This document shows, piece by piece, positions 1 through 64,000 of a DNA stretch of 64,000 bases. Each line of letters starts with the position of its first letter. Position 1 is the stretch's first letter. The notes beneath the pieces are model-generated. The model saw nothing but the letters and a program-made list of their open reading frames with translations, was not told the origin of the DNA and did not search any database. Where the stretch lies: the NCBI GenBank assembly GCA_016875165.1, contig VGSF01000015.1, positions 1-64,000 on the forward strand, given 5' to 3'. The DNA is from Deltaproteobacteria bacterium. GTDB lineage: Bacteria > Desulfobacterota > SM23-61. The position numbers and the translations under genes were made by a program.

Positions 1-14
1 CTACGTTCTGCTGC

Positions 15-72
15 GAGATTTTGCCCCGCAAGGCGGGGCTGCCGACCTCATTTTGGGGTCGGCTAAAATCTC
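15..72. repeat. Cloverleaf-like foldback sequence (three-way junction)
   Basis: An outer 8-bp stem (gagatttt 15-22 with aaaatctc 65-72) encloses two hairpins. One has a 7-bp GC stem (23-29 with 33-39). The other has a 9-bp stem (41-49 with 55-63) including one G-T pair. Nothing codes here. It may be a REP-like palindromic element or the end of an upstream transcript, and its role is unknown. Confidence 0.5.
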
Positions 73-154
73 TCCGCTTCTCTACCTCCCTATGGATAAC
101 TCCTATTTTTCATTAAAATTTACCCACACGATTTGGAGAAGACCCTAAAAAATA

Positions 155-183
155 TTGACAGATCAAGGCCATTGGGTTAATAT
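155..183 (+). promoter_or_regulatory. Sigma-70 promoter of the tRNA-Gly gene
   Basis: A perfect -35 box TTGACA (155-160), a 17-bp spacer and TAATAT (178-183) lie about 20 bp before the tRNA. The tRNA, and perhaps part of the rimP operon by read-through, should be transcribed from here. Confidence 0.75.
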
Positions 184-203
184 TATTATAACCTTTTTAC
201 GAG

Positions 204-278
204 GCGGGCGTAATTCAGGGGTAGAATGCAAGCTTCCCAAGCTTGACGTCGCCAGTTCGAATCTGGTCGCCCGCTCCA
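204..278 (+). tRNA. tRNA-Gly (anticodon CCC)
   Basis: A full cloverleaf can be drawn. The acceptor stem is gcgggcg (204-210) with cgcccgc (268-274). The anticodon stem caagc/gcttg encloses the loop ttcccaa, which gives anticodon CCC. The T stem is gccag/ctggt with loop ttcgaat. The 3' CCA is encoded (276-278). It reads GGG glycine codons. It lies just upstream of rimP, recalling the tRNA-first layout of the metY-rimP-nusA-infB operon of E. coli. Confidence 0.95.
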
Positions 279-370
279 AAAAAACAAAAAGAAATTATCA
301 TTAGCATAGGGCGCGATGAACTACGGTTAGCTTATAGAGGCGGTTTTACAGGAGGTCTGCTTGATAAAAA

Positions 371-396
371 GTGGGCTCGCGGGCCCATTTTTTTTT
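371..396 (+). terminator. Terminator-like hairpin in the rimP leader
   Basis: A 6-bp GC-rich stem (372-377 with 382-387) closes a four-base loop and is followed by nine T (388-396). An A-run just before it could extend the stem. It lies between the tRNA and the likely rimP start, so it can end tRNA transcription or attenuate the nusA-infB operon. A reading frame opens with GTG at 371 inside the hairpin, which argues against that start for rimP. Confidence 0.7.
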
Positions 397-415
397 GCAG
401 AACAAAGAGAAAAGC

Positions 416-877
416 TTGAAATACGATCAACTTATTCAAGAAGTGCAAGAGGTCATTGATCCTATCCTTCAGGCCCAGGGGTTGGAGCTGGTTGACCTGG
501 AATACCAGAGAGAGGCTCAGGGTTGGGTGTTGCGGCTTTACGTCGACCGCGAAGGAGGAATCACCGTGGCGGATTGCGCCGAAGTGAGCGGTGAGATCGG
601 GGCGTTACTGGAGGTGCGGGACCTGATCACCAATCCTTATATTCTGGAGGTTTCCTCTCCCGGACTCACTCGACCCCTTAAGAAGCCCGCAGATTATAAT
701 AAATATCAAAAACGGCTAGTTAAGATAAAAACATTTGAACCCTTAGAAGGCCGGAAAAAATTTCAAGGAATCCTCTTGGGTATGGAGGACGAGAAGGTGT
801 GCGTGGAAACGGAGGGGCGGATTTTTAAGATTCCTCTCCACGGCATAGCCAAGGCCAACCTGGAAATCGAATTTTAA
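416..877 (+). CDS. rimP: Ribosome maturation factor RimP
   Basis: About 153 residues. RimP binds the 30S subunit and is needed for its late maturation. The N-terminal segment with GLELVDLEY and the later EVSSPGLTRPL motif are typical of the family, followed by a small SH3-like C-terminal domain. The frame is open from GTG 371, but those first 15 codons lie inside a terminator-like hairpin and do not resemble RimP. TTG 416 starts the conserved part, though its ribosome binding site is weak (aaagaga). nusA follows after 16 bp, the standard arrangement. Confidence 0.88.
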   Translation: MKYDQLIQEVQEVIDPILQAQGLELVDLEYQREAQGWVLRLYVDREGGITVADCAEVSGEIGALLEVRDLITNPYILEVSSPGLTRPLKKPADYNKYQKRLVKIKTFEPLEGRKKFQGILLGMEDEKVCVETEGRIFKIPLHGIAKANLEIEF

Positions 878-893
878 AAAAGGGGATGCAAAA

Positions 894-2168
894 ATGATTT
901 CGGAGTTGAGTCGAATCATCGACCAGGTGGGAAAGGATAAAGGGATTGATAAAAAGATATTGATCGATTCCCTGGAGCAGGCCCTGCTTGCTGCTGCCCG
1001 GAAGAAGTATGGCCCCAAACAAGAGATCGAAGCCAAGTATAACGAAGAGGCTGGAGAAATCGAACTCTTTCAGTTCAAGACCGTCGTGAAAGAAGTGAAA
1101 AACCCTCCGGCGGAGATTTCTTGGAAAGAAGCCCGCGAGCTGGATGGAGACGTAGAGATCGGGGATAGCCTGGGCACCAAGATCGACATCTCGGAATTCG
1201 GCAGGATCGCTGCCCAGACCGCCAAGCAAGTGATTATCCAGAGGGTTAAAGATGCCGAGCGGGAAAATATCTTTGAAGACTTCAAAGACCGCAGGGGAGA
1301 AGTCATCTCCGGGACAGTCCAGCGCTTCGAAAGGGGCGCGATTATTGTTAACCTGGGAAGAGCAGAAGCGGTGATCCCGCAACAGGAATTAGTCCCCCGG
1401 GAGACCTATAAACCAGGGGACCGTATCCGGGCTTATGTTCTGGATGTGCGCAAGACCCCCAAAGGGCCCCAGATCATCCTTTCCCGCAGCAACCCGAACT
1501 TTTTAGCCAGGCTTTTCGATCTGGAGGTTCCGGAGATCTCTGAAGGCATAGTCAAGATTATTAACACCGCCAGAGAACCGGGTAGCCGGGCCAAAATTGC
1601 GGTCTATTCGGAGGATTCAGACGTGGATCCAGTGGGAGCCTGCGTGGGCATGAAAGGATCGCGTGTACAAGCAGTGGTCCAGGAACTTCGCGGGGAAAAG
1701 ATCGACATCATCCCCTGGAGTGATGACCCGGCCAGCTTCGTTTGCAACGCCTTGGCTCCGGCAGAGATTTCCAAAGTGATCATCCATCAGGAAGCCAAGT
1801 CCATGGAAGTCATTGTCGAAGATGACCAGTTGTCTCTGGCCATCGGTCGACGGGGACAAAACGTCAGGCTGGCGGCCAAACTCACAGAGTGGAAGATCGA
1901 CATCCGCAGCGAATCCAAAGCGGAACGAGTTCTTCCGGCGCTGGACGAGATTGCTTCTCGAGGGATGGACCAGGTAGATAAAATCGCTGGCGTCGGAGAA
2001 AAGACCGCCCAATTATTGAACGCAGCCGGCTATCTGACCGTTGCCGACATCTGTCAGGGCGCGCCTGAACAACTTGCCACGATCGAGGGAATAGGCCTGA
2101 AGAAGGCGGAAAAGTTGATCGAAGCGGCCAAAGCCCATTTTGATCGGGCAGGCGAGAAGAATAAGTAA
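894..2168 (+). CDS. nusA: Transcription termination/antitermination factor NusA
   Basis: 424 residues. NusA binds RNA polymerase and nascent RNA, modulating pausing, termination and antitermination. Visible domains are the N-terminal RNAP-binding domain (about 1-125), an S1 domain (about 133-200, VISGTVQRFERGAIIVNLG), two KH domains (about 225-345, including the GMKGSRVQAV and AIGRRGQNVRLA loops) and one helix-hairpin-helix segment near 360-415 (GVGEKTAQLLNAAGY). It is shorter than the E. coli protein because the second acidic repeat is absent, as in many non-enteric bacteria. A ribosome binding site (aaaaggggatg) precedes the ATG. Confidence 0.96.
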   Translation: MISELSRIIDQVGKDKGIDKKILIDSLEQALLAAARKKYGPKQEIEAKYNEEAGEIELFQFKTVVKEVKNPPAEISWKEARELDGDVEIGDSLGTKIDISEFGRIAAQTAKQVIIQRVKDAERENIFEDFKDRRGEVISGTVQRFERGAIIVNLGRAEAVIPQQELVPRETYKPGDRIRAYVLDVRKTPKGPQIILSRSNPNFLARLFDLEVPEISEGIVKIINTAREPGSRAKIAVYSEDSDVDPVGACVGMKGSRVQAVVQELRGEKIDIIPWSDDPASFVCNALAPAEISKVIIHQEAKSMEVIVEDDQLSLAIGRRGQNVRLAAKLTEWKIDIRSESKAERVLPALDEIASRGMDQVDKIAGVGEKTAQLLNAAGYLTVADICQGAPEQLATIEGIGLKKAEKLIEAAKAHFDRAGEKNK

Positions 2169-2226
2169 AAGTTTGTAAGTCCATGGACCCATTGGGTCAA
2201 CAGGGGTATTGAAGGGGGTGGACAGG

Positions 2227-5064
2227 GTGACGAAAGTAAGGATTCATGAATTGGCCAAAGAACTGAAGATGGAGAACAAGGATCTCCTCAAGCTTTTAGA
2301 AAAGATGGGGCTATCTGTAAAGACCGTCCACAGCACCCTGGAGGACTCTGATGTAGAGCGGATAAAGAACCAGATCAGCCTCTCGCGGAAAGAGGGATTG
2401 GTTGAGCAGCGCATTAAACCCACGGTCATCCGCAGGCGGGTGAAACGGGAAGATGTTACGCCTTCTCTCCCGGAGCCTGCCGCCCAAGAAGAAGTGAAAC
2501 CCCCGGCAATTAAGAAAGGCCCAGCCCCCGAAGTTGTTAAAGTGGCGGTAAAGCCGGAGGAGAAAAAGGCCAAGGCTGAAGAAAAAGCTGAAATACCCTT
2601 CCCCCCCCCGGCAGAAATTAAAATCCCTCCAGCGCCAATGGTCACTCCCCCGGCCGAGTCGGCGCCGCCCGTGTCTCCCGTAGCGGACGCAGCGCACATG
2701 CCCGCCAAGGCAAGAGAAATGCCGATCGTAGAAGTCCATCCTGTTCCAGGGCCGGAAGCGCCCCTCAAGGGAATTGAAGCGACCTCTCCCCTACCTCAAG
2801 TAGAAAAACCGGCGGTTGCCCCAGGCCTTGAACCAATACCCGTAATAAAACCGAAGATTCCCGAAAAGCCGCATATTAAACCTTTGCCCAAAGTTAAGAA
2901 AAAGCACGAACCGGCGAAAATTATTGAGCGGCCCGCAGCTCCCCCGCCTTCCCTGGTTAAAGAATACCCGGAAGCGGGCAAAATATCTCCAGTTATTGTT
3001 ACTCCCAAAGCGCCGGGCGTTACGCTAAAGCCCCCGATCATCCTTCAGCGTCCAACCCCAGCCATCGTCAGGCCTGCGAGTGAAGAGGAAGAAAGGGGGC
3101 GGCGCAAGAAGAAAGTCAAAAAGGATGTGCAGGTTCTCGAAGAAGGCAAGCCCCAGCGGGTGCGCATTATTTCGACAAAAAAGAGGCCCTTTAGGGAGCA
3201 CGACATTTTACGGGAAGAGCGCGGACCCAGGACTTATTCCTTGGAACGAGAGGCCAGAGGAAAAGGCCCCAAAAGCAAAATGACCAAGCCCGAGATCACG
3301 CTCCCCAAGGCCATTAAGAGAAAAATTCGCATTTCGGAGGCCATTCTGGTCGGGGAGCTGGCCAAGCGCATGGGCATTAAGGCCTCGGAAGTGATCAAAA
3401 AGCTGATGGAATTGGGCTTAATGGTAACGATCAACCAGGCGATTGATGCCGATGCCGCTGCCCTGGTGGCCACGGATTTCGGTTACGAAGTGGAAAAGAC
3501 AGGATTTGAAATCGAAGACCTGATGGAAGAAAAAAAGGAACGCGCCGATGATCTCACCCCGCGGCCTCCGGTGGTAACTATCATGGGCCACGTGGATCAC
3601 GGCAAGACCTCTCTTCTGGATGCCATCCGGAAGACTAATGTCACGGCCGGGGAGGCAGGAGGGATCACCCAGCACATCGGGGCTTACGAGGTCGATGTGG
3701 ATCACCGCAAGGTGGTTTTTCTGGACACTCCGGGGCATGAAGCTTTCACGGCCATGCGCGCTCGCGGAGCAAAGGTTACGGACATTGTCGTTCTCGTGGT
3801 GGCCGCTGACGACGGAGTGATGAACCAGACCATTGAAGCCATCAATCATGCCAAGGCTGCCCAGGTCCCTTTAATCGTAGCCATCAACAAAATCGATAAA
3901 TCCAATGCCAATCCGGAACGGGTCAAACAAGCCTTAACCGAATATGGGCTCGTGCCGGAAGCCTGGGGCGGGCAGACGATTTTTGCTGAAATTTCGGCCA
4001 AGCAGAAGATCGGGCTGAAAGAGCTCTTGGAAATGATCCTTCTCCAGGCAGAAATTTTGGAGCTGAAGGGCAATCCCAACCGGCCATCAACCGGAGTGGT
4101 CATTGAAGCCAAGCTGGACAGAGGCCGGGGGCCGGTAGCTACTGTTCTCGTCCAGGACGGAACCCTGCACACCGGGGACGCCTTTGTCTCGGGTATCCAT
4201 TTTGGGCACGTACGGGCCATGATCAACGATCACGGCGAGAAGATAGAAAGAGCCGGACCATCTACCCCGGTGGAAGTCATCGGGTTTCCCAGCATACCCA
4301 ACGCCGGTGATTCTTTCGTGGTCATCACCGATGAGCGGCGCGCCAAAGAGCTGGCCACCCAGAGGCTGCTGAAACAGAGGGAGATAGAGCTTTCCAAAAC
4401 TTCCAAAGTCACCCTGGAAGATTTCTACAAAAAGCTGAAAAAGGGAGTGGTCAAAGACTTGAACCTCATCTTCAAAGCGGATGTGCAGGGATCGATTGAA
4501 GCCCTGGTGGAAGCTCTGAACCGCCTGAGCACCGAGGCCGTTAAAGTGAACATCCTGCATACTTCTGTGGGGGCTATCAACGAGTCGGACTGCATGCTGG
4601 CCTCGGCTTCGGAAGCGATCATCCTGGGGTTCAACGTGAAGATTGAACCCAAAGCCCAGATTCTGGCCGAACAGGAAAAAATCGACATTCGTCTATACAG
4701 TGTCATTTACGACGCCTTGGACGATGTGCGTAAAGCCATGGAGGGCCTCCTGGAGCCTGTTTATGAGGAGCGTTTGATGGGCCGGGCCGAAGTGCGTCAG
4801 CTTTTCAATATCTCCCGGGTGGGCACGATTGCCGGCAGCTTTGTCCTGGAAGGCAAGATTATCCGCGGTTCGCATGCTCACCTGGTGCGCAATGGCCAGG
4901 TGATTCACGAAGGGAATATCAGTTCGCTCAAACGTCTAAAGGATGACGCCAAAGAGGTGGCTTCGGGGTTTGAATGCGGGATCACCGTGGGAGAATTCCG
5001 GGATTATTCGGTCAAGGACATCATCGAGTCCTATGTGGTGGAGAAAGTAACCGCCCAACTATAG
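2227..5064 (+). CDS. infB: Translation initiation factor IF-2
   Basis: About 945 residues. This GTPase delivers initiator tRNA to the 30S subunit and promotes subunit joining. An N-terminal IF2_N helical domain is followed by a roughly 300-residue linker rich in Pro, Lys, Glu and Ala, then a second IF2_N-type segment, the G domain (GHVDHGKT near residue 455, DTPGH, NKID) and domains II-IV. The frame opens at TTG 2209, but GTG 2227 has the strong ribosome binding site gaaggggg at proper spacing and begins with the conserved [12 protein letters not shown], so it is preferred. Third gene of the rimP operon. Confidence 0.96.
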
Positions 5065-5081
5065 ACCTTCGGGACGGGAAA

Positions 5082-5369
5082 ATGGTTATCGGCGTTTGCC
5101 ATCTGGTACTTCTCCTCCACGATAATTTTTCCTTGAAGGGAAAGCGGCAGGTGCTCCGCAGCCTGGTGCAGCGGGCCCGCAAACGGTTCAATATCTCCCT
5201 CGCCGAAGTGGAGGATCAGGACCTGTGGCAGAAGGCGGTGTTGGGTATCTGCGTGGTGGGCAATGACCGGAAGCTGGTCAATTCCATTTTGGATCAAGTG
5301 GTGAATTTCATCGAGAACACCCAACTCGCCGATGTGGCTGACTCGCAGATCGAGATTATTAACTATTAA
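5082..5369 (+). CDS. ylxP: YlxP/DUF503 family small protein
   Basis: 95 residues, matching the family. MVIGVCHLVLLLHDNFSLKG at the start and KRQVLRSLVQRARKRFN after it are the DUF503 signature. Members sit almost always between infB and rbfA and are thought to act in ribosome maturation or translation, but their biochemistry is poorly defined. ATG 5082 lies 17 bp after infB. A longer frame from 4974 overlaps infB and adds nothing family-like, so it is rejected. Confidence 0.88.
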   Translation: MVIGVCHLVLLLHDNFSLKGKRQVLRSLVQRARKRFNISLAEVEDQDLWQKAVLGICVVGNDRKLVNSILDQVVNFIENTQLADVADSQIEIINY

Positions 5370-5500
5370 ATTTTAGCCGCAAAGAAGGAATACGGGCTGA
5401 AGCCCCTAAAAGCAAAAATACAATTTGGATTTGGGAATTTAATTTGGATATTTGATTTTATTCTCGGCGCTCTTAGCGCTCTCTGCGTTTAAACATTATT

Positions 5501-5872
5501 ATGCTTTATAAACGATCCGATCGCGTCGGAGATTTGATCCGGCAGGTCGTAAGCGAGATGCTCCTTAGGGAATTGAATGATCCCCGCCTGGAGTCGGTGA
5601 CCATCACCGAGGTGGAAATAACTGACGATCTGAAACTGGCCACAGTCTTTTTCAGCGCCATGGGCAGTAAACCCCGGGAAGAAGAAGCTCTCCTGGGGTT
5701 GCAAAGCGCCGGGGGATATATCAAGAAAAAGTTGGGAAAGGAACTGAGACTCCGGTATGTGCCGGACTTAGTATTCAAATTGGACCGCTCGTTCGAATAC
5801 GGGAGCAAGATTGACCGCCTCATCCAGACTATCCAGGAAGAAAAGGACAGAAATCTTAAAGAGGATCGCTGA
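5501..5872 (+). CDS. rbfA: 30S ribosome-binding factor RbfA
   Basis: 123 residues with the RbfA KH-like fold: RSDRVGDLIRQVVSEMLLRE at the N-terminus and DPRLESVTITEVEITDDLK after it. RbfA helps 16S rRNA 5'-end maturation and cold adaptation. A 131-bp gap separates it from ylxP; part of that gap resembles the short interspersed repeats of this genome, and no good promoter is visible. The ribosome binding site is poor. Its 3' end overlaps nrnA by about 60 bp. Confidence 0.93.
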   Translation: MLYKRSDRVGDLIRQVVSEMLLRELNDPRLESVTITEVEITDDLKLATVFFSAMGSKPREEEALLGLQSAGGYIKKKLGKELRLRYVPDLVFKLDRSFEYGSKIDRLIQTIQEEKDRNLKEDR

Positions 5873-6806
5873 AGAGATCCGGGCCGGCCAGGATTTTCTG
5901 ATCTCTTCTCACGAAAACCCGGAAGGAGATGCCATCGGCTCGATTCTGGCCCTGGGTTTGGCCTTGAAGGAACTGGGTAAAGACGTGCTGATTTTAAACC
6001 AGGACCCGACCCCCGAGACGCTCAGCTTTCTTCCCGGGGCGGCAGAAATCGTTCATCAGGCTCCGGCCAACGGGGTTTTCGATGCGGCCTTCGCCCTGGA
6101 TTGCGGGGACAAGCAACGGCTGGGAGAAGAGTTCGCCAAGGTGCCGAAGATTAGCAAACTCATCAATATCGATCATCACGTAAGCAACAGTTTTTTCGGG
6201 GACATCAATTTCGTAGACCCCCTGGCCAGCTCCACGGCAGAGATAATCGGCGATCTTCTGCGCATCCTGCCGGTGGCCCTTAGTCCGGCGGTGGCTGAGA
6301 ATATTTATGCGGGCATGCTAACCGACACAGGTTCTTTCCGTTACTCCAATACTTCGCCTAAGACTTTCGCCGCGGCCAGGAAGTGCCTGCTTTCCGGGGT
6401 AGATCCCTGGAAAGTGGCCGAGAAGGTGTACGAAACCCAGCCGCTCCCCCGGCTGCGGCTTCTGCCCCGGGTCCTGGAAACCCTGGAAGTTGCCGGGAAC
6501 GGGCGGATCAGCTCGGTGCTCGTTACCCAGCAGATGATGAGCGAGACCGGGTCCTCCGTAGCCCTGACAGAAGATTTCATCAACTTTCCCCGTTCTTTAA
6601 AGGGGGCGGAAGTGGCCTTGCTCTTTCGGGAGGTAACCCCGGTGAAATATCGGGTGAGTATGCGCTCGCGGGGGAGAGTGAACGTATCCCGGATTGCCGC
6701 CCATTTTCAGGGCGGAGGGCATTTGGCTGCGGCCGGTTGCAGTGTGGAGGGAAGTTTATCCGAGGTAAAGGCCAAGGTTCTGGAACAGGTGAAGGCGGCT
6801 CTTTGA
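5811..6806 (+). CDS. nrnA: DHH/DHHA1 nanoRNase / pAp phosphatase (NrnA family)
   Basis: 331 residues. NrnA enzymes degrade 2-5 nt RNAs and dephosphorylate 3',5'-pAp. Metal-binding DHH motifs are visible: SSHENPEGDAIGS near residue 33, ALDCGD, NIDHHVSN and GMLTDTGSFRYSNT. The DHHA1 domain follows, with FQGGGHLAAAGC near the end. The only usable start upstream of motif I is TTG 5811, which overlaps rbfA by 62 bp. The family is routinely found between rbfA and truB, and translation is probably coupled to rbfA. Confidence 0.9.
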   Translation: MTASSRLSRKKRTEILKRIAEEIRAGQDFLISSHENPEGDAIGSILALGLALKELGKDVLILNQDPTPETLSFLPGAAEIVHQAPANGVFDAAFALDCGDKQRLGEEFAKVPKISKLINIDHHVSNSFFGDINFVDPLASSTAEIIGDLLRILPVALSPAVAENIYAGMLTDTGSFRYSNTSPKTFAAARKCLLSGVDPWKVAEKVYETQPLPRLRLLPRVLETLEVAGNGRISSVLVTQQMMSETGSSVALTEDFINFPRSLKGAEVALLFREVTPVKYRVSMRSRGRVNVSRIAAHFQGGGHLAAAGCSVEGSLSEVKAKVLEQVKAAL

Positions 6807-7732
6807 ACGGTGTCCTGGTCATTGACAAACCCAAAGGCTGGACTTCCCACGATGTGGTTGCCCGCGTGCGCAAGGTTCTCAGGGTTAAGAAGGCCGGCCA
6901 CGGAGGCACACTTGACCCGCTGGCCACCGGCGTTTTGCCTGTTTACCTGAATGAAGGGACAAAACTGGTCCCCTTCAACCAGGAGGGCACGAAAGACTAC
7001 GTGGCCACCATGAAGTTGGGCCAGGAGACGGAAACACTCGACGCCGAAGGAAAAGTTGTTGCCGAAAAACACGGGTTCTCCTTAACCCGCGATGAAATCG
7101 AGGAAGTCCTGGGACGATTCCGCGGCCCCATCCGGCAGGTTCCTCCCCTCTTTTCGGCGATCAAGCAGGGCGGCATCCCCCTGTACAAGCGGGCCAGAGC
7201 CGGAGAAAAACCCGAATTGCCGGAAAGGGAAACAATAATCCATTCTCTGGTTTTAAAGGAAGTTTCCTTCCCACTGGCCACCCTGGCCATTACTTGCGGC
7301 CGGGGTACTTATATACGCAGCCTATGCGCCGACATAGGCAGGGCCTTAGGGTGCGGAGCTCATCTTACGGAGTTAAGGCGCTACCGGTCGGGAAAGTTTT
7401 CTATCGACCAGGCTTTGAACGTAGAGGAGCTGCCCGGTCTGATCGAAAAGGAAAAAATAAGAGAGCGGATCATCCCCATGAAGGATGGGGTGGATGTCGC
7501 AGGGGCGATAGCCGTGGAAGAGAAAACGGCCGTGATGGTTCGGCAGGGCCGGTCTCTTTTCTTTCAGGATCTCCCCGGAGGAGACTTAAGCTTTCTGAAG
7601 AAAGGGCAGAGGCTTAGCCTCTTGCAGGGGCCGAACAAACTACTGGCTATTGCTGAATCCCTCTTGGATGAAGAGACAGGCCTGGCCAAGGATTTACCGG
7701 TCCTGCGCATCCGGCGGGTCTTCCATGGTTAA
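6803..7732 (+). CDS. truB: tRNA pseudouridine-55 synthase TruB
   Basis: About 309 residues. TruB isomerises U55 in the T loop of tRNAs. The catalytic-Asp motif GHGGTLDPLATGVLPV lies near residue 35, and RGTYIRSLCADIG and a C-terminal PUA-like segment follow. The frame runs open back to 6383 inside nrnA, but family similarity begins at NGVLVIDKPKG. TTG 6803 overlaps the nrnA stop (TTGA) and has gaaggcgg upstream, which fits coupled translation. Confidence 0.93.
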   Translation: MNGVLVIDKPKGWTSHDVVARVRKVLRVKKAGHGGTLDPLATGVLPVYLNEGTKLVPFNQEGTKDYVATMKLGQETETLDAEGKVVAEKHGFSLTRDEIEEVLGRFRGPIRQVPPLFSAIKQGGIPLYKRARAGEKPELPERETIIHSLVLKEVSFPLATLAITCGRGTYIRSLCADIGRALGCGAHLTELRRYRSGKFSIDQALNVEELPGLIEKEKIRERIIPMKDGVDVAGAIAVEEKTAVMVRQGRSLFFQDLPGGDLSFLKKGQRLSLLQGPNKLLAIAESLLDEETGLAKDLPVLRIRRVFHG

Positions 7733-7778
7733 TTAAAAGGAATGGCAAATTTCTGAGAACGCAGGAAAGGAGAGAGAC

Positions 7779-8048
7779 GTGACCTTAATGCCAGAAAAGA
7801 AAAAGGAAATTATCGAGGGATTTAAGACCCATCCCACGGACACGGGGTCTCCGGAGGTGCAGATCGCCATCTTGAGCGAGCGCATCAATTATCTCACGGA
7901 GCATTTTAAAACCCATATGAAGGACCACCATTCCCGCAGGGGCCTCCTGAAACTGGTAAGCCAGAGGCGGCACCTTCTGGATTACCTCAAAGCTAAGGAT
8001 GTGGAGAAGTACCGTAAATTAATCCAGCGGCTGGGAATTCGCAAATAA
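7779..8048 (+). CDS. rpsO: 30S ribosomal protein S15
   Basis: 89 residues, the standard S15 length. S15 binds the 16S rRNA central domain early in assembly. Family motifs [17 protein letters not shown] and DHHSRRGLL are present. GTG 7779 is preferred over ATG 7788 because aaggag (7767-7772) is spaced six bases from it. It sits between truB and pnp as in many bacteria. Confidence 0.96.
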
Positions 8049-8212
8049 GGGCAATTCACCAAGTGTTTTTCCGAATTTCAAGGCATTAACGGCTTTGTCG
8101 CCGCGATCCGGCCATGAGGGGATCGCCATCTCCTTCGGGCTCGGAATGACATGTAAAGATGTTCATGGCCTTTGTAATTTTTTTAAACAGCGGGCTATGC
8201 CCGGTTGAAATA

Positions 8213-8240
8213 CTCGCCACGGAAAAGTTTTTCCGGCGAG
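8213..8240 (+). promoter_or_regulatory. Long hairpin in the pnp leader
   Basis: ctcgcc (8213-8218) pairs with ggcgag (8235-8240), and an inner ggaaa/tttcc stem extends the helix. It ends just before the gagagg ribosome binding site of pnp. In E. coli a similar leader helix is cut by RNase III and allows PNPase to repress its own message. The same control is inferred here. A smaller hairpin (cgggc/gcccg) lies about 10 bp upstream. Confidence 0.6.
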
Positions 8241-8256
8241 AAGAGAGGATAAGTTA

Positions 8257-10473
8257 ATGTCAATAATGGACGAGCGCCTCGAAGTTCGGTGCAACATCGA
8301 GGGCAGGAATTTCGTAATCGAAACCGGCGCCGTGGCCAGACAGGCCGATGGGGCGGTGCTGGTCTCCTTTGGAGAGAGTCTGGTGCTGGTCACGGCCACG
8401 GCTTCCAAGACAATTCGGGAAGGAATTGATTTCTTCCCCCTAACGGTGGATTACCAAGAGATGGCCTACGCCGCCGGCAAGATTCCCGGGGGATTTTTTA
8501 AAAGGGAGGGCCGTCCCAGCGAAAAAGAAATTCTCACTTCCCGGTTGATCGACCGGCCGTTGCGCCCCCTCTTTCCCAAGGGGTTTTTCAATGACGTGCA
8601 GATCATCGCCACCGTGCTGTCGGTAGATCAACAGAATGATCCGGATGTTTTGGCAATCTGCGGCGCTTCCGCAGCCCTGGAGATTTCCGACGTCCCCTTT
8701 AAGGGCCCCATCGCCGCGGTGCGCGTAGGCAGGGCGAACGGTAGGTGGATCTGTAATCCCACCCTGAGCCAGGTCCAGGAAAGCGACGTCAATCTGGTCG
8801 TTGCCGGAAGTCGAGAAGCGGTGGTCATGGTGGAGGGAGGAGGAAAGGAGCTCCCTGAGGATGAGCTTTTGGAGGCCATCTTTTTCGCCCACCAATCCTT
8901 TCAACCCATCCTGGGACTGCAGGAAGAATTAAAGCAGAAACGCATCCAGCAAGAGAATGAGAGACGCAAGGCGGCCGGAGAACCAATGATCACGGCCCTT
9001 GAGAAAAAATTAGTTCCGGAGCTTTCATTCGACCCGGTATTGGGACAGCCGGTGCTATTGGGCGAAGAGACGCTGCGGGAGAGGATTCGCGCTTCCGGCC
9101 AGGAAAATATCAGTCAGGCCTTTTCCATCGCCCGTAAAAAGACCCGTAACGAAGAGTTGGAGAAAGTGCGCCGGGAGACCTTGACCCCCCTGCTGCAAGA
9201 ATTTCCGGAAAAAGCCCGGGAGATCAAAGAATATTACGAGGCCCTGGAGAAATTTGTCTCCCGCCAGCCCATCTTCCTTAAGAACCGGCGCATCGATGGC
9301 CGGGCCCTGAATGAAGTCCGCCCCATCCACATTGAGATCGGCTGGCTTCCGCGCACCCACGGCTCCGCCAGGTTCACCCGGGGAGAAACACAGATTTCCG
9401 CGGTAGTCACCCTTGGTTCGGCTGATGACGAGCAGAGGATCGATGCCCTCACCGGAGATTCTTTTAAATCCTTCATGCTGCATTATAACTTTCCCCCGTT
9501 CAGCGTCGGAGAGGTGCGCATGTTGCGCGGCCCCAGCCGCAGGGACATCGGCCACGGCGCCCTGGCCGAGCGGTCGATTAGCCGCATCCTGCCCCCGAGC
9601 AAAGGATTTCCTTATACCATCCGGATTGTTTCCGAGGTACTGGAGTCCAACGGATCATCTTCCATGGCCACTGTCTGCGGAGCCTCGCTGGCCCTGATGG
9701 ATGCCGGCGTTCCCATTAAAAGCCCGGTAGCCGGAATTGCCATGGGCTTGATCAAAGAAGGGGATAAGGTGGCCATACTCACTGACATCATGGGCGATGA
9801 AGACCATCATGGTGATATGGATTTTAAGGTGGCCGGGACGAAAAAGGGCATCACAGGTTTTCAGATGGATATTAAGATTTCGGGCGTAACCCGGGAGATT
9901 CTTCGGCAGGCCTTGGCCCAGGCGAAAGAAGGAAGGGATTTTATCCTGGGAAGAATGGAGCAGGCCCTCTCGACCCCGCGGGCTGAACTTTCCATCTATG
10001 CGCCCCGGGTTCTCACCCTGAAAATCAACCCCGATAAAATCCGCGACGTGATCGGACCGCAAGGCAAGATCATCCGGGGAATTCAGGATGAGATCGGAGT
10101 AAAGATTAACGTGGAGGATGACGGCCAGGTCCAGATATTCTCCTATGATTCAGAGGCTGCCACCAAGGCAGCAAAAATCATTCGGCAATTGACCCAAGAG
10201 GCAGAGATCGGGGCTATCTATCTGGGGCGCGTGTCTTCCATTGCCCGCAAGCCGGATGGAAAAGAGTTCGGGGCCTTTGTCGAGATATTTCCGGGAACTG
10301 ACGGATTGATCCATATCTCCCAGCTGGCCAAAGAGCGGGTAAAGAACGTCGAGGATGTGCTCAAAGAAGGAGACGAAGTTTTGGTCAAGGTCATCGGGAT
10401 CGATGAGCGGGGCAAGATCAAACTCAGCCGGAAGGAAGCCCTGGACTCTCCCAGGCCAGAAAAGAAAGAATAA
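8257..10473 (+). CDS. pnp: Polyribonucleotide nucleotidyltransferase (PNPase)
   Basis: 738 residues. PNPase carries out phosphorolytic 3'-5' RNA decay and is part of the degradosome. It has two RNase PH-like domains separated by a helical segment, then a KH domain (INPDKIRDVIGPQGKIIRGI near residue 590) and an S1 domain (GAIYLGRVSSIARKPDGKEF near 650). The second PH domain keeps FTRGETQ and the catalytic DIMGDEDHHGDMDFK. ATG 8257 has gagagg upstream; ATG 8266 is an alternative. Likely autoregulated through the leader hairpin. Confidence 0.97.
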   Translation: MSIMDERLEVRCNIEGRNFVIETGAVARQADGAVLVSFGESLVLVTATASKTIREGIDFFPLTVDYQEMAYAAGKIPGGFFKREGRPSEKEILTSRLIDRPLRPLFPKGFFNDVQIIATVLSVDQQNDPDVLAICGASAALEISDVPFKGPIAAVRVGRANGRWICNPTLSQVQESDVNLVVAGSREAVVMVEGGGKELPEDELLEAIFFAHQSFQPILGLQEELKQKRIQQENERRKAAGEPMITALEKKLVPELSFDPVLGQPVLLGEETLRERIRASGQENISQAFSIARKKTRNEELEKVRRETLTPLLQEFPEKAREIKEYYEALEKFVSRQPIFLKNRRIDGRALNEVRPIHIEIGWLPRTHGSARFTRGETQISAVVTLGSADDEQRIDALTGDSFKSFMLHYNFPPFSVGEVRMLRGPSRRDIGHGALAERSISRILPPSKGFPYTIRIVSEVLESNGSSSMATVCGASLALMDAGVPIKSPVAGIAMGLIKEGDKVAILTDIMGDEDHHGDMDFKVAGTKKGITGFQMDIKISGVTREILRQALAQAKEGRDFILGRMEQALSTPRAELSIYAPRVLTLKINPDKIRDVIGPQGKIIRGIQDEIGVKINVEDDGQVQIFSYDSEAATKAAKIIRQLTQEAEIGAIYLGRVSSIARKPDGKEFGAFVEIFPGTDGLIHISQLAKERVKNVEDVLKEGDEVLVKVIGIDERGKIKLSRKEALDSPRPEKKE

Positions 10474-10548
10474 AAAAACATTGCAAAATGTTCAATGAGA
10501 AATTAGCAATAAACAGTTCCCGTAACAAAATCCTTTTTCATTGCAAAT

Positions 10549-10702
10549 TGATGATCTCGTAAAAAGTCGCGAAAGGGTCATTGCGAGCGAAAGCGAAGCA
10601 ATCTCGTTTTTATAAGTGCCCGAAAAGACGAGATTGCTTCGTCGTCCCGCCAATGCGGAACTCCTCGCAATGACAGGAACAGGACTTTTTACGAATCCAT
10701 CA
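10549..10702. repeat. MITE-like foldback element, family with TGATGG...CGTAAAAAG ends
   Basis: The left end TGATGATCTCGTAAAAAGTC (10549-10568) is mirrored by GACTTTTTACGAATCCATCA (10683-10702). The interior is itself palindromic (cattgcgag ... ctcgcaatg with gcaatctcg/cgagattgc). The 10474-10871 gap holds only this element, an AT-rich stretch and the hairpin at 10822. The same terminal repeats bound the element at 18263-18437. No transposase is encoded. Confidence 0.75.
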
Positions 10703-10821
10703 AATTTTCCATTGACCATTGATAATTTTGCAATGATAGCCGGATGCTAAAATGGATTATCGGCCCAAAAAGACCAAAGAAAGATTTAAATAATTCCTAA
10801 ACAAGAAAAAACAGCAATCAA

Positions 10822-10856
10822 CTTTCAGCAGTCAGCTAATTGCTGATTGCTGAAAG
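10822..10856. repeat. 15-bp inverted repeat before the M16 peptidase gene
   Basis: ctttcagcagtcagc (10822-10836) and gctgattgctgaaag (10842-10856) pair fully with one G-T, with loop taatt, followed by ctttta. It could act as a weak terminator for the pnp transcript or be a dispersed repeat. It ends only 15 bp before the peptidase ATG. Confidence 0.5.
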
Positions 10857-10871
10857 CTTTTATTAAAAATC

Positions 10872-12128
10872 ATGCTCCAAAAAACTACTCTTAAAAACGG
10901 AATTCAGGTTATCACCGAGGAAATTCCCTATGTCCATTCGGTCTCGGTGGGAATTTGGGTCGAGACCGGCTCTCGCGACGAACTGAGCGAGGAGAACGGC
11001 ATTGCCCATTTCATTGAACATATGCTCTTCAAAGGCACCAGGCGTCGTTCGGCCCGGCAGATTGCCAAGGAAATCGATGCGGTTGGAGGAGTGCTGAATG
11101 CCTTTACCGGCAAAGAATTTTCCAGCATTTACGCCAAGGTTTTGGCCGAACACCTTCGCGTTGCCCTGGACCTTTTGTTTGACCTTTACTTGAATTCGCT
11201 TTTCGCTCCCGGGGAACTGGAGAAGGAGCGGCAGGTCATCGTCCAGGAAATCAGCATGGTCGAGGATACTCCGGACGAATACATTCATGACCTTTTCAGC
11301 CAGTCCTTCTGGCCCCGGCATTCCCTGGGTCTGCCCATTCTGGGCCGGCTGGAGACCATTTCCCGGATGGATCGCAGGAAGCTCAGGGATTTTTTTGTCC
11401 AGCGCTACATCGACTTGCCGCCCATTATCGTGGCCGCCGGAAAATTAAAGCACGAAGACTTGCTCCGGCCGGTGCGCCAGGCCCTGGGAAAAATCCGGCC
11501 CAGGCCCAAGGAAAGAAAAGACCGCCCTCCCCATCCCCATACCCATATTCAGGTGAAAAATAAGAAACTCGAACAGGTCCATCTCCTGCTGGGAACGCCG
11601 GGTCTGCCGGTAGGCCACCCCCAGCGTTACGGTTTTTCTGTTTTGAACACAATCCTGGGGGGAGGGATGAGTTCCAGGTTATTTCAGGAAGTGCGGGAAA
11701 AAAGAGGCTTGGCTTACTCGGTTTACTCTTTCGTTGCTTCTTTCCTGGATAGCGGCATGTTAGGGGTCTATGTGGGCACCGGGGATAATACTCTAAAGCG
11801 GGTGATACAGATCATTCTGCGGGAGATGAAGAGTTTGGCCGGAGATTCTGTCCGGCCCAAAGAACTGCGTTCGGCCAAAGAACAGCTAAAGGGAAATCTT
11901 CTTTTAAGCCTGGAAAGCACGGACAGCCGTATGAGCCGTCTGGCCAAGAGCGAAATATATTTCCGGCGATTCATCAGCGCCGAGGAGATTATCGAAGGTA
12001 TTGAAAAGGTTTCGGCTAAGGAGATCAGTGCCCTGGCCCAGCAGTTTTTTCAACCGGGTTCCATTTCCCTCACTGTCCTGGGGCCGGTCACCGAGAAAGC
12101 CGTACCCAAAACGCTTTTAGCAGCATGA
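10872..12128 (+). CDS. M16 family zinc peptidase (processing-peptidase-like)
   Basis: 418 residues. The inverted zinc motif HFIEH lies at about residues 46-50 ([12 protein letters not shown]), followed by the family [11 protein letters not shown] segment and [15 protein letters not shown]. The C-terminal half has the [21 protein letters not shown] motif of M16B peptidases. Such single-chain proteins follow pnp in many bacteria; their substrates are unknown. The stop codon overlaps the dut start (ATGA), so the two are translationally coupled. A weak ribosome binding site precedes the ATG. Confidence 0.92.
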
Positions 12129-12583
12129 AAAAAGAAATAGTTAGAGTAAAGGTAAAGCGAGTGCAACAGAATCAGGACTGGGAAATCCCTCTTCCGCGAT
12201 ACATGACTGCCCATTCCGCAGGGATGGATCTTTCTGCCGCCCTGGATGGGGAAGTGATCCTTAAGCCCGGAGAACGTAAGCTGATCCCGACAGGGATAGC
12301 GCTCTCCATTCCGGATGGTTACGAAGGACAGGTTCGCCCCCGCAGCGGATTAGCCCTAAAGAACGGAGTTACCCTGGTGAATACACCCGGAACCATCGAT
12401 GCTGATTACCGGGGAGAAGTGGGCGTGCTCCTGATTAACCTGGGCCAACAACCATTCACGGTCAAGCGGGGAGAGCGAATTGCTCAACTGGTCATCGCTC
12501 CGGTATGCCGGGCAGATTTAGAGTGGGCGGATAACCTGGATGAGACCCCCAGAAATGATGGAGGTTTCGGACATACCGGGTAA
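12125..12583 (+). CDS. dut: Deoxyuridine 5'-triphosphate nucleotidohydrolase (dUTPase)
   Basis: 152 residues, the normal size of trimeric dUTPases, which cleave dUTP to dUMP and diphosphate. All five motifs are present in order: [28 protein letters not shown] with the catalytic Asp, RGERIAQLV and the terminal [10 protein letters not shown]. In the last motif the usual RGxGGFGSTG is changed to [10 protein letters not shown], a mild variation. The start overlaps the M16 peptidase stop by four bases. Confidence 0.96.
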
Positions 12584-12661
12584 GGTAAATTCTAAGCAGG
12601 AAATCCGAAACTCGAAACAAATACAGAAAGAGTGATTATAATTATTCGCTATTGAAACTTC

Positions 12662-12927
12662 GTAACAGTTTAGCGATTTGAAAAAATGGTATTAAAGCCT
12701 TTGTTGAGGGCCGGGGGTTAGAGCGGAACGCGCCGGAAGCATCGGTTGGGTTTTGGCTTGGCTACGAAGACAGAAGATCTTTTCCTCCGGAGGAGGCGGG
12801 GGTTCTTGCCCGCCCCATATGCGGAGAAATAAGGCTCTTATGATTCCAAGCGTTCCGCTCTGGCCCCCGGCCCCTGGAATCCCCTGCCCTTTACAACACA
12901 CCTTTTTTCAAAGAGCTAAAGTGTTAC
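12662..12927. repeat. 266-bp foldback MITE (GTAACA...TGTTAC family), copy 1
   Basis: Terminal inverted repeats are gtaaca-gtttagc-gatttgaaaaaa at the left and the complement of ttttttcaaagagctaaagtgttac at the right. An inner inverted repeat joins ggccgggggttagagcggaac near 12709 to its complement near 12860. It fills most of the gap between dut and the next gene. A second diverged copy lies at about 19365-19626. It encodes no transposase, so it is probably non-autonomous. Confidence 0.75.
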
Positions 12928-12995
12928 AAAACTTCCAGTTTGTTTCGTCCGCCGTGGCGGATCGATATTCGAATTTAGGATTTGATTTATTGTTT

Positions 12996-13583
12996 ATGCC
13001 TCAATCCATCTTCTTCGATAAAAGACAGCGCTTTTTAGTGGGAGAAACCCTTAAGATTGCCGAAACTCTGGCCGGAGATTATTTTCGGATCAATCTGGAA
13101 GATATTGAACGGTTTCCGTATGATTTACAAACCCTGGCCAACCTTAAAAGCCAGGAAAAGACAAGGAGAGCTTTAGCCCAGATATGTAAGTACGAATACC
13201 ATAAAAAAGAACCCTTATGGAAATTCAGCATAAACGAATTTTACAGAATTTGTCTGCAGGACGATAAAATCTTGGATGCTGCCCGGGCAGAAGCTTCCTC
13301 GTTACCATTGTTAAAACCCTTGCTCCTTTATGTCGTAACCCATGAACTCGTCCATGTCATCCGGTTCAGCCAGGATCCCCAAAGATTCTACTTAAAGCCG
13401 GCAGAGAAAAAGGTGGAAGAGAAAAATGTCCACCGGATGACCTATCAGATTCTGAAGCCATTTTCAGACCCTCAAGTGAGGGTGTTGCTGGAAAAGTACA
13501 GGCCATGGTGGGAGGATTTACAGGGACGCGCTCCAGAAGGGCTGCCCTTGACAAATCCTGCCGGCATGCCTAATTTTTTATAA
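12996..13583 (+). CDS. Putative zinc metallopeptidase with HELVH motif
   Basis: 195 residues from ATG 12996. The segment LLLYVVTHELVHVIRFSQ near residue 115 carries HExxH, suggesting zinc binding; no other family signature is recognised. It is predicted soluble. The frame stays open back to 12753 through the MITE. GTG 12954 and GTG 12921 (at the MITE edge) are other possible starts, and residues such as AVADRYSNLGFDLLF before ATG 12996 look protein-like, so the true start may be upstream. The next gene, an FmdB-type zinc ribbon, follows after 29 bp. Confidence 0.65.
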   Translation: MPQSIFFDKRQRFLVGETLKIAETLAGDYFRINLEDIERFPYDLQTLANLKSQEKTRRALAQICKYEYHKKEPLWKFSINEFYRICLQDDKILDAARAEASSLPLLKPLLLYVVTHELVHVIRFSQDPQRFYLKPAEKKVEEKNVHRMTYQILKPFSDPQVRVLLEKYRPWWEDLQGRAPEGLPLTNPAGMPNFL

Positions 13584-13612
13584 GGCGTTGTAAAAGAGCG
13601 GAGGTAGTAAGA

Positions 13613-13885
13613 ATGCCAATTTACGAATACAGATGCCATAAATGTGGGAAAACAACGGAAATCGTGCAAAAATTCTCGGATCAGCCCATGAGTCGCTGCC
13701 CTTCCTGTTCAGGAAAAGTTTCCAAGATTATCTCCAATTGCAGCTTTCAGCTTAAAGGGAGCGGCTGGTACGTGACCGATTATAAAAAGAAGGATTCCGG
13801 GGCGAAAGATAAAGAGCCTGAAGCAAAGCAAAGCGATACATCCAAAAGTGAGACGGCAACAAGCAAGACGGAAGAAAAGAAATGA
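13613..13885 (+). CDS. FmdB/CxxC_CxxC zinc ribbon protein
   Basis: 90 residues. The N-terminal zinc ribbon MPIYEYRCHKCG has C8 and C11, and C29 and C32 complete it (RCPSC). A glycine-rich SGWYVTDYKKK segment and a charged, low-complexity Lys/Glu/Ser tail follow. FmdB-type proteins are small putative regulators of unknown function, named from an amidase/formamidase locus. A gaggtag ribosome binding site precedes the ATG. It is convergent with the next gene, 23 bp away. Confidence 0.85.
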   Translation: MPIYEYRCHKCGKTTEIVQKFSDQPMSRCPSCSGKVSKIISNCSFQLKGSGWYVTDYKKKDSGAKDKEPEAKQSDTSKSETATSKTEEKK

Positions 13886-13908
13886 TGAATTAGCAAGAAG
13901 TCCGCTGG

Positions 13909-14418
13909 TTAGATCTTCCACAACCCCAAAACCGCCAAAACCGCTAAGCCGACTCCGGCAATCAAGGCCCCGATCCAGCCTAAAAGACATAACGTAACAA
14001 CAATTACCCCGGCGATAAGCACGCCCAGGGCAATGGGCAAAAAAGCGCTCCTCAGGTTCATTCCTAAAAGAAAAGCTAAGAGCGAACCGGTCCAGGCCCC
14101 GGTCCCGGGTAAAGGAACTGCCACAAAGAGCATAAGACCTATCTTTTCGTATTTCTCGACGATGGCGCTGTGCCGCCGAGTCCTTTCAAAAATCCAGTGG
14201 AAAAACTTTTCCATGAATTCAATCCGGCTTAAAAACCTGGTTACCGGGTCAAGGAATAGAATGATAAAGGGTATCGGAAAAGTATTGCCTAAGAGAGCGA
14301 CGAGAAAAACCCACGGCCAGGGCAGATGCATGGCAAACATCCCGGCAGGGATTGCTCCTCTTAGTTCCCAGACCGGGGTTGCGGCCATCAGAAAGACCCA
14401 AAGATAACTTAGATTCAT
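13909..14418 (-). CDS. Small multidrug export protein family (COG2426) membrane protein
   Basis: 169 residues with about five hydrophobic segments. The start LWVFLMAATPVWELRGAIP and the AVPLPGTGAWTGSLLAFLLG segment are characteristic of the Sm_multidrug_ex family, an inner-membrane group distantly like DedA. The export role in the family name is poorly supported experimentally. It lies downstream of uppP on the same strand (74-bp gap) and may be co-transcribed. Confidence 0.85.
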   Translation of the reverse strand: MNLSYLWVFLMAATPVWELRGAIPAGMFAMHLPWPWVFLVALLGNTFPIPFIILFLDPVTRFLSRIEFMEKFFHWIFERTRRHSAIVEKYEKIGLMLFVAVPLPGTGAWTGSLLAFLLGMNLRSAFLPIALGVLIAGVIVVTLCLLGWIGALIAGVGLAVLAVLGLWKI

Positions 14419-14492
14419 ACGCTTTATCTCTTCTGCATATTCTTCATCGTCTTTTCCGCCGCCATATCGAGCGCCGGCATGAAGCGGTCATT

Positions 14493-15323
14493 TTACCCTT
14501 TTAAGAAGAGCCAAAAGATGATCACCCCGGCAAGGATTAAGCGGTACCCGGCGAATATATTGAGGGTATGCTGCCTTAAATAGCGCATGAGAAAAGCGAT
14601 GGAAAGGTATCCGGCTATTCCCGAAGAAACAAAACCGACGGCAAAAAACGGCCAATCGGTTGCCATTCCGGGATAAAAGAGGTGCCGCAATTGCAGAAAA
14701 GCCGCCCCGGCAATAGCCGGAGTGGAGAGAAGAAAGGAGAAACGCGTGGCCGCCTCTCTTTGGTACCCGCGCCACAGGCCAGCGGTGATGGTGATTCCCG
14801 AGCGGGAGACTCCGGGAAGCAGGGCCAGAGCCTGGGCAAACCCGATGATCAGAGAGTCTTTCAGCGTCAATTTATCCAGCGGTTGAGAGCGCTTTGAGCG
14901 CTTTTCCGCGTAGATCATTAAAAAACTCACGACCGTCAAAGGGAAAACGATTATGCCGGGGTTACGAAAGCTGGTCTCGATCATATCCTGCAATAAGAAA
15001 CCAGCAATGGCTGCCGGGATGGTAGAAAGAACAATGTAGATAATTAGCTTTTCCTGAAAATTTACCACTCTTCGCTGCCGGACAATTCTGAAAAATCCCC
15101 GGATTAGATCCACCCAATCCTTCCAGAAATACCAGAGAATGGCCACGAGCGTTCCGGCGTGAAGGGCTACGTCAAAAGTCAGGTTGTCTATCAGAGAATT
15201 TTGCCAGCCGAAGAACCGGGGAATTAGAATAAGGTGGGCCGAGCTGCTGATAGGCAAAAATTCAGTCAGCCCCTGCAAGACGCCTAAAAAAAGGGCCTGG
15301 AGAATAAGTGAGGATGCGCCCAT
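14493..15323 (-). CDS. uppP: Undecaprenyl-diphosphatase UppP/BacA
   Basis: 276 residues with about eight membrane spans. UppP dephosphorylates undecaprenyl diphosphate at the outer face of the inner membrane to recycle the lipid carrier for cell-wall synthesis, and overexpression gives bacitracin resistance. Catalytic motifs are QGLTEFLPISSSAHL near residue 20 and LLPGVSRSGITI near residue 165. The start is ATG 15323. First gene of a two-gene leftward unit with the Sm_multidrug_ex-type protein. Confidence 0.95.
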   Translation of the reverse strand: MGASSLILQALFLGVLQGLTEFLPISSSAHLILIPRFFGWQNSLIDNLTFDVALHAGTLVAILWYFWKDWVDLIRGFFRIVRQRRVVNFQEKLIIYIVLSTIPAAIAGFLLQDMIETSFRNPGIIVFPLTVVSFLMIYAEKRSKRSQPLDKLTLKDSLIIGFAQALALLPGVSRSGITITAGLWRGYQREAATRFSFLLSTPAIAGAAFLQLRHLFYPGMATDWPFFAVGFVSSGIAGYLSIAFLMRYLRQHTLNIFAGYRLILAGVIIFWLFLKG

Positions 15324-15504
15324 AGCCTACCGGTTTCCCCTCGGGCGTTCTTTGCGGATCCGGTCGCCGTGTCCCTGGTGGCCTGGAGCAGATTGGCGTT
15401 TGGGCATTCTTCCTGTATTTCCTTCCGAATTTTTAAATTCTATAATCGACGGGAAAAAAGGAAAAGTCAAGAAATATTTGGAAAAGAAAAGGATACCTTG
15501 GCAC

Positions 15505-15632
15505 TAATACGAGCGTAATAAATGTCTTCACAAGTCATTGCGAGCCCAAGGGGCGCGGCAATCTCATTCTTCATGGGATTGCTTCGTCCTTCCACTCCTC
15601 GCAATGACAGGTTATTTAATGCGTCGGTATTA
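15505..15632. repeat. Palindromic cattgcgag repeat with taatac ends
   Basis: gtcattgcgagcc near 15534 and ctcgcaatgac near 15598 form an inverted repeat around gcaatctc/gattgcttcg. The outer ends taatac (15505) and gtatta (15627-15632) also match imperfectly. The inner core is the same repeat type that lies inside the element at 10549-10702, but with different outer ends. The rest of the 15324-15727 gap shows no gene. Confidence 0.65.
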
Positions 15633-15727
15633 ATACCGCAATTCAATGATTTTTCTTGACTTTAAAGCTGCTGAGTTATATATAAAAGCATCAAGGGGTT
15701 AACTATCCTTTCCAAGAGAATTACTTA

Positions 15728-16390
15728 ATGAAACAGGTCGTCATTGAAAACCCTGTTATCAACTCCCCTTTCGAAGAACCCGCGCGACATTTTCGTTTCT
15801 CAGAAGACGGCATTACCGATGAACTCGTAGAATCCCGCCGAATAAGCGCCTACTTTGTGCCCATTGCCTCGCCCAAGAAAAAAGGCGCCCAGGCGCAGCT
15901 TTCTTTCGACACGGAATCATGGGAACAGAAGATGGCCAGCGCTCTGGAAGAGATGGACGAGGTAATGTGTTACGCCAAGAATCACAACCTCGGTTTTGCC
16001 ATCCCTTATACTATCAATGGTGAAGAACGGAATTATCATCCGGATTTTATTGCTCAGATAAAGTCCCCCTCTCGCCCTTCTTCCTCTTCTGCCCGTGTGA
16101 GAGAGCCTCTTTCTTCTCCCCCTCCCCCTGCGGGAGATTCCACCATTTCACCCTCTCCCCTGGCGGGAGAGGGTCGGGGTGAGGGGGAAATTAACCTCAT
16201 CATCGAAGTCACCGGCGAGTCCAAAAAAGACAAGGCAGCCAAGGTTTCCACCGCCCGCACCTTATGGGTCCCGGCTGTGAATAACCACGGCGGGTTTGGA
16301 CAGTGGTTTTTTTGGGAAATTAATGATCCCTGGGATGCGATGAATACTATACGTTCGCATTTGCAGAGCCTTAAAAATAAGGATTTGTGA
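15728..16390 (+). pseudogene. Internally deleted restriction helicase (Res-like) remnant
   Basis: 220 codons. The first 65 residues (IENPVINSPFEEPARHFRF, GITDE.VESRR.SAYFVPI) match the N-terminus of large type III-like restriction endonuclease/helicase subunits. The rest (NYHPDFIAQI, LIIEVTGE, WVPAVNNHGGFGQW) matches the C-terminal nuclease end. All helicase motifs between them are missing, so the gene is a join of its two ends. A Ser/Pro-rich insert at about residues 115-155 comes from a palindromic repeat. The frame is still open. It is followed by MNT, HEPN and a Mod fragment. Confidence 0.7.
16148..16183. repeat. GC palindrome (ccctctccc/gggagaggg) inside the Res remnant
   Basis: A 9-bp stem (16151-16159 with 16165-16173) with outer cacc/ggtg pairing. 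It is of the same type as the palindromes at 27084-27240. It is translated in frame as SPSPLAGEGRGEG within the remnant, so it entered the gene without breaking the frame. Confidence 0.7.
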
Positions 16391-16417
16391 AGCCAGAGCT
16401 GTAGAGAGGATAGGGGT

Positions 16418-16747
16418 ATGACCGACAAAGATAGAGAAATCATTTTGGAATTAAAGAGAAGGCTTCCCAAAGATGTTCGCAGACGCGTAAGGAAATTTAT
16501 CGTGTTCGGTTCCCGGATACGAGGGGAAGCTCCGGAAGATGCGGATCTTGACGCGATTATTCTCCTTGATGAAAAAACGCCCGAGATCGAAAAACAACTG
16601 GAAGATATTGCCTACAGCGTTATGTGGGATTACGACTTTAAACCCATTGTATCCCTGAAAGTTTTTGCTGAGGAACAGTTCAGAAAGGCGCTTGAGAAAG
16701 GGTTTTCCTTTTACAGGCATGTGGAACGAGAGGGGATTCCCCTATGA
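16418..16747 (+). CDS. MNT-type minimal nucleotidyltransferase (antitoxin-like)
   Basis: 109 residues. The pol-beta nucleotidyltransferase signature FGSRIRGEAPEDADLDAIIL is present, with GS and two metal-binding Asp residues. Known MNT antitoxins (MntA type) neutralise HEPN toxins by adding AMP groups. Its stop overlaps the HEPN start (ATGA). A ribosome binding site-like gaggataggggt precedes the ATG. The gene is intact although the restriction genes on both sides are decayed. Confidence 0.85.
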   Translation: MTDKDREIILELKRRLPKDVRRRVRKFIVFGSRIRGEAPEDADLDAIILLDEKTPEIEKQLEDIAYSVMWDYDFKPIVSLKVFAEEQFRKALEKGFSFYRHVEREGIPL

Positions 16748-17121
16748 CTGATGAAGTGAAGGGGTACATTGAAAAGGAGGAACATGCCCTTGAAGTTGCC
16801 TACGAGCTCATGAAAAAAGGATACTCGCCGGATGCGGCCAGCAAAATATATTACTCAATGTTTTATGCCGCCCAGGCCTTGCTGAAATCAGAAGGAATTG
16901 ATGCCCTGAAACATTCGGCGGTTGAATCCGCTTTTGGCTATTACTTTGTCAAACGAGGAAGAATTGATTCGAAATATCACAAGATGCTCATCGGCGCCAG
17001 GAAGATTAGGGAAATTGCGGATTATGATATTCAGGAAGAAGTCATAGGGCCAGTTGCGTCACTCAAGGTTGAAGAAGGAAAAGAATTTTTGGCTGAGATT
17101 AAGAAATTTCTTAAAATTTGA
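16744..17121 (+). CDS. HEPN domain protein (toxin-like partner of MNT)
   Basis: 125 residues. The HEPN core ASKIYYSMFYAAQALLKSEG is followed by ALKHSAVESAFGYYFVK and YHKMLIGARKIREIADYD. HEPN proteins paired with MNT are typically ribonuclease toxins. The classical R-x4-6-H motif is not obvious to me, so activity is uncertain. It overlaps the MNT gene by four bases, so the two are co-translated. Confidence 0.85.
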   Translation: MTDEVKGYIEKEEHALEVAYELMKKGYSPDAASKIYYSMFYAAQALLKSEGIDALKHSAVESAFGYYFVKRGRIDSKYHKMLIGARKIREIADYDIQEEVIGPVASLKVEEGKEFLAEIKKFLKI

Positions 17122-17149
17122 CGAACCTCCCTTAGAGAAGAGGGTGACC

Positions 17150-17290
17150 ATGGCACGGAAGAAAGCATCTATGAGCAGCATTCCTGTTGATGCGGTAAAG
17201 CATAAGGACAAGCGAGTCAATATTCCTACAGAGGAGCTGCGGGATTTTGTGGCGGAAGAGGATAACCATACGAGAAAGGGGTTGGCATGA
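17150..17290 (+). pseudogene. N-terminal fragment of a type III-like DNA methyltransferase (Mod)
   Basis: 46 residues from ATG 17150. The segment VKHKDKRVNIPTEELRDFVA is the conserved N-terminus of adenine-specific methyltransferases of type III-like systems, where a PRDPSLDPQLVW-type region normally follows. Here the frame ends within 15 residues and all catalytic motifs are absent. A new gene begins in its last codon (ATGA at 17287). With the Res remnant it marks a locus once ordered Res-MNT-HEPN-Mod. Confidence 0.65.
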
Positions 17291-18240
17291 ATACCAAAAT
17301 GGGAGCCGGACGTTTCATTTATGAAGTCCAAAGCGATTGGGCCAAACTGCCGGCCGGCTGGAGCTTTCATGAAGTGGTTGACGTGGGAGTGGACTTTCAG
17401 GATAGGGTTTATGTCTTTAGCCGCGGCGAACACCCAGTCATGGTTTTTGATCGGCACGGGAACTTATTGAAGGCATGGGGCGAGGGGCTTTTCAAGCGGC
17501 CTCACGGCTTAACCTTAGCCGCCGACAATACCCTCTATCTGGCTGACGATGGGGCCCATGTTGTCCAGCAATTCACCCTGGAAGGGGAGTTGCTAATGAC
17601 TTTGGGCAGGCCGGGTCAGGGAGCGGCTTTCATGAGCGGCCAACCTTTCAATCAGCCTACTAAGGCAGCCCTGGATCCAAAGACAGGCGAAATTTATATC
17701 TCCGACGGCTACGGCAATGCCCGGGTTCACAAGTTTTCTCCTAATGGCAAACATCTCCTCTCCTGGGGAGAATCAGGCACTGACCCCGGTCAGTTTAATC
17801 TGGTCCACAGTGTGGCCATAGACAATAAAGGCCTGGTCTATGTGGCCGACCGGGAGAACCACCGGATACAGATATTCGATGAGCGGGGTAATTACCTGAC
17901 TCAGTGGAACAACATGCACCGCCCCTGCGCTTTGCACATCGCCGGGCAGGAGGAGCAACTCGTATTTGTTGGGGAGCTGCCCTCCTCCCTGGCGGTAAAC
18001 GAGGCCTACCCCAACATCGGGGCCCGGATTAGCATCTACGATCTAAAAGGTCAGCTCATGGCCCGGCTGGGCGACCTCCGGCCGGGCGTGCAGCCCCACC
18101 AATTCTTGTCTCCCCACGGACTGGCCATCGATTCCCGCGGGGATATTTATGTAGGCGAAGTTTCCTTTAGCTTCAAAGGGCGAAGCCTATCCCCTCCCCG
18201 GGAATTACCCAGTTTTCGCAAGCTGGTCAGGATAAGCTGA
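17287..18240 (+). CDS. NHL-repeat beta-propeller protein
   Basis: 317 residues with about five or six NHL-type blades, for example VDFQDRVYVFSRGEHPVMVF, NTLYLADDGAHVVQQF, GEIYISDGYGNARVHKFSPN and GLVYVADRENHRIQIFDERG. The pattern resembles the lyase domain of peptidyl-glycine amidating enzymes and many bacterial six-bladed propellers. No signal peptide is seen. Ribosome binding site gaaaggggttggc; the start overlaps the stop of the Mod fragment by four bases. The molecular function is unknown. Confidence 0.8.
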   Translation: MNTKMGAGRFIYEVQSDWAKLPAGWSFHEVVDVGVDFQDRVYVFSRGEHPVMVFDRHGNLLKAWGEGLFKRPHGLTLAADNTLYLADDGAHVVQQFTLEGELLMTLGRPGQGAAFMSGQPFNQPTKAALDPKTGEIYISDGYGNARVHKFSPNGKHLLSWGESGTDPGQFNLVHSVAIDNKGLVYVADRENHRIQIFDERGNYLTQWNNMHRPCALHIAGQEEQLVFVGELPSSLAVNEAYPNIGARISIYDLKGQLMARLGDLRPGVQPHQFLSPHGLAIDSRGDIYVGEVSFSFKGRSLSPPRELPSFRKLVRIS

Positions 18241-18262
18241 GACAATTCGCAAGCACTATAAT

Positions 18263-18437
18263 TGATGGTTTCGTAAAAAGCTCCAGATGCAAGGCGCGCA
18301 AAACATTGTAGGGGCAATCCGATGTGGTTGCCTGAGATTGGGCGCCCACATAGGGGCGCCCCTACAATTCTGCAACGACCAAGGTGAAGCGCAATCCCGC
18401 TCAGAGCGGGACAGATGGACTTTTTACGAAACCATCA
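18263..18437. repeat. 175-bp MITE-like element with perfect 18-bp inverted ends
   Basis: TGATGGTTTCGTAAAAAG (18263-18280) is exactly mirrored at 18420-18437. The inside carries another palindrome (attgtaggggc ... gcccctacaat). Together with 10549-10702 it defines a family with the same ends but different interiors. It fills most of the 18241-18566 gap, and no gene is seen there. Confidence 0.8.
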
Positions 18438-18566
18438 TAATTCTTATCTTGATTCAAAAACAAAACAAGGGTAGGCTTAATGCCTGGGAATAATTGCCTG
18501 GATAGCAGATCCAGGATTTCCTCATCTCACTACACAACGGGAAATCGTTTACGGTAAGGATTAGCC

Positions 18567-19292
18567 ATGGATACACGCAAGAATGAAATAATCCTGCATG
18601 AACAATTGCAGAAATTTGCCACGCAGGAAGGGGCTTCTCTTTTCGGGGTGGCCAAGACCTCGGCCTTGAAAGATAGAATAAATGCTTTGTCTAAACAAGC
18701 CCTGGAAGGATTGGACCGGGCGGTTTCGCTGGCCTTTCATCTATCCGATCGAGTGCTGGAAGATATAACCGGTGGCCCAACGAAGCTTTATTTCTTTCAC
18801 TATCAGCGGGTCAATGTGCTTCTGGATGAGCTAAGCCTGAAGGTCGCCAATTTTATCCAGTCCCATGGCTGGCAAGCCCTGCCCATCCCTGCCTCCCAGA
18901 TCGTCGATTGGGAAAAGCAGCTTGCCCACGTCTCGCATAAACATGCGGCGGTGCAGGCCGGCCTGGGCTGGATCGGCCGCAACAACCTTTTGGTCAGTTC
19001 CCAATTTGGTTCACGCCAGCGGTTGACCACCATACTTACGGATATGCCCCTTAAAACTGATGAGCCCATGCCTTGGGGTTGCGGCGACTGCCAGGCCTGT
19101 TTATCCTCATGCCCGTCTAAGTCGATCAAAGAAAGGCCGGAGGATTTTGATCATGTTGGTTGTTATCACATGATCAAGGACCTGGTGAAAAAAGCGGGCA
19201 TCAGTCAGAATATCTGCGGGCTTTGCGTGAAAGCCTGCCGACCGAAAAGAAATTTCACCACAGAGAGCGCAGAGAACACAGAGAAGAATTAA
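18567..19292 (+). CDS. 4Fe-4S double-cluster protein, QueG-like C-terminal region
   Basis: 241 residues. CGDCQACLSSCPSKSI near residue 172 is a ferredoxin-type motif, and ICGLCVKACRPKR near 217 offers further cysteines. AGLGWIGRNNLLVS near 130 resembles epoxyqueuosine reductase QueG and related COG1600 proteins. It is shorter than QueG and lacks its C-terminal part, so a redox role is likely but the substrate is unknown. The last 12 residues (FTTESAENTEKN) come from a dispersed repeat, suggesting that the original end was replaced. Confidence 0.7.
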   Translation: MDTRKNEIILHEQLQKFATQEGASLFGVAKTSALKDRINALSKQALEGLDRAVSLAFHLSDRVLEDITGGPTKLYFFHYQRVNVLLDELSLKVANFIQSHGWQALPIPASQIVDWEKQLAHVSHKHAAVQAGLGWIGRNNLLVSSQFGSRQRLTTILTDMPLKTDEPMPWGCGDCQACLSSCPSKSIKERPEDFDHVGCYHMIKDLVKKAGISQNICGLCVKACRPKRNFTTESAENTEKN

Positions 19293-19364
19293 ATTCGAAA
19301 TTCGAATATCAAAATCCGCAACAAATTAAAAACCCAAACTTTTAAAATTAAAAAAACTGTATCA

Positions 19365-19626
19365 TTTTAACAGTTTGAAAAAGTGGTTTGACCACCTTTG
19401 TTAAGGCCCGGGGGCCTGGGCGGAACGCGCCGGAAGCATCGGCCGGGTTTCCGCATGACTACGAAGAACCCCGCGCGTTTCCGTCGGAGGAGGCGGGGGG
19501 CATTTTCCCCGCCCCACTCGCGAAGAAATCAGCGCCTTATGATTCCAAGCGGCCCGTCCAGGCCTCCGGGCCACGGAATCCCTTGGCCCTTACGCCCCAC
19601 CTCTTTTCAAAGGGCTAAAGTGTTAC
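19365..19626. repeat. Foldback MITE (GTAACA...TGTTAC family), copy 2
   Basis: A diverged second copy of the element at 12662-12927. Shared stretches include gcggaacgcgccggaagcatcgg (19420-19442 region), tgattccaagcg and caaag.gctaaagtgttac. The left end is worn (aacagtttgaaaaa), the right end is intact. The 19293-19738 gap also holds a short AT-rich stretch and no other gene. Confidence 0.7.
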
Positions 19627-19738
19627 AAAAAACTTTTTTGTTTAGCACGTGCTGATTTTAAGCCTTTGTGTTTGTTTAGAATTTCGAAATTTTATCCATT
19701 CTCAGCGATCCCGGCGTGCTCTGCGGTGCAAAATGAAT

Positions 19739-20929
19739 TTAAATTACTTTTTCTTTTTTTAGCCTTTCCACTTCTGCGTTTGAATAACCCAGAGCTTTTG
19801 TTAGAACCTCCTCCGTGTGCTGCCCCAGCGTTGGGGGAGGGAGTTCCACCGCCCCTGGAGTGTGGGAAAGCTTGACGGGAACCCCGGTTACCTTGATCTT
19901 CCCGCAAGTGGGATGATCCATTTCTTTGACCATCTCCAGCGCGTATGCCTGCTCGGAAGTGAGGGTTTGGCCCACCGACCAAATGGGGCCGTTGGGAACT
20001 CCCGCGTCATCCAGGATCTTTTGCAGATCTTTCAGTTTAAAAGTTCTGATTTGCGCCTCCATTGTGTCTATTAAGGCTTCCCGATTCTTTACTCTGAGAC
20101 CATTGTTGAGGAACCGGGAATCTTTGGGGCACTCGGGCAGGCCTATAGCTTCGCAGGTTTTAGCAAAAAGGCTGTCATTGGCCGCGGCGATATTGATAAA
20201 TCCGTCGGCACAGGGAAAGCTTTCGTAGGGGGCTATAAGGGGGTGGCGGTTGCCTTCGGGTTTGGGAGCCTCGCCCGTGGCAAAGAAACGCCCGGCCTGG
20301 AAAGTGAGCTGGGCTATCATTGTCTCGAAAAGGGAAGTCTCCACCATCTGCCCTTGCCCGGTTCGCTCCCGATGGTAAAGCGCCGAAAGGATGCCGTAAG
20401 CGGCGAACATGCCCGAGTTGATATCAGCTATAGCCACCCCCACTTTAATCGGTCCTCCGCCCACTTCCCCTGTGAAGGACATAAAACCGCTCATTCCCTG
20501 GGCAATCAGGTCGAACCCCGGCTTTTGCGATTCCGGCCCTTTACTCCCGAACCCGGTAATGGAACAAAAAATCACCCGCGGGTTGATGGTCTTCAACGTT
20601 TCATAGGGAAGGCCCATCTTGGTCATCACCCCGGGGCGGAAATTTTCCACTACGATGTCAGAGATTTTGATCAGGTCAATCAGGATCTTCTTCGCCGCAT
20701 CGGAGCGCAGGTTGAGGGTCATGCTTTTTTTGTTCCGGTTGCAGGAGAGGTAATAAGCGCTCTCCTGGCCGATGTAGGGGGGAGCCCAGGCCCGGGAGTC
20801 ATCTCCGCCATCAGGCGATTCGATCTTGATCACCTCCGCGCCCATATCCCCTAACATCATCGTGCAATAAGGCCCGGCCAGGGCACGGGTCAGGTCCAGT
20901 ACGCGAATTCCAGTAAGAGGTCCAGCCAT
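19739..20929 (-). CDS. Class III CoA-transferase (CaiB/formyl-CoA transferase family)
   Basis: 396 residues from ATG 20929. The N-terminus GPLTGIRVLDLTRALAGPY and GAEVIKIE are family hallmarks, followed by YLSCNRNKKSMTLNLR. The Asp of VGVAIADINSGMFAAYG matches the catalytic Asp that carries the acyl anhydride. These enzymes move CoA between carboxylic acids in the cytoplasm. aggag precedes this ATG; the longer frame (20998) is less likely. It is divergent from the GntR gene, with a 240-bp region between them, and is probably part of the same catabolic regulon. Confidence 0.88.
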   Translation of the reverse strand: MAGPLTGIRVLDLTRALAGPYCTMMLGDMGAEVIKIESPDGGDDSRAWAPPYIGQESAYYLSCNRNKKSMTLNLRSDAAKKILIDLIKISDIVVENFRPGVMTKMGLPYETLKTINPRVIFCSITGFGSKGPESQKPGFDLIAQGMSGFMSFTGEVGGGPIKVGVAIADINSGMFAAYGILSALYHRERTGQGQMVETSLFETMIAQLTFQAGRFFATGEAPKPEGNRHPLIAPYESFPCADGFINIAAANDSLFAKTCEAIGLPECPKDSRFLNNGLRVKNREALIDTMEAQIRTFKLKDLQKILDDAGVPNGPIWSVGQTLTSEQAYALEMVKEMDHPTCGKIKVTGVPVKLSHTPGAVELPPPTLGQHTEEVLTKALGYSNAEVERLKKEKVI

Positions 20930-21088
20930 ATTTCCCCGCTCCTTTATGGAAGGATTAACTTTTAGAAGAAATATACTAAATTGGAGGTTGGAGGTCAAGA
21001 GAATAGGGATAGCAATAACCGTAGAGACAGGGCATAGGGGCTTTGCGGTTTCTGCAGTGGAAAAGGGAAAAAATAAATCAAAAAGGAC

Positions 21089-21117
21089 TTGACAAAATAT
21101 TTCATCGCCATTAAAGT
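21089..21117 (+). promoter_or_regulatory. Promoter of the GntR-led catabolic cluster
   Basis: TTGACA (21089-21094), 17 bp, then TAAAGT (21112-21117), about 50 bp before the regulator ATG. It is the only clear sigma-70-like promoter seen upstream of the 21-45 kb rightward cluster. Confidence 0.6.
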
Positions 21118-21130
21118 CTTAAAAAAAAAT

Positions 21131-21150
21131 TATAAAAATATACTTTTATA
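21131..21150. promoter_or_regulatory. Candidate operator for the GntR regulator
   Basis: The inverted repeat tataaaa (21131-21137) / ttttata (21144-21150) lies between the promoter and the regulator start. Position and symmetry suit autoregulation by the adjacent GntR protein. The sequence is AT-rich, so chance symmetry cannot be excluded. Confidence 0.35.
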
Positions 21151-21170
21151 CCTTTTTAGAATATTTAGCC

Positions 21171-21971
21171 ATGAAAGAGAGTCGGTTCCGATATCATTCT
21201 CGCATTCCTCTCTATATACAACTCGAAACCTTATTGCGGAATAAGATCGAACTTGGAGAAATATCTTCCGCAGAGAAACTGCCTTCAGGAAAAGAGTTAA
21301 GCCAAACCTATGGCGTTAGCCAGATCACTGTCAAAAAAGCCCTCGCCACTCTATCTGCAGAAGGTTTATTGAGACGCCAGCGTGGCAAAGGGACTTTCAT
21401 CTCGGGTGGCTTAAATGGATTCCGGTCTATTAAGCTTACCGGATCCATGGAGGATCTCATCGCCCATGGCCTTGAGACGGAAGTTAGAATTTTAGAGGTA
21501 AAAAAAACAACTGCCAGCGAGCGCGTAGCTAAATTTTTAAAAGTTCCCATAAGGGAGGAAATCCTTCTTTTTCGCCGTTTACGCCAAACCGGAGATGAAC
21601 CTTTCGCCTATGTAGTCAATTACCTTCCTATTAAAATAGGCTTGCGGATAACTCCTCAGGATTTAAAGACCAAGACCATGCTTCAGGTCTTAGAAAAAAC
21701 GTTAAGGTTGCCCCTGGGACCAATCAGACAAAGCATCGAAGCCATAGCCGCCGACGGGGAAATCGCGTCTCATTTGAACATCCATATCCATGACCCCGTC
21801 CTTCACGTGGAGACCGAGGTTTTTTTGAAAAGCGGTGAGCCTTTAGAATTAGTGCGTACGTTCTACCGGGCTGACCGCTACCGATATACCATCGAGGTAA
21901 TCCGTAGCCCCCAATCCCCCATGAGTAATCAAGGGCGGGAGGCAGAGGCGGGAAAAGTTAAAACAGTCTAA
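21171..21971 (+). CDS. GntR/HutC-family transcriptional regulator with UTRA domain
   Basis: 266 residues. The N-terminal winged helix has IPLYIQLETLLRNKIELGE, LPSGKELSQTYGVSQITVKK and GLLRRQRGKGTFIS. A UTRA ligand domain follows (about 90-245; LRQTGDEPFAYVVNYLP, ETEVFLKSGEPLELVRTFYR). HutC-type regulators usually repress adjacent catabolic operons until a pathway metabolite binds. It lies at the head of the cluster, divergent from a CoA-transferase, so it is the likely controller of both sides. Confidence 0.9.
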   Translation: MKESRFRYHSRIPLYIQLETLLRNKIELGEISSAEKLPSGKELSQTYGVSQITVKKALATLSAEGLLRRQRGKGTFISGGLNGFRSIKLTGSMEDLIAHGLETEVRILEVKKTTASERVAKFLKVPIREEILLFRRLRQTGDEPFAYVVNYLPIKIGLRITPQDLKTKTMLQVLEKTLRLPLGPIRQSIEAIAADGEIASHLNIHIHDPVLHVETEVFLKSGEPLELVRTFYRADRYRYTIEVIRSPQSPMSNQGREAEAGKVKTV

Positions 21972-22009
21972 AACCTTCTTTTGCGCCAACCATTCCAACG
22001 GAGGCCTCC

Positions 22010-22906
22010 ATGAGGCAGAGCGAGCATCTACCTAACTCTGTTACCGTCATTGAAGTGGGTCCACGTGATGGATTCCAAAATGTTAAGGGAGAGATTCCCA
22101 CGGAAGAGAAAGTAAAGATCATTAACCTTCTTGCCACGTCGGGTTTGAAACGCATAGAAGCCACCTCCTTCACCCACCCGAAATGGATACCCCAACTTAA
22201 AGACGCAGCCGAAGTTATCAGGCGCATCAATCGCGGGTCGGATGTTGTCTTTAGCGCCTTAATTCCCAACGAAAAAGGCCTGGATCGAGCCATCGAGAAC
22301 GGCGTGGAAGAAGTGGTCTTCGTCGTCTCGGCCAGCGATGCTTTAAATCGGGAAAATTTTAACAAGTCCACTGCGGAGTCCCTGGCTGAACTATCCGCCA
22401 TCGCGGAGAAGGCCAAAAGGAATGGCGTTCGGCTGCGGGGGGCCATAGCCGCTTCCTTCGGGTGTCCTTTTGAGGGAAGCGTGGCCGTGGAGAGAGTTAT
22501 CGATGTCGCCAAGGCATTCCAAAAGGCGGAAGTTGGCGAGGTCTCGCTGGCGGACACCATCGGAATGGCTCATCCTTTGCAAGTTAGAGACCTGCTCTCC
22601 AGGCTCTTTGTGGAGTTATCGGATTTGCCTCTGGCGCTGCATTTCCACGACACCCGGAGGATCGGGCTGGTCAACGTCTACTCAGCCTGGCAGACTGGAG
22701 CTCGAATCTTCGAGAGTTCCATCGCTGGTCTGGGCGGATGCCCTTATGCCCCGGGAGCCCCGGGAAACGTGGCCACCGAAAGCCTGGTGTACATGTTTCA
22801 CAAGATAGGTGTGGAGACCGGCGTGGATCTGGAGAGTCTGATGGAATGTTCGCGGATCACCAAGGAGGTTGTCGGCGGTATTGACCTTGACCGATGTCAT
22901 GGGTAG
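22010..22906 (+). CDS. HMG-CoA-lyase-like enzyme (DRE-TIM family)
   Basis: 298 residues. EVGPRDGFQNVKGEIPTEEK carries the metal-binding Asp. LHFHDTRRIGLVNVYSAW holds the two ligand His residues, and GLGGCPYAPGAPGNVATE has the HMG-CoA-lyase Cys loop. Such enzymes cleave 3-hydroxy-3-methylglutaryl-CoA or related tertiary hydroxyacyl-CoAs. Followed 17 bp later by a CoA-transferase, which suggests activation then cleavage of a branched hydroxy acid (inferred). The exact substrate is unknown. Confidence 0.85.
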   Translation: MRQSEHLPNSVTVIEVGPRDGFQNVKGEIPTEEKVKIINLLATSGLKRIEATSFTHPKWIPQLKDAAEVIRRINRGSDVVFSALIPNEKGLDRAIENGVEEVVFVVSASDALNRENFNKSTAESLAELSAIAEKAKRNGVRLRGAIAASFGCPFEGSVAVERVIDVAKAFQKAEVGEVSLADTIGMAHPLQVRDLLSRLFVELSDLPLALHFHDTRRIGLVNVYSAWQTGARIFESSIAGLGGCPYAPGAPGNVATESLVYMFHKIGVETGVDLESLMECSRITKEVVGGIDLDRCHG

Positions 22907-22923
22907 GACAAAGGAGATCACTG

Positions 22924-24120
22924 ATGCAGGCTTTATCGGGAATTCGCATTCTGGATTTAACTCATATGTTGGCGGGACCTTATGGCTCCATGCTGCTGGC
23001 CGACCTGGGGGCCGAAGTCCTCAAAGTGGAGCCGCCCAAGACAGGTGAGGGGACAAGGCGGCTGCTGGAGAATGACCCCAAGAATTCTCTTCAGGGAATG
23101 GGAGCGTATTTTCTCACGCTTTGCCGGAACAAGAAGAGCCTAACCCTTGATCTTCAAACCGAGAAAGGGAGGGCCGTCTTCTACGATCTGGTGAAAATTT
23201 CCGATGTGGTTTACGACAATTTTCGGCCGGGGGTGCTGGAGCGACTGAAGGTTGACTATGAGACTTTGAGAGACATTAACCCTCGCATCATATCATGCTC
23301 CTGCACCGGGTTTGGTCTGACTGGGCCGGGGCGTGATCGTCCGGCCTTCGATCTTGTCGTCCAGGCCATGGGTGGAGGCGTCAGCATAACTGGAGAACGC
23401 GGCCGGCCTCCGGTGCGGAGCGGAATTCCCATCGGGGATATGGGTGGAGGGATCTTCTCGGCTTTCGGGATTCTGGCCGCTCTGGCCAGCCGGGCGCGCA
23501 CCGGCCAAGGACAGAAAGTTGATGTCTCGATGCTGGATGTGCAAATATCCCTGCTGAATTATATGGCCACGATGTATTTTCTTTCTGGAGAAGTGCCGGG
23601 GCCCATCGGCAATGAGCACTTTGTCCACGTCCCTTATGGATCTTTTAAAACCAAGGACATTTACATTATCCTGGCTCTGGTAGGGGATAACTTCTGGAAG
23701 CCTTTCGTGGAAATCCTGGGGGTCGAGGAATTGAAGGATCCCAAGTATGACAAACGCGATGGACGCTGGCAGGATAAGGAGAAAATCGACGCCATCGTCT
23801 CCAAGGTCTTGGCCACCAGGCCCGGGGATGAATGGTTGAAACTCTTAGCCGAAAAAGGCATCCCTTCTGGACCCATCAATACATTCGACCGGGCCCTTTC
23901 CGACCCCCAGGTGCTTCAGCGAAATATGATAGTGGAAGTAGAACACCCTATCGGCGGAAAGGTAAAACAGCCGGGCAACCCCATCAAGATGTCCGGCACA
24001 GCCGGGGAAATTTTTTCCTCCCCCCCGCTTCTTGGTCAGCACACCCACCAGATCCTCGAGGAATTGCTTTGTTACTCGAAAGAAAAGATTGAAGAGTTAG
24101 AAAGGGAAAAGATTATCTAA
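22924..24120 (+). CDS. Class III CoA-transferase, second copy
   Basis: 398 residues from ATG 22924, which has aaggaga upstream; a longer frame from 22894 overlaps the lyase gene. Motifs are GIRILDLTHMLAGPYGSMLL, GAEVLKVEPP, CRNKKSLTLDL and the catalytic Asp region IPIGDMGGGIFSAFGIL. About as similar to the copy at 19739 as family members usually are, so it is not a recent duplicate. It likely makes the CoA ester used by the adjacent HMG-CoA-lyase-like enzyme. Confidence 0.88.
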   Translation: MQALSGIRILDLTHMLAGPYGSMLLADLGAEVLKVEPPKTGEGTRRLLENDPKNSLQGMGAYFLTLCRNKKSLTLDLQTEKGRAVFYDLVKISDVVYDNFRPGVLERLKVDYETLRDINPRIISCSCTGFGLTGPGRDRPAFDLVVQAMGGGVSITGERGRPPVRSGIPIGDMGGGIFSAFGILAALASRARTGQGQKVDVSMLDVQISLLNYMATMYFLSGEVPGPIGNEHFVHVPYGSFKTKDIYIILALVGDNFWKPFVEILGVEELKDPKYDKRDGRWQDKEKIDAIVSKVLATRPGDEWLKLLAEKGIPSGPINTFDRALSDPQVLQRNMIVEVEHPIGGKVKQPGNPIKMSGTAGEIFSSPPLLGQHTHQILEELLCYSKEKIEELEREKII

Positions 24121-24140
24121 ATCAGTAAAGGAGCTGAATC

Positions 24141-25406
24141 ATGGGAATGACGATGGCAGAAAAGGTGCTAGCCAGAGCTTCAGGCAGAGAGAAGGTGCAA
24201 CCCGGAGAATTTGTTACAGGGAAGATCGATATTCTAATGGGGCATGATTTGTCTTTCTACGCCGGTTATGAGGCGATGATAAAAAGTGGCTACCACAGAG
24301 TTTGGGACTCAGACAAAATTGTGGCCATTATTGATCATGCGGTTCCCGCCCCAAATGTAGCCTACGCGGACGTGCACCGAAAGATTCGAGAGTATGTAAA
24401 AACGCAGGGGATCAAAAACTTTTACGACGCGGGGGTGGGCATCTGCCATCAGATATTGCCTGAGAAAGGTCATGCGCTTCCCGGCCGATTGATTGTCGGA
24501 GGGGATTCCCACACAACGACGTACGGGGCTTTGGGTGCGGCCTCCTGTGGCATTGGGATCTCAGAAGTCGCTTACGTGATGGTAAAAGGATCCTTGTGGT
24601 TCAGAATTCCAGAAACGATCCGGTTTATTTTGAAGGGAATGCTACCCCGAGGTACGTCGGCCAAGGATATAATCCTCAAAATTGCTGGCCAGTATACCGC
24701 GGAGGTTGCCCAATACAAGGCCGTAGAGTTCGCCGGACCCCTAGCGAAGTCTCTCAGCGTCGATCAGCGGATGACCATCAGCAACATGGGGGTGGAGATT
24801 GGGACCAAGTTTGCTTTTTTCGAGGCGGATGAAAAAACAGTCAGCTATTTAAAGGAGCGAACTGATCAGCCCGTCAAACCCTTTGGTCCCGATCCAGAAG
24901 CGAAGTATTTAGCCGTGTATGAAATGGATGTTTCTATGATGGAACCCCAAGTCGCCTTTCCTCACAACGTAGATAACGTGAAATCCATCTCTGAGATTGG
25001 GGAGATTCCAGTTCAACAGGCCTTCATTGGCTCCTGCACCAATGCCCGGACCGAAGATTTGGAACGGACCGCCGCCATTCTTAAAGGGAGAAGGGTACAT
25101 CCCGGAACTCGCTTGTTAGTGATTCCTGCTTCGCATGTCATTTTAACCGAACTTTCCAAATCTGGAACCATTCAAACCCTCCTGGAGGCAGGAGCTATGA
25201 TTGGCACTCCGGGATGCGGCCCATGTGGGGGTGGACATATGGGGATCCTGGCCCCTGGGGAAACAGCCATTTCTAGCACCAATCGGAATTTTAAAGGGAG
25301 AATGGGCAGCCCGGAAAGTTTCGTTTACCTGGCATCGCCGGAAACCGTGGCTGCATCCGCGATTGAGGGCAAGATTGCCGACCCAAGAAAGTATTTAAAA
25401 AATTAA
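24141..25406 (+). CDS. Aconitase-family hydratase large subunit, module 1 (LeuC/HacA-like)
   Basis: 421 residues. The [4Fe-4S] ligands are C299 (GSCTNART), C359 and C362 (GCGPCGGG). VGGDSHTTTYGALGA near residue 122 is the substrate region, and SSTNRNFKGRMGSP near the end is typical. LeuC, homoaconitase and dimethylmaleate hydratase share this layout, with a separate small subunit. No leuA or leuB is nearby, so leucine synthesis is unlikely. Its small subunit follows after 57 bp. Likely role: (de)hydration of a hydroxy- or unsaturated di- or tricarboxylate. Confidence 0.85.
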   Translation: MGMTMAEKVLARASGREKVQPGEFVTGKIDILMGHDLSFYAGYEAMIKSGYHRVWDSDKIVAIIDHAVPAPNVAYADVHRKIREYVKTQGIKNFYDAGVGICHQILPEKGHALPGRLIVGGDSHTTTYGALGAASCGIGISEVAYVMVKGSLWFRIPETIRFILKGMLPRGTSAKDIILKIAGQYTAEVAQYKAVEFAGPLAKSLSVDQRMTISNMGVEIGTKFAFFEADEKTVSYLKERTDQPVKPFGPDPEAKYLAVYEMDVSMMEPQVAFPHNVDNVKSISEIGEIPVQQAFIGSCTNARTEDLERTAAILKGRRVHPGTRLLVIPASHVILTELSKSGTIQTLLEAGAMIGTPGCGPCGGGHMGILAPGETAISSTNRNFKGRMGSPESFVYLASPETVAASAIEGKIADPRKYLKN

Positions 25407-25463
25407 CCACGGACCTGAGGATGAAAAGAGGGGTGCCCAAGCGCTAAGGAAGGAGAGAAACTC

Positions 25464-25964
25464 ATGAGCATCGTCATTACGGGTAAGGTGTGGAAATTCG
25501 GAGATCATATTAACACGGATTATATGCATCCCAGCTTCGGCCGGGAAGAACCTTGGGAGACGCGCAAGAAATACATCCTGCATATTCATAAGGGTTTCAC
25601 CGAGGGTTGTCAGCCGGGGGACGTAATCGTTGCCGGCAAGAACTTTGGTTGCGGGTCGAGCCGGGAAGGAGCACCGGCCAATCTGAAACAATTGGGAATT
25701 GGTTGTGTGGTGGCTGAATCATTCGGGCGGATCTTTTTCCGCAATTGCATTGCTGTGGCTTTACCGGTCATGGCCTGTAATGGGGTTTCCGAATTTTTTG
25801 CTGAAGGAGATCAGATGCAGCTCGATTTTGAAAATGCCCTGGTGAAAAACCTCACTACAGGCAAGGAACTGAAAGGTCCAACTTTATCTCCCGATCTGAT
25901 CAACATCGTCAAATCAGGAGGCATCCTGGAATTATTAAAGCGAGAAAGCCACTTAACGGCGTGA
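25464..25964 (+). CDS. Aconitase-family hydratase small subunit, module 1 (LeuD-like)
   Basis: 166 residues, the swivelling domain. [15 protein letters not shown] opens it, and [18 protein letters not shown] is the conserved anion-binding motif. The specificity loop after TDYM reads HPSFGREE, unlike the loops of the other two small subunits in this window. Ribosome binding site aaggagag before ATG 25464. It pairs with the large subunit just upstream. Confidence 0.85.
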
Positions 25965-25979
25965 GGAAAAAATATTCCT

Positions 25980-26984
25980 ATGGATCATAACATGGCCAGC
26001 AAGGTAATAGAGGTTAAGGGTCTCAAAAAATGGTTTCCTCTGAGGAGAAGTTTTTTTTCTGCGCTCTTTGGTAGGTGGGAACACCGCTATCTGAAAGCTG
26101 TCGATGGGGTGAATTTTTCGGTCAACCCAGGGGAAGTTTTAGGGTTGGCTGGAGAGAGTGGTTGCGGAAAGACGACAACAGGGATGACCATTACTAAACT
26201 CTATCAACCCACTTCGGGAAAAATACTTTTCCACCAGCAGGACGTGGCGGCGATTGAGGGGAGGAAGGGGTTGAAGGAATTTCGTAAAAATGCCCAGATT
26301 GTTTTTCAGAACCCTTATGAATCCCTCAATCCCCGTTTTACCGTATTGCAAAGCATAGAAGAGCCGATTAAAATCCATTATGCTGTTTCCCGGGAGGAAC
26401 GCCATAAAATGGTGATTCTCGCCCTCGAGCGGGCGGGGCTGGTTCCACCTGGTTATTTTTTAGATCGGTATCCTCATGAGTTAAGCGGTGGGCAATTGCA
26501 ACGGGTGGCCATCGCCCGGGCTATTTCGATCGAGCCCGCCTTTCTGGTGGCCGACGAGCCGGTTTCGATGCTGGATGTTTCCATCCGCGCCGGGATTCTT
26601 AATTTGCTTAGGTATTTCTCCAGAGAATTGCACATGGGGATTTTATACATCTCCCATGATTTATCGACGATGAAACATATTTGCAATTCCATTGCCATCA
26701 TGTACCTGGGAAGGATTGTGGAAATGGGGGTTTCTCAACAAGTGCTTAATGAACCCCGACATCCTTACGCTAAGGCCCTGGTTTCAGCTGTTCCTCTGAT
26801 GAGGGGCCGCTTCCAAAGAAAGCGGATTATCCTGGAAGGAGCTGTCCCCAACCCCATTGATCTGCCTGCGGGGTGCCGGTTTCGCCCTCGCTGCCCAAAG
26901 GCCGAGAAGGTTTGCCGCGATGAGGAACCGGAATTGATGTTGTTAGGAGATGGCCGTCAAGTAGCTTGTCACCTGTATCATTGA
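25980..26984 (+). CDS. Peptide/nickel-type ABC transporter ATPase (DppF/OppF family)
   Basis: 334 residues. Walker A GESGCGKTTTG, Q-loop QNPYESLNPRF, signature LSGGQLQRVAIARA, Walker B FLVADEPVSMLD, and the C-terminal CRFRPRCPKAEKVC segment usual in Opp/Dpp ATPases. It is separated from its likely partners (permeases and second ATPase at 30.2-33.2 kb) by a lyase gene and the binding-protein gene. ATG 25980 is chosen; ATG 25992 is possible. It energises uptake of an unknown solute. Confidence 0.88.
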   Translation: MDHNMASKVIEVKGLKKWFPLRRSFFSALFGRWEHRYLKAVDGVNFSVNPGEVLGLAGESGCGKTTTGMTITKLYQPTSGKILFHQQDVAAIEGRKGLKEFRKNAQIVFQNPYESLNPRFTVLQSIEEPIKIHYAVSREERHKMVILALERAGLVPPGYFLDRYPHELSGGQLQRVAIARAISIEPAFLVADEPVSMLDVSIRAGILNLLRYFSRELHMGILYISHDLSTMKHICNSIAIMYLGRIVEMGVSQQVLNEPRHPYAKALVSAVPLMRGRFQRKRIILEGAVPNPIDLPAGCRFRPRCPKAEKVCRDEEPELMLLGDGRQVACHLYH

Positions 26985-27011
26985 AACCTGTCCCGCGGCA
27001 GGCGACCATAC

Positions 27012-27250
27012 TTTAATTGCATAGGAAATTGCTTTTTTCAACTTAAGTCACTTAACTTAAAGAAGTATTTCACTCCCTCCCAACCCTCCCCCCTCGAGGG
27101 GGAGGGAGAGGGTGGGGGGGATTAACTTGATTGTATAGGAAATTCCTTTTCTATCCCCCTCCCCCCAACCCCCTCCCGCCAGGGGAGGGGAGATACTGGG
27201 GGATCCAAAATTCCCTCCCCCTCGATGGGGGAGGGTTAGGGTGGGGGTGT
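27012..27250. repeat. Cluster of three GC palindromes between DppF-like and lyase genes
   Basis: Palindromes ccctccccc/gggggaggg (27084-27106), ccctccc/gggaggg (about 27171-27189) and ccctcccc/ggggaggg (about 27213-27235) are separated by copies of an attgtataggaaattcc-type sequence (27015 and 27130). That last sequence reappears inverted near 44190. No gene is present in 26985-27279. The palindromes resemble the one inside the Res remnant at 16151. Confidence 0.65.
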
Positions 27251-27279
27251 TAATAACTTGATCTTTAAAGGAGGAAGGA

Positions 27280-28239
27280 ATGGAGAAAAAAAGCACTACT
27301 CTTCGCAAGCTCTTAAAGAAGGATGATCTCCTATTTACCATCTGGGTGGGGACAGCCCATCAAGCCCAGCTGGCTGAAAAAATTGGTTTCCCGGCAGTGG
27401 GCATTTCCGGTTCCAATACAAGTACCCATATCCTGGGGCTTCCAGATGCGGGGTTTCTTACGCTGACGGAATTGGTGGAGAATGTGGAGCGAATCTGCCG
27501 AGGTATAAATCTCCCCGTAATCGTTGACTGCGACACTGGGTTTGGCAATGCCATCAATGTACGCCGCACAGTCGATGCCGTCATCCGGGCTGGGGCAGCT
27601 GGCCTTTTTATCGAGGATCAGGTGGCACCCAAACGCTGCGGGTTTGTGAAAGGCAAAGAGTTAATTCCCCTGGAGGAGGCTGTAGGGAAGTACCGGGCGG
27701 CGATTGACGTCCGGGATGAACTGGATCCGGATTTTATCATCATGGCGCGGACGGACGCCAGAGGAGCAGTCGGAGGAAGCATTGAAGAAGTTATCCGCAG
27801 GGGAAAAGCTTACCTGGAATTGGGGGTGGATATATTCTATGCGGAAGCCTTACAGTCGCGGGAGGAAATCAGGCAAGTGCGCAGCGCCTTGAAGGATTGT
27901 TTGTTGGTGGTGACGCCCCATGCAATTAATCCCCCTCTGACCCAAAAAGAGATGCAAGAACTGGGGCTTTGCATGGCTGGTTGTCATATCGCCCAAATCG
28001 GCTCGATAGCCATGTATGATTTCCTGGTGGAATTTAAGAAGCGCGGAATAGAAGTGTTAAACGAGTTTCGTAAAAAAACCGGAAACCATCCGCTGGGCGG
28101 GTTTGGCATATTCGACTTAGCCGGATTCCCCCGGGTTGTAGAGTGGGAGAAAAAATATCTCTCTCCGGAAAAGCTGGAAAAGTACGAACAATCCTTGGGT
28201 GTTTATGACCCGCGGGTAGGGCACCAGAACAAAGCCTGA
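27280..28239 (+). CDS. Isocitrate-lyase/PEP-mutase superfamily lyase, module 1
   Basis: 319 residues. DCDTGFGNAINV carries a metal-binding Asp, EDQVAPKRCGFVKGK is the flexible active-site loop, and ARTDARGAVGG follows. Relatives are methylisocitrate lyase and 2,3-dimethylmalate lyase, which split hydroxy-di/tricarboxylates into a 2-oxoacid and an acid. In this copy the usual loop KRCGH is KRCGF, unlike the two paralogues at 33226 and 36195, so its substrate may differ. Ribosome binding site aaaggagg. It is transcribed into the binding-protein gene 34 bp later. Confidence 0.82.
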   Translation: MEKKSTTLRKLLKKDDLLFTIWVGTAHQAQLAEKIGFPAVGISGSNTSTHILGLPDAGFLTLTELVENVERICRGINLPVIVDCDTGFGNAINVRRTVDAVIRAGAAGLFIEDQVAPKRCGFVKGKELIPLEEAVGKYRAAIDVRDELDPDFIIMARTDARGAVGGSIEEVIRRGKAYLELGVDIFYAEALQSREEIRQVRSALKDCLLVVTPHAINPPLTQKEMQELGLCMAGCHIAQIGSIAMYDFLVEFKKRGIEVLNEFRKKTGNHPLGGFGIFDLAGFPRVVEWEKKYLSPEKLEKYEQSLGVYDPRVGHQNKA

Positions 28240-28273
28240 AAGCAGAGTAAGAAACTAAAAGAAGGAGGGGAAG

Positions 28274-30169
28274 ATGAAAAAAATGCACGAAGAATATGCT
28301 CCGAGATCATGGGAGCAGGGGATGGACCGCCGCACTTTTCTTAAGATTGCGGGAGTTACCGGCGGCCTGCTAACCATGCCCGGGATTCCTTTGAAGGATC
28401 TCCTGGCCGCCGACCCGCGCATCGAATTAGAGGACCCAAGCTACAAGTCCCTCTATGGCGTCAAAGATTATTACCTTCAGGACCCAAAGTGGGTGGAACA
28501 AACCTTGCCGAGGCTGCAGTGGCCCAAAGCGGGAGAAAGGGTGCCGGAAATTTCCGTCTTGACTGTTTCGGAGAATCCTTTCTGGTTAGATTTTATGCGC
28601 AAAGTGGCCGAAGACGGAAAGCAGATAGGGCTGAAATATAGCCTACAACAAGTATCCAACGCCCGCTGGCTGGACTTAATTAACAAGCATCTCCATGGCG
28701 ATATTGAATTACATCCCTCGATTATTCGCCCGGAAAGGATCGATGCCTCCGAGTGGCTGACATCGAGGGCTCATGGTCTGGACCGGCGGAACTACGGGGA
28801 ATGGGTCAACAAAGAATTCGATGAAGTGATCCGCCTGCAGTCAGCGGAGATCGACCCCAAGAAACGACTCCAACACATTTGGAAGGGACAAAAAATCATA
28901 GCGGAGGACTACTACATTGCCCAGTTTGGGTGGGGGCCTTTTATCGTGGAAGCTTACAATAAGAATTTATGGGAGGGGATTGTCCAGAGCAAAGGCTTCG
29001 GCATTGCTTCTTCCAATCTGTTTTGGACCTTCCTCAATATCAAACCCAAAACCTCTCGCAAGAGGTTGATCGTTGGGTCGACCCAACTGATAGAGACGAC
29101 TAATATCTTTGCTGCTGGCCATCGCTTCCGATCCATCGGCCGGATGATTTATGATCGCTTAGCCTATTTGGATAAGGACCTAAATGTAGTTCCCTGGGCC
29201 GCTGAGTCTTGGGAAGTGCTGGATAACCGGACATGGGATGTGAAGCTGCGGGGAGGCATGAAGTTTCACGACGGCAAATCGGTGACCGTCGACGACTTGA
29301 AGTTTACCCTCGATTTCATGCTCAAGTACGAGAGAGGGATTTTCTACACGGCCAACCAATTCCTGGAGAGCGTGGAAATTTCCGATCGGGGCAACCGCAA
29401 AGTCCGCTTCCGCTTCAAGAAGCCCTACGCGGAGTTTGAGACTTATTTCCTCCAGCTCAACGTGATCCTGCCCAAGCACCTTTTCGAGGGCATTATGGAA
29501 AAACAGAAAGTAGGGGACAATCCGCGGCTGCTGGAGATTGCCCATCCGATCGGAAGCGGTCCCTTCAAATTTGGGCCATATAAAAAAGACGTAGAGATGA
29601 TTCTGATCGCCAACAAAGATCACTTTGCCGCCCCCAAAATAGATGAATTGTTATATGTGGTCGTTCCCAGCGTCGATGGCATGTTGGGCCGGCTGGAAAC
29701 TCAAGAGATTGACGTTGCTGAAGAAACATATTTAAGGCCGTCTCAGGTCAAACCTCTGCAAAAGATAAAACATCTGGCCATCATGCGCACTCCGGACATC
29801 ATGTGGTTTCATGGAGTTCCCCGGGCTTCATGGCTTCCCTGGCGGGACATCGAGTTTCGCCGCGCCTGGCACCATTCCATCGACCGGGAGTTTTTGATTA
29901 AAGTTTGCTGGGAAGGAGAGGGACGAATTCCCACTTCGAACACCTTTTTTGTCGCCGGCAACCCATGGCACAACCCGAATTTACCCCCCACCCCCCATTA
30001 CGATTTGAAGTTGGCGCGGCAGATCCTCAAGGATGCCGGCTATAGCTGGGATAAGGAAGGACAACTGGTCTACCCGCCCCCAACAGATAAGAAATTCATC
30101 GAGCGGATCAGTCGGGTGTGTAAAGAGGGTTACACTTGGGGCGGATTAAAGATGCTGCCCCGAAGTTGA
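28274..30169 (+). CDS. Extracellular solute-binding protein, family 5 (ABC)
   Basis: 631 residues. A twin-arginine signal (DRRTFLKIAGVTGG near residue 17) points to Tat export in a folded state. The body shows SBP_bac_5 features: MIYDRLAYLDKDLNVVPWAA, FHDGKSVTVDDLKFTLDFM and IGSGPFKFGPY. It is slightly longer than most dipeptide-binding proteins. It supplies the permeases that follow. A 10-bp hairpin just after its stop may raise its expression over the permeases. Ligand unknown; carboxylates or their conjugates are inferred from the neighbourhood. Confidence 0.88.
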   Translation: MKKMHEEYAPRSWEQGMDRRTFLKIAGVTGGLLTMPGIPLKDLLAADPRIELEDPSYKSLYGVKDYYLQDPKWVEQTLPRLQWPKAGERVPEISVLTVSENPFWLDFMRKVAEDGKQIGLKYSLQQVSNARWLDLINKHLHGDIELHPSIIRPERIDASEWLTSRAHGLDRRNYGEWVNKEFDEVIRLQSAEIDPKKRLQHIWKGQKIIAEDYYIAQFGWGPFIVEAYNKNLWEGIVQSKGFGIASSNLFWTFLNIKPKTSRKRLIVGSTQLIETTNIFAAGHRFRSIGRMIYDRLAYLDKDLNVVPWAAESWEVLDNRTWDVKLRGGMKFHDGKSVTVDDLKFTLDFMLKYERGIFYTANQFLESVEISDRGNRKVRFRFKKPYAEFETYFLQLNVILPKHLFEGIMEKQKVGDNPRLLEIAHPIGSGPFKFGPYKKDVEMILIANKDHFAAPKIDELLYVVVPSVDGMLGRLETQEIDVAEETYLRPSQVKPLQKIKHLAIMRTPDIMWFHGVPRASWLPWRDIEFRRAWHHSIDREFLIKVCWEGEGRIPTSNTFFVAGNPWHNPNLPPTPHYDLKLARQILKDAGYSWDKEGQLVYPPPTDKKFIERISRVCKEGYTWGGLKMLPRS

Positions 30170-30187
30170 TGAAATGCTTGCAGGAAG

Positions 30188-30212
30188 ACCCTCAGGGCTT
30201 ACCCCTGAGGGT
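30188..30212 (+). promoter_or_regulatory. Intercistronic hairpin after the binding-protein gene
   Basis: accctcaggg (30188-30197) pairs perfectly with ccctgagggt (30203-30212) around a 5-base loop, with no T-run. Placed between the binding-protein and permease genes, it may protect the upstream mRNA 3' end, as intercistronic palindromes do in maltose and histidine transport operons. Confidence 0.6.
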
Positions 30213-30236
30213 TCCTCAAACTTTCGAGGAGAGAAG

Positions 30237-31211
30237 ATGACCGGTTTAAAAAAATACATCCTCATGCGGCTCATTTCTTTAGTGTTCGTTATTTTCTGTA
30301 TCCTTTCAATTATATTCGTCCTGGTGAAATTTCTCCCCGGGGATCCCACGGCAATATTTGTGGATAGCAGATTTTCGCCAGAGATGATCGACATGCAGAA
30401 GAAGCTCTGGGGACTCACCGATCCTTTGTGGGTGCAATATCTGAGTTATTTGAAGAACATGGCCATTTTTGATTTTGGAAGATCCTTTTTCCAGATCCAG
30501 CCTGTACGGGAGATCGTCCTGGAAAAATTGCTCAACACCTGCGCAATGATGGTGCCCTCGGTGATTCTCAGTGTTGTTTTGGGAACGATCCTGGGAGCGG
30601 TCGCAGGCTGGAAACGAGGGTCCAAATTCGAAACTACGATGGTTACGACGAGCTTGTTCCTACGTTCGGCGCCTTCTTTCTTTGTGGGAATCTTAGTGTT
30701 GATGCTTTTCTCTTATACGCTGCGGTGGTTGCCTTCGGGAGGGATGAGTCCTCCGGGGACCGCGGCCGGGTTTTGGCAGACGGTTTTTTCCGTCGGGTTT
30801 TTAAAGCATTTAATTCTGCCTACAATCGTGCTGATGAGCCGGGAAATCACCGGGCCGATTTTGCTTCTCCGTAGCAGCATGCTGGAGGTGAAAGGCAGCG
30901 ATTTTTTAGACATTCTGCGGGCCAAGGGATTATCCGAGGCTCAGATCATCAAGCATGCCACCCGCAATGCCCTTCTACCGCTGGTTACTTACGTAGCGGT
31001 CATGACCGGGCTTTTGTTTCAGGGGCAAGTGCTTTTGGAAATCATTTTTGCCTGGCCAGGGATTGGGAGAGAGATCGTGACCGCGCTGAAAGACCTGGAT
31101 TACCCGGTGGCACAAGCTTGTTTCTATTTGATGGCTTTGACCATTCTCCTCATGAATTTTATCGCTGATTTGCTTTACGGTTTCATCGATCCGCGGATTA
31201 CCTACAATTGA
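30237..31211 (+). CDS. ABC transporter permease, DppB/OppB family
   Basis: 324 residues from ATG 30237, with gaggagagaag as ribosome binding site; the frame from 30174 would run through the hairpin and is rejected. About six membrane spans. VKFLPGDPTAIFVD near the N-terminus and the EAA loop (DILRAKGLSEAQIIKHATRN) are typical. The end GLLFQGQVLLEIIFAWPGIG is the family hallmark. Forms the channel with the next gene. Confidence 0.9.
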   Translation: MTGLKKYILMRLISLVFVIFCILSIIFVLVKFLPGDPTAIFVDSRFSPEMIDMQKKLWGLTDPLWVQYLSYLKNMAIFDFGRSFFQIQPVREIVLEKLLNTCAMMVPSVILSVVLGTILGAVAGWKRGSKFETTMVTTSLFLRSAPSFFVGILVLMLFSYTLRWLPSGGMSPPGTAAGFWQTVFSVGFLKHLILPTIVLMSREITGPILLLRSSMLEVKGSDFLDILRAKGLSEAQIIKHATRNALLPLVTYVAVMTGLLFQGQVLLEIIFAWPGIGREIVTALKDLDYPVAQACFYLMALTILLMNFIADLLYGFIDPRITYN

Positions 31212-31246
31212 ACAATTCGGCCCTAAATCCTTAAAGGAGAGATAGC

Positions 31247-32164
31247 ATGGAAATGTCTGGCGCAGGCAGAGGAAAATCTGCAAGGGTTAGAAAGCTCTCA
31301 TTCCTGCATTGGCCCTTAGAGAGCCTAAAAGTCATTTTTCAAGATACCCTTGGGGCCATTGGGCTGATTTTTTTGGTCATCTTTATCGTGATGGCCTTTT
31401 TAGCACCGATGGTGGCCCCTTGGGGTCCCTTCGATGTGGTTTTCAACCCGGATAAATCCGTGAGGCGCCTTCTTCCTCCGAATCCCACGAATTTGCTCGG
31501 GACCACCAATATGGGCATGGATGTCTTCAGCCAACTTTTATATGGCTCACGCATAGCCTTAGTTGTTGGATTTTTTTCAGCCATCGCCGGTGCCTTGCTC
31601 GGCACATTGGTTGGGTTGTTTTCCGGTTATTATGGGCGATGGATAGATCAAGTATTAATGCGGATTACGGACATTGCTTTTGGTATTCCTATTTTGCCTT
31701 TTGCGCTGATCATCATCTCGGTCACCAAGCCTAGCCTGACAATCATCATTTTGCTGATCATCTTTTTCCTGTGGCGAACCACGGCCCGAGTGATCCGCTC
31801 TCAGGTGCTCAGCTTGCGGGAAAGACCATTTGTGTGGGCGGCCAAAGCAGCCGGGGCCAGTGACTTGAAAATTCTTTTTTTCCATATCGGGCCGAATGTT
31901 TTGCCTTTCAGTTTTCTTTACATGGCCATCGGAGTTTCGGCGGGAGTGATGTATGAAGCGGCACTAAGCTTCCTGGGCTTCGGGGACCCTCATGTCTTGA
32001 GCTGGGGGCAAATGTTAAACTTCGCTTTTAATGCCGGCGCTATGCGCAATGCTTGGTGGTGGGTACTCCCTCCAGGACTCTGTTTATCCCTATTCGTCAC
32101 TTCTTCGTTCATGATTACCCGGGCTTACGAGCAGATGATCAATCCGAGGTTGAGGGAAATTTGA
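31247..32164 (+). CDS. ABC transporter permease, DppC/OppC family
   Basis: 305 residues with about six spans. LLGTTNMGMDVFSQLLYGSR and the EAA loop VWAAKAAGASDLKILFFHIG are characteristic, ending with SFLGFGDPHVLSWGQML. The N-terminal cytoplasmic tail is basic. Ribosome binding site aaaggagaga. Its stop and the next start are separated by one base, so translation is coupled to the ATPase. Confidence 0.9.
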   Translation: MEMSGAGRGKSARVRKLSFLHWPLESLKVIFQDTLGAIGLIFLVIFIVMAFLAPMVAPWGPFDVVFNPDKSVRRLLPPNPTNLLGTTNMGMDVFSQLLYGSRIALVVGFFSAIAGALLGTLVGLFSGYYGRWIDQVLMRITDIAFGIPILPFALIIISVTKPSLTIIILLIIFFLWRTTARVIRSQVLSLRERPFVWAAKAAGASDLKILFFHIGPNVLPFSFLYMAIGVSAGVMYEAALSFLGFGDPHVLSWGQMLNFAFNAGAMRNAWWWVLPPGLCLSLFVTSSFMITRAYEQMINPRLREI

Positions 32165-32165
32165 T

Positions 32166-33173
32166 ATGGCAGTTCTCGAAGTCAAAGATTTGCGCATCTA
32201 TTACAGGACATTGAAGGGTTATGCCCAGGCCGTCGATGGTGTGTCCTTCCAAATCGAGGAAGGTGAATACCTGGGTTTGGTTGGCGAATCCGGATGTGGA
32301 AAATCGACCATTGCCAAGGCCATTCTGAGGATTTTGCCCCCCAACGGAGAGATTATGGGGGGCGCGATCCTATTCAACGGCCAGGATCTCGTCTCCATGA
32401 AGTCCAGCGACCTGAAAAAAATCCAGTGGAAAGAGATTTCCATGGTCCCCCAGAGCGCTATGTATTCCTTCGACCCCGTTTACCGGATTGAAGATCAGCT
32501 TCTGGAAGCCATTGAAACGCATGAAAAAACAACGCGCGAAGTGGCCCTGAGTAAAATCCGGGAACTCTTTGGCCTGGTGGGATTGAATGAAAAGCGGCTG
32601 AAAGATTACCCCCACCAGTTTAGCGGGGGGATGCGGCAGCGGGCGATGATTGCCATGGCCTTAACGCTCGATCCCACCTTGATCATCGCTGACGAGGCCA
32701 CAACCGGGCTGGATGTTATTGTCCAGGATCAAATCCTATATCGCATTAAGGAGATTCACGAGAAGATGAAGAAGACCATGCTTTTGATTACTCATAATAT
32801 GGCAGTAGTAGCAGAAAATTGCGACAAGATCGGGGTCATGTACGCAGGAAAGATCATGGAGTATGGGGGAGAATCCGTATTCCTCAACCCTTACCATCCC
32901 TATACCCTCGGGCTGGTGAATGCTTTCCCCAGCCTCACCGATACGGGGCGAGAATTAATTTCCATCCCTGGCTATCCACCAAGTCTTCTCAACCCCCCGA
33001 AAGGATGTCGGTTTCATGATCGATGTCCGTTTACTAAAGAGGAATGCGTTAAGGAAGAGCCTCTTTTGAGACTGGTAGCCGAGAAGCACTTTTCTGCTTG
33101 TCATTATCCGGATCAGGTTGACAGGTTCCGAGATCTGGCTCAAAAACCCGAGACTTGGGCAAAAAGGGAATGA
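32166..33173 (+). CDS. Peptide-type ABC transporter ATPase (DppD/OppD family)
   Basis: 335 residues. Walker A GESGCGKSTIAKAI, signature QFSGGMRQRAMIAMAL and Walker B LIIADEATTGLD, with the C-terminal CRFHDRCPFTKEEC motif. It would pair with the ATPase at 25980 to form the heterodimeric motor of the transporter. Linked tightly to the two permeases. Confidence 0.9.
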   Translation: MAVLEVKDLRIYYRTLKGYAQAVDGVSFQIEEGEYLGLVGESGCGKSTIAKAILRILPPNGEIMGGAILFNGQDLVSMKSSDLKKIQWKEISMVPQSAMYSFDPVYRIEDQLLEAIETHEKTTREVALSKIRELFGLVGLNEKRLKDYPHQFSGGMRQRAMIAMALTLDPTLIIADEATTGLDVIVQDQILYRIKEIHEKMKKTMLLITHNMAVVAENCDKIGVMYAGKIMEYGGESVFLNPYHPYTLGLVNAFPSLTDTGRELISIPGYPPSLLNPPKGCRFHDRCPFTKEECVKEEPLLRLVAEKHFSACHYPDQVDRFRDLAQKPETWAKRE

Positions 33174-33225
33174 ACAATCTGTCTATCTTTAGGTCTCGGG
33201 AAGTAAATTTTTTTAGGGGGAAAAA

Positions 33226-34155
33226 ATGAAACGAAGTAAAGTTTTAAGGGAATTGTTAGCCAAGAAAGAGCTGTTGATCGTGCCGGCGGCTTATGATGCT
33301 CTTTCGGCAAAAATCATCGAACAAGCCGGGTTCAAGGTCATAGGGGTGAGCGGATACGGTATCTCGGCGACCATGTTGGGGAAACCGGATGTTGGACTTA
33401 CGACCTTAACCGAAGTGGTCAACGTGGCTCGGTACATCGCCAGCGCCGTCAAAATTCCTGTATTTTGCGATGCGGACACAGGGTACGGGAATGCCATCAA
33501 TGTTATGCGCACGACTGAGGAATTCATCCTAGCGGGAGTGGCAGGGGTTCACATTGAAGATCAAGTTGCCCCGAAACGTTGCGGACATGTGGCGGGTAAG
33601 CAGGTGGTTTCTGTCGAAGAAGCCGTGGGCAAATACCGCGCCGCGGATCACATCCGGCGGGAACTGGACCCTGATTTTGTGCTCATTGCCCGCACCGATG
33701 CCCTCGGGGCTATAGGGGGCAGCATCGAGGAGGTAATCCGCCGAGGAAAAGCTTATATAGAGGCTGGGGCGGATGTAATCTTTCCGGATGGCATTACCAG
33801 CGTAGAAGTACTCCAACGCTGTGTTCATGAAATCCCCGCTCCGATCATGTACAATATGGTGGGAGTGTCCCCCCTACTTCCCATGTCCCAACTGCAAGAG
33901 ATGGGCGTAGCCATTGTGGCCAATGCCGGGGGAGCTTTCCGCTCTGCCACAAGAGCCTTGTGGGATTACATGCAGGCCTTTGCCAAAGGCGGAACAGATT
34001 TCCTGATTCAGTTTGAAAGAGACATCCAAGGACATCCTACGGCGAACTTCCACCAATTCATTGGCTTTGCCGAAATCCGCAAATTAGAAGAGGAATATCT
34101 GCCCAGCGAGGAAGTACAGCGCAAATATGCCCAATCCATTGGTTATCAACCTTAA
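33226..34155 (+). CDS. Isocitrate-lyase/PEP-mutase superfamily lyase, module 2
   Basis: 309 residues. DADTGYGNAINV and EDQVAPKRCGHVAGK are the metal site and active loop with the Cys-Gly-His signature, as in methylisocitrate and dimethylmalate lyases. ARTDALGAIGGS follows. It is followed directly by hydratase subunits of module 2, making a hydratase-lyase set. Ribosome binding site aggggg-type before ATG 33226. Confidence 0.85.
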   Translation: MKRSKVLRELLAKKELLIVPAAYDALSAKIIEQAGFKVIGVSGYGISATMLGKPDVGLTTLTEVVNVARYIASAVKIPVFCDADTGYGNAINVMRTTEEFILAGVAGVHIEDQVAPKRCGHVAGKQVVSVEEAVGKYRAADHIRRELDPDFVLIARTDALGAIGGSIEEVIRRGKAYIEAGADVIFPDGITSVEVLQRCVHEIPAPIMYNMVGVSPLLPMSQLQEMGVAIVANAGGAFRSATRALWDYMQAFAKGGTDFLIQFERDIQGHPTANFHQFIGFAEIRKLEEEYLPSEEVQRKYAQSIGYQP

Positions 34156-34166
34156 AGGCAGGTTCA

Positions 34167-34183
34167 GGGGTCAAAAAGACCCC
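34167..34183 (+). promoter_or_regulatory. Short hairpin between lyase 2 and hydratase 2
   Basis: ggggtc (34167-34172) pairs with gacccc (34178-34183) around aaaaa. No T-run follows, so it looks more like an mRNA stability element than a terminator. Confidence 0.4.
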
Positions 34184-34214
34184 CTTCATATCGTTTTAAA
34201 AAAGGGGTAAAAAC

Positions 34215-35477
34215 ATGGGAATGACAATGGCTGAGAAAATCTTGGCGCGGGCTTCAGGGCGTACAAAAGTGGTCCCCGGGGAAATTGTCATGGGCAAAAT
34301 AGACCGATTGATGATCATTGGGGAAATCTGGCCAGAAATTCTGTCTTTGTTAAACAAATTGGGGGCAGATCGGTTGTGGAACCCCGACCGGGTGGTGGTG
34401 GTTCATGAGCACATGGTTCCTCCGGCTAACGTTCCCATCGCCGATGCTTTTGTCCAATCCCGCCAGGCGGTAGAAAAATTTGGAATCAAGAATTTTTATG
34501 AGATGGGCCGCAGCGGGATCTGCCACCAGCTTTTTGTAGAAAAGGGGTTTGCTCTTCCTGGGCAATTGGTAGTAGGTACAGACTCGCATACGACCACTTA
34601 CGGAGCCCTGAACGTGGCCTCGCGGGGAATTAATCAGGACCTTCCTTATGTCTTAGTGCGGGGAGAACTTTGGTTTCGGGTTCCGGAGACCATTCGATTT
34701 GAGGTCAGCGGAAAGCTTCCCGATGCCGTCATGAGCAAGGATATCTTCTTATTTATCGCCGGGGAATATGGAACGGACGTCGCCCTTTACAAGTCAGTAG
34801 AATTTGTCGGGCCCACAGTGGCAGAAATGTCCATTGCCAGCCGGCTGACCATCTCCAACATGGGGATCGAGATCGGGGCAAAGTTCTTGATCTTTGAAGC
34901 AGATGAAAAGACCCAGGCGTATCTGAAAGACAAGGCCCAAGAACCTTACGAGCTGGTAAAAAGCGACTCAGACGCGGTCTTTGAATCGACTTATAAAATT
35001 AAAGTGGATCAATTAGAACCCCTGGTGGCCTGCCCCCATGACGTAGGGAATGTGAAACCGGTGAGCGAAGTAAAAGGGACCCCCATTCACCAAGCGTTTC
35101 TCGGCTCCTGCACGAATGCCCGTTATGAAGACCTGGAGATTGCCGCCAATATTCTCAAAGGGAAAAAGATCCATCCCAAAATCAGATTGATCGTGACACC
35201 GGCTTCCCAGTCTATTTACAAGCAAGCCCTTCAGAAGGGTTTGATCGAGGTTTTCATCGATGCCGAAGCCGTAGTCACCAACCCCACTTGCGGAGCCTGC
35301 GGGGGTCTTCACCTGGGCATCTTGGGGGCCGGAGAGAGGTGCATTTCTTCGCAAAATAGAAACTTTAAGGCGCGCATGGGGAGCCCGGAGTCCGAGGTAT
35401 ATCTGGCATCACCCGCGACGGTTGCGGCTTCCGCCATTGCTGGGGCGATCGCCGACCCCAAAGATTATTTGCAATAA
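34215..35477 (+). CDS. Aconitase-family hydratase large subunit, module 2 (LeuC/HacA-like)
   Basis: 420 residues. [4Fe-4S] ligands C299 (GSCTNARYED), C359 and C362 (TCGACGG). VGTDSHTTTYGALN near residue 122 and SSQNRNFKARMGSP are present. Colinear with module 1 throughout, with its small subunit 22 bp downstream. The start GMTMAEKILARASGR is nearly the same as module 1, showing common descent. The substrate is unknown. Confidence 0.85.
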   Translation: MGMTMAEKILARASGRTKVVPGEIVMGKIDRLMIIGEIWPEILSLLNKLGADRLWNPDRVVVVHEHMVPPANVPIADAFVQSRQAVEKFGIKNFYEMGRSGICHQLFVEKGFALPGQLVVGTDSHTTTYGALNVASRGINQDLPYVLVRGELWFRVPETIRFEVSGKLPDAVMSKDIFLFIAGEYGTDVALYKSVEFVGPTVAEMSIASRLTISNMGIEIGAKFLIFEADEKTQAYLKDKAQEPYELVKSDSDAVFESTYKIKVDQLEPLVACPHDVGNVKPVSEVKGTPIHQAFLGSCTNARYEDLEIAANILKGKKIHPKIRLIVTPASQSIYKQALQKGLIEVFIDAEAVVTNPTCGACGGLHLGILGAGERCISSQNRNFKARMGSPESEVYLASPATVAASAIAGAIADPKDYLQ

Positions 35478-35499
35478 TCTATTTACAGAGGAGGGTGGC

Positions 35500-36015
35500 A
35501 TGAGCTCGCTAAAAGGCCGAGTTTGGAAATTCGGGGACAACATCAGCACCGACCTGCTGATGCCTACGGCAAGTATGTTCGGAAAAGCGACAGAAGAAGA
35601 AATGAAAGATTATTGTATGTATGCCGAGCGACCCGATTTTGCCAAGAACGTGAAAAGGGGGGATATCGTGGTGGCCGGCAAAAATTTTGGGTGCGGGTCC
35701 AGCCGCCCAGCGGCCAAGAATCTTTTGGCCCTCGGTATCGATTGCGTTATGGCTGACTCCATGGGAGCGATCTTTTATCGAAACTCCATCAATTTGGGGC
35801 TTCCCTTATTTTCCATCAAAGATGTTTCCAAATTCTTCGAGGATGGTGATGAAGCGGAAGTGAACCTGAGCAGCGGAGAAGTGAAAAACATAAGAACAGG
35901 GCAAACCCTAAGAGCCAGTCCCTTGCCAGAAGAATTGAGGCGCATCCTGCAGGCAGGAGGCATTATCCCCTTTTTAAAAGAAGAGGCCAAAGCAGGAAGA
36001 CTTTACAAAGACTGA
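35500..36015 (+). CDS. Aconitase-family hydratase small subunit, module 2 (LeuD-like)
   Basis: 171 residues from ATG 35500 (ribosome binding site gaggagggtgg); the longer frame from 35422 overlaps the large subunit and is rejected. GRVWKFGDNISTDLLM and [17 protein letters not shown] are present. The loop after TDLL reads MPTASMF, and the Arg of GSSR is followed by Pro, both unlike modules 1 and 3. This points to a different substrate. Confidence 0.85.
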   Translation: MSSLKGRVWKFGDNISTDLLMPTASMFGKATEEEMKDYCMYAERPDFAKNVKRGDIVVAGKNFGCGSSRPAAKNLLALGIDCVMADSMGAIFYRNSINLGLPLFSIKDVSKFFEDGDEAEVNLSSGEVKNIRTGQTLRASPLPEELRRILQAGGIIPFLKEEAKAGRLYKD

Positions 36016-36194
36016 GTACTTTTTTTGTCCGATCCAGGTTCATAAAGTCCTAAAGTCTTTATGCGAAGGATGGGCAATACCCCAAAAGGAAACAGAGTAA
36101 GAATCTTAGCAGCTTGCATTTTATATATTTCTCTCCCCCAAAAGAACCTCTATTTTTAGAGTCGGGGGAAGATTTCAAAAAAAAGGAGGAAACA

Positions 36195-37124
36195 GTGAAA
36201 AAAACGACTCAACTTCGGGAGCTTCTAGCGAAGAAGGAGATTTTAGTTGTTCCCGGCTGTTACAATGCGCTTACCGCGAAAATTATCGAAAAAGCCGGGT
36301 TTGACGCAGTCTACCTTTCCGGGTATGGCATCTCCGTTTCGCTGCTGGGCATGCCCGATGTAGGGCTGGCCACCATGACCGAAGTACATACCGTTGCCCG
36401 CTACGTGGCCAACGCCGTTTCTATCCCAGTCATCGCCGACTCGGACACCGGTTACGGAAACGCGATCAACGTCCTGCGCACGGTGAGGGAATACATTCAA
36501 ACTGGAGTAGCCGCCATCCACTTGGAGGACCAGATTACCCCCAAACGCTGCGGTCATGTGGCCGGCAAGATGCTTGTGCCAGTGGAAGAAGCCGTGGGAA
36601 AGATTATGGCTGCCGATGCGGCGAGGAAAGAGATGGACCCTGATTTCCTGATCATCGCCCGCACGGACGCCCGGGGTGCGGTGGGAGGAGGTCTGGAGGA
36701 GGCCATTGCCAGAGCCAACGCCTATATCAAAGCGGGCGCAGATATGGCCTTTGTGGAAGCTCCGCTTTCCGCCGATGAGTTGCGAAAAATAGTGAAGGAA
36801 GTGGCGGCGCCCCTACTGTACAACGTCGCTGGAGTCTCGCCTTATCTACCCATAGAAGAATTGGAAGAAATCGGCGTCTCGCTGGTCATTTATCCTGGCG
36901 TTTCTTTGCGGGCCACGGCCAAGGCAGTTTGGGATCTTAGCCAGGCCATCAAAACTAAGGGGACACAGGCAGAAATAGATTTTCAAAAACAGATGAAAGG
37001 CCATCCTTTGGAAGATTTCCATGCCTTTGCCGGCTTCCAAGAGATTCGCCAGATAGAAGAGAAGTTCCTGCCCAAAGCGGATGTAGCGAGCAAATATGAA
37101 GATACTATCGGTTACCAGCCCTGA
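36195..37124 (+). CDS. Isocitrate-lyase/PEP-mutase superfamily lyase, module 3
   Basis: 309 residues from GTG 36195, which has a perfect aggagg six bases upstream. The frame from ATG 36114 adds 27 unrelated residues and would differ from the 309-residue paralogue at 33226. DSDTGYGNAINV and EDQITPKRCGHVAGK are present, with ARTDARGAVGGG. It is more like the module 2 lyase than module 1. It is followed by TRAP transporter genes. Confidence 0.85.
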   Translation: MKKTTQLRELLAKKEILVVPGCYNALTAKIIEKAGFDAVYLSGYGISVSLLGMPDVGLATMTEVHTVARYVANAVSIPVIADSDTGYGNAINVLRTVREYIQTGVAAIHLEDQITPKRCGHVAGKMLVPVEEAVGKIMAADAARKEMDPDFLIIARTDARGAVGGGLEEAIARANAYIKAGADMAFVEAPLSADELRKIVKEVAAPLLYNVAGVSPYLPIEELEEIGVSLVIYPGVSLRATAKAVWDLSQAIKTKGTQAEIDFQKQMKGHPLEDFHAFAGFQEIRQIEEKFLPKADVASKYEDTIGYQP

Positions 37125-37155
37125 AGCCACAGGGGAGAAACATCTGGCGCTTCGG

Positions 37156-37175
37156 TTTTCCCCGATAGGGGAAAA
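37156..37175 (+). promoter_or_regulatory. 8-bp hairpin before the TAXI receptor gene
   Basis: ttttcccc (37156-37163) and ggggaaaa (37168-37175) form a perfect stem around gata, followed by an A-rich stretch. It could be a terminator on the minus strand or a stabilising leader for the receptor mRNA. Confidence 0.45.
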
Positions 37176-37206
37176 ATAAAAAATCCATTATACGAGGAGG
37201 ATAACG

Positions 37207-38286
37207 ATGAAAAAGAAATGTTTTGTTTTTTTCCTGGCATCATTCCTGGTCATATGCGCAAGTTTATCGATGGACCCCGCCTCGGCTGCGGCCAAAGAAA
37301 AAAAATCCATAACCATCGCGGCCGGAAGACCAGGGGACGTATGGTATGTCTTGTCGCATGCCTTAGCCACTTTTATTAACGAACGTTCTGATAAGCTTAA
37401 AGCTGATGTAGTAGCTACAGCAGGAGTGACCGATAATACCAGATTGATTATGGGAAAACCGGAATTCCGAGCAACTCATGTTAATGTGACCATGATTCCT
37501 GGTCATACTGTCTGGGGTAAGGGGGAATATTTTCCATTGAAGATCGGGTCATTAGTCCACTTGGCCTCGGTATGGATTACTTTTGACCCCAAAATAAAAA
37601 CTTTTACTGACTTAAAAGGGAAAGCGGTGGCCCTTCCCCGAAAGGTAGAAAAAGGTTATGCCTGGATCTTTGCTGATCAGCTGAAACAAGCAGGGGTATG
37701 GGAGAGTATCAAGCCAATGCACGGAGGCTTGAGTGCCTTAGTCACCGCACTTCGAGATGGTGCAGCCCATGCCGGTGTCATGATGTTTGACTTTGTGTAC
37801 CCAAATGAATTTAGACTTGGGTCCTCTTTGGAAGAATTAAAGGCTCGCGCCACGCTCCATTTCATCCAGCAAGGAAACGTGGATGCTAACATAGCCATGA
37901 TTGCCAAAGCTTGCCGTTCTGAGGAATTCGCTGCCTTAAATCTGCCAACGCTGGCTTTGGTTGTACCGGCCAAAGCCATGGGACCGACCCAGACCGAAGC
38001 GATGGCTGTAGTTTCCTGCCCCGTCTATTGGTCTGCGGGTAAGGAAATGCCTAATGACGTGGTTTATGAGATAACCAAAATCCTATACGAAGCCGCTAAG
38101 AAAGGGGATTTTGCACCTTACCATACAATGGGGAAGGGTATCACTCCAGATTTTTTGACAACCTCATTCTGGGAAACTGAAAAATTATGTCAGGATAATT
38201 TTCATCCCGGTGCGTTGAAGTTTTATGATGATGTAAAAATCCGTCTAAAAAGCTTCGGAGAAGAATACGCCAAATATCGTAAATAG
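37207..38286 (+). CDS. TAXI-family TRAP transporter solute receptor
   Basis: 359 residues with a Sec signal peptide (basic MKKKC, hydrophobic FFLASFLVICASLS, probable cut after ASAAA). ITIAAGRPGDVWYVLSHALA resembles the TAXI ligand-binding start. TAXI receptors bind small organic acids in the periplasm and hand them to the fused membrane subunit, which here follows. Ribosome binding site gaggaggata. The ligand is probably a carboxylate used by the surrounding enzymes (inferred). Confidence 0.85.
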   Translation: MKKKCFVFFLASFLVICASLSMDPASAAAKEKKSITIAAGRPGDVWYVLSHALATFINERSDKLKADVVATAGVTDNTRLIMGKPEFRATHVNVTMIPGHTVWGKGEYFPLKIGSLVHLASVWITFDPKIKTFTDLKGKAVALPRKVEKGYAWIFADQLKQAGVWESIKPMHGGLSALVTALRDGAAHAGVMMFDFVYPNEFRLGSSLEELKARATLHFIQQGNVDANIAMIAKACRSEEFAALNLPTLALVVPAKAMGPTQTEAMAVVSCPVYWSAGKEMPNDVVYEITKILYEAAKKGDFAPYHTMGKGITPDFLTTSFWETEKLCQDNFHPGALKFYDDVKIRLKSFGEEYAKYRK

Positions 38287-38310
38287 AATGAAGATTCCCG
38301 TTCAGGATTT

Positions 38311-38356
38311 AAAGGGTAAATGGATCGCAGGAGGAGATTTTTTCCATTTACCCTTT
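38311..38356 (+). promoter_or_regulatory. 13-bp hairpin between TAXI receptor and permease genes
   Basis: aaagggtaaatgg (38311-38323) and ccatttacccttt (38344-38356) are perfectly complementary around a 20-base loop. As at 30188, it lies after a binding-protein gene and before its membrane partner, where it could protect the receptor message or partially terminate. Confidence 0.6.
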
Positions 38357-38440
38357 CTCTGCTATTAGGCGGCAGTTGCGGCTGAAAATAATCTAAAGAG
38401 TTAAAATGCGACTGTAAAAATCCTCTTTAAGGAGAAAACG

Positions 38441-40363
38441 ATGGGAATGAATTCAGATCAAGGGGGGAGAATACAAAAATGGATGGGATATATTCTGGGC
38501 GGAATCGCCTTCTTAATGATTTTGTATCATTTCTATTATATTACCCATCTACCTTTTGAACCCTCACAACATGCCATCGTGCATCTCGGCTTTGCCTCCG
38601 TGATTATGATCCTCTATAAGCTCCGGCAGCGTTTTCAGGCCGCTTATATATTAATGTTGGCAGCCACTATATGCGTCAACTTATATTTTTTTACCCATTA
38701 TGATGAGATCCTCTCCAACCCCAGCTACCCTCCCAATATAGCTCTTGTAGCCGGAGCCCTATCCGCAGTCATCGTTTTTATTCTGACGGTAGAAGCTTTT
38801 GGCTGGATTTTTCCTATTCTAACGGCTATCGCTCTTTTATATACAGCCTTTGGTTCATATCTACCTTCTTTGATCAAAGCCCCATCTATAGATTTACAAC
38901 GTTTAATTACATTGATGAGCGCGGATGTCACCACTCCATGGGGAGTCTATGGTAGTCTTCTTATCCTTTCAGCCAATTATCTCTTTCTTTTTATTTTTTT
39001 TGGATCCGTATTAGAGGCCTTTGGTGGATTACGGTTCATTATGTCAATCGGATCTCTTGCTGCCTCTAAATTCAGAAGCGGCGCAGCTGCATTATCAGTA
39101 TTTACAAGTGCTCTTTTGGGTTCCCTTACAGGTAGCACCGTCGCTAATATTACGATAACTGGCTCTTTCACCATTCCCATGATGAAGAAGACAGGATATA
39201 CTCCCGAACATGCTGCCGCCATAGAAACAGCTGCCTCGAGCGGGGGTCAAATTTTACCTCCAGTCATGGGCGCAACTGTTTTTGTAATGGCAGGATATAC
39301 GGGAATTCCCTATATCTCCATTGCTAAAGTTTCTTTTATTCCCGCCATCATTTATTTTGCTATTGTTCTTCTCTATGTAGAATTGAACGCCCGGAAGCTC
39401 AATATTGCGCCTATGCCTTTACAAAAAATTAATATGAAGAGTTTATTATTTGATGGCCCGGTGTTTATCGTTCCTCTCTTACTTCTTTTGATACTCTTGA
39501 TGCAGGGACGTTCCCTCATGTTCACTATCTTCTGGTCATTAATTTGTGTTGTCATTCTTGGCCTTTTATCCGGCATCAGAAAAGAGGCTCGGTTGGACTG
39601 GGACAAAATGAAAAATAGGCTTATGGATGGAATTATATCCGGCAGTCAAATCGCTATCGTGTTAGCCCTTATTGGAATCATCGTCGGCACAGTGGAAGTA
39701 ACCGGATTAGGAATGAAGCTTGGTAAAGTATTGTTACTATTATGTCATAACAATCTTTTTCTGCTTCTAATCATTACCGCATTAACATCTATGATATTAG
39801 GAGTAGGTGTACCCACTCCCGCCGCCTACATAATATGCGCAACCATTCTCTCTCCCGCGATGATCAAGCTTGGCGTCCCACTTCTCCAAGCTCATCTTTT
39901 TCCGTTGTATTACGCTGTCTTTGCTCACCTCACCCCGCCAGTGGCGATTGGGCTCATGGTGGCCTGCAAAATGGCCGAGGCTAAATATTGGCCGGCAGCA
40001 GGAGAAGCATTAAAGGTAGCCTTGGCTTCCTTTCTGTTTCCATTCTTTTTTATTTATTCTCCGGCTATCTTGCTCCAATTTGAGAGCCTCTCCTCCGGAG
40101 TGCAACAATTTTTAGCGATCCTATTGACCTTTTTTACTGTTTCCATTGCCCTCAATAAATACTGGTCTACAAGACTTAATTTGGCTCAGCATGCCATTTT
40201 AATTGGCGCCGCCTTAGCCTCCTTCATTTCTATTTTCACTGTAAAAATTTATTTGTTTTTAATCATCGGGGGATTGCTGAGCATTGTGGGAATTGCTTTA
40301 AATATGCGCATGTCGAAAAAGGGTATGGCTTCTAAAAGTCAAAAATTTACTGGGGTGCTTTGA
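38441..40363 (+). CDS. TRAP transporter fused membrane subunit (DctQM-like)
   Basis: 640 residues with roughly 16 hydrophobic segments: a short N-terminal DctQ-like part and a long DctM-like part. GSLTGSTVANITITGSFTIP, ETAASSGGQILPPVMGA and ILGVGVPTPAAYIICA are typical of TAXI-linked permeases. It uses an ion gradient for uptake, not ATP. Ribosome binding site aaggag before ATG 38441. Confidence 0.9.
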   Translation: MGMNSDQGGRIQKWMGYILGGIAFLMILYHFYYITHLPFEPSQHAIVHLGFASVIMILYKLRQRFQAAYILMLAATICVNLYFFTHYDEILSNPSYPPNIALVAGALSAVIVFILTVEAFGWIFPILTAIALLYTAFGSYLPSLIKAPSIDLQRLITLMSADVTTPWGVYGSLLILSANYLFLFIFFGSVLEAFGGLRFIMSIGSLAASKFRSGAAALSVFTSALLGSLTGSTVANITITGSFTIPMMKKTGYTPEHAAAIETAASSGGQILPPVMGATVFVMAGYTGIPYISIAKVSFIPAIIYFAIVLLYVELNARKLNIAPMPLQKINMKSLLFDGPVFIVPLLLLLILLMQGRSLMFTIFWSLICVVILGLLSGIRKEARLDWDKMKNRLMDGIISGSQIAIVLALIGIIVGTVEVTGLGMKLGKVLLLLCHNNLFLLLIITALTSMILGVGVPTPAAYIICATILSPAMIKLGVPLLQAHLFPLYYAVFAHLTPPVAIGLMVACKMAEAKYWPAAGEALKVALASFLFPFFFIYSPAILLQFESLSSGVQQFLAILLTFFTVSIALNKYWSTRLNLAQHAILIGAALASFISIFTVKIYLFLIIGGLLSIVGIALNMRMSKKGMASKSQKFTGVL

Positions 40364-40404
40364 AATAAAGCTGATCGCTAAAGGAAAAGAGCGAGGAGAC
40401 AACC

Positions 40405-41667
40405 ATGGGGATGACAATCTCCCAAAAGATATTAGCCGCTCATGCTAATCTTCAATCGGTCAAAAGCGGAGATATCGTTTCTGTCAAACTCGATACAATA
40501 TTAGGTAATGATATCAGCGCGTTCATGGCCCTTGAGGAACTGGAGAAGATCGGCAGGCCACCACTCCAAGCGGCGAGAGATATCATTTTGGTTCTTGATC
40601 ATTTTACGCCCAATAAAGACATTGGCACTGCCGAACAATGTCGGGTTTTGCGGGAATTCGCCGAGGGGGCAGGAATTGAACAATATTTCGAGGGGGGGCG
40701 AGCCGGTATTGAACACGCTCTTCTGCCGGAAGCTGGACTCGTGGTTCCCGGAGATTTGATCGTTGGGGGTGATTCCCATACATGTACTTATGGGGCTTTG
40801 GGGGCATTTGCCATGGGTGTGGGAAGCACTGACCTGGCTGCAGCCATGGTGCTCGGAAAAACCTGGCTTAAAGTTTTCGAAACGATCCGCATCAATTGCT
40901 ACGGAATTTTGGGAGAATGGGTCGGGGGCAAAGACTTGATCCTCTATACCATAGGGAAAATCGGAACAGACGGTGCCTTGGGAAAAACCATTGAATTTTG
41001 TGGACCAACCGTCAAGTCATTGGATGTTGAAGATCGCCTGACTATGGCAAACATGGCGGTGGAAGCAGGGGCGGTCAACGGAATCATGGAGCCTGATCCG
41101 GTAATCAAAAACTTCCTTGCCGATCGAAGCCGTCGGAAAGGAATTTATTTTACTACTGATTCCGATGCGACCTATGAACAGGAGTTGGATATTGATGTTT
41201 TTTCCATAGCCCCCCAAGTGGCTCTGCCGCCCTCGCCAGGGAATGCTGTTTCGGTTCAGGAAGCCAGCGGTATAAAAATTAACCAGGTGTTCATCGGCTC
41301 GTGCACCAATGGCCGTATCGGAGATTTAAGGGTGGCGGCAAAAGTTCTAAATGGCAGAAAAGTGGATTCAAGGATTCGCATGCTCATCTCCCCAGCCACT
41401 CCTGGAATTTACCGCCAGGCAATGGAAGAAGGCTTGCTTAAAATTTTCTCCGAAGCGGAGGCAGTAATATTACCCCCCAGTTGTGGGGTTTGCTTTGGGG
41501 GCCATCTTGGTATTCTGGCAAAGGGAGAAGTCTGCCTATCTACGACGAATCGAAATTTCAAGGGACGTATGGGACATCCTGACAGCAAGGTTTACTTGAC
41601 GAGTCCAGCAGTGGCTGCAGCTTCTGCCGTACGAGGGGAGATTACACACCCGTCTTCACTAATTTAA
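40405..41667 (+). CDS. Aconitase-family hydratase large subunit, module 3 (LeuC/HacA-like)
   Basis: 420 residues. Cluster ligands C300 (GSCTNGRIGD), C360 and C363 (SCGVCFGG). VGGDSHTCTYGALGAF replaces the THTTTYG form of modules 1 and 2 and is closer to true isopropylmalate isomerase or homoaconitase. It is the most divergent of the three copies. Small subunit 11 bp downstream. Confidence 0.85.
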   Translation: MGMTISQKILAAHANLQSVKSGDIVSVKLDTILGNDISAFMALEELEKIGRPPLQAARDIILVLDHFTPNKDIGTAEQCRVLREFAEGAGIEQYFEGGRAGIEHALLPEAGLVVPGDLIVGGDSHTCTYGALGAFAMGVGSTDLAAAMVLGKTWLKVFETIRINCYGILGEWVGGKDLILYTIGKIGTDGALGKTIEFCGPTVKSLDVEDRLTMANMAVEAGAVNGIMEPDPVIKNFLADRSRRKGIYFTTDSDATYEQELDIDVFSIAPQVALPPSPGNAVSVQEASGIKINQVFIGSCTNGRIGDLRVAAKVLNGRKVDSRIRMLISPATPGIYRQAMEEGLLKIFSEAEAVILPPSCGVCFGGHLGILAKGEVCLSTTNRNFKGRMGHPDSKVYLTSPAVAAASAVRGEITHPSSLI

Positions 41668-41678
41668 GAAAAGGAAAC

Positions 41679-42218
41679 ATGATAATGATCTTTCGAGGAA
41701 AAGTGTGGATCCTTGGAAACAATATCGATACAGATATGATTATCTCAGGGAAGTATCTCAGCTTCACCGATCCATCCTTCTTAGCCGAACATTGTTTAGA
41801 AGGAATAGAAAAAGGATGGAGCAACAAAATAGCCAAAGGGGACATTTTGATAGCCGGGAAAAACTTTGGCTGCGGGTCATCCAGGGAGCATGCGGTGGTA
41901 GCTTTGAAAGCTGCTGGGATCTCATGTATCATAGCCGAAAGTTTCGGCGCCATATTCTTCCGTAACTTCATAAATCTCGGTCTTGCCGCGATTGAACTCA
42001 GAGATGCAAGTAAAAGATTCAACGAAGGCGATATGGTTGAAGTTGACCTTGAAGCTGGAAAAGCCCGAAACATGGCCACCCAAAAAACTTATCCATTTCC
42101 TCCCATGCCGTCGATAGTTCTCGACATCTTAAAAGCCGGGGGATTGCTCCACTTTATTGGTAAAACAAACCCAAATAATTTCCCAGCCTCTTACCTTCGT
42201 AGCGCCCTATCTTCCTAA
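41679..42218 (+). CDS. Aconitase-family hydratase small subunit, module 3 (LeuD-like)
   Basis: 179 residues. GKVWILGNNIDTDMIISGKY opens it and [18 protein letters not shown] is the anion-binding motif. The specificity loop SGKYLSF differs from both other modules. A C-terminal extension of about 15 residues (after GLLHFI) is unique to this copy. ATG 41679 is used; ATG 41685 is possible. Confidence 0.85.
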   Translation: MIMIFRGKVWILGNNIDTDMIISGKYLSFTDPSFLAEHCLEGIEKGWSNKIAKGDILIAGKNFGCGSSREHAVVALKAAGISCIIAESFGAIFFRNFINLGLAAIELRDASKRFNEGDMVEVDLEAGKARNMATQKTYPFPPMPSIVLDILKAGGLLHFIGKTNPNNFPASYLRSALSS

Positions 42219-42432
42219 TTGGGGTTCAATTTTAAAAGAGTGAGCTATCTTTTCTTGGCCACCACAGAAGATGAGTGGGCTATTTTCAGGACAAATATGG
42301 ATGAGATTCCTTGCATGATCTTAAGAAGAGGGAAAATTATCGATGGTCAGCTCATTAGAGCCTTGCAAAGGCCTCTGAAAACCGGAATAATAATTTTAGG
42401 GGGGATTTTTGAGCGGGGGAAGGGAGTCCGTT
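42219..42432. other. Short gap between hydratase module 3 and korA, no convincing gene
   Basis: A frame starting at TTG 42219 runs to 42569 but overlaps korA by 137 bp, shows no recognised family and has no ribosome binding site at its start. I see no promoter or terminator here. It may be the eroded remnant of a gene. Confidence 0.4.
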
Positions 42433-44091
42433 ATGAATATCCTTATCGGAGGAGAGGCCGGCCAGGGGCTGGCCACGGTTGGAGAGATTCTGGCCAAAAG
42501 CCTGGTGCGCAGCGGCTATTTTATTTTGGTCACCCAAAGCTATCAATCCCGCATTCGGGGCGGGCATAATACCTTTGCCATCCGGGTGAGTTCAGAAGAA
42601 ATCTTGGCCCCGCAGGAACCAGTCGATCTTCTGGTCGCCCTGAATGACGAAACTCTTACCCTCCATCAAAAAGAATTATCATCCCGGGTACGCATCGTGG
42701 CCGATCAGGGGTGTACCCTCGAAGAAGAAAACTGCCTCAAAGTCCCTTATGGCCATTTGGCTGCGGATAAATTCTCCAACATCGCAGCCCTGGGAGTGGT
42801 CTGCTCTCTCCTCGGGCTGGAAGAAGCATTGGTGGGCCGAACCCTGGAGGATTTTTTTGGAAAGAAGAACTCTGGTTTGATTGAAGAAAACCGGCGGATT
42901 TTAAGTGAAGCTTTTCGGTGGACTTCCGCTCAGCCCACTTTCGCCGGGAAACTTCCTCCCCTTTCCAACCCCCCTTCGCGGGTGATGATCCAGGGAAATG
43001 AGGCCATTGCTCTGGGGGCCATCTCTGCCGGGCTGAAATTTTATTCTTTCTACCCGATGACGCCCTCCACTTCCATCAGCTTAACCCTTGCCCGGCTGGC
43101 CGGAAAAATGGGACTGATCGTGGAGCAAGCCGAGGACGAGATCGCGGCCATCAACATGGCCATCGGCGCTTCCTTTGCCGGAGCGCCAAGTATGGTGGCC
43201 ACATCAGGAGGAGGGTTTGCTTTGATGGCGGAGGGAGTAAGCCTGGCGGCCATGACCGAAACCCCCCTGGTGATCGTGATTGCCCAGCGCCCGGGCCCGG
43301 CCACGGGCCTGCCCACCCGCACGGAACAAGGGGATTTAAACTTCGTGCTCCACGCCGGTCACGGAGAGTTCCCGCGGGCCATCTTTGCTCCCGGAACTAT
43401 TGAGGAGTGTTTTGCCCAAACCCTTAAGGCATTTTCCCTGGCGGAAAAATTTCAGGGGCCAATATTTATTCTCACTGATCAGTTTCTATCCGACTCCTAC
43501 CGGGCAGTTATTCCATTTGATGTAGAAAATTTTTCACCCATCCACCCTCCGGCTGATGCCCTTAAAGCCGAGGGGCAATACCGCCGGTTTGCCCTCACGG
43601 ATAGCGGGGTTTCGCCCCGTCTTCTCCCCGGCCTGACTGAGCGCCTGGTCGTAGCCGGAAGCGATGAGCACACAGAAGATGGACATCTCACCGAGGATCT
43701 TTCCGTCCGGAAACAGATGGTGGAGAAACGTTTAAAAAAATCGGAAGGAATTTGTCAGGAAGTTATTCCGGCTGAGTATAAAGGGGATCGGCATCCGGAC
43801 CTCCTGTTTATCTCCTGGGGTTCGAGCAAAGGTTCTGTTTGGGAGGCAGCTTCAACAATGAGGTCTTCCGGGCAGCGAGTAGCCTCGCTTCATTTCTCCC
43901 AGATTTGGCCTCTTATTCCGGACCAATTCATGGGCCTGCTTCAGGAAGCCGGGCGGGTGGTCTGCGTCGAAGGCAATGCCACCGGACAATTTGCCGGTCT
44001 TATCCGCCGGGAGACAGGGTTTAAAGTTCATCAACGGGTGAATCGTTATGATGGCTTGCCGATCACTCCGGAGTATATCCTTAGGAAATAA
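42433..44091 (+). CDS. korA: 2-oxoacid:acceptor oxidoreductase, fused gamma-alpha subunit
   Basis: 552 residues from ATG 42433 (ribosome binding site gaagggag). The N-terminal gamma domain (about 1-180, IGGEAGQGLATVGEILAKSL and RIRGGHN) is fused to the alpha domain (YPMTPSTSISLTLA, VEQAEDEIAAINMAIGASFA). This is the layout of 2-oxoglutarate or branched-chain 2-oxoacid:ferredoxin oxidoreductases. With KorB it converts a 2-oxoacid and CoA to an acyl-CoA plus reduced ferredoxin. It is the natural sink for 2-oxoacids made by the three lyases. Confidence 0.9.
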   Translation: MNILIGGEAGQGLATVGEILAKSLVRSGYFILVTQSYQSRIRGGHNTFAIRVSSEEILAPQEPVDLLVALNDETLTLHQKELSSRVRIVADQGCTLEEENCLKVPYGHLAADKFSNIAALGVVCSLLGLEEALVGRTLEDFFGKKNSGLIEENRRILSEAFRWTSAQPTFAGKLPPLSNPPSRVMIQGNEAIALGAISAGLKFYSFYPMTPSTSISLTLARLAGKMGLIVEQAEDEIAAINMAIGASFAGAPSMVATSGGGFALMAEGVSLAAMTETPLVIVIAQRPGPATGLPTRTEQGDLNFVLHAGHGEFPRAIFAPGTIEECFAQTLKAFSLAEKFQGPIFILTDQFLSDSYRAVIPFDVENFSPIHPPADALKAEGQYRRFALTDSGVSPRLLPGLTERLVVAGSDEHTEDGHLTEDLSVRKQMVEKRLKKSEGICQEVIPAEYKGDRHPDLLFISWGSSKGSVWEAASTMRSSGQRVASLHFSQIWPLIPDQFMGLLQEAGRVVCVEGNATGQFAGLIRRETGFKVHQRVNRYDGLPITPEYILRK

Positions 44092-44096
44092 ATTTA

Positions 44097-44190
44097 TTGG
44101 GACACAGATTTTCAAAGATAACTGCAGATAATTATTTCTTTTTATTTTATCCCGATAATCTGTGTACATCCGTGTCCAAAAAGGAAATTC
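44097..44190. repeat. Dispersed acagat...atctgtgtac repeat between korA and korB
   Basis: gggacacagatt (44099-44110) and aatctgtgtacatccgtgtcc (44157-44177) face each other around an AT-rich core. A close copy lies at 63279-63360 before fdnG, and a looser one at about 58530-58610 after fdnI. It occupies the korA-korB gap, so the two subunits are separated by a repeat. Confidence 0.65.
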
Positions 44191-44216
44191 CTATACAATT
44201 AAAGTAGGGAGGAAAT

Positions 44217-45068
44217 ATGGTTACGCTGGAAGAATACGGAAACTATGAAACGGCCTGGTGTCCGGGCTGCGGAAATTTTTCCATTCAGAAGGCCGTAAAA
44301 AAAACTCTGGTTGCTGCCCAGTTGCCGCCCCATCGGGTTCTCTTTGTCTCCGGGATTGGACAGGCTGCCAAAGCCCCCCATTATATGAACGTGAACCTCT
44401 TCGACGGCTTGCATGGCCGATCCTTGCCAGTGGCCACCGGGGCCAAACTGGCCAACCCGACATTGACCATTATCGTGGAGAGCGGAGACGGCTGCAATTA
44501 CGGAGAAGGAGGAAATCATTTTCTGGCGGCCATCCGCCGCAACATAGATATAACCCTGCTGGTTCACAACAATCAGGTTTACGGGTTGACCAAAGGGCAG
44601 GCCAGCCCTACTTCCGAGGCTGGATTCATCACCAAGGCTCAACCCGAAGGAGTAACTTCGGCTCCTTTCAACCCGGTGGCCGTGGCCGTGGCCATGAAGG
44701 CCGGATTTGTGGCCAGGGGTTTCTCCGGGCTGGAAGATCACCTCTCCGGTTTAATTAAGCAGGCCATTGCCCACCGCGGTTTCTCCCTTATCGACATCCT
44801 GCAACCTTGTGTTTCTTTCAACAAGGTGAATACTTTCAGTTGGTACAAGAAGCGTTGCCGCGAATTACCTGCGGATTATGATCCCCAGAACAAGGAAGCT
44901 GCCCTGAAAGTTGCCGAAGAATGGGGAGAAATAATCCCCATCGGGATCATCTACCGCAACAACCGACCTCCCTTCGAAGATAATTTGCCCGTGTTGCAAG
45001 AAGGGCCGTTAGTGGGAAAACAAGTAGACCGGAAGCTCTTGGCCAATGTCATGGAGAGCTATCGATAG
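44217..45068 (+). CDS. korB: 2-oxoacid:acceptor oxidoreductase, beta subunit (TPP)
   Basis: 283 residues. WCPGCGNFSIQKAV at the start and GDGCNYGEGGNHFLAAIRRN with HNNQVYGLTKGQASPTSE form the thiamine-diphosphate site and a cysteine-bearing region. It acts with KorA. Ribosome binding site gggaggaaat. Its last 117 bases plus one more base are duplicated exactly at 56820-56937, and the defence island begins directly after its stop codon. Confidence 0.92.
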   Translation: MVTLEEYGNYETAWCPGCGNFSIQKAVKKTLVAAQLPPHRVLFVSGIGQAAKAPHYMNVNLFDGLHGRSLPVATGAKLANPTLTIIVESGDGCNYGEGGNHFLAAIRRNIDITLLVHNNQVYGLTKGQASPTSEAGFITKAQPEGVTSAPFNPVAVAVAMKAGFVARGFSGLEDHLSGLIKQAIAHRGFSLIDILQPCVSFNKVNTFSWYKKRCRELPADYDPQNKEAALKVAEEWGEIIPIGIIYRNNRPPFEDNLPVLQEGPLVGKQVDRKLLANVMESYR

Positions 45069-45069
45069 A
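44952..45069. repeat. Left copy of the 118-bp direct repeat flanking the defence island
   Basis: Covers the last 39 codons of korB and one base more, identical base for base to 56820-56937. Left of it is the rest of korB and right of it the island, so this copy keeps the full gene. The distance between copies is 11,868 bp. Gene-end targeting with restoration of the 3' end is typical of integrating islands. Confidence 0.95.
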
Positions 45070-45070
45070 T

Positions 45071-45502
45071 TCACTTTTTCCCTTGCCATTGACTCATCAC
45101 CCGATCAACTCTTTCTTCAACTTGCGCTCGGGCGTCCCACCGGTCATAACCGTTAGCCAGTAGCGTGTCGTATTCTGTCTCGGTATGGCGAATATGGGCG
45201 ACAACCGCTAAGCAAATCGCCTCTTCATCAAACCTCTTCGCCGCCGCGGAGCGACCGACCCGGCCGCTGTACTTTAGGCAAGCCTGTGTTGAATATTTGC
45301 GAGCACGCCTGGTAATGGCCGCATCGCCAGGCGGAAGAAAAAAAAGGTGATCCAAATCGGCGCACGCCAGGCAAAGCGCCCCTTTCTCTTTTTGGAGAGT
45401 AATCCAGGCCCCCCGGCCAAGTTCCTCTCCACATTCATCGCAGGTCGAATCTGTGGTCGAGATGAACACTCTTAATTCCGCACTTTGCTTTTCCTGTTTC
45501 AT
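45071..45502 (-). CDS. DUF2293 family protein
   Basis: 143 residues. The C-terminal half (AICLAVVAHIRHTETEYDTL, ANGYDRWDARAQVEERVDRV) is the DUF2293 pattern. The N-terminal half has CDECGEELGRG and CLAC, possible zinc ligands. Function unknown. Its stop lies two bases past the left direct repeat, converging on korB, so it is the first gene of the island. Confidence 0.75.
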   Translation of the reverse strand: MKQEKQSAELRVFISTTDSTCDECGEELGRGAWITLQKEKGALCLACADLDHLFFLPPGDAAITRRARKYSTQACLKYSGRVGRSAAAKRFDEEAICLAVVAHIRHTETEYDTLLANGYDRWDARAQVEERVDRVMSQWQGKK

Positions 45503-45598
45503 CCCCTTGGTCCCTTAATCTCCTTTTTCTCCCATATCCCTTGTATCATTTCCAGCCCTTACCCCAAAGTTCCGCCCGCTTCAAAATGGTTTGATATG

Positions 45599-45790
45599 TG
45601 AGCCTCTTGCAAAAGTATTTTTTGTGGTTCGACAAGCTTGTCCTGAGCGAACCGTTCACCCTTCGAGAACCTCAGGGCGAACGGTGAGTCGAAGGGCTCA
45701 CCACGAACGAAAAAACTAAATAATTTCAACCTAAGCCCGTTCACCCTGAGCCTGTCGAAGGGTAAATTACGGACTTTTGCAAGAAGCTCA
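45599..45790. repeat. 192-bp MITE-like element with TGAGC.TCTTGCAAAAGT ends
   Basis: The left end TGAGCCTCTTGCAAAAGT (45599-45616) is mirrored at 45773-45790 with one mismatch. The inside has REP-like palindromes (gttcgacaagcttgtcctgagcgaac; cttcgag ... ctcgaag type). It occupies the left part of the 45503-46152 gap, next to the duplicated promoter units. Confidence 0.7.
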
Positions 45791-45857
45791 TGTTAGACGA
45801 TCCATAGAAATTATAAAAAAACTTGGCTCTATCTCTCAAAATATCGATAATAATAAT

Positions 45858-45917
45858 GTCTCATCTACCCATGGTAGAAGTAGCTCGGGGGCTGCCCTTC
45901 GGGGCGGTCGCTGTTTA
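45858..45917 (+). ncRNA. Candidate small RNA, unit A of a tandem pair
   Basis: Promoter TTGGCT (45823-45828), 17 bp, GATAAT (45846-45851), then after seven bases tctcat followed at once by hairpin ctacc/ggtag (45865-45877). A second hairpin is ctgccc-ttcg-gggcgg (45892-45907). The same series of boxes and hairpins, spaced identically up to the first hairpin, recurs 121 bp downstream (unit B). The end is uncertain because the T-run after it is weak. An open reading frame also runs through, so a small protein cannot be excluded. Confidence 0.35.
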
Positions 45918-45978
45918 TTGGAGCCTTTCTTCAAATCTTTCTCTTGACTTTTCTTTTGAATTCTTCGATATTATAAAT

Positions 45979-46033
45979 ATCTCATCCACCATGAGTGGAA
46001 GGAGTTGGGCTGACGATCTTCGTTGGCCTTTTT
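45979..46033 (+). ncRNA. Candidate small RNA, unit B of a tandem pair
   Basis: Promoter TTGACT (45944-45949), 17 bp, GATATT (45967-45972), seven bases, tctcat, then hairpin ccac/gtgg (45986-45998). A terminator-like hairpin ggctgacga/tcgttggcc (46008-46028) is followed by five T. Compared with unit A, one pair of hairpin 1 changes from T-A to C-G, and hairpin 2 is kept with different sequence, which suggests selection on structure. No known RNA family is recognised. Confidence 0.4.
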
Positions 46034-46152
46034 CATTTTATCCGTCTTGCATACTTATTTTCCTTTCTGTTAACTTTATCGCGTTTCAAACAAACGCCGA
46101 GGGAATAGTAATATGTCCCCCAAATTCCCGCCAATTCCCCCCTTAGTGGTTT

Positions 46153-46641
46153 TCATCGCATGTGTTGCGGGCATAAAAAATTTATACGAATACCATTTTT
46201 TTTCAGAGCATCTTTGTGCTCCCACCAATCGGTATCAACGGCATTTAAAACAACAGGATGATTCCGGCTTGCAGATGCCACTGCAACATATTTTCGGTCA
46301 GATCTATCAAAGGTATCTAAATCCCGATCGTCAGGGAATTCCAAGAATTCATCCGGTGCAGATAACTCCGCTGTCAATTTAACGCGTTCACAAACCTCAA
46401 TTACACCCTGGTTTTCCCATACCCATTTCAGGAATGCGTCACCAGCACCAGGTTGTCCAGCCATACGGAGGCAATTCAGATATTCCGATAAAATCAACAT
46501 TCCATCGTCGATAACAATCATGCCTCCTTGATATATTTTCGAAAGAATATTCACGCAGGATAGAACACAATCATAATTTGCTTGGTTAGAATGCCCATTA
46601 GCAACGATGGGCACATTAACATCGACGACAAAGGCATTCAA
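46153..46641 (-). CDS. PIN-like nuclease domain protein paired with the ATPase
   Basis: About 162 residues from TTG 46641, which overlaps the ATPase stop (TTGA). FVVDVNVPIVANG near the start, DDGMLILSEYLNCL, DRSDRKYVAVASAS and NAVDTDWWEH give a spaced series of acidic residues like a PIN-type RNase. A longer frame (to 46797) overlaps the ATPase and is not family-like. The likely role is an RNase effector or toxin kept in check by the ATPase (inferred). Confidence 0.65.
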   Translation of the reverse strand: MNAFVVDVNVPIVANGHSNQANYDCVLSCVNILSKIYQGGMIVIDDGMLILSEYLNCLRMAGQPGAGDAFLKWVWENQGVIEVCERVKLTAELSAPDEFLEFPDDRDLDTFDRSDRKYVAVASASRNHPVVLNAVDTDWWEHKDALKKNGIRINFLCPQHMR

Positions 46642-48008
46642 CCCTCCCCCTCCTTTTTCCGTTCCATCGCCGCTTTGGTTATTGCTGCCATTTCTCCAAA
46701 CTGATCTCCAAAAAATTCCCTTGGCCAATTTTGAATATTCCCGAAAAGATCTACGCTTAAGGGAGTTAATTTCGATTCTCCTTTTTCTGTTTCGCAAAAA
46801 TATAATGCGGTTTCATCGGGTGATATCGTTTTCTCAGCTATTCGGCGTTGAAGCCGCTTTAGAAGGTGCTCGCTATGGCTTTCAAAGATAATCTGGATTT
46901 TCCGGGTTTTCACCGCATCAATAAATACATCTGTCAAGCCCGCTTGGACAGCTGGGTGCAGGTGGATTTCTGGTTGTTCAAGAATAATAATAGATCCCGC
47001 AGGAGCGTAATAACAAAGCACTATTGCAGGTAGGATTTGAGAAACGCCAAATCCAACGTCTGTAATTAATACTTCTGCAGAATTGGGATTCCGGCGGACT
47101 TTGACATGATAAATATTTCCTCCTTCTTTTGCCAGCGGTTCCACGTGAAAGGATTCAATAAGATTCAGTGCTTGTAGCCATGCCGCGACTCGCTGTTCCA
47201 ATGATACTTTCTTTCTTTTCTTTCCCGGCGATATTAATAAGCCTCGCTCACGTGCCGCAAGAATCGCTTCCACAACTCGTTCGCCACGTTGGCCCATGTC
47301 AACGGGTTCAGCACCAGACCAAGAATATTGACGTTTTGGATAATCACGAAGTGGCCCAAGGTATTTGGTTTCCGTAAAAAGCCTTTCAAACTCAAGTTGA
47401 AGGTCTGATAGAAACCCAGCATTTTGATATCGAGCGTTAACTTCGTTCGGGAAACCGTAACATTTCACGGGAGCAGGAAGGTCCCAAACTCGTCCACGTG
47501 TCCGTACGAATTTAAAGCCATCAGATGGTGTCGTTTCCAATTCATAGTTCTCTTTGCCGGTAGATTTGCGTTTCATACTGAAGTCATACCCTGCAAATGA
47601 ATAATCAAGGTGATTCACGATAAGGCGTTTTTTTTCATTTTCCTCAATTTCCACGCTAAAGCCGATATCATTTCCAGTGAATAATTCGGCATTCTTATCA
47701 TCTGGCCTTTTTACTTTAAGGGGTTGATTAAGTTTCCATCTAATAGAGCATTTAAGTTTTCCAGATGTTTCGTGCGAGAAAATAAACTCCCTAAAACTTC
47801 CAAGGTTAGCAGGGCTTTTTTCATTGCCGAAATCCAGGACCTGCAAACGATCAGTTGATTCAACCGTTTGCTTAATCATTAGAAGCAACTGAAGAATGCT
47901 GGTCTTTCCAGAGCTATTCGTGCCGAACAAGCCGGTGATTGGAGCAAGCCGCATTTTCTCGACCTGTTTCCATGACTTAAAATTGGTAAAACTTAATTCA
48001 GTAATCAT
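46638..48008 (-). CDS. AAA/ABC-type ATPase (DUF3696-like)
   Basis: 456 residues. Walker A FGTNSSGKTSILQLLL lies near residue 30. Walker B with ABC-type context is IIILEQPEIHLHPAVQAG near 355, followed by IIFESHSEHLLKRLQRR. The C-terminal NIQNWPREFFGDQFGEM is the DUF3696 end. OLD/RecF-like ATPases of this class are common sensors in defence modules. It is translationally coupled to the PIN-like gene downstream. Confidence 0.8.
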   Translation of the reverse strand: MITELSFTNFKSWKQVEKMRLAPITGLFGTNSSGKTSILQLLLMIKQTVESTDRLQVLDFGNEKSPANLGSFREFIFSHETSGKLKCSIRWKLNQPLKVKRPDDKNAELFTGNDIGFSVEIEENEKKRLIVNHLDYSFAGYDFSMKRKSTGKENYELETTPSDGFKFVRTRGRVWDLPAPVKCYGFPNEVNARYQNAGFLSDLQLEFERLFTETKYLGPLRDYPKRQYSWSGAEPVDMGQRGERVVEAILAARERGLLISPGKKRKKVSLEQRVAAWLQALNLIESFHVEPLAKEGGNIYHVKVRRNPNSAEVLITDVGFGVSQILPAIVLCYYAPAGSIIILEQPEIHLHPAVQAGLTDVFIDAVKTRKIQIIFESHSEHLLKRLQRRIAEKTISPDETALYFCETEKGESKLTPLSVDLFGNIQNWPREFFGDQFGEMAAITKAAMERKKEGEG

Positions 48009-48022
48009 AAAGATTGCTCCTT

Positions 48023-48145
48023 TCAGATCTCGCCTTCAATGATGCGGACGACTTCGAGTGAGCGTAGAGATTCGAGGCTGTCCCGGATCGGGTGGGGATC
48101 ATCGGAAATCCGCTCATAGATTTCTTCAATACATATGTAGATGTT
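48023..48145 (-). pseudogene. C-terminal remnant of an unidentified gene
   Basis: About 40 in-frame codons end at a TGA (48025-48023) with coding-like sequence (EEIYERISDDPHPIRDSLES, LRSLEVVRIIEG) but no start, cut off upstream by a stop and a change of frame. It lies 15 bp upstream of the ATPase start. I do not recognise the family. Confidence 0.4.
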
Positions 48146-48172
48146 TGGTTCCTTTTAATTCATCCGGTCCGT

Positions 48173-48469
48173 TTAACTCTTAAAAGATTGCTTGTTCAGC
48201 CATTCCAATTCTTTCCCCAGCATTTGCGGGTCCTTGCAAACTTGAAAATCCCACCTTCCCATTTGTCCCCAGTTATTCACCGCGCTGACCCACCGCTTTG
48301 CCGACTGATATTTGGCCCGGTCAGCACATTGAGAGACCTTAGCTCGATCTCCTCCGCATCTGGCCCAAACGACAAAAGATTCTGGAGTTTTTCCGACTTT
48401 ATGAGTCTTTTTTCGCCAAGCATTCCGGCCTTCTATTTCAAGAAGCTTTAAAAATAGTAATGTGTCCAT
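48173..48469 (-). pseudogene. C-terminal fragment of a restriction helicase (Res-like)
   Basis: 98 codons. The tail AKRWVSAVNNWGQMGRWDF, then VCKDPQMLGKELEWL, resembles the C-terminal end of large restriction/helicase subunits and the WVPAVNNHGGFGQW tail of the remnant at 15728. Helicase and nuclease parts are absent. The 48026-48494 gap holds only this and the short remnant before the ATPase. Confidence 0.5.
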
Positions 48470-48494
48470 GGAATTATGTACTTCTTAAGATTTT

Positions 48495-51400
48495 TTATGC
48501 CGCCGCCCACTCCTGCGATAACACCTCCGCCTGCTCCAGCACGGTCAGCGTCGCCTTCTCCTGTTTGTCGGGTGGGTATCCATGCTTTCTCAGGATCCGC
48601 TTCACGAGCACACGCAGCTGCGCCCGAACATTCTCCCGCACGGTCCAGTCGATGGTGACGTTCGCCCGAACCGTTTTCACCAGCTCCCGCGCAATGGTGC
48701 GGAGCGTATCGTCCCCCAATACCTTCACGGCGCTGTCGTTCGTTTCCAGAGCGTCATAAAATGCCAACTCGTCCTCGTTAAGACCGAGGGATTCCCCTCT
48801 CGCATTGGCCTGCCTCATGTCCTTCGCAAGTTGGATCAGCTCCTCGATCACCTGCGCCGCCTCAATCGCCCGGTTTTGATACCGCCGGATGGCCTCCTCC
48901 AGCATTTCGGCGAAGGATCGGGCCTGGACGACGTTCTTTCGCCGCCGGACTTGAATCTCCCCTGAAAGCAATTTCCGCAATAGTTCGACCGCGAGGTTCC
49001 GCTGCGGCATCCCCCGCACTTCGGCGAGGAATTCCTCCGAGAGAATCGAAAGGTCCGGTTTTTTTAATCCCGCTGTGGCAAAAATGTCAACGACCCCTTC
49101 CGAGGCAACGGCTCGGGATACAATCTGCCGGACAGCCAAATCAAGCTCCTCTTCCGTTTTCATCTCTCCCGGCGCCCGCTTCGCGAGGGCAGCTCGCACA
49201 GCCTGGAAGAACGCCACGTCGTCACGGATGCGTAAAGCCTCGGCATGGGGTACCGCCAGCGCAAAGGCCCGAGAAAGATCCTGCACGGTACTGAGGAACC
49301 TTTCTTTTCCATCTTTTTGAGAAAGTACATGCTCCTGCGCCGGCGGCAGGACCCCCAGGCGCTGGGCAGGGGTTCCGGACACCCAGAGCGACCAATTAAA
49401 TTCGTGCATGATCCCGCAGCAGACCTCGTATTTCTCCAGCAGGAGCTCGACCGCCTCCATCTGGTCGATCGCGGTCTTCCCTGTCCCGCCGCTTTCGGTG
49501 TATGTGGCAAGCGCCTGCTTGAGTTCATGCGCAAGCCCCAAGTAATCCACCACTAATCCCCCGGGCTTGTCTTGGAAGACCCGGTTGACCCTGGCGATCG
49601 CCTGCATCAGCCCATGGCCGCGCATGGGTTTGTCCACGTACATGGTATGAAGGCTCGGCGCGTCGAAGCCGGTCAGCCACATGTCGCGAACCAGCACGAC
49701 CTTGAACGGGTCCTTCGGATCCCGGAACCGGTTCGCCAGCCCTTCCCGGCGGGGCTTGTTACGGACGTGCTGCTGCCAGTCCAGGGGGTCTGAGGCCGAT
49801 CCGGTCATTACAACCTTGATCGCGCCCTGTTCGTCCTCGGCATGGTGCCAGCCTGGACGGAGGCGAATAATTTCCCGATACAGTTCCACACAGATGCGGC
49901 GGCTCATGCAAACCACCATTGCCTTGCCGTCCATCGCCTCCAGCCGCTGCTCGAAATGATCGACAATGTCTTTGGAAATCAGTTTCAGCCGTTTTTCCGA
50001 CCCGACGATGGCCTCAAGCTGTGCCCATTTGGTCTTGAGTTTCTCCTTGCGCTCAATCTCCTCGCCCTCGGTCACCTCCTCAAACTCGGGGTCAATCTTT
50101 GGCTTCTCGGACTCATCGAGTTCCAGCTTTGCCAGCCGTCCCTCATAATAAATGGGCACGGTTGCCTTGTCTTCAACAGCCCTCTGGATGTCGTATATGC
50201 TAATGTAATCGCCGAACACCGCCCGGGTGTTGGCGTCGGCTTTCTCAATGGGGGTCCCCGTAAAGCCGACAAAAGAAGCATTTGGCAGCGCATCACGCAT
50301 GTGCCGGGCAAAGCCGTCGATAAAGTCATACTGGCTGCGGTGGGCTTCATCGGCGATCACCACGATGTTGCGCCTTTCCGAGAGCGCGGGGTAGTGGTCG
50401 CCTTTCTCCTCCGGCAGAAACTTCTGGATCGTCGTGAAGACCACGCCCCCGGCTTCCACCCGCAGCTTCTCACGCAGATCCGCCCGGCTTTCGACCTGGA
50501 TCGGCGGCTGGCGCAAGAGGTCTTTAGATTTTGAAAAGGTTCCAAAGAGCTGGTCGTCGAGGTCGTTTCGGTCGGTTAGCACAACGATCGTTGGATTTTC
50601 CATCTTTGGCTCGCGTATCACCCGCCCGGCATAAAAAGCCATAGTCAGGCTCTTCCCTGACCCTTGAGTATGCCAGACCACGCCGATCCGCCGGTCCCCG
50701 GGTTTACCGCCGGGCTTTCCACCTGCCTCGTAACGCCCTTCCCTTTCGGCCGCCCCCTCACGCAGCGCGGCGCGCAAGGTTTCTTCAAGGGCAACATTGA
50801 CTGCATGAAACTGGTGATAACCGGCCATTTTCTTGACGAGCCGCCCGTCGCCCGAGTCCTCGAACACGATGAAGTAATCAGCATATCGAGGAAGCGGCGT
50901 TTCTCGAATACCCCTTCGATCGTTACTTGCAGCTCAGGGATAAAGGGATCAGCCAGCGATTCGCCCGAAATGGTCCTCCAGGGTTTAAACCATTCCTTCC
51001 CGGCGCCAAGCGCCCCGATGCGCGATTCCAGCCCGTCTGACACGACAACCGCGGCATTGTAGGTGAAGAGCGACGGGATCTCATGCTGGTATGTCTGGAG
51101 TTGCTGGAAAGCTGTCCAAATCGTTGCGTTCTCGTCGGCGGCGTTCTTGAGTTCCAGCACGGCGAGAGGGATGCCGTTGACGAACAACACCACGTCCGGC
51201 CGGCGGTTGTGTTTGTTTTCGGCGACGGTAAACTGATTGACTGCCAACCAGTCATTGTTATCGGGGTTATCGAAATTGCTCACTTGGGCCTGGGCACCCG
51301 CGATGGATCCATCTTTGCGGCGGTATTCCACCGTCACCCCATCAACCAGCCAGCGATGCACAGCGCGGTTGCGGGCATCCAGGTTCGCCCCATCTGGCCG

Positions 51401-51625
51401 CGTGAGCCTTCGGAACGCATCGTCGAGGGCCTCCGGAGGAAGCTCTGTATTCAAGCGCACAAGCGCCTGGCGGAGGCGATCCTCCAGGATAACTTGCGAG
51501 TAATCAGCACGCTCGGCCCCAAATTCACCCGGGGCAATTTCCAACCCGTTTTTGATCGCATAACCAAGCCCTTCCAGCCAGGCAAGGGCTGCATCTTCTA
51601 CAACAGATTCGGTAAATGCGCTCAT
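48495..51625 (-). pseudogene. hsdR: Type I restriction endonuclease subunit R, frameshifted
   Basis: The 5' part (from ATG 51625, about 248 HsdR-like residues, with the nuclease region [19 protein letters not shown]) and the 3' part (open 48495-50867, with [28 protein letters not shown] and [15 protein letters not shown] helicase motifs) lie in different frames. The break is near 50876-50881, where the family reads [14 protein letters not shown]. Adding one base there restores the frame. Otherwise the gene is complete (about 1,040 residues). Either the nuclease is dead, or this is a sequencing error, or frameshifting rescues it. Confidence 0.85.
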
Positions 51626-52197
51626 CGCTTCCCCCGGTGATCCTGGCGCATACGGTAAAGTCTTTCCGTAAACCCGCCTTCATTAAGAAACCCCTGCTCA
51701 AGCCTTTGCAACTGTCGCCCCAAAAGAAAACTGGCCTGATTGACCAAGCAGATCAGCGTGTTCGCAGCAACCTCAGCGGGTGCAGAAAGAATTTGGTAGG
51801 GGTCTGACCTGTCTGACGAGTCCGACTTGTCCGACCTGTCCGACTGGTACTTTCTTCTAACCGCAAGGGCCTCCGGAGAGTCCTTGGCCCAGAGGCGCAG
51901 ACGCCGCTGGCGCAGGAAGTCTTCATAGTCGAGCAGCAGTTCCTCCAGGCTTGCCCTCGCAACCCCGGTCAGTTTGAGTTCGCTCTTCTTCGAGGTCGCG
52001 GAAGCCATACTGCCCTCGGCGATATTCTGTACCCCGCTCCGCGCGGCCTGAATCATCTGATCACGTGTACGCGAGTTTTTCTCAATGAAGCGGTCACAGA
52101 AGATAACCGTGGCATCATATACCTGCTGAGCGTACTGAAAGCTGCGCAGCTTGCGATAGCCGCCGTAAGATGGAATCAGCTTGTCTTCGCGGGTCAT
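51622..52197 (-). CDS. Four-helix-bundle (S23-like) protein in the hsd operon
   Basis: 191 residues from ATG 52197, overlapping the hsdS stop (TGATG). [20 protein letters not shown] and [20 protein letters not shown] are the pattern of the four-helix-bundle family related to S23/rRNA intervening-sequence proteins, which often sits between hsdS and hsdR. Near its C-terminal third the sequence [14 protein letters not shown] comes from a roughly 46-bp minisatellite (51801-51846), possibly length-variable. Function in restriction is unknown. Confidence 0.75.
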
Positions 52198-53504
52198 CAG
52201 GGACTCCTTTTCCTGCCTGCTCTTTGAGACAGAGCGCACTCACCCACCCGGTGATCACCGAACCGTTCGGCATCCTTCACCCGCAACTCACCGGAGATGA
52301 GCTTGGGCAGCAGCGCGTCGCGGATGGCGGCGAGGGTTCGCGACTGCACTTCGCGACGCCATGTGCTCTCGACGATCGGCTGGATGACGGCGTCCATTGC
52401 ACGCAGGAGTTCCTGCGAAGGAACTGACAGCCTTGCATCGAACAGGTGATGTCGCTGGATATGTCCCATCGTGGTCGCCTTACCCGCCGCGATGTGCCGG
52501 AAGTCATCGAGGTGCTGATGAATCCCGAAGTAGCAAAGCCACCGTGGATACTTGGCAGATGTCACCTTGAACAGATGCTGGTTTAGGGCAGCCGGTCCTC
52601 CAGCCCATAGCATGCACTCCAACGAGCCGGACCACGAGAACAGAATGTCTCCATCTTGAACGACGTAGTCGGGTTCAAGATCGGCACTCGCGCGGTCAGC
52701 TCCGCTGGTGTTGCCTGCTCGCAGTTGGGCGATCTTGATGACCGGCAGCGATCGCCCGTCCGTGGGCGGATACTTCTGCAACGCGAGGCCATTGAGAAAG
52801 AGCGCGATCTCGGCGAGGCTTCGGACCTCCCACCCCCTCGGAATCTCCCCCAACTCCGAGTCCTCGAAAGAGTCGGGAAAGAGGTCGGCAATAGGTTTGG
52901 GCAGGCCGGGGTCGCGCCCTTCGGTCTTGGCGCGGACGGGATCGAAGTCCACAAACCAAGACTTGAAGATTGCCCGCGCTATCGTCTCCAGCGTTTCATT
53001 CATCCTCCGGTTCAACTCAATCTTGTCGTCCAGCGTGCCGAGGATGTGGGCAATGGCGCGCTGTTGAGATAATGGTGGAATAGCATGTTCGATCCTTGAT
53101 ACAAATTCCCATCGCGCACGTGGCATTTTTGTGCCTTCTGAGCCCCGAGTTGCCTCATTAACAAAATCGAGTGACGCCATCCAATAAAAGAGAAAACCTT
53201 GGTCAATCCCATTTTTGGCTCGCACAACCCATATGTCGGTTGAACACACCCCATCGAATGGTGCTCTTATCACTTTACGAAAATATGGACGCAATTTGCC
53301 AAAGAGAATGTCCCCACGACGGAATTTAGACTTAATGCTTGTGACATCCTCCGCTACTCCGTGTCCTACCAAAGATAATAACCCTTCACCGATGTGCTCC
53401 AGCCCGACGTAGGGAATTTTCGCAGATTCCGCTGGATAAACCGTGTCTCGAATTAGAGTTGCACAATCACCAAATGCCCGTATCTGCCACTCATCGCCCG
53501 CCAT
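52197..53504 (-). CDS. hsdS: Type I restriction enzyme specificity subunit S
   Basis: 435 residues. Two target-recognition domains lie in the N-terminal half and in the middle. The conserved helix [20 protein letters not shown] near residue 145 links them, and [20 protein letters not shown] near 375 is the second conserved region. HsdS gives sequence specificity to the methylase and nuclease. It starts 14 bp inside the hsdM 3' end, so it is coupled. Confidence 0.92.
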
Positions 53505-55080
53505 ACCCTAACTCCTTCAGATTCGTTTCTATGGCTTTATCCAGTTTGTGGCCTTCAGTCATCTGCTGTCGAAGCTGTCCCGTGAGCCTTTTCATCTTCT
53601 CCTCGAAGGGCTCGCCGTCGTCCTCCTGCGCCTCCGCACCCACGTACCGTCCAGGGGTGAGAACGTGGCCGTGCTTGCGGATTTCCTCCAGTTTTGCCGC
53701 CTTGCAAAAGCCTGGCACATCCTTGTACTTCCCCGCTCCCTTCTCTCCCCGCCATGCGTGGTAGGTGCCAGCGATGCGGGCGATATCATCATTTGTTAAT
53801 TCACGGTGGGTACGGTCCACCATCCGCCCGAGTTTACGGGTGTCGATGAAAAGCACTTCTCCCCGGCGGTTGCGAAAGCGGTAGTTCTTCTTGTCCCGGG
53901 CGAGGAACCAGAGGCAGGCCGGTATCTGCGTCGAATAGAAAAGTTGACCCGGCAGCGCGACCATGCAGTCCACCAGATCGGCCTCGATGAGGTTTCTGCG
54001 AATCTCACCCTCCCCGGATTGGTTGGAGGACATCGAGCCGTTCGCGAGAACGAAGCCGGCCAGCGCGGTCGGCGCGAGATGGTGCACCATATGTTGTACC
54101 CAGGCAAAGTTGGCATTTCCCGCGGGTGGGATGCCGTATTTCCAGCGTTTGTCCTCCCGGAGAAGCTCACCCCGCCAATCGCTCACATTGAATGGCGGAT
54201 TTGCAAGGATGTAATCGGCCTTCAGATCCGGATGCCGGTCGTTGTGGAAGCTGTCGCCGTGGGCGATCTGGCCCTCGATGCCGCGAATGGCAAGGTTCAT
54301 CTTGGCAAGCCGCCATGTGGTGTAGTTCGACTCCTGACCGTAAATGGCAATGTCCCCCCCCGCTTTGCCGCCATTGCTATTCCCCTTGGCATGTGCGTGA
54401 ATGAATTCGATGGACTGTACGAACATCCCCGAGGAGCCGCAGCAGGGGTCGTACACCCGCCCTTTGAAGGGTTCGAGCATCTCGACCAGCAGTTTGACCA
54501 CGCAACGCGGGGTGTAAAACTCTCCGCCTTTCTTGCCTTCGGCGCTGGCAAACTGGGAGAGAAAATACTCATAAACCCTCCCCAGAATGTCCTTGGAGCG
54601 GCTCTCCTTGTCACCAAGAAGAATGTTTGTAACGAGGTCGATGAGCTGCCCGAGGCGCTGCTTATCGAGGGCCGGACGGGCGTAATCCTTGGGTAGCACG
54701 CCCTTAAGCGAGGGGTTATCGCGTTCGATGCCGGTCATCGCGTCATCTACAAGCTGACCGATGGTTGCTTGTTTGGCCTGGGCCTTGAGGTGGGACCAGC
54801 GGGCCTCAGGAGGCACCCAAAAGATGTTCTTTGCCCGATACTCGTCCGGATCCTCGGGATCGGCGCCCTGCAACTTCTCGGCCACGAGTTTGGCGTGCTG
54901 CTCCTCGAAGGCGTCGGAAATGTATTTGAGGAAGATCAGCCCGAGAACGACATGCTTGTACTCGGCCGCATCCATATTGTTACGCAGAGCATCTGCCGTC
55001 TGCCAGAGCTTGGCCTCAAAGCCAAGGTTGGCGGCGGTGGAGTTCACGGATCCTTGACTGGTTTTCTTCATTTTCGGCAT
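53491..55080 (-). CDS. hsdM: Type I restriction-modification methyltransferase subunit M
   Basis: 529 residues. SAM motif [15 protein letters not shown] near residue 212 and catalytic NPPF ([15 protein letters not shown] near 280) define an N6-adenine methyltransferase. The N-terminal helical domain ([20 protein letters not shown]) is typical. ATG 55080 is used; a second ATG a few codons in is possible. It leads the M-S-4HB-R operon, and a 35-codon frame lies directly upstream. Confidence 0.95.
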
Positions 55081-55083
55081 GCG

Positions 55084-55191
55084 TCACCTTTTTTGAAACG
55101 GCATTATGGGAAGGTCCTCGTTGGCATCCACTAATAATTGGGCCATTTCCTCCCGGCGGAACAGATCTTCGCCCAGCCCTTTTTTCCCCAC
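55084..55191 (-). CDS. Possible 35-residue leader protein upstream of hsdM
   Basis: From GTG 55191, preceded by ggaaggaag, to a TGA four bases before hsdM. The product includes EDLFRREEMAQLLVDANEDL, which has protein-like composition. It could be a regulatory upstream ORF, an intact microprotein or a remnant. No family is recognised. Confidence 0.3.
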   Translation of the reverse strand: MGKKGLGEDLFRREEMAQLLVDANEDLPIMPFQKR

Positions 55192-55282
55192 CTTCCTTCC
55201 TGTCTCATCGCAAGATCCCCATTGCTTAAAGAAGAATGGGACAGAGTTCCTTTCACAGTGTTGCCGCGGAGTTATCCCTCAG

Positions 55283-55600
55283 CTATTCCGGAACCCACCG
55301 TCCCTGCTTCTTTATCTCGTCGTACATTGCATCCGGCGCCAGATCGATTTCACCGGGCCATATGACCGCCCCATATTCCACATAGGCCTTGGCAAATAGA
55401 ACCGGATCGCGCAGTTGAGCAAATATGCCTGCGCTGTCACTCATAACAAGCCGTGACATATCAACTTCACCCTTCGCACCATCCATGAACTTCACTGCGA
55501 GACGGTAGCCTGGAAAGGCATGGACCTCTACGACCCTCCAAGGTGCGCGGGGAATTACTCCAGGGGCGGAATCTTGTATGGACTCTGTTTGGTTTCGCAT
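55283..55600 (-). CDS. DUF2442 domain protein
   Basis: 105 residues from ATG 55600 (ggagg upstream); a longer frame to 55645 is open. VVEVHAFPGYRLAVKFMDG, then GEVDMSRL and AVIWPGEIDLAPDAMYDEI, are the DUF2442 pattern. Overlaps the DUF4160 gene upstream. The pair is common on mobile and island DNA and has been listed as toxin-antitoxin-like, without clear function. Confidence 0.8.
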   Translation of the reverse strand: MRNQTESIQDSAPGVIPRAPWRVVEVHAFPGYRLAVKFMDGAKGEVDMSRLVMSDSAGIFAQLRDPVLFAKAYVEYGAVIWPGEIDLAPDAMYDEIKKQGRWVPE

Positions 55601-55815
55601 AATTTCCAATCCTCCATCAGTTCGTTTCGGTGTTGAGCTGCCCATTCCATAACCAAGGATAACGCTCTTCGCGGCAAAGCGCCACGGATGACTTCCAGTG
55701 TCCGAATGTCGATCAGCGCCTCGAATTCTCCGTAGAGGGCGTGAAAATGGGGCGGCGCGTGCTCCTGCCAGAACATCTGAATTAAAATTCCGTAAAATGC
55801 ACTTATTGTCGGCAA
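55555..55815 (-). CDS. DUF4160 domain protein
   Basis: 86 residues. MPTISAFYGILIQMFWQEHA then PPHFHALYGEFEA is the DUF4160 signature, with conserved His residues. It overlaps the DUF2442 gene by 46 bp in another frame, so the two are translated together. Its biochemical role is unknown. Confidence 0.82.
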   Translation of the reverse strand: MPTISAFYGILIQMFWQEHAPPHFHALYGEFEALIDIRTLEVIRGALPRRALSLVMEWAAQHRNELMEDWKLCETKQSPYKIPPLE

Positions 55816-55901
55816 AATCTCCCTCCCATGGATGCCGCGCTCACTTGGAGCGCATCAAAATTCCGTGTTCGGTGAATACGTAAAGGCCAATACCTGATGT
55901 G

Positions 55902-56183
55902 CTAGCCTCTTTTTAAGGTCACAATTTGTGACCTTAAACGGGCTTGCATAACTTCAGACCACCAGGCATTTGTTTCTTGCATAGTCAACTGAAACATGAA
56001 ATCTTCTGGAAACCTGTCCTTATGCCGTTTTACTGCCTGGTTTAGAACCTTGGTAGATACTTCGTAAAGCTCTGCTAAATCACGGTCAAACATAACCTTC
56101 TGCCCGCGTATAAGAAATATTGCCCGTTCAATCCGCTCCACTGGGATCAAAGAACTATCCTTGGATATTGTCATCTCTGTCAT
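55902..56183 (-). CDS. ORF6N domain protein, cut off after the core
   Basis: 93 residues. [38 protein letters not shown] and [12 protein letters not shown] are the ORF6N DNA-binding domain known from phages and islands. Full-length members are usually longer, continuing after [11 protein letters not shown] to a YLPYAFTEQG-type region. Here translation stops right after LKRG. The stop lies just past a 27-bp palindrome (55912-55938), suggesting loss of the 3' half by recombination there. Confidence 0.75.
55912..55938. repeat. 27-bp palindrome at the end of the ORF6N gene
   Basis: TTTAAGGTCACAA and its exact complement flank a single central base. On the minus strand it encodes LRSQIVTLK. It has the same form (13+1+13) as the palindrome at 56218-56244. 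Confidence 0.8.
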
Positions 56184-56199
56184 CCCTTTTTAATTTACT

Positions 56200-56469
56200 T
56201 TATTCAATCGGCAATGGTTCAGGGTCGCAAATTGCGACCCTGAACGGACTTTTTTTAGTTCGAGTCTCAGCGACTACTTGCCGATTAGGTCTTCTAATCC
56301 GTTTCTCCTTGGCTTCCATCCACCGATCGATTTTTTCTCTTCTGAATCGCCAGGCCGTTCCGACTTTGGATGCGGGGATTTTACCCTGCTGGGCAAGTTT
56401 GTAAATCAGATCCGGGCTTAATTTGAGGTATTGAGCAACTTCTTTCACGGTCAACCATGTATCCGTCAT
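56200..56469 (-). CDS. Excisionase-type helix-turn-helix protein
   Basis: 89 residues from ATG 56469; ATG 56487 is possible. LTVKEVAQYLKLSPDLIYKL, QGKIPASKVGTAWRFRREKI is the MerR/excisionase-like HTH_17 domain. The C-terminal 20 residues (after RTKKSPF) lie over a palindrome and look like ORF6N sequence read in another frame. Such proteins act as recombination directionality factors or small regulators. No integrase is present nearby. Confidence 0.75.
   Translation of the reverse strand: MTDTWLTVKEVAQYLKLSPDLIYKLAQQGKIPASKVGTAWRFRREKIDRWMEAKEKRIRRPNRQVVAETRTKKSPFRVAICDPEPLPIE
56218..56244. repeat. 27-bp palindrome at the end of the HTH gene
   Basis: TTCAGGGTCGCAA and its complement around one central base. 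It shares the TT-N-A-R-GGTC-R-CAA half-site with 55912-55938. Read one frame over on the minus strand it gives SQFATLN, close to the SQIVTLK of the ORF6N gene. Confidence 0.8.
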
Positions 56470-56636
56470 ATCTTCTTTCCATTCCATACTAATTTATTCC
56501 AGCCAATACCAGCATATCTTAGAAAAATGGGCAAATTAAGTCAACAATTTCTTGAATCTAAAGGAGAGAACTTTTTCAGGGGAAGGTTATGAACCCTGGA
56601 GGAAAATGGGGTCATGGACAATTGGGGTCAGGCAAC

Positions 56637-56660
56637 GGTAATAAGGTATTTCTTATTACC
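56637..56660. repeat. REP-like hairpin in the right part of the island
   Basis: ggtaataag (56637-56645) pairs with cttattacc (56652-56660), preceded by ggggtca repeats (56609 and 56624). It resembles the palindromes associated with REP-type transposases, and a fragment of such a gene lies 80 bp to the right. Confidence 0.45.
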
Positions 56661-56740
56661 CCTTTTCATCAGATTGCTTTTCATCTCCTCTATTCATCTG
56701 GCCAATTCCTTATCCTTTTCCATCAGACTCTCAATTTTAA

Positions 56741-56812
56741 TTACTGCCTCACTTGATCCTTAACCTCATAATATTTCCTCTGATGCCCCATAGGAAGACC
56801 ATCTAAAACAAA
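56741..56812 (-). pseudogene. Fragment of a REP-associated (Y1) transposase
   Basis: 23 codons read FVLDGLPMGHQRKYYEVKDQ and end in a stop. The YYEVKDQ segment resembles the C-terminal end of RAYT-type tyrosine transposases. The rest of the gene is absent, since the frame is cut at the right direct repeat (56820). The 56488-56953 gap otherwise holds the hairpin at 56637 and the repeat. Confidence 0.4.
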
Positions 56813-56819
56813 TTGCCGG

Positions 56820-56937
56820 TACCGCAACAACCGACCTCCCTTCGAAGATAATTTGCCCGTGTTGCAAGAAGGGCCGTTAGTGGGAAAACAAGTAGACCGG
56901 AAGCTCTTGGCCAATGTCATGGAGAGCTATCGATAGA
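56820..56937. repeat. Right copy of the 118-bp direct repeat flanking the defence island
   Basis: Identical over 118 bp to the korB 3' end at 44952-45069 including the stop codon, but with no korB 5' part. Right of it comes ordinary chromosome (hypB, convergent). It is therefore the leftover korB end displaced by island insertion, or a duplicated attachment-like site. Confidence 0.95.
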
Positions 56938-56953
56938 AGGAGGAAATACCCTT

Positions 56954-57649
56954 TTAGGATTCTGAACCCTTTTTCTTGCGCTGCCTAATTTGCTGCTTCA
57001 ACCAATCGCCCCATCGATCCAATCCTTCACCGGTGCGGCAGGAGACCCGGAAAATATTCAGGCGGGGGTTGATCTTCAAAGCTCTTTCTTCAATCAGATC
57101 CAGGTTGCAATCGCAGAAAGGCAGGAGGTCAATCTTGTTGATCAGGAGGACGGTGGACTCGTGGAACATCAGGGGATACTTAAGCGGCTTATCATCCCCT
57201 TCGGCAACGCTTAAAATCATGGCCTTGAAGTCTTCTCCCAGGTTGAACTCAGCCGGGCAGACCAGGTTGCCCACGTTCTCGATGAATAAAAGATCCAGGC
57301 GCTCAATCTCCAGATTTCTCAGGGCTTCCTGGATCATGTTGCTGTCCAGATGGCAGGCCCCGCCGGTGTTGATCTGAACCACCGGGGCCCCGGTTTGACT
57401 GATCCGTTCAGCATCATAGGTGGACTGGATGTCTCCCTCAACGACTCCGATGCGCCACTCATCTTTTAAGGAGCGGATGGTCCGCTCCAAAAGCGAGGTC
57501 TTTCCGGCTCCGGGAGAGCTCATGAGATTAATGACCAGAAGCTGCTTTTCAGCGAACCTTCTGCGATTTTCTTCGGCGATGCGCTGATTGGCTTCCAGAA
57601 TATTTTTAACAACCGATATCTTTACAGAATTCCCCACCTCATCCCTCAC
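56954..57649 (-). CDS. hypB: Hydrogenase nickel incorporation GTPase HypB
   Basis: 231 residues. P-loop MSSPGAGKTSLLERTI near residue 45, then VVEGDIQSTYDAERI, the metal-site GGACHLDSNMI, ENVGNLVCPAEFNLGED and NKIDLLPFC. HypB uses GTP to load nickel into [NiFe]-hydrogenases. No His-rich or CxxCGC N-terminal nickel store is present. It lies downstream of fdhE and the formate dehydrogenase genes, hinting at a linked hydrogenase elsewhere; hypA is not in the window. Confidence 0.93.
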   Translation of the reverse strand: MRDEVGNSVKISVVKNILEANQRIAEENRRRFAEKQLLVINLMSSPGAGKTSLLERTIRSLKDEWRIGVVEGDIQSTYDAERISQTGAPVVQINTGGACHLDSNMIQEALRNLEIERLDLLFIENVGNLVCPAEFNLGEDFKAMILSVAEGDDKPLKYPLMFHESTVLLINKIDLLPFCDCNLDLIEERALKINPRLNIFRVSCRTGEGLDRWGDWLKQQIRQRKKKGSES

Positions 57650-57658
57650 TTCCTCTTT

Positions 57659-58510
57659 TTATCGCACTCCAATAAAAAGTTCGAGCGGACGGGCATACCC
57701 TTCTTCCTGGGCCAGGTGGTCCAGATGGAGGGTAAGATAATCTTCCACCTCCCAATCCGGCACTTCATCCCTATCCCGGGAGTCCACGGTTTTCAGGTAG
57801 CGTTTACAGTGTAAACAGATGTCCACGCGATATTCCGTTTCTCCTTCAACCTGGAAATAGGTGAATTTTTCTTGATCTTCATTTTGGCAATAAGGACATT
57901 TCATCCGGGGAAAATCCCATTCGGTGGCGCAGAGAGAACAATGCAGAACCCGTTTCCCCTCTTTTCCCCGAATCTCCCCCATACCCGGCAGGCCCCCGCA
58001 GAAAGGGCAATATCCATAGTTCCAGGCGAATTCTTTTTGTTCCTTCCGCCAGTTTTCAGCCTGAACTTCCAGGGTGGGTTTTAAAGCCTGAACGATGAAA
58101 AAAAACAGAAGGCTCCCTTCTTCTCCAAACTCTTCACTAAGGCCGCTTTCCGCAAGCCGGTTTTCCAGAAGGATATGCAAAAAATGCTCGAACCCCACAC
58201 CCCTGGTAGAAATCTTCTTCATCAATGCTTCGTGCTTTGCGGGATTTTGTTCCTTTAACAGGTTCAGCATGCGCAAGAAATATTCTTCCATCCGGGTTGA
58301 GGAAAGGGGGGTTTCGCCCGGTCGCAGATACGGGAATCCCTCTTCCATCTGTATCCTAATTTTCATCGGATCCATCTTAAGCGGGGGGAATGAGCCTTGA
58401 GCTTTCACCTGCTGTTTCTCCAGCAGAATTTTTTCGGCAAGCTCCATGACTTCACGGTAATTGGGCATCTTTTCCTTCTGCCGGCGGAGTCTTTCCAAAT
58501 TCGTATCCAT
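57659..58510 (-). CDS. fdhE: Formate dehydrogenase accessory protein FdhE
   Basis: 283 residues. Rubredoxin-like zinc/iron motifs YCPFCGGLPGMGEI, LHCSLCATEWDFPRMKCPYC and DICLHCKRYLKTVD are spread through the C-terminal half. FdhE acts in maturation of membrane formate dehydrogenase before Tat export. It is transcribed in the same direction as the fdn genes but behind a terminator, so it may have its own promoter. Confidence 0.9.
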   Translation of the reverse strand: MDTNLERLRRQKEKMPNYREVMELAEKILLEKQQVKAQGSFPPLKMDPMKIRIQMEEGFPYLRPGETPLSSTRMEEYFLRMLNLLKEQNPAKHEALMKKISTRGVGFEHFLHILLENRLAESGLSEEFGEEGSLLFFFIVQALKPTLEVQAENWRKEQKEFAWNYGYCPFCGGLPGMGEIRGKEGKRVLHCSLCATEWDFPRMKCPYCQNEDQEKFTYFQVEGETEYRVDICLHCKRYLKTVDSRDRDEVPDWEVEDYLTLHLDHLAQEEGYARPLELFIGVR

Positions 58511-58529
58511 TAAGCAATATCCTTTAGGG

Positions 58530-58615
58530 ACGCAGATGAACAGAAAAAACCGCTAAGAGCTATGCGCATAGCTTTTTAGGGAGATGATCTGCGCCAATCC
58601 GCGTCCAATATTTTT
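58530..58615. repeat. Dispersed gacgcagat repeat between fdnI and fdhE
   Basis: gggacgcagatga (58527 region) and atctgcgccaatccgcgtcc (58585-58605) face each other around taagagctatgcgcatagctttttag, itself a hairpin. It is a looser relative of the repeats at 44097 and 63277. Confidence 0.5.
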
Positions 58616-58667
58616 AGTGGTTATTTTACGTCGCTTCTCTTAGCGAAGTCCAGAAAGAAACAAAGAA

Positions 58668-58700
58668 AGAGGCTTACCCTACAATTCAGAGTAAGCCTCT
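58668..58700 (-). terminator. Terminator after the formate dehydrogenase operon
   Basis: agaggcttac (58668-58677) and gtaagcctct (58691-58700) form a perfect 10-bp stem. On the minus strand a T-rich stretch follows. It ends the fdnGHI transcript and may work in both directions. Confidence 0.8.
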
Positions 58701-58724
58701 TTTGTCAGGTTTACCTCAATTTTT

Positions 58725-59363
58725 TCAAACCGACCGTCTGCCGGCTTCCACGTCCCGCAGCCATTTGGAACGGTGCTTTTTCGCCCAGCCCTTAGTCACA
58801 TAGCCATGGCCCATGACCTGGAAGGTTCCCGGGTTTCCGTAGGTCCCCAGATAAAAATGGATGACCAAAAACCCGCCCAGGACCACAACACCGAGGGCGT
58901 GCAGGACATATAGCCAACGGGTCAACTCCGGGGGGAAGATCGGGAACCACATGAAAATCCCTGTTCCTACCATGATGAACCAGAAGAGAAAGAGCACCAT
59001 GAAGAACATCTTCTGGCCGGCGTTGAACTTTCCGGCTTCGGGCACTTTCTCTACTTCCCACAGATAGCCGCCCATTACGCGGAACCACTTCTTATCGTCT
59101 TCGTCAAAATACAGCGTATCCTTACCCCAGGCTATTAGGGCGAAGAGGAAGGCAATGCCGAAGATGATCCCGACGATGTTGTGGAGCAATTTCATAATGT
59201 AGTGTCCGCCGGGAAAGAAATTGCCAATAAAAGAAAGGGAGTGAAACATCAATCCAAAGCCTGTAAGGAAGAGGAAAAGGCAACTTCCCGCCAGGACCCA
59301 GTGGACCACCCTTTCGAAAACTGTGGAACTGAGAATTAAGTTCTTTGGTTTAGCCATGTTCAC
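58725..59363 (-). CDS. fdnI: Formate dehydrogenase cytochrome b subunit (gamma)
   Basis: 212 residues with four membrane spans. RVVHWVLAGSCLFLFLTGFG, MKLLHNIVGIIFGIAFLFAL and YVLHALGVVVLGGFLVIHFY provide the His ligands for two b hemes. It passes electrons from the periplasmic formate dehydrogenase to the membrane quinone pool. It overlaps fdnH by four bases. Confidence 0.92.
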   Translation of the reverse strand: MNMAKPKNLILSSTVFERVVHWVLAGSCLFLFLTGFGLMFHSLSFIGNFFPGGHYIMKLLHNIVGIIFGIAFLFALIAWGKDTLYFDEDDKKWFRVMGGYLWEVEKVPEAGKFNAGQKMFFMVLFLFWFIMVGTGIFMWFPIFPPELTRWLYVLHALGVVVLGGFLVIHFYLGTYGNPGTFQVMGHGYVTKGWAKKHRSKWLRDVEAGRRSV

Positions 59364-60136
59364 TCACCCCCTTCTTCAGGGCGCTTGGGCCCTTTGATGA
59401 TGTAATGGAAGAACGTTCCCACCAGGGCCGCTCCAATTGCCAGAACCGAAACGGGCTTGAGAAAATCCTTCCACAGATAAACCGAAACGGGCACTGAAGG
59501 GTTAATCGCCAGCTTTTCATACATGCGCACTTTCTCCGGCAACACGTACATCACGTGAGTGCCCTGCACGAACTTGTCTCCGTAAACGGTGGCATCGCCG
59601 CCAAGCGCTTTGGCCCGGGCGTGGGCCTGGGCGATCATCTTCTCTTTAGGTCCGAAGGTCACTGCTCCCGGACCACAGGTCTTGGCGCAGGCCGGAATCT
59701 GGCCATTGCCAATCCGGTCCCAGCAGAGCGTGCATTTGTACACCTTCTTCGTCGCTGAGTCAAAGCGGGGAATTTCAAAGGGACAGACATTGACACAGTA
59801 CTCGCAGCCGATGCATTTCTCCGTGTCGATGACTATAGCCCCCTCGGCAGTTTTAAAGATGCAGCCCGGAACCGGGCAGGCCCGCTGGCAGGCGGCATCT
59901 TCGCAGTGCATGCAGTTGTCTTTGCGGAACAGCCAGCGCACCCCCCCTTCTTTGAGGGGTATCTCGGTAAAGCGCACCAGATTCCATGTGGCCGGAGTGA
60001 GGTCCGGGGGGTTCTGGTGAGTGCCCCGCTGCTGGGTTTTCTCCGCCGGCAGTCTGTTCCATTGCTTACAGGCTACCTGGCAGCCCCGGCAAGCCGTGCA
60101 CTTGGAGACGTCGATGAGCATTACTTTTTCGTTCAT
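59360..60136 (-). CDS. fdnH: Formate dehydrogenase iron-sulfur subunit (beta)
   Basis: 258 residues with four ferredoxin-like clusters: CTACRGCQVACKQW near residue 15, HCEDAACQRACPVPGC, CIGCEYCVNVCPFEIP and CTLCWDRIGNGQIPACAKTC. A single C-terminal membrane helix (FLKPVSVLAIGAALVGTFFH) anchors it. It transfers electrons from FdnG to the cytochrome b subunit. One base separates it from fdnG. Confidence 0.95.
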   Translation of the reverse strand: MNEKVMLIDVSKCTACRGCQVACKQWNRLPAEKTQQRGTHQNPPDLTPATWNLVRFTEIPLKEGGVRWLFRKDNCMHCEDAACQRACPVPGCIFKTAEGAIVIDTEKCIGCEYCVNVCPFEIPRFDSATKKVYKCTLCWDRIGNGQIPACAKTCGPGAVTFGPKEKMIAQAHARAKALGGDATVYGDKFVQGTHVMYVLPEKVRMYEKLAINPSVPVSVYLWKDFLKPVSVLAIGAALVGTFFHYIIKGPKRPEEGGE

Positions 60137-60137
60137 C

Positions 60138-63100
60138 TCACTTCCCCCCTTTCTTCTCGATATTGACCATGAACGCCTTGGACTCCGGTATCATGGTATT
60201 GGGATCGCCGATCGTAGGAGTGAGCAGGTTGGCGCTGTCTCCTCCATCGGGCGGAGTCACCCATCCATAATGCCAGGGGATACCCACCTGGTGCACGGTC
60301 TGGTCGGCAATCTTGAAGGGTTTGAAACGCTCGGTAACAATCGCCTTGGCATCGACTTCGCCGCGGGCTGATTTGACCACCACCCGCTCGCCGTTGCTGA
60401 TTCCTTTTTCTTTGGCCAGCTCTCTGGACAGTTCCACGAACATTTGCGGCTCCAGCTCTACCAGCCAGGGAGTCCAGCGGGTCATAACCCCTGTTTGCCA
60501 ATGTTCGGTTACCCGGTAGGTCGAACAGACCAGGGGGAACCGCGGATCGCAGGTTAAGTACTTGTCCGCACCGGCTCCGATTCCTGGCTCACCGAAGAGC
60601 CTGACCGCAGGGTTTAACTTCTGCGAAGACAGCAGGTTCTTTTCGATGGGACACTCCAAGGGCTCGTAGTGTTCGGGGAAAGGTCCGTCTGCCAAACCTG
60701 CGGCAAAAAGCCGGGCGTGGCCTTCAGGCACCATGATGAAGGGATAGATGTCTCCCGCTGGTTGAGGCCCATCGGGCACATCGCCCTGCCACCTGGAGCC
60801 ATCCCACCAAATCACGGCCCGCTTGGGATCCCAGGGTTTTCCTTCCCAGGTCACCGAGGCGCGATTGTAAATGATCCGGCGGTTAACCGGCCAGCACCAG
60901 GCCCATCCGGGATAAAGCCCGATGCCTGTGGGGTCGGCTTTGCCGCGGCGGGCGGCCATATTCCCTCTTTCCGTGTAGGAGCCGCAGTAGATCCAGCAGC
61001 CGCTGGTGGTGGATCCATCGTCCTGGAGGAAAGCGAAACTTCCTAACTGCTCCCCGGCCTTGGCCACCACGGTCTTCACCTTGGTCTTGGCATCTTCCAC
61101 TTCAATGTCTTTGGCCGTATAACCGTTGATTTCTTTGGCCACGAAGTGGGGATCAGGATGCTTGATCGTCCCGTCCGGGCCTTTGGCCCCGTAGTTCCAG
61201 GAAAGATTCAAGATGGGCTCCGGATAAGCGCCGCCTTTTTCTTTATAGAGCTTGCGCACCTTCTGGTAGAGCGCATGCATGATATCCAGGTCGGGTTTGG
61301 CCTGCCCTGGAGGATTAATGGTTTTATACCGCCATTGCATCAAACGGCTGGAGTTGGTGATGGAACCTTCTTTCTCAAAAGAAGCTGCGCAGGGCAGCAT
61401 GAAGACTTCGGTCTTGATCTTGGAAGGATCTGTTCCCGGGCCTTTCCAGAATGATCCGGTCTCATTGTCGAATAGATTCACGTTGACCATCCAGTCCAGG
61501 GTTTCCATGGCCTTGCGCACTTTGCCGGCATTGGCGCTGGAACAGGCCGGGTTCTGCCCCCAGGCGAAAAACCCCTTGAACTTCCCTTTGGCCATCTGGT
61601 CAAACAGGATCAACCAGGAAGCATTCTGTCCCTCATCCAGTTTGGGAAACCAGGAATATCCGAAATCGTTCTCCTTGGCGGCATTGGCTCCATACATTGC
61701 CTTGAGGAGGCTGACAATGTATTTGGGCCGGTTCTTCCACCAGTTCAGGCTCTTGGGATCCTGAGTTTTGGGAGTGTTTCTTTCAAGAAAATCTGTTAGG
61801 GTTTTATCCGTAGCCCGGGGCATGGGGTTGTATCCGGGTATGATATGGAACAGCAGTGCGTGATCCGTGCCGCCCTGAACATTGGACTCCCCGCGCAGGG
61901 CATTCACTCCTCCTCCGGCCATTCCCATATTGCCGAGGAGCAACTGAATAATGGCCATAGCGCGAATGTTCTGGACGCCTACGGTGTGCTGGGTCCAACC
62001 CATAGCGTAAAGGATGGTTCCCACCTTGTCCGGCTTATGAGTTTCGGTATAAGCCTTATAGACTTTCAGCAGGTCATCCTTGGGCGTTCCGGTGATCTTG
62101 GAAACAAGATCCAGGTTGTAGCGGGAATAATGTTTTTGCAAAAGCTGATAGATGCAATTGGGATTCTGCAGGGTTTTATCCATCTTGGGAATCCCCTTGG
62201 CGTCCATCTGGTACTTCCAGGTGGTTCTATCATACTTCCTTCCTTTGGCGTCATACCCGCTGAAGAGCCCGTCCTGGAAATCGAACTTTTCGTCAACCAG
62301 GAAGGAGGCGTTGGTGTATTCAACCACGTACTCCTTCTGGATCAGGTTGTTCTCCAGGATGTGCTTAATCATCCCGCCTAAGAAAGCGATGTCCGTTCCC
62401 GAACGTAGCGCTGCATATATATGCGCTTTGGCGGCCGAGCGGGTAAACCGGGGATCCACGCAAATTAGCTTGGCTCCCTTTTCCATAGCTTTGTCCACCC
62501 AGCGGAAAGAAATCGGATGATTCTCCGCCGGGTTGCCTCCCATGATCAAGATGACATCCGCATTGGCAATATCATTCCAATGGTTGGTCATCGCCCCCCG
62601 TCCGAACGACTCTGCCAGAGCCGGTACCGTGGGGGAGTGTCATATCCTGGCCTGGAATTCGATGTAAACCAGGCCCAGGCCGCGCAGGAATTTTTGATAG
62701 AGATAACATTCCTCGTTGTCCATGGCCGCACTGCCCACCGAGGCCATGGCTTCAGTGCGGTTAACCGTTTCGCCTTTTTCATTCTTTAGCATGAAGGAGG
62801 CGTCGCGGTCTTTCTTGATATTTTCGGCGATTTTATCCAGGGCAAAATCCCAGGTAACTTCTTTCCACTCTTTGGCAAAAGGAGCCCGGTACATGGGCTT
62901 GCTTAACCGATTGGTATTGTCGGAAAGTTGATAAAGCGACGCCCCTTTGGGACAGAGCGTGCCTTGATTTATGGGATGATCGGGATCACCCTCGGTATTC
63001 ACCACCTTTCCATCCCGGGTGTGCACAATGATCCCGCAGCCCACGCTGCAATAGGGACAGATGGTGGTCGTTTCTTTGGTATATACGATCTTAGAAGGCT

Positions 63101-63197
63101 GGGCATGGGCTGCCCTGGGGACGAGCGAAATGCCCAACCCTCCCGTAAACGCTGTGGCTCCTGAGATCTTCAGGAAACCCCTTCTGGTAAGATCCAT
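60138..63197 (-). CDS. fdnG: Selenocysteine formate dehydrogenase catalytic subunit
   Basis: About 1,019 residues across an in-frame UGA at 62642-62640. The region reads ARI-U-HSPTVPALAESFGRGAM, the exact place of selenocysteine in formate dehydrogenase N. A Tat signal (TRRGFLKISG) starts it. CPYCSVGCGIIVHTRDGKV binds the first [4Fe-4S] cluster, and molybdopterin domains follow. It oxidises formate to CO2 in the periplasm. A SECIS-like hairpin follows the UGA. The two open frames 62640-63197 and 60138-62591 are one gene. Confidence 0.95.
62594..62635 (-). promoter_or_regulatory. SECIS-like hairpin after the fdnG UGA codon
   Basis: ccccc (62635-62631 on the minus strand) pairs with ggggg (62598-62594), and an inner ggctct/agagtc stem carries a short apical loop. 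It starts five bases past the UGA and would recruit SelB with selenocysteyl-tRNA. Confidence 0.7.
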
Positions 63198-63276
63198 TTT
63201 TTCTCTTTCCTCCTTTCTTAATCAATCAAATTCTTCTCGTGGGTGCCTGTTTTCTCACCCCCTTTCTTTAAATTTA

Positions 63277-63363
63277 ATAGGACGCAGATTTACGCAGACA
63301 ACCACGGATAATTATTTTCGTTTTAGCTTATCCTGATAATCTGTGTACATCCGTGTCCAAAAA
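63277..63363. repeat. Dispersed acgcagat...atctgtgtac repeat upstream of fdnG
   Basis: aggacgcagattt (63278-63290) and aatctgtgtacatccgtgtcc (63338-63358) match the repeat at 44097-44190. The fdhD-fdnG gap (63198-63377) otherwise holds only the aaggagg ribosome binding site of fdnG and shows no clear promoter. Confidence 0.65.
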
Positions 63364-63377
63364 GAAATTTCCTTCCT

Positions 63378-64000
63378 TCAGGGTCCTATCCGCTCTCCGT
63401 GGGAATAAATTCGCATCTTTTTCCCGCGCACATACCCGATTAACGTGACTCCCATCTCCCGGGCTATATTTACGGCCAGATCCGTGGGGCCGGAGTAGGA
63501 GAAGAGAAAAGGGATCCGCCTTTTTATGGCCTTGACTAAAATCTCCGAGGAAACCCGGCCGCTGGTCAAAAGGATTTTGCCGTCAGGGGAAAATCCCTGT
63601 AAAAAGGCCGCTCCAAAGATCTTATCTACGGCATTGTGCCGGCCGATGTCCTCGCAAAAAAACCGAATCCGGCCCCTTTCGGCCAGGGCTGCTCCATGAA
63701 CCGAACCGCTCTTGCGGTAAAGGACCGAGCGCTGGTTTAGTTCCTGCATCAATTTAAATACCTGGGCCTGGGAGATCTTGGCCGCGGAGCGGATTTTTTT
63801 TGCCCCCAGGGAATCCAGGACATTGTAAAAGATCGTGCCTTTGCCGCAACCGGAGGTGATCGTTCGCCTGAGAAAAAGTTTTTCCGTCAGGGGGTTCCGG
63901 TAATTCACCCAAATACGGACTACCCCTTGCGGATCTAATTCAATTTTCTTGACAGGCTTGTCTCCCCGGAGCCAGCCCTCTGAGAGCAGGAAGCCAATGG
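63378..64000 (-). CDS. fdhD: Formate dehydrogenase accessory sulfurtransferase FdhD (partial)
   Basis: The reading frame continues past GTG 63908 to the window edge (GFLLSEGWLRGDKPVKKIEL precedes it), so the 5' end is missing and 63908 is not the start. FdhD passes sulfur from IscS to the molybdenum cofactor. TSGCGKGTIF matches the catalytic Cys loop, but only one Cys is seen where E. coli has CxxC. FFCEDIGRHNAVDKI, LTSGRVSSEILVKA and AREMGVTLIGYVRG follow. It is the first gene of the fdn-fdh group on this strand. Confidence 0.9.
   Translation of the reverse strand, partial: IGFLLSEGWLRGDKPVKKIELDPQGVVRIWVNYRNPLTEKLFLRRTITSGCGKGTIFYNVLDSLGAKKIRSAAKISQAQVFKLMQELNQRSVLYRKSGSVHGAALAERGRIRFFCEDIGRHNAVDKIFGAAFLQGFSPDGKILLTSGRVSSEILVKAIKRRIPFLFSYSGPTDLAVNIAREMGVTLIGYVRGKKMRIYSHGERIGP

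Follow-up and report, generated by a model that had tools for sequence, protein, structure and literature searches.

A conserved small RNA accompanies the RlfA–RlfB genes of phage P1 and diverse bacteria and occurs as two orphan copies beside a deltaproteobacterial defence island

Structured RNAs adjoining DUF3800 genes have been described before (Weinberg et al. 2017, cited in PMC10910872), and Rfam holds such RNAs as DUF3800-I to -XI (e.g. RF02969, DUF3800-I, and RF02968, DUF3800-IX). The RNA described here resembles them in having a DUF3800 gene, rlfA, as its companion, but it has no match to their models. By the Rfam models it is set apart from them, though parts of the family may already have been noticed by Weinberg et al. 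2017. A search of 198 genomes of the window's phylum with RF02969 returned 0 matches; since it gave no match anywhere, it is uninformative. The protein partners of our RNA are the known PDC-M04 pair, RlfA–RlfB in P1 and RapA–RapB in P7, whose P1 and P7 records show no annotated RNA. Among toxin–antitoxin systems, type III (ToxIN) likewise pairs a structured RNA with an RNase-type protein, and by analogy direct binding would apply here as well. ToxI is a tandem-repeat RNA lying upstream in the toxin operon, whereas the present RNA is single and non-repeat, is encoded convergently on the opposite strand from its own promoter, and goes with two proteins of other folds. Type I systems (par, txpA/RatA) likewise have an RNA that converges on the 3′ end of a toxin gene. 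There, however, the toxins are small membrane peptides, whereas RlfA (~237 aa) and RlfB (~165 aa) are soluble, and our RNA overlaps its neighbour by a few nt and is conserved in sequence and structure across phyla. In the literature we found no paper on rlfAB with an RNA, on the RlfA–RlfB–RNA trio or its occurrence in P1, or on PDC-M04.

The window analysed here, 64,000 nucleotides of contig VGSF01000015.1, carries two related units on its plus strand. An earlier, sequence-only reading had proposed a pair of duplicated small RNAs with promoters TTGGCT-17-GATAAT and TTGACT-17-GATATT, and both units were indeed present where it had placed them. The promoter of unit A occupies 45823–45851 (-35 TTGGCT, 45823–45828; 17-nt spacer; -10 GATAAT, 45846–45851). 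Downstream of the -10 box come TCTCAT and then the hairpins of sRNA copy A (45858–45919): hairpin 1, UCUACC/GGUAGA (45864–45869/45873–45878), a linker, and a terminator-type hairpin (45890–45897/45902–45909, outer pairs 45886–45888/45911–45913). In unit B the promoter (45944–45972; TTGACT, 45944–45949; 17-nt spacer; GATATT, 45967–45972) precedes sRNA copy B (45979–46033), with closing pairs CUC/GAG (45981–45983/46002–46004), hairpin 1, UCCAC/GUGGA (45985–45989/45995–45999), and a terminator stem (46007–46029) that is strong and is followed by a T run, as had been described. Each sRNA is ~55–60 nt long, with one hairpin at the 5′ end and another of terminator type. The two units align without gaps at an offset of 121 bp, with 36 of 57 positions identical from the -35 box to the end of hairpin 1, and each folds better than its dinucleotide shuffles (z from -2.1 to -3.1, the latter for copy B). 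The paired T-A to C-G change noted earlier in hairpin 1 holds up, and across the family it is seen as true covariation (pair 9–20: UA 38, UG 10, CG 8). The TTGACT/GATATT boxes of unit B also stand upstream of the sRNA in loci L077 and L082. Unit B is a well-preserved family member; unit A belongs to a subfamily with L002, L003 and L044 and has itself lost the closing pairs. Because these 5′ pairs (CUC/GAG elsewhere) are disrupted in A (UAG), this copy may be decaying.

Other interpretations of the region were discarded. The plus-strand frame 45823–46146 is not a protein, because the length of the element varies by single bases among homologues (59, 60, 61, 62, 63... nt), and the ATG of unit A is missing in L002. 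A genome-wide repeat was rejected as well: matches to TCTCATCNACC in the same genome were mostly coding and unrelated, and A and B alone fitted. The region does hold a repeat of a different kind, a ~190-bp element (45600–45789) whose termini are 17-bp inverted repeats (GAGCCTCTTGCAAAAGT / ACTTTTGCAAGAAGCTC) and which has a hairpin inside; 33 bp separate its end from the unit A -35 box. With at least 40 copies of 95–99% identity in its own genome, it has the features of a recently active MITE-like repeat. An 11-of-12 promoter match on the minus strand (TTGAGA-18-TATAAT, 45839–45810) overlaps the unit A promoter and points leftwards into this element.

A DNA search of 98 relatives with unit A gave three clear homologues, L002, L003 and L004, with 88%, 88% and 74% identity, respectively; a search of plasmid DNA gave none. 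A covariance model, R1, built from these three and A, with B left out, retrieved unit B at 23.9 bits (E 1.3e-4 in 64 kb), more than chance would give, and the earlier reading of two related, duplicated small RNAs with promoters of their own is supported; the 87.8 bits of unit A arise by construction, as A is inside the model. R1 also retrieved further members in the phylum, several of them adjoining one particular gene at its 3′ end, with a DUF3800 gene preceding it. Many of its weak matches were ordinary terminators and were discarded by eye.

In L003 the gene in question is intact: it encodes 162 aa on the strand opposite to the element, which lies directly behind its stop codon. L002 and the window retain only its last codons. 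The relic in the window (~13 codons ending in RERFEERLQ and the stop; 45915–45957, minus strand) stands tail-to-tail with sRNA A, and the 88% DNA identity with L002 and L003 extends through it, over the same codons that in L003 end an intact RlfB. PADLOC assigned the partner genes to PDC-M04A (DUF3800) and PDC-M04B, a system listed as a phage-defence candidate. PDC-M04B had no match in Pfam or NCBIfam, and tblastn against phages showed the two proteins to be RlfA–RlfB in P1 and RapA–RapB in P7.

A protein-only search of 84,980 genomes yielded 241 relatives of PDC-M04B, of which the best 80 were kept. In all 77 of these with readable DNA beyond the gene, the RNA was convergent with rlfB and near its stop codon, with the RNA 3′ end within a few nt of that codon in most loci. 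In 72 of the 80 loci rlfA lay ahead of rlfB, the remaining 8 including some on cut contigs; in most loci the two genes overlapped by ~4 bp, an arrangement that looks like that of a translationally coupled operon. When 1.15 Mb were scanned with the consensus pattern as a control, 72 of the 73 matches fell exactly behind rlfB, and shuffled sequence gave 0. In 395 genomes of the window's phylum the RNA stood at 11 of 11 PDC-M04B genes (7 found by model, 4 divergent ones recognised by eye), and an intact RlfA–RlfB pair lacking the RNA was never seen. The hosts of the 80 loci were, by record title, Desulfobacterota, Gamma- and Betaproteobacteria, Nitrospirota, Chlorobiota, Planctomycetota, Chloroflexota, Acidobacteriota, Cyanobacteria, Spirochaetes, Firmicutes, Actinobacteria, Elusimicrobia and others, and the RNA family ranges from phage P1 to more than 12 bacterial phyla. 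The sRNA is a constant companion of RlfA–RlfB modules, with a conserved promoter and structure and a fixed convergent placement behind rlfB, and very probably their third component.

The consensus of the family is AGCUCAUCYRCCAUGUGURGAAGGAGUAACG, with minor changes, followed by the terminator hairpin. We examined its structure in an alignment of 56 RNAs gathered via the protein, without any RNA model. Closing pairs GCUC/GAGU, hairpin 1 and the terminator hairpin account for a structure in which 98.0% of cells are paired (n=56), whereas slid structures pair at most 55%; RNAalifold, unaided, returned the identical structure. Both sides have changed in 11 of the 19 pairs, giving 84 double-change cells where shuffles give 18.5; the covariation sought by the sequence-only reading is genuine. 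The conserved unpaired bases (A6, the CAUG loop and A23-G24) are nearly invariant across phyla, and the family has no variable, guide-like stretch; the extraction pattern enforces part of the invariance of CUCA and AGnAG, but not the compensatory changes. A role of AAGGAG as a Shine–Dalgarno mimic, pairing with the 3′ end of 16S rRNA, was dismissed: the signal was slightly above shuffles, and the GAG is used in the closing stem. The family promoter has TTGA at -35 to -32 and prominent A-11 and T-7, spaced from the RNA start as in a textbook promoter; of 72 examined, 36 scored at least 9 of 12, against 1.8 when shuffled. The -10 box ends at -7 from the RNA start, a spacing common to the family and units A and B. 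A second model, R2, made from the 56 RNAs beside RlfB genes of other genomes with the window excluded, found unit B at 36.5 bits (E 9.3e-8) and unit A at 21.4 bits (E 9e-4), and otherwise nothing convincing in the window. Rfam, searched with the window and more than 30 related loci at gathering and relaxed thresholds (E up to 1–10), gave no match, in line with the earlier view that no known RNA family fits. This is a large, strongly covarying RNA family absent from Rfam. Divergent subfamilies (L071, L072, L073, L184, L241, L242, L244), which R1 and R2 score weakly or miss, have a longer hairpin 1 and other linkers; the linker GAGCGAUCGAACCCG is common to P1 and genome G144, and AAGGAAAUCGAAAA occurs in viral contigs.

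The sRNA is found in phages P1, P7 and Bbif-1. In P1 (NC_005856.1) it is flanked by rlfB and pmgF and occupies ~52,907–52,977 of the minus strand, with the end at UACUCAUC as its predicted start; the P1 and P7 records have no RNA component annotated there. The P1 rlfA/rlfB genes are downstream of a C1 operator and were non-essential by CRISPRi (PMC10695390), which is uninformative on toxicity. Viral contigs retrieved with the RlfA or RlfB protein gave 61 loci, 46 of which had a model match directly behind rlfB. The remaining 15 comprise 9 truncated by the end of the contig, 2 P1 prophages with a break within rlfB, and 4 loci whose divergent RNAs, in the same layout, were recognised by eye. In E. 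coli the RNA was present in 121 of 5,426 complete genomes, almost always on plasmids.

Predicted structures suggest what the two proteins may be. RlfA (~237 aa, pLDDT 90) matches RNase H2 in Foldseek (E 1e-5, TM 0.4–0.54), and D10, E11, D133 and D180 are invariant in 45 sequences; from fold and active-site residues we infer an RNase-H2-like nuclease. An RNase H fold for RlfA/DUF3800 was noted earlier (PMC3710099, PMC10910872). RlfB (~165 aa, pLDDT 94) gave weak matches, HigB1, RelE and colicin D among others (best E 0.08–0.5), and is possibly a RelE/HigB/colicin-D-like RNase.

The genome of the window has no PDC-M04B at E<=1e-8: unit B lacks an adjoining rlfB, and unit A retains the relic alone. 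It is one of ~12 of the 395 genomes that carry the RNA without the proteins, with relics also in L171 and L178; the turnover of modules seems to leave the RNA behind. Neighbours of the orphan RNAs include SIR2, Mrr-like, AlbA_2, AAA with or without DUF4276, methylase and HEC-03 genes. Four orphans (L191 in G003:C298, L179 in G285:C108, L170 in G135 and L172 in G243) stand tail-to-tail with genes for OLD-like AAA ATPases, two of which come with DUF4276 (HEC-01-type); this proximity may be either chance within defence islands or a second partner. Tandem sRNA copies were also seen in the viral L236 and in G266 (L077/L047, G266:C10 100464–101043), where an rlfB tail relic lies between the copies, as in the window. 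The defence island of the window (46153–55080, minus strand) holds the HEC-03A/B genes, a 23S-IVP-like four-helix protein (51622–52239) and type I restriction genes, namely HsdR, split at ~50645–50867, HsdS and HsdM.

What the orphan RNAs do is a matter of weighing several explanations. The sequence-only reading had linked them to the adjacent ATPase/PIN-like pair, the candidate defence system HEC-03, made up of a PIN-like protein (PADLOC HEC-03A, E 3.6e-38; 46153–46797, minus strand, true start probably near 46632–46646) and an AAA_15/DUF3696 ATPase (HEC-03B, E 3e-162; 46638–48008, minus strand). Unit B and HEC-03A converge, with 120 bp between the unit and the HEC-03A stop codon, and other orphan copies also adjoin defence-type genes, as would be expected if the sRNAs regulated, or were RNA antitoxins of, the HEC-03 pair or the local island. 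This link did not hold: none of the 6 other HEC-03 loci in the 395 phylum genomes carries the RNA (one had a sub-threshold 13-bit match), the neighbours of orphan copies differ among genomes, and an rlfB relic lies behind unit A, the constant partner being RlfA–RlfB. We regard such a role as highly improbable; the HEC-03 pair is a neighbour, outside the sRNA system. Less remote, but still doubtful, is a cis-antisense (type I-like) RNA, which would be fully complementary to the rlfAB 3′ UTR and would control the stability or termination of that mRNA. Such an RNA would be convergent and would end a few nt from the rlfB stop codon, as it does in most loci, where no U-run terminator belonging to the rlfAB mRNA itself is obvious. 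An antisense RNA, however, needs neither a conserved loop and linker nor compensatory changes that keep the hairpins, and stand-alone copies would be left unexplained. Pairing of the RNA with the rlfA/rlfB start sites at its own locus gave no signal over that at other loci, and the conserved unpaired bases suggest binding rather than simple antisense.

Both the conservation of unpaired bases with compensating stems across phyla, and the occurrence of the RNA without the proteins but never of an intact pair without the RNA, argue for a trans-acting, protein-binding RNA. Both patterns are predicted by an antitoxin and by a cofactor alike. As a cofactor or guide, the RNA would be an obligatory part of an RlfA–RlfB ribonucleoprotein, giving it activity or specificity and not inhibiting it. 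The RNase H2-like fold predicted for RlfA would suit this role, the proteins are never seen without the RNA, and DUF3800 proteins have already been tied to structured RNAs and to a Cas12 branch (PMC10910872). Still, there is no variable guide-like stretch, the unpaired parts are nearly invariant across phyla, and the RNA persists alone in many genomes; we therefore hold a cofactor to be possible, and a stronger candidate than antisense, but on balance unlikely. Two features lead us to favour an antitoxin, namely the conserved promoter that belongs to the RNA itself and its survival on its own in defence islands, and the sRNA is most likely a direct, antitoxin-like partner of RlfA–RlfB. The RNA would be made constitutively from its own sigma-70 promoter, would fold into a closed 5′ hairpin, a conserved loop and linker and a terminator hairpin, and would be bound by RlfA and/or RlfB, so that the bound RNA would hold the nuclease pair in check. 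In the window, island turnover would have removed the proteins and left the RNAs, tolerated or kept as an antidote. Overall, the best explanation of A and B, with a probability of roughly 0.6, is that they are orphan copies from a system in which RlfA–RlfB is restrained by a directly bound antitoxin RNA, the proteins having been lost here.

The rlfA and rlfB genes have stood in the P1 genome for two decades, and in P1 and P7 the pair is annotated merely as 'possibly associated with lytic replication', as PDC-M04 is merely a defence candidate. The ever-present conserved RNA indicates that the module is an RNA–protein system and supplies its missing component. Together, RlfA–RlfB and the sRNA would, by a judgement a little better than even, constitute a new RNA-controlled nuclease module, either a new type of RNA toxin–antitoxin system or an anti-phage ribonucleoprotein, and the module can be tested in P1, a standard laboratory phage. 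Beyond Rfam, the finding adds a multi-phylum RNA family and explains its orphan copies in defence islands.
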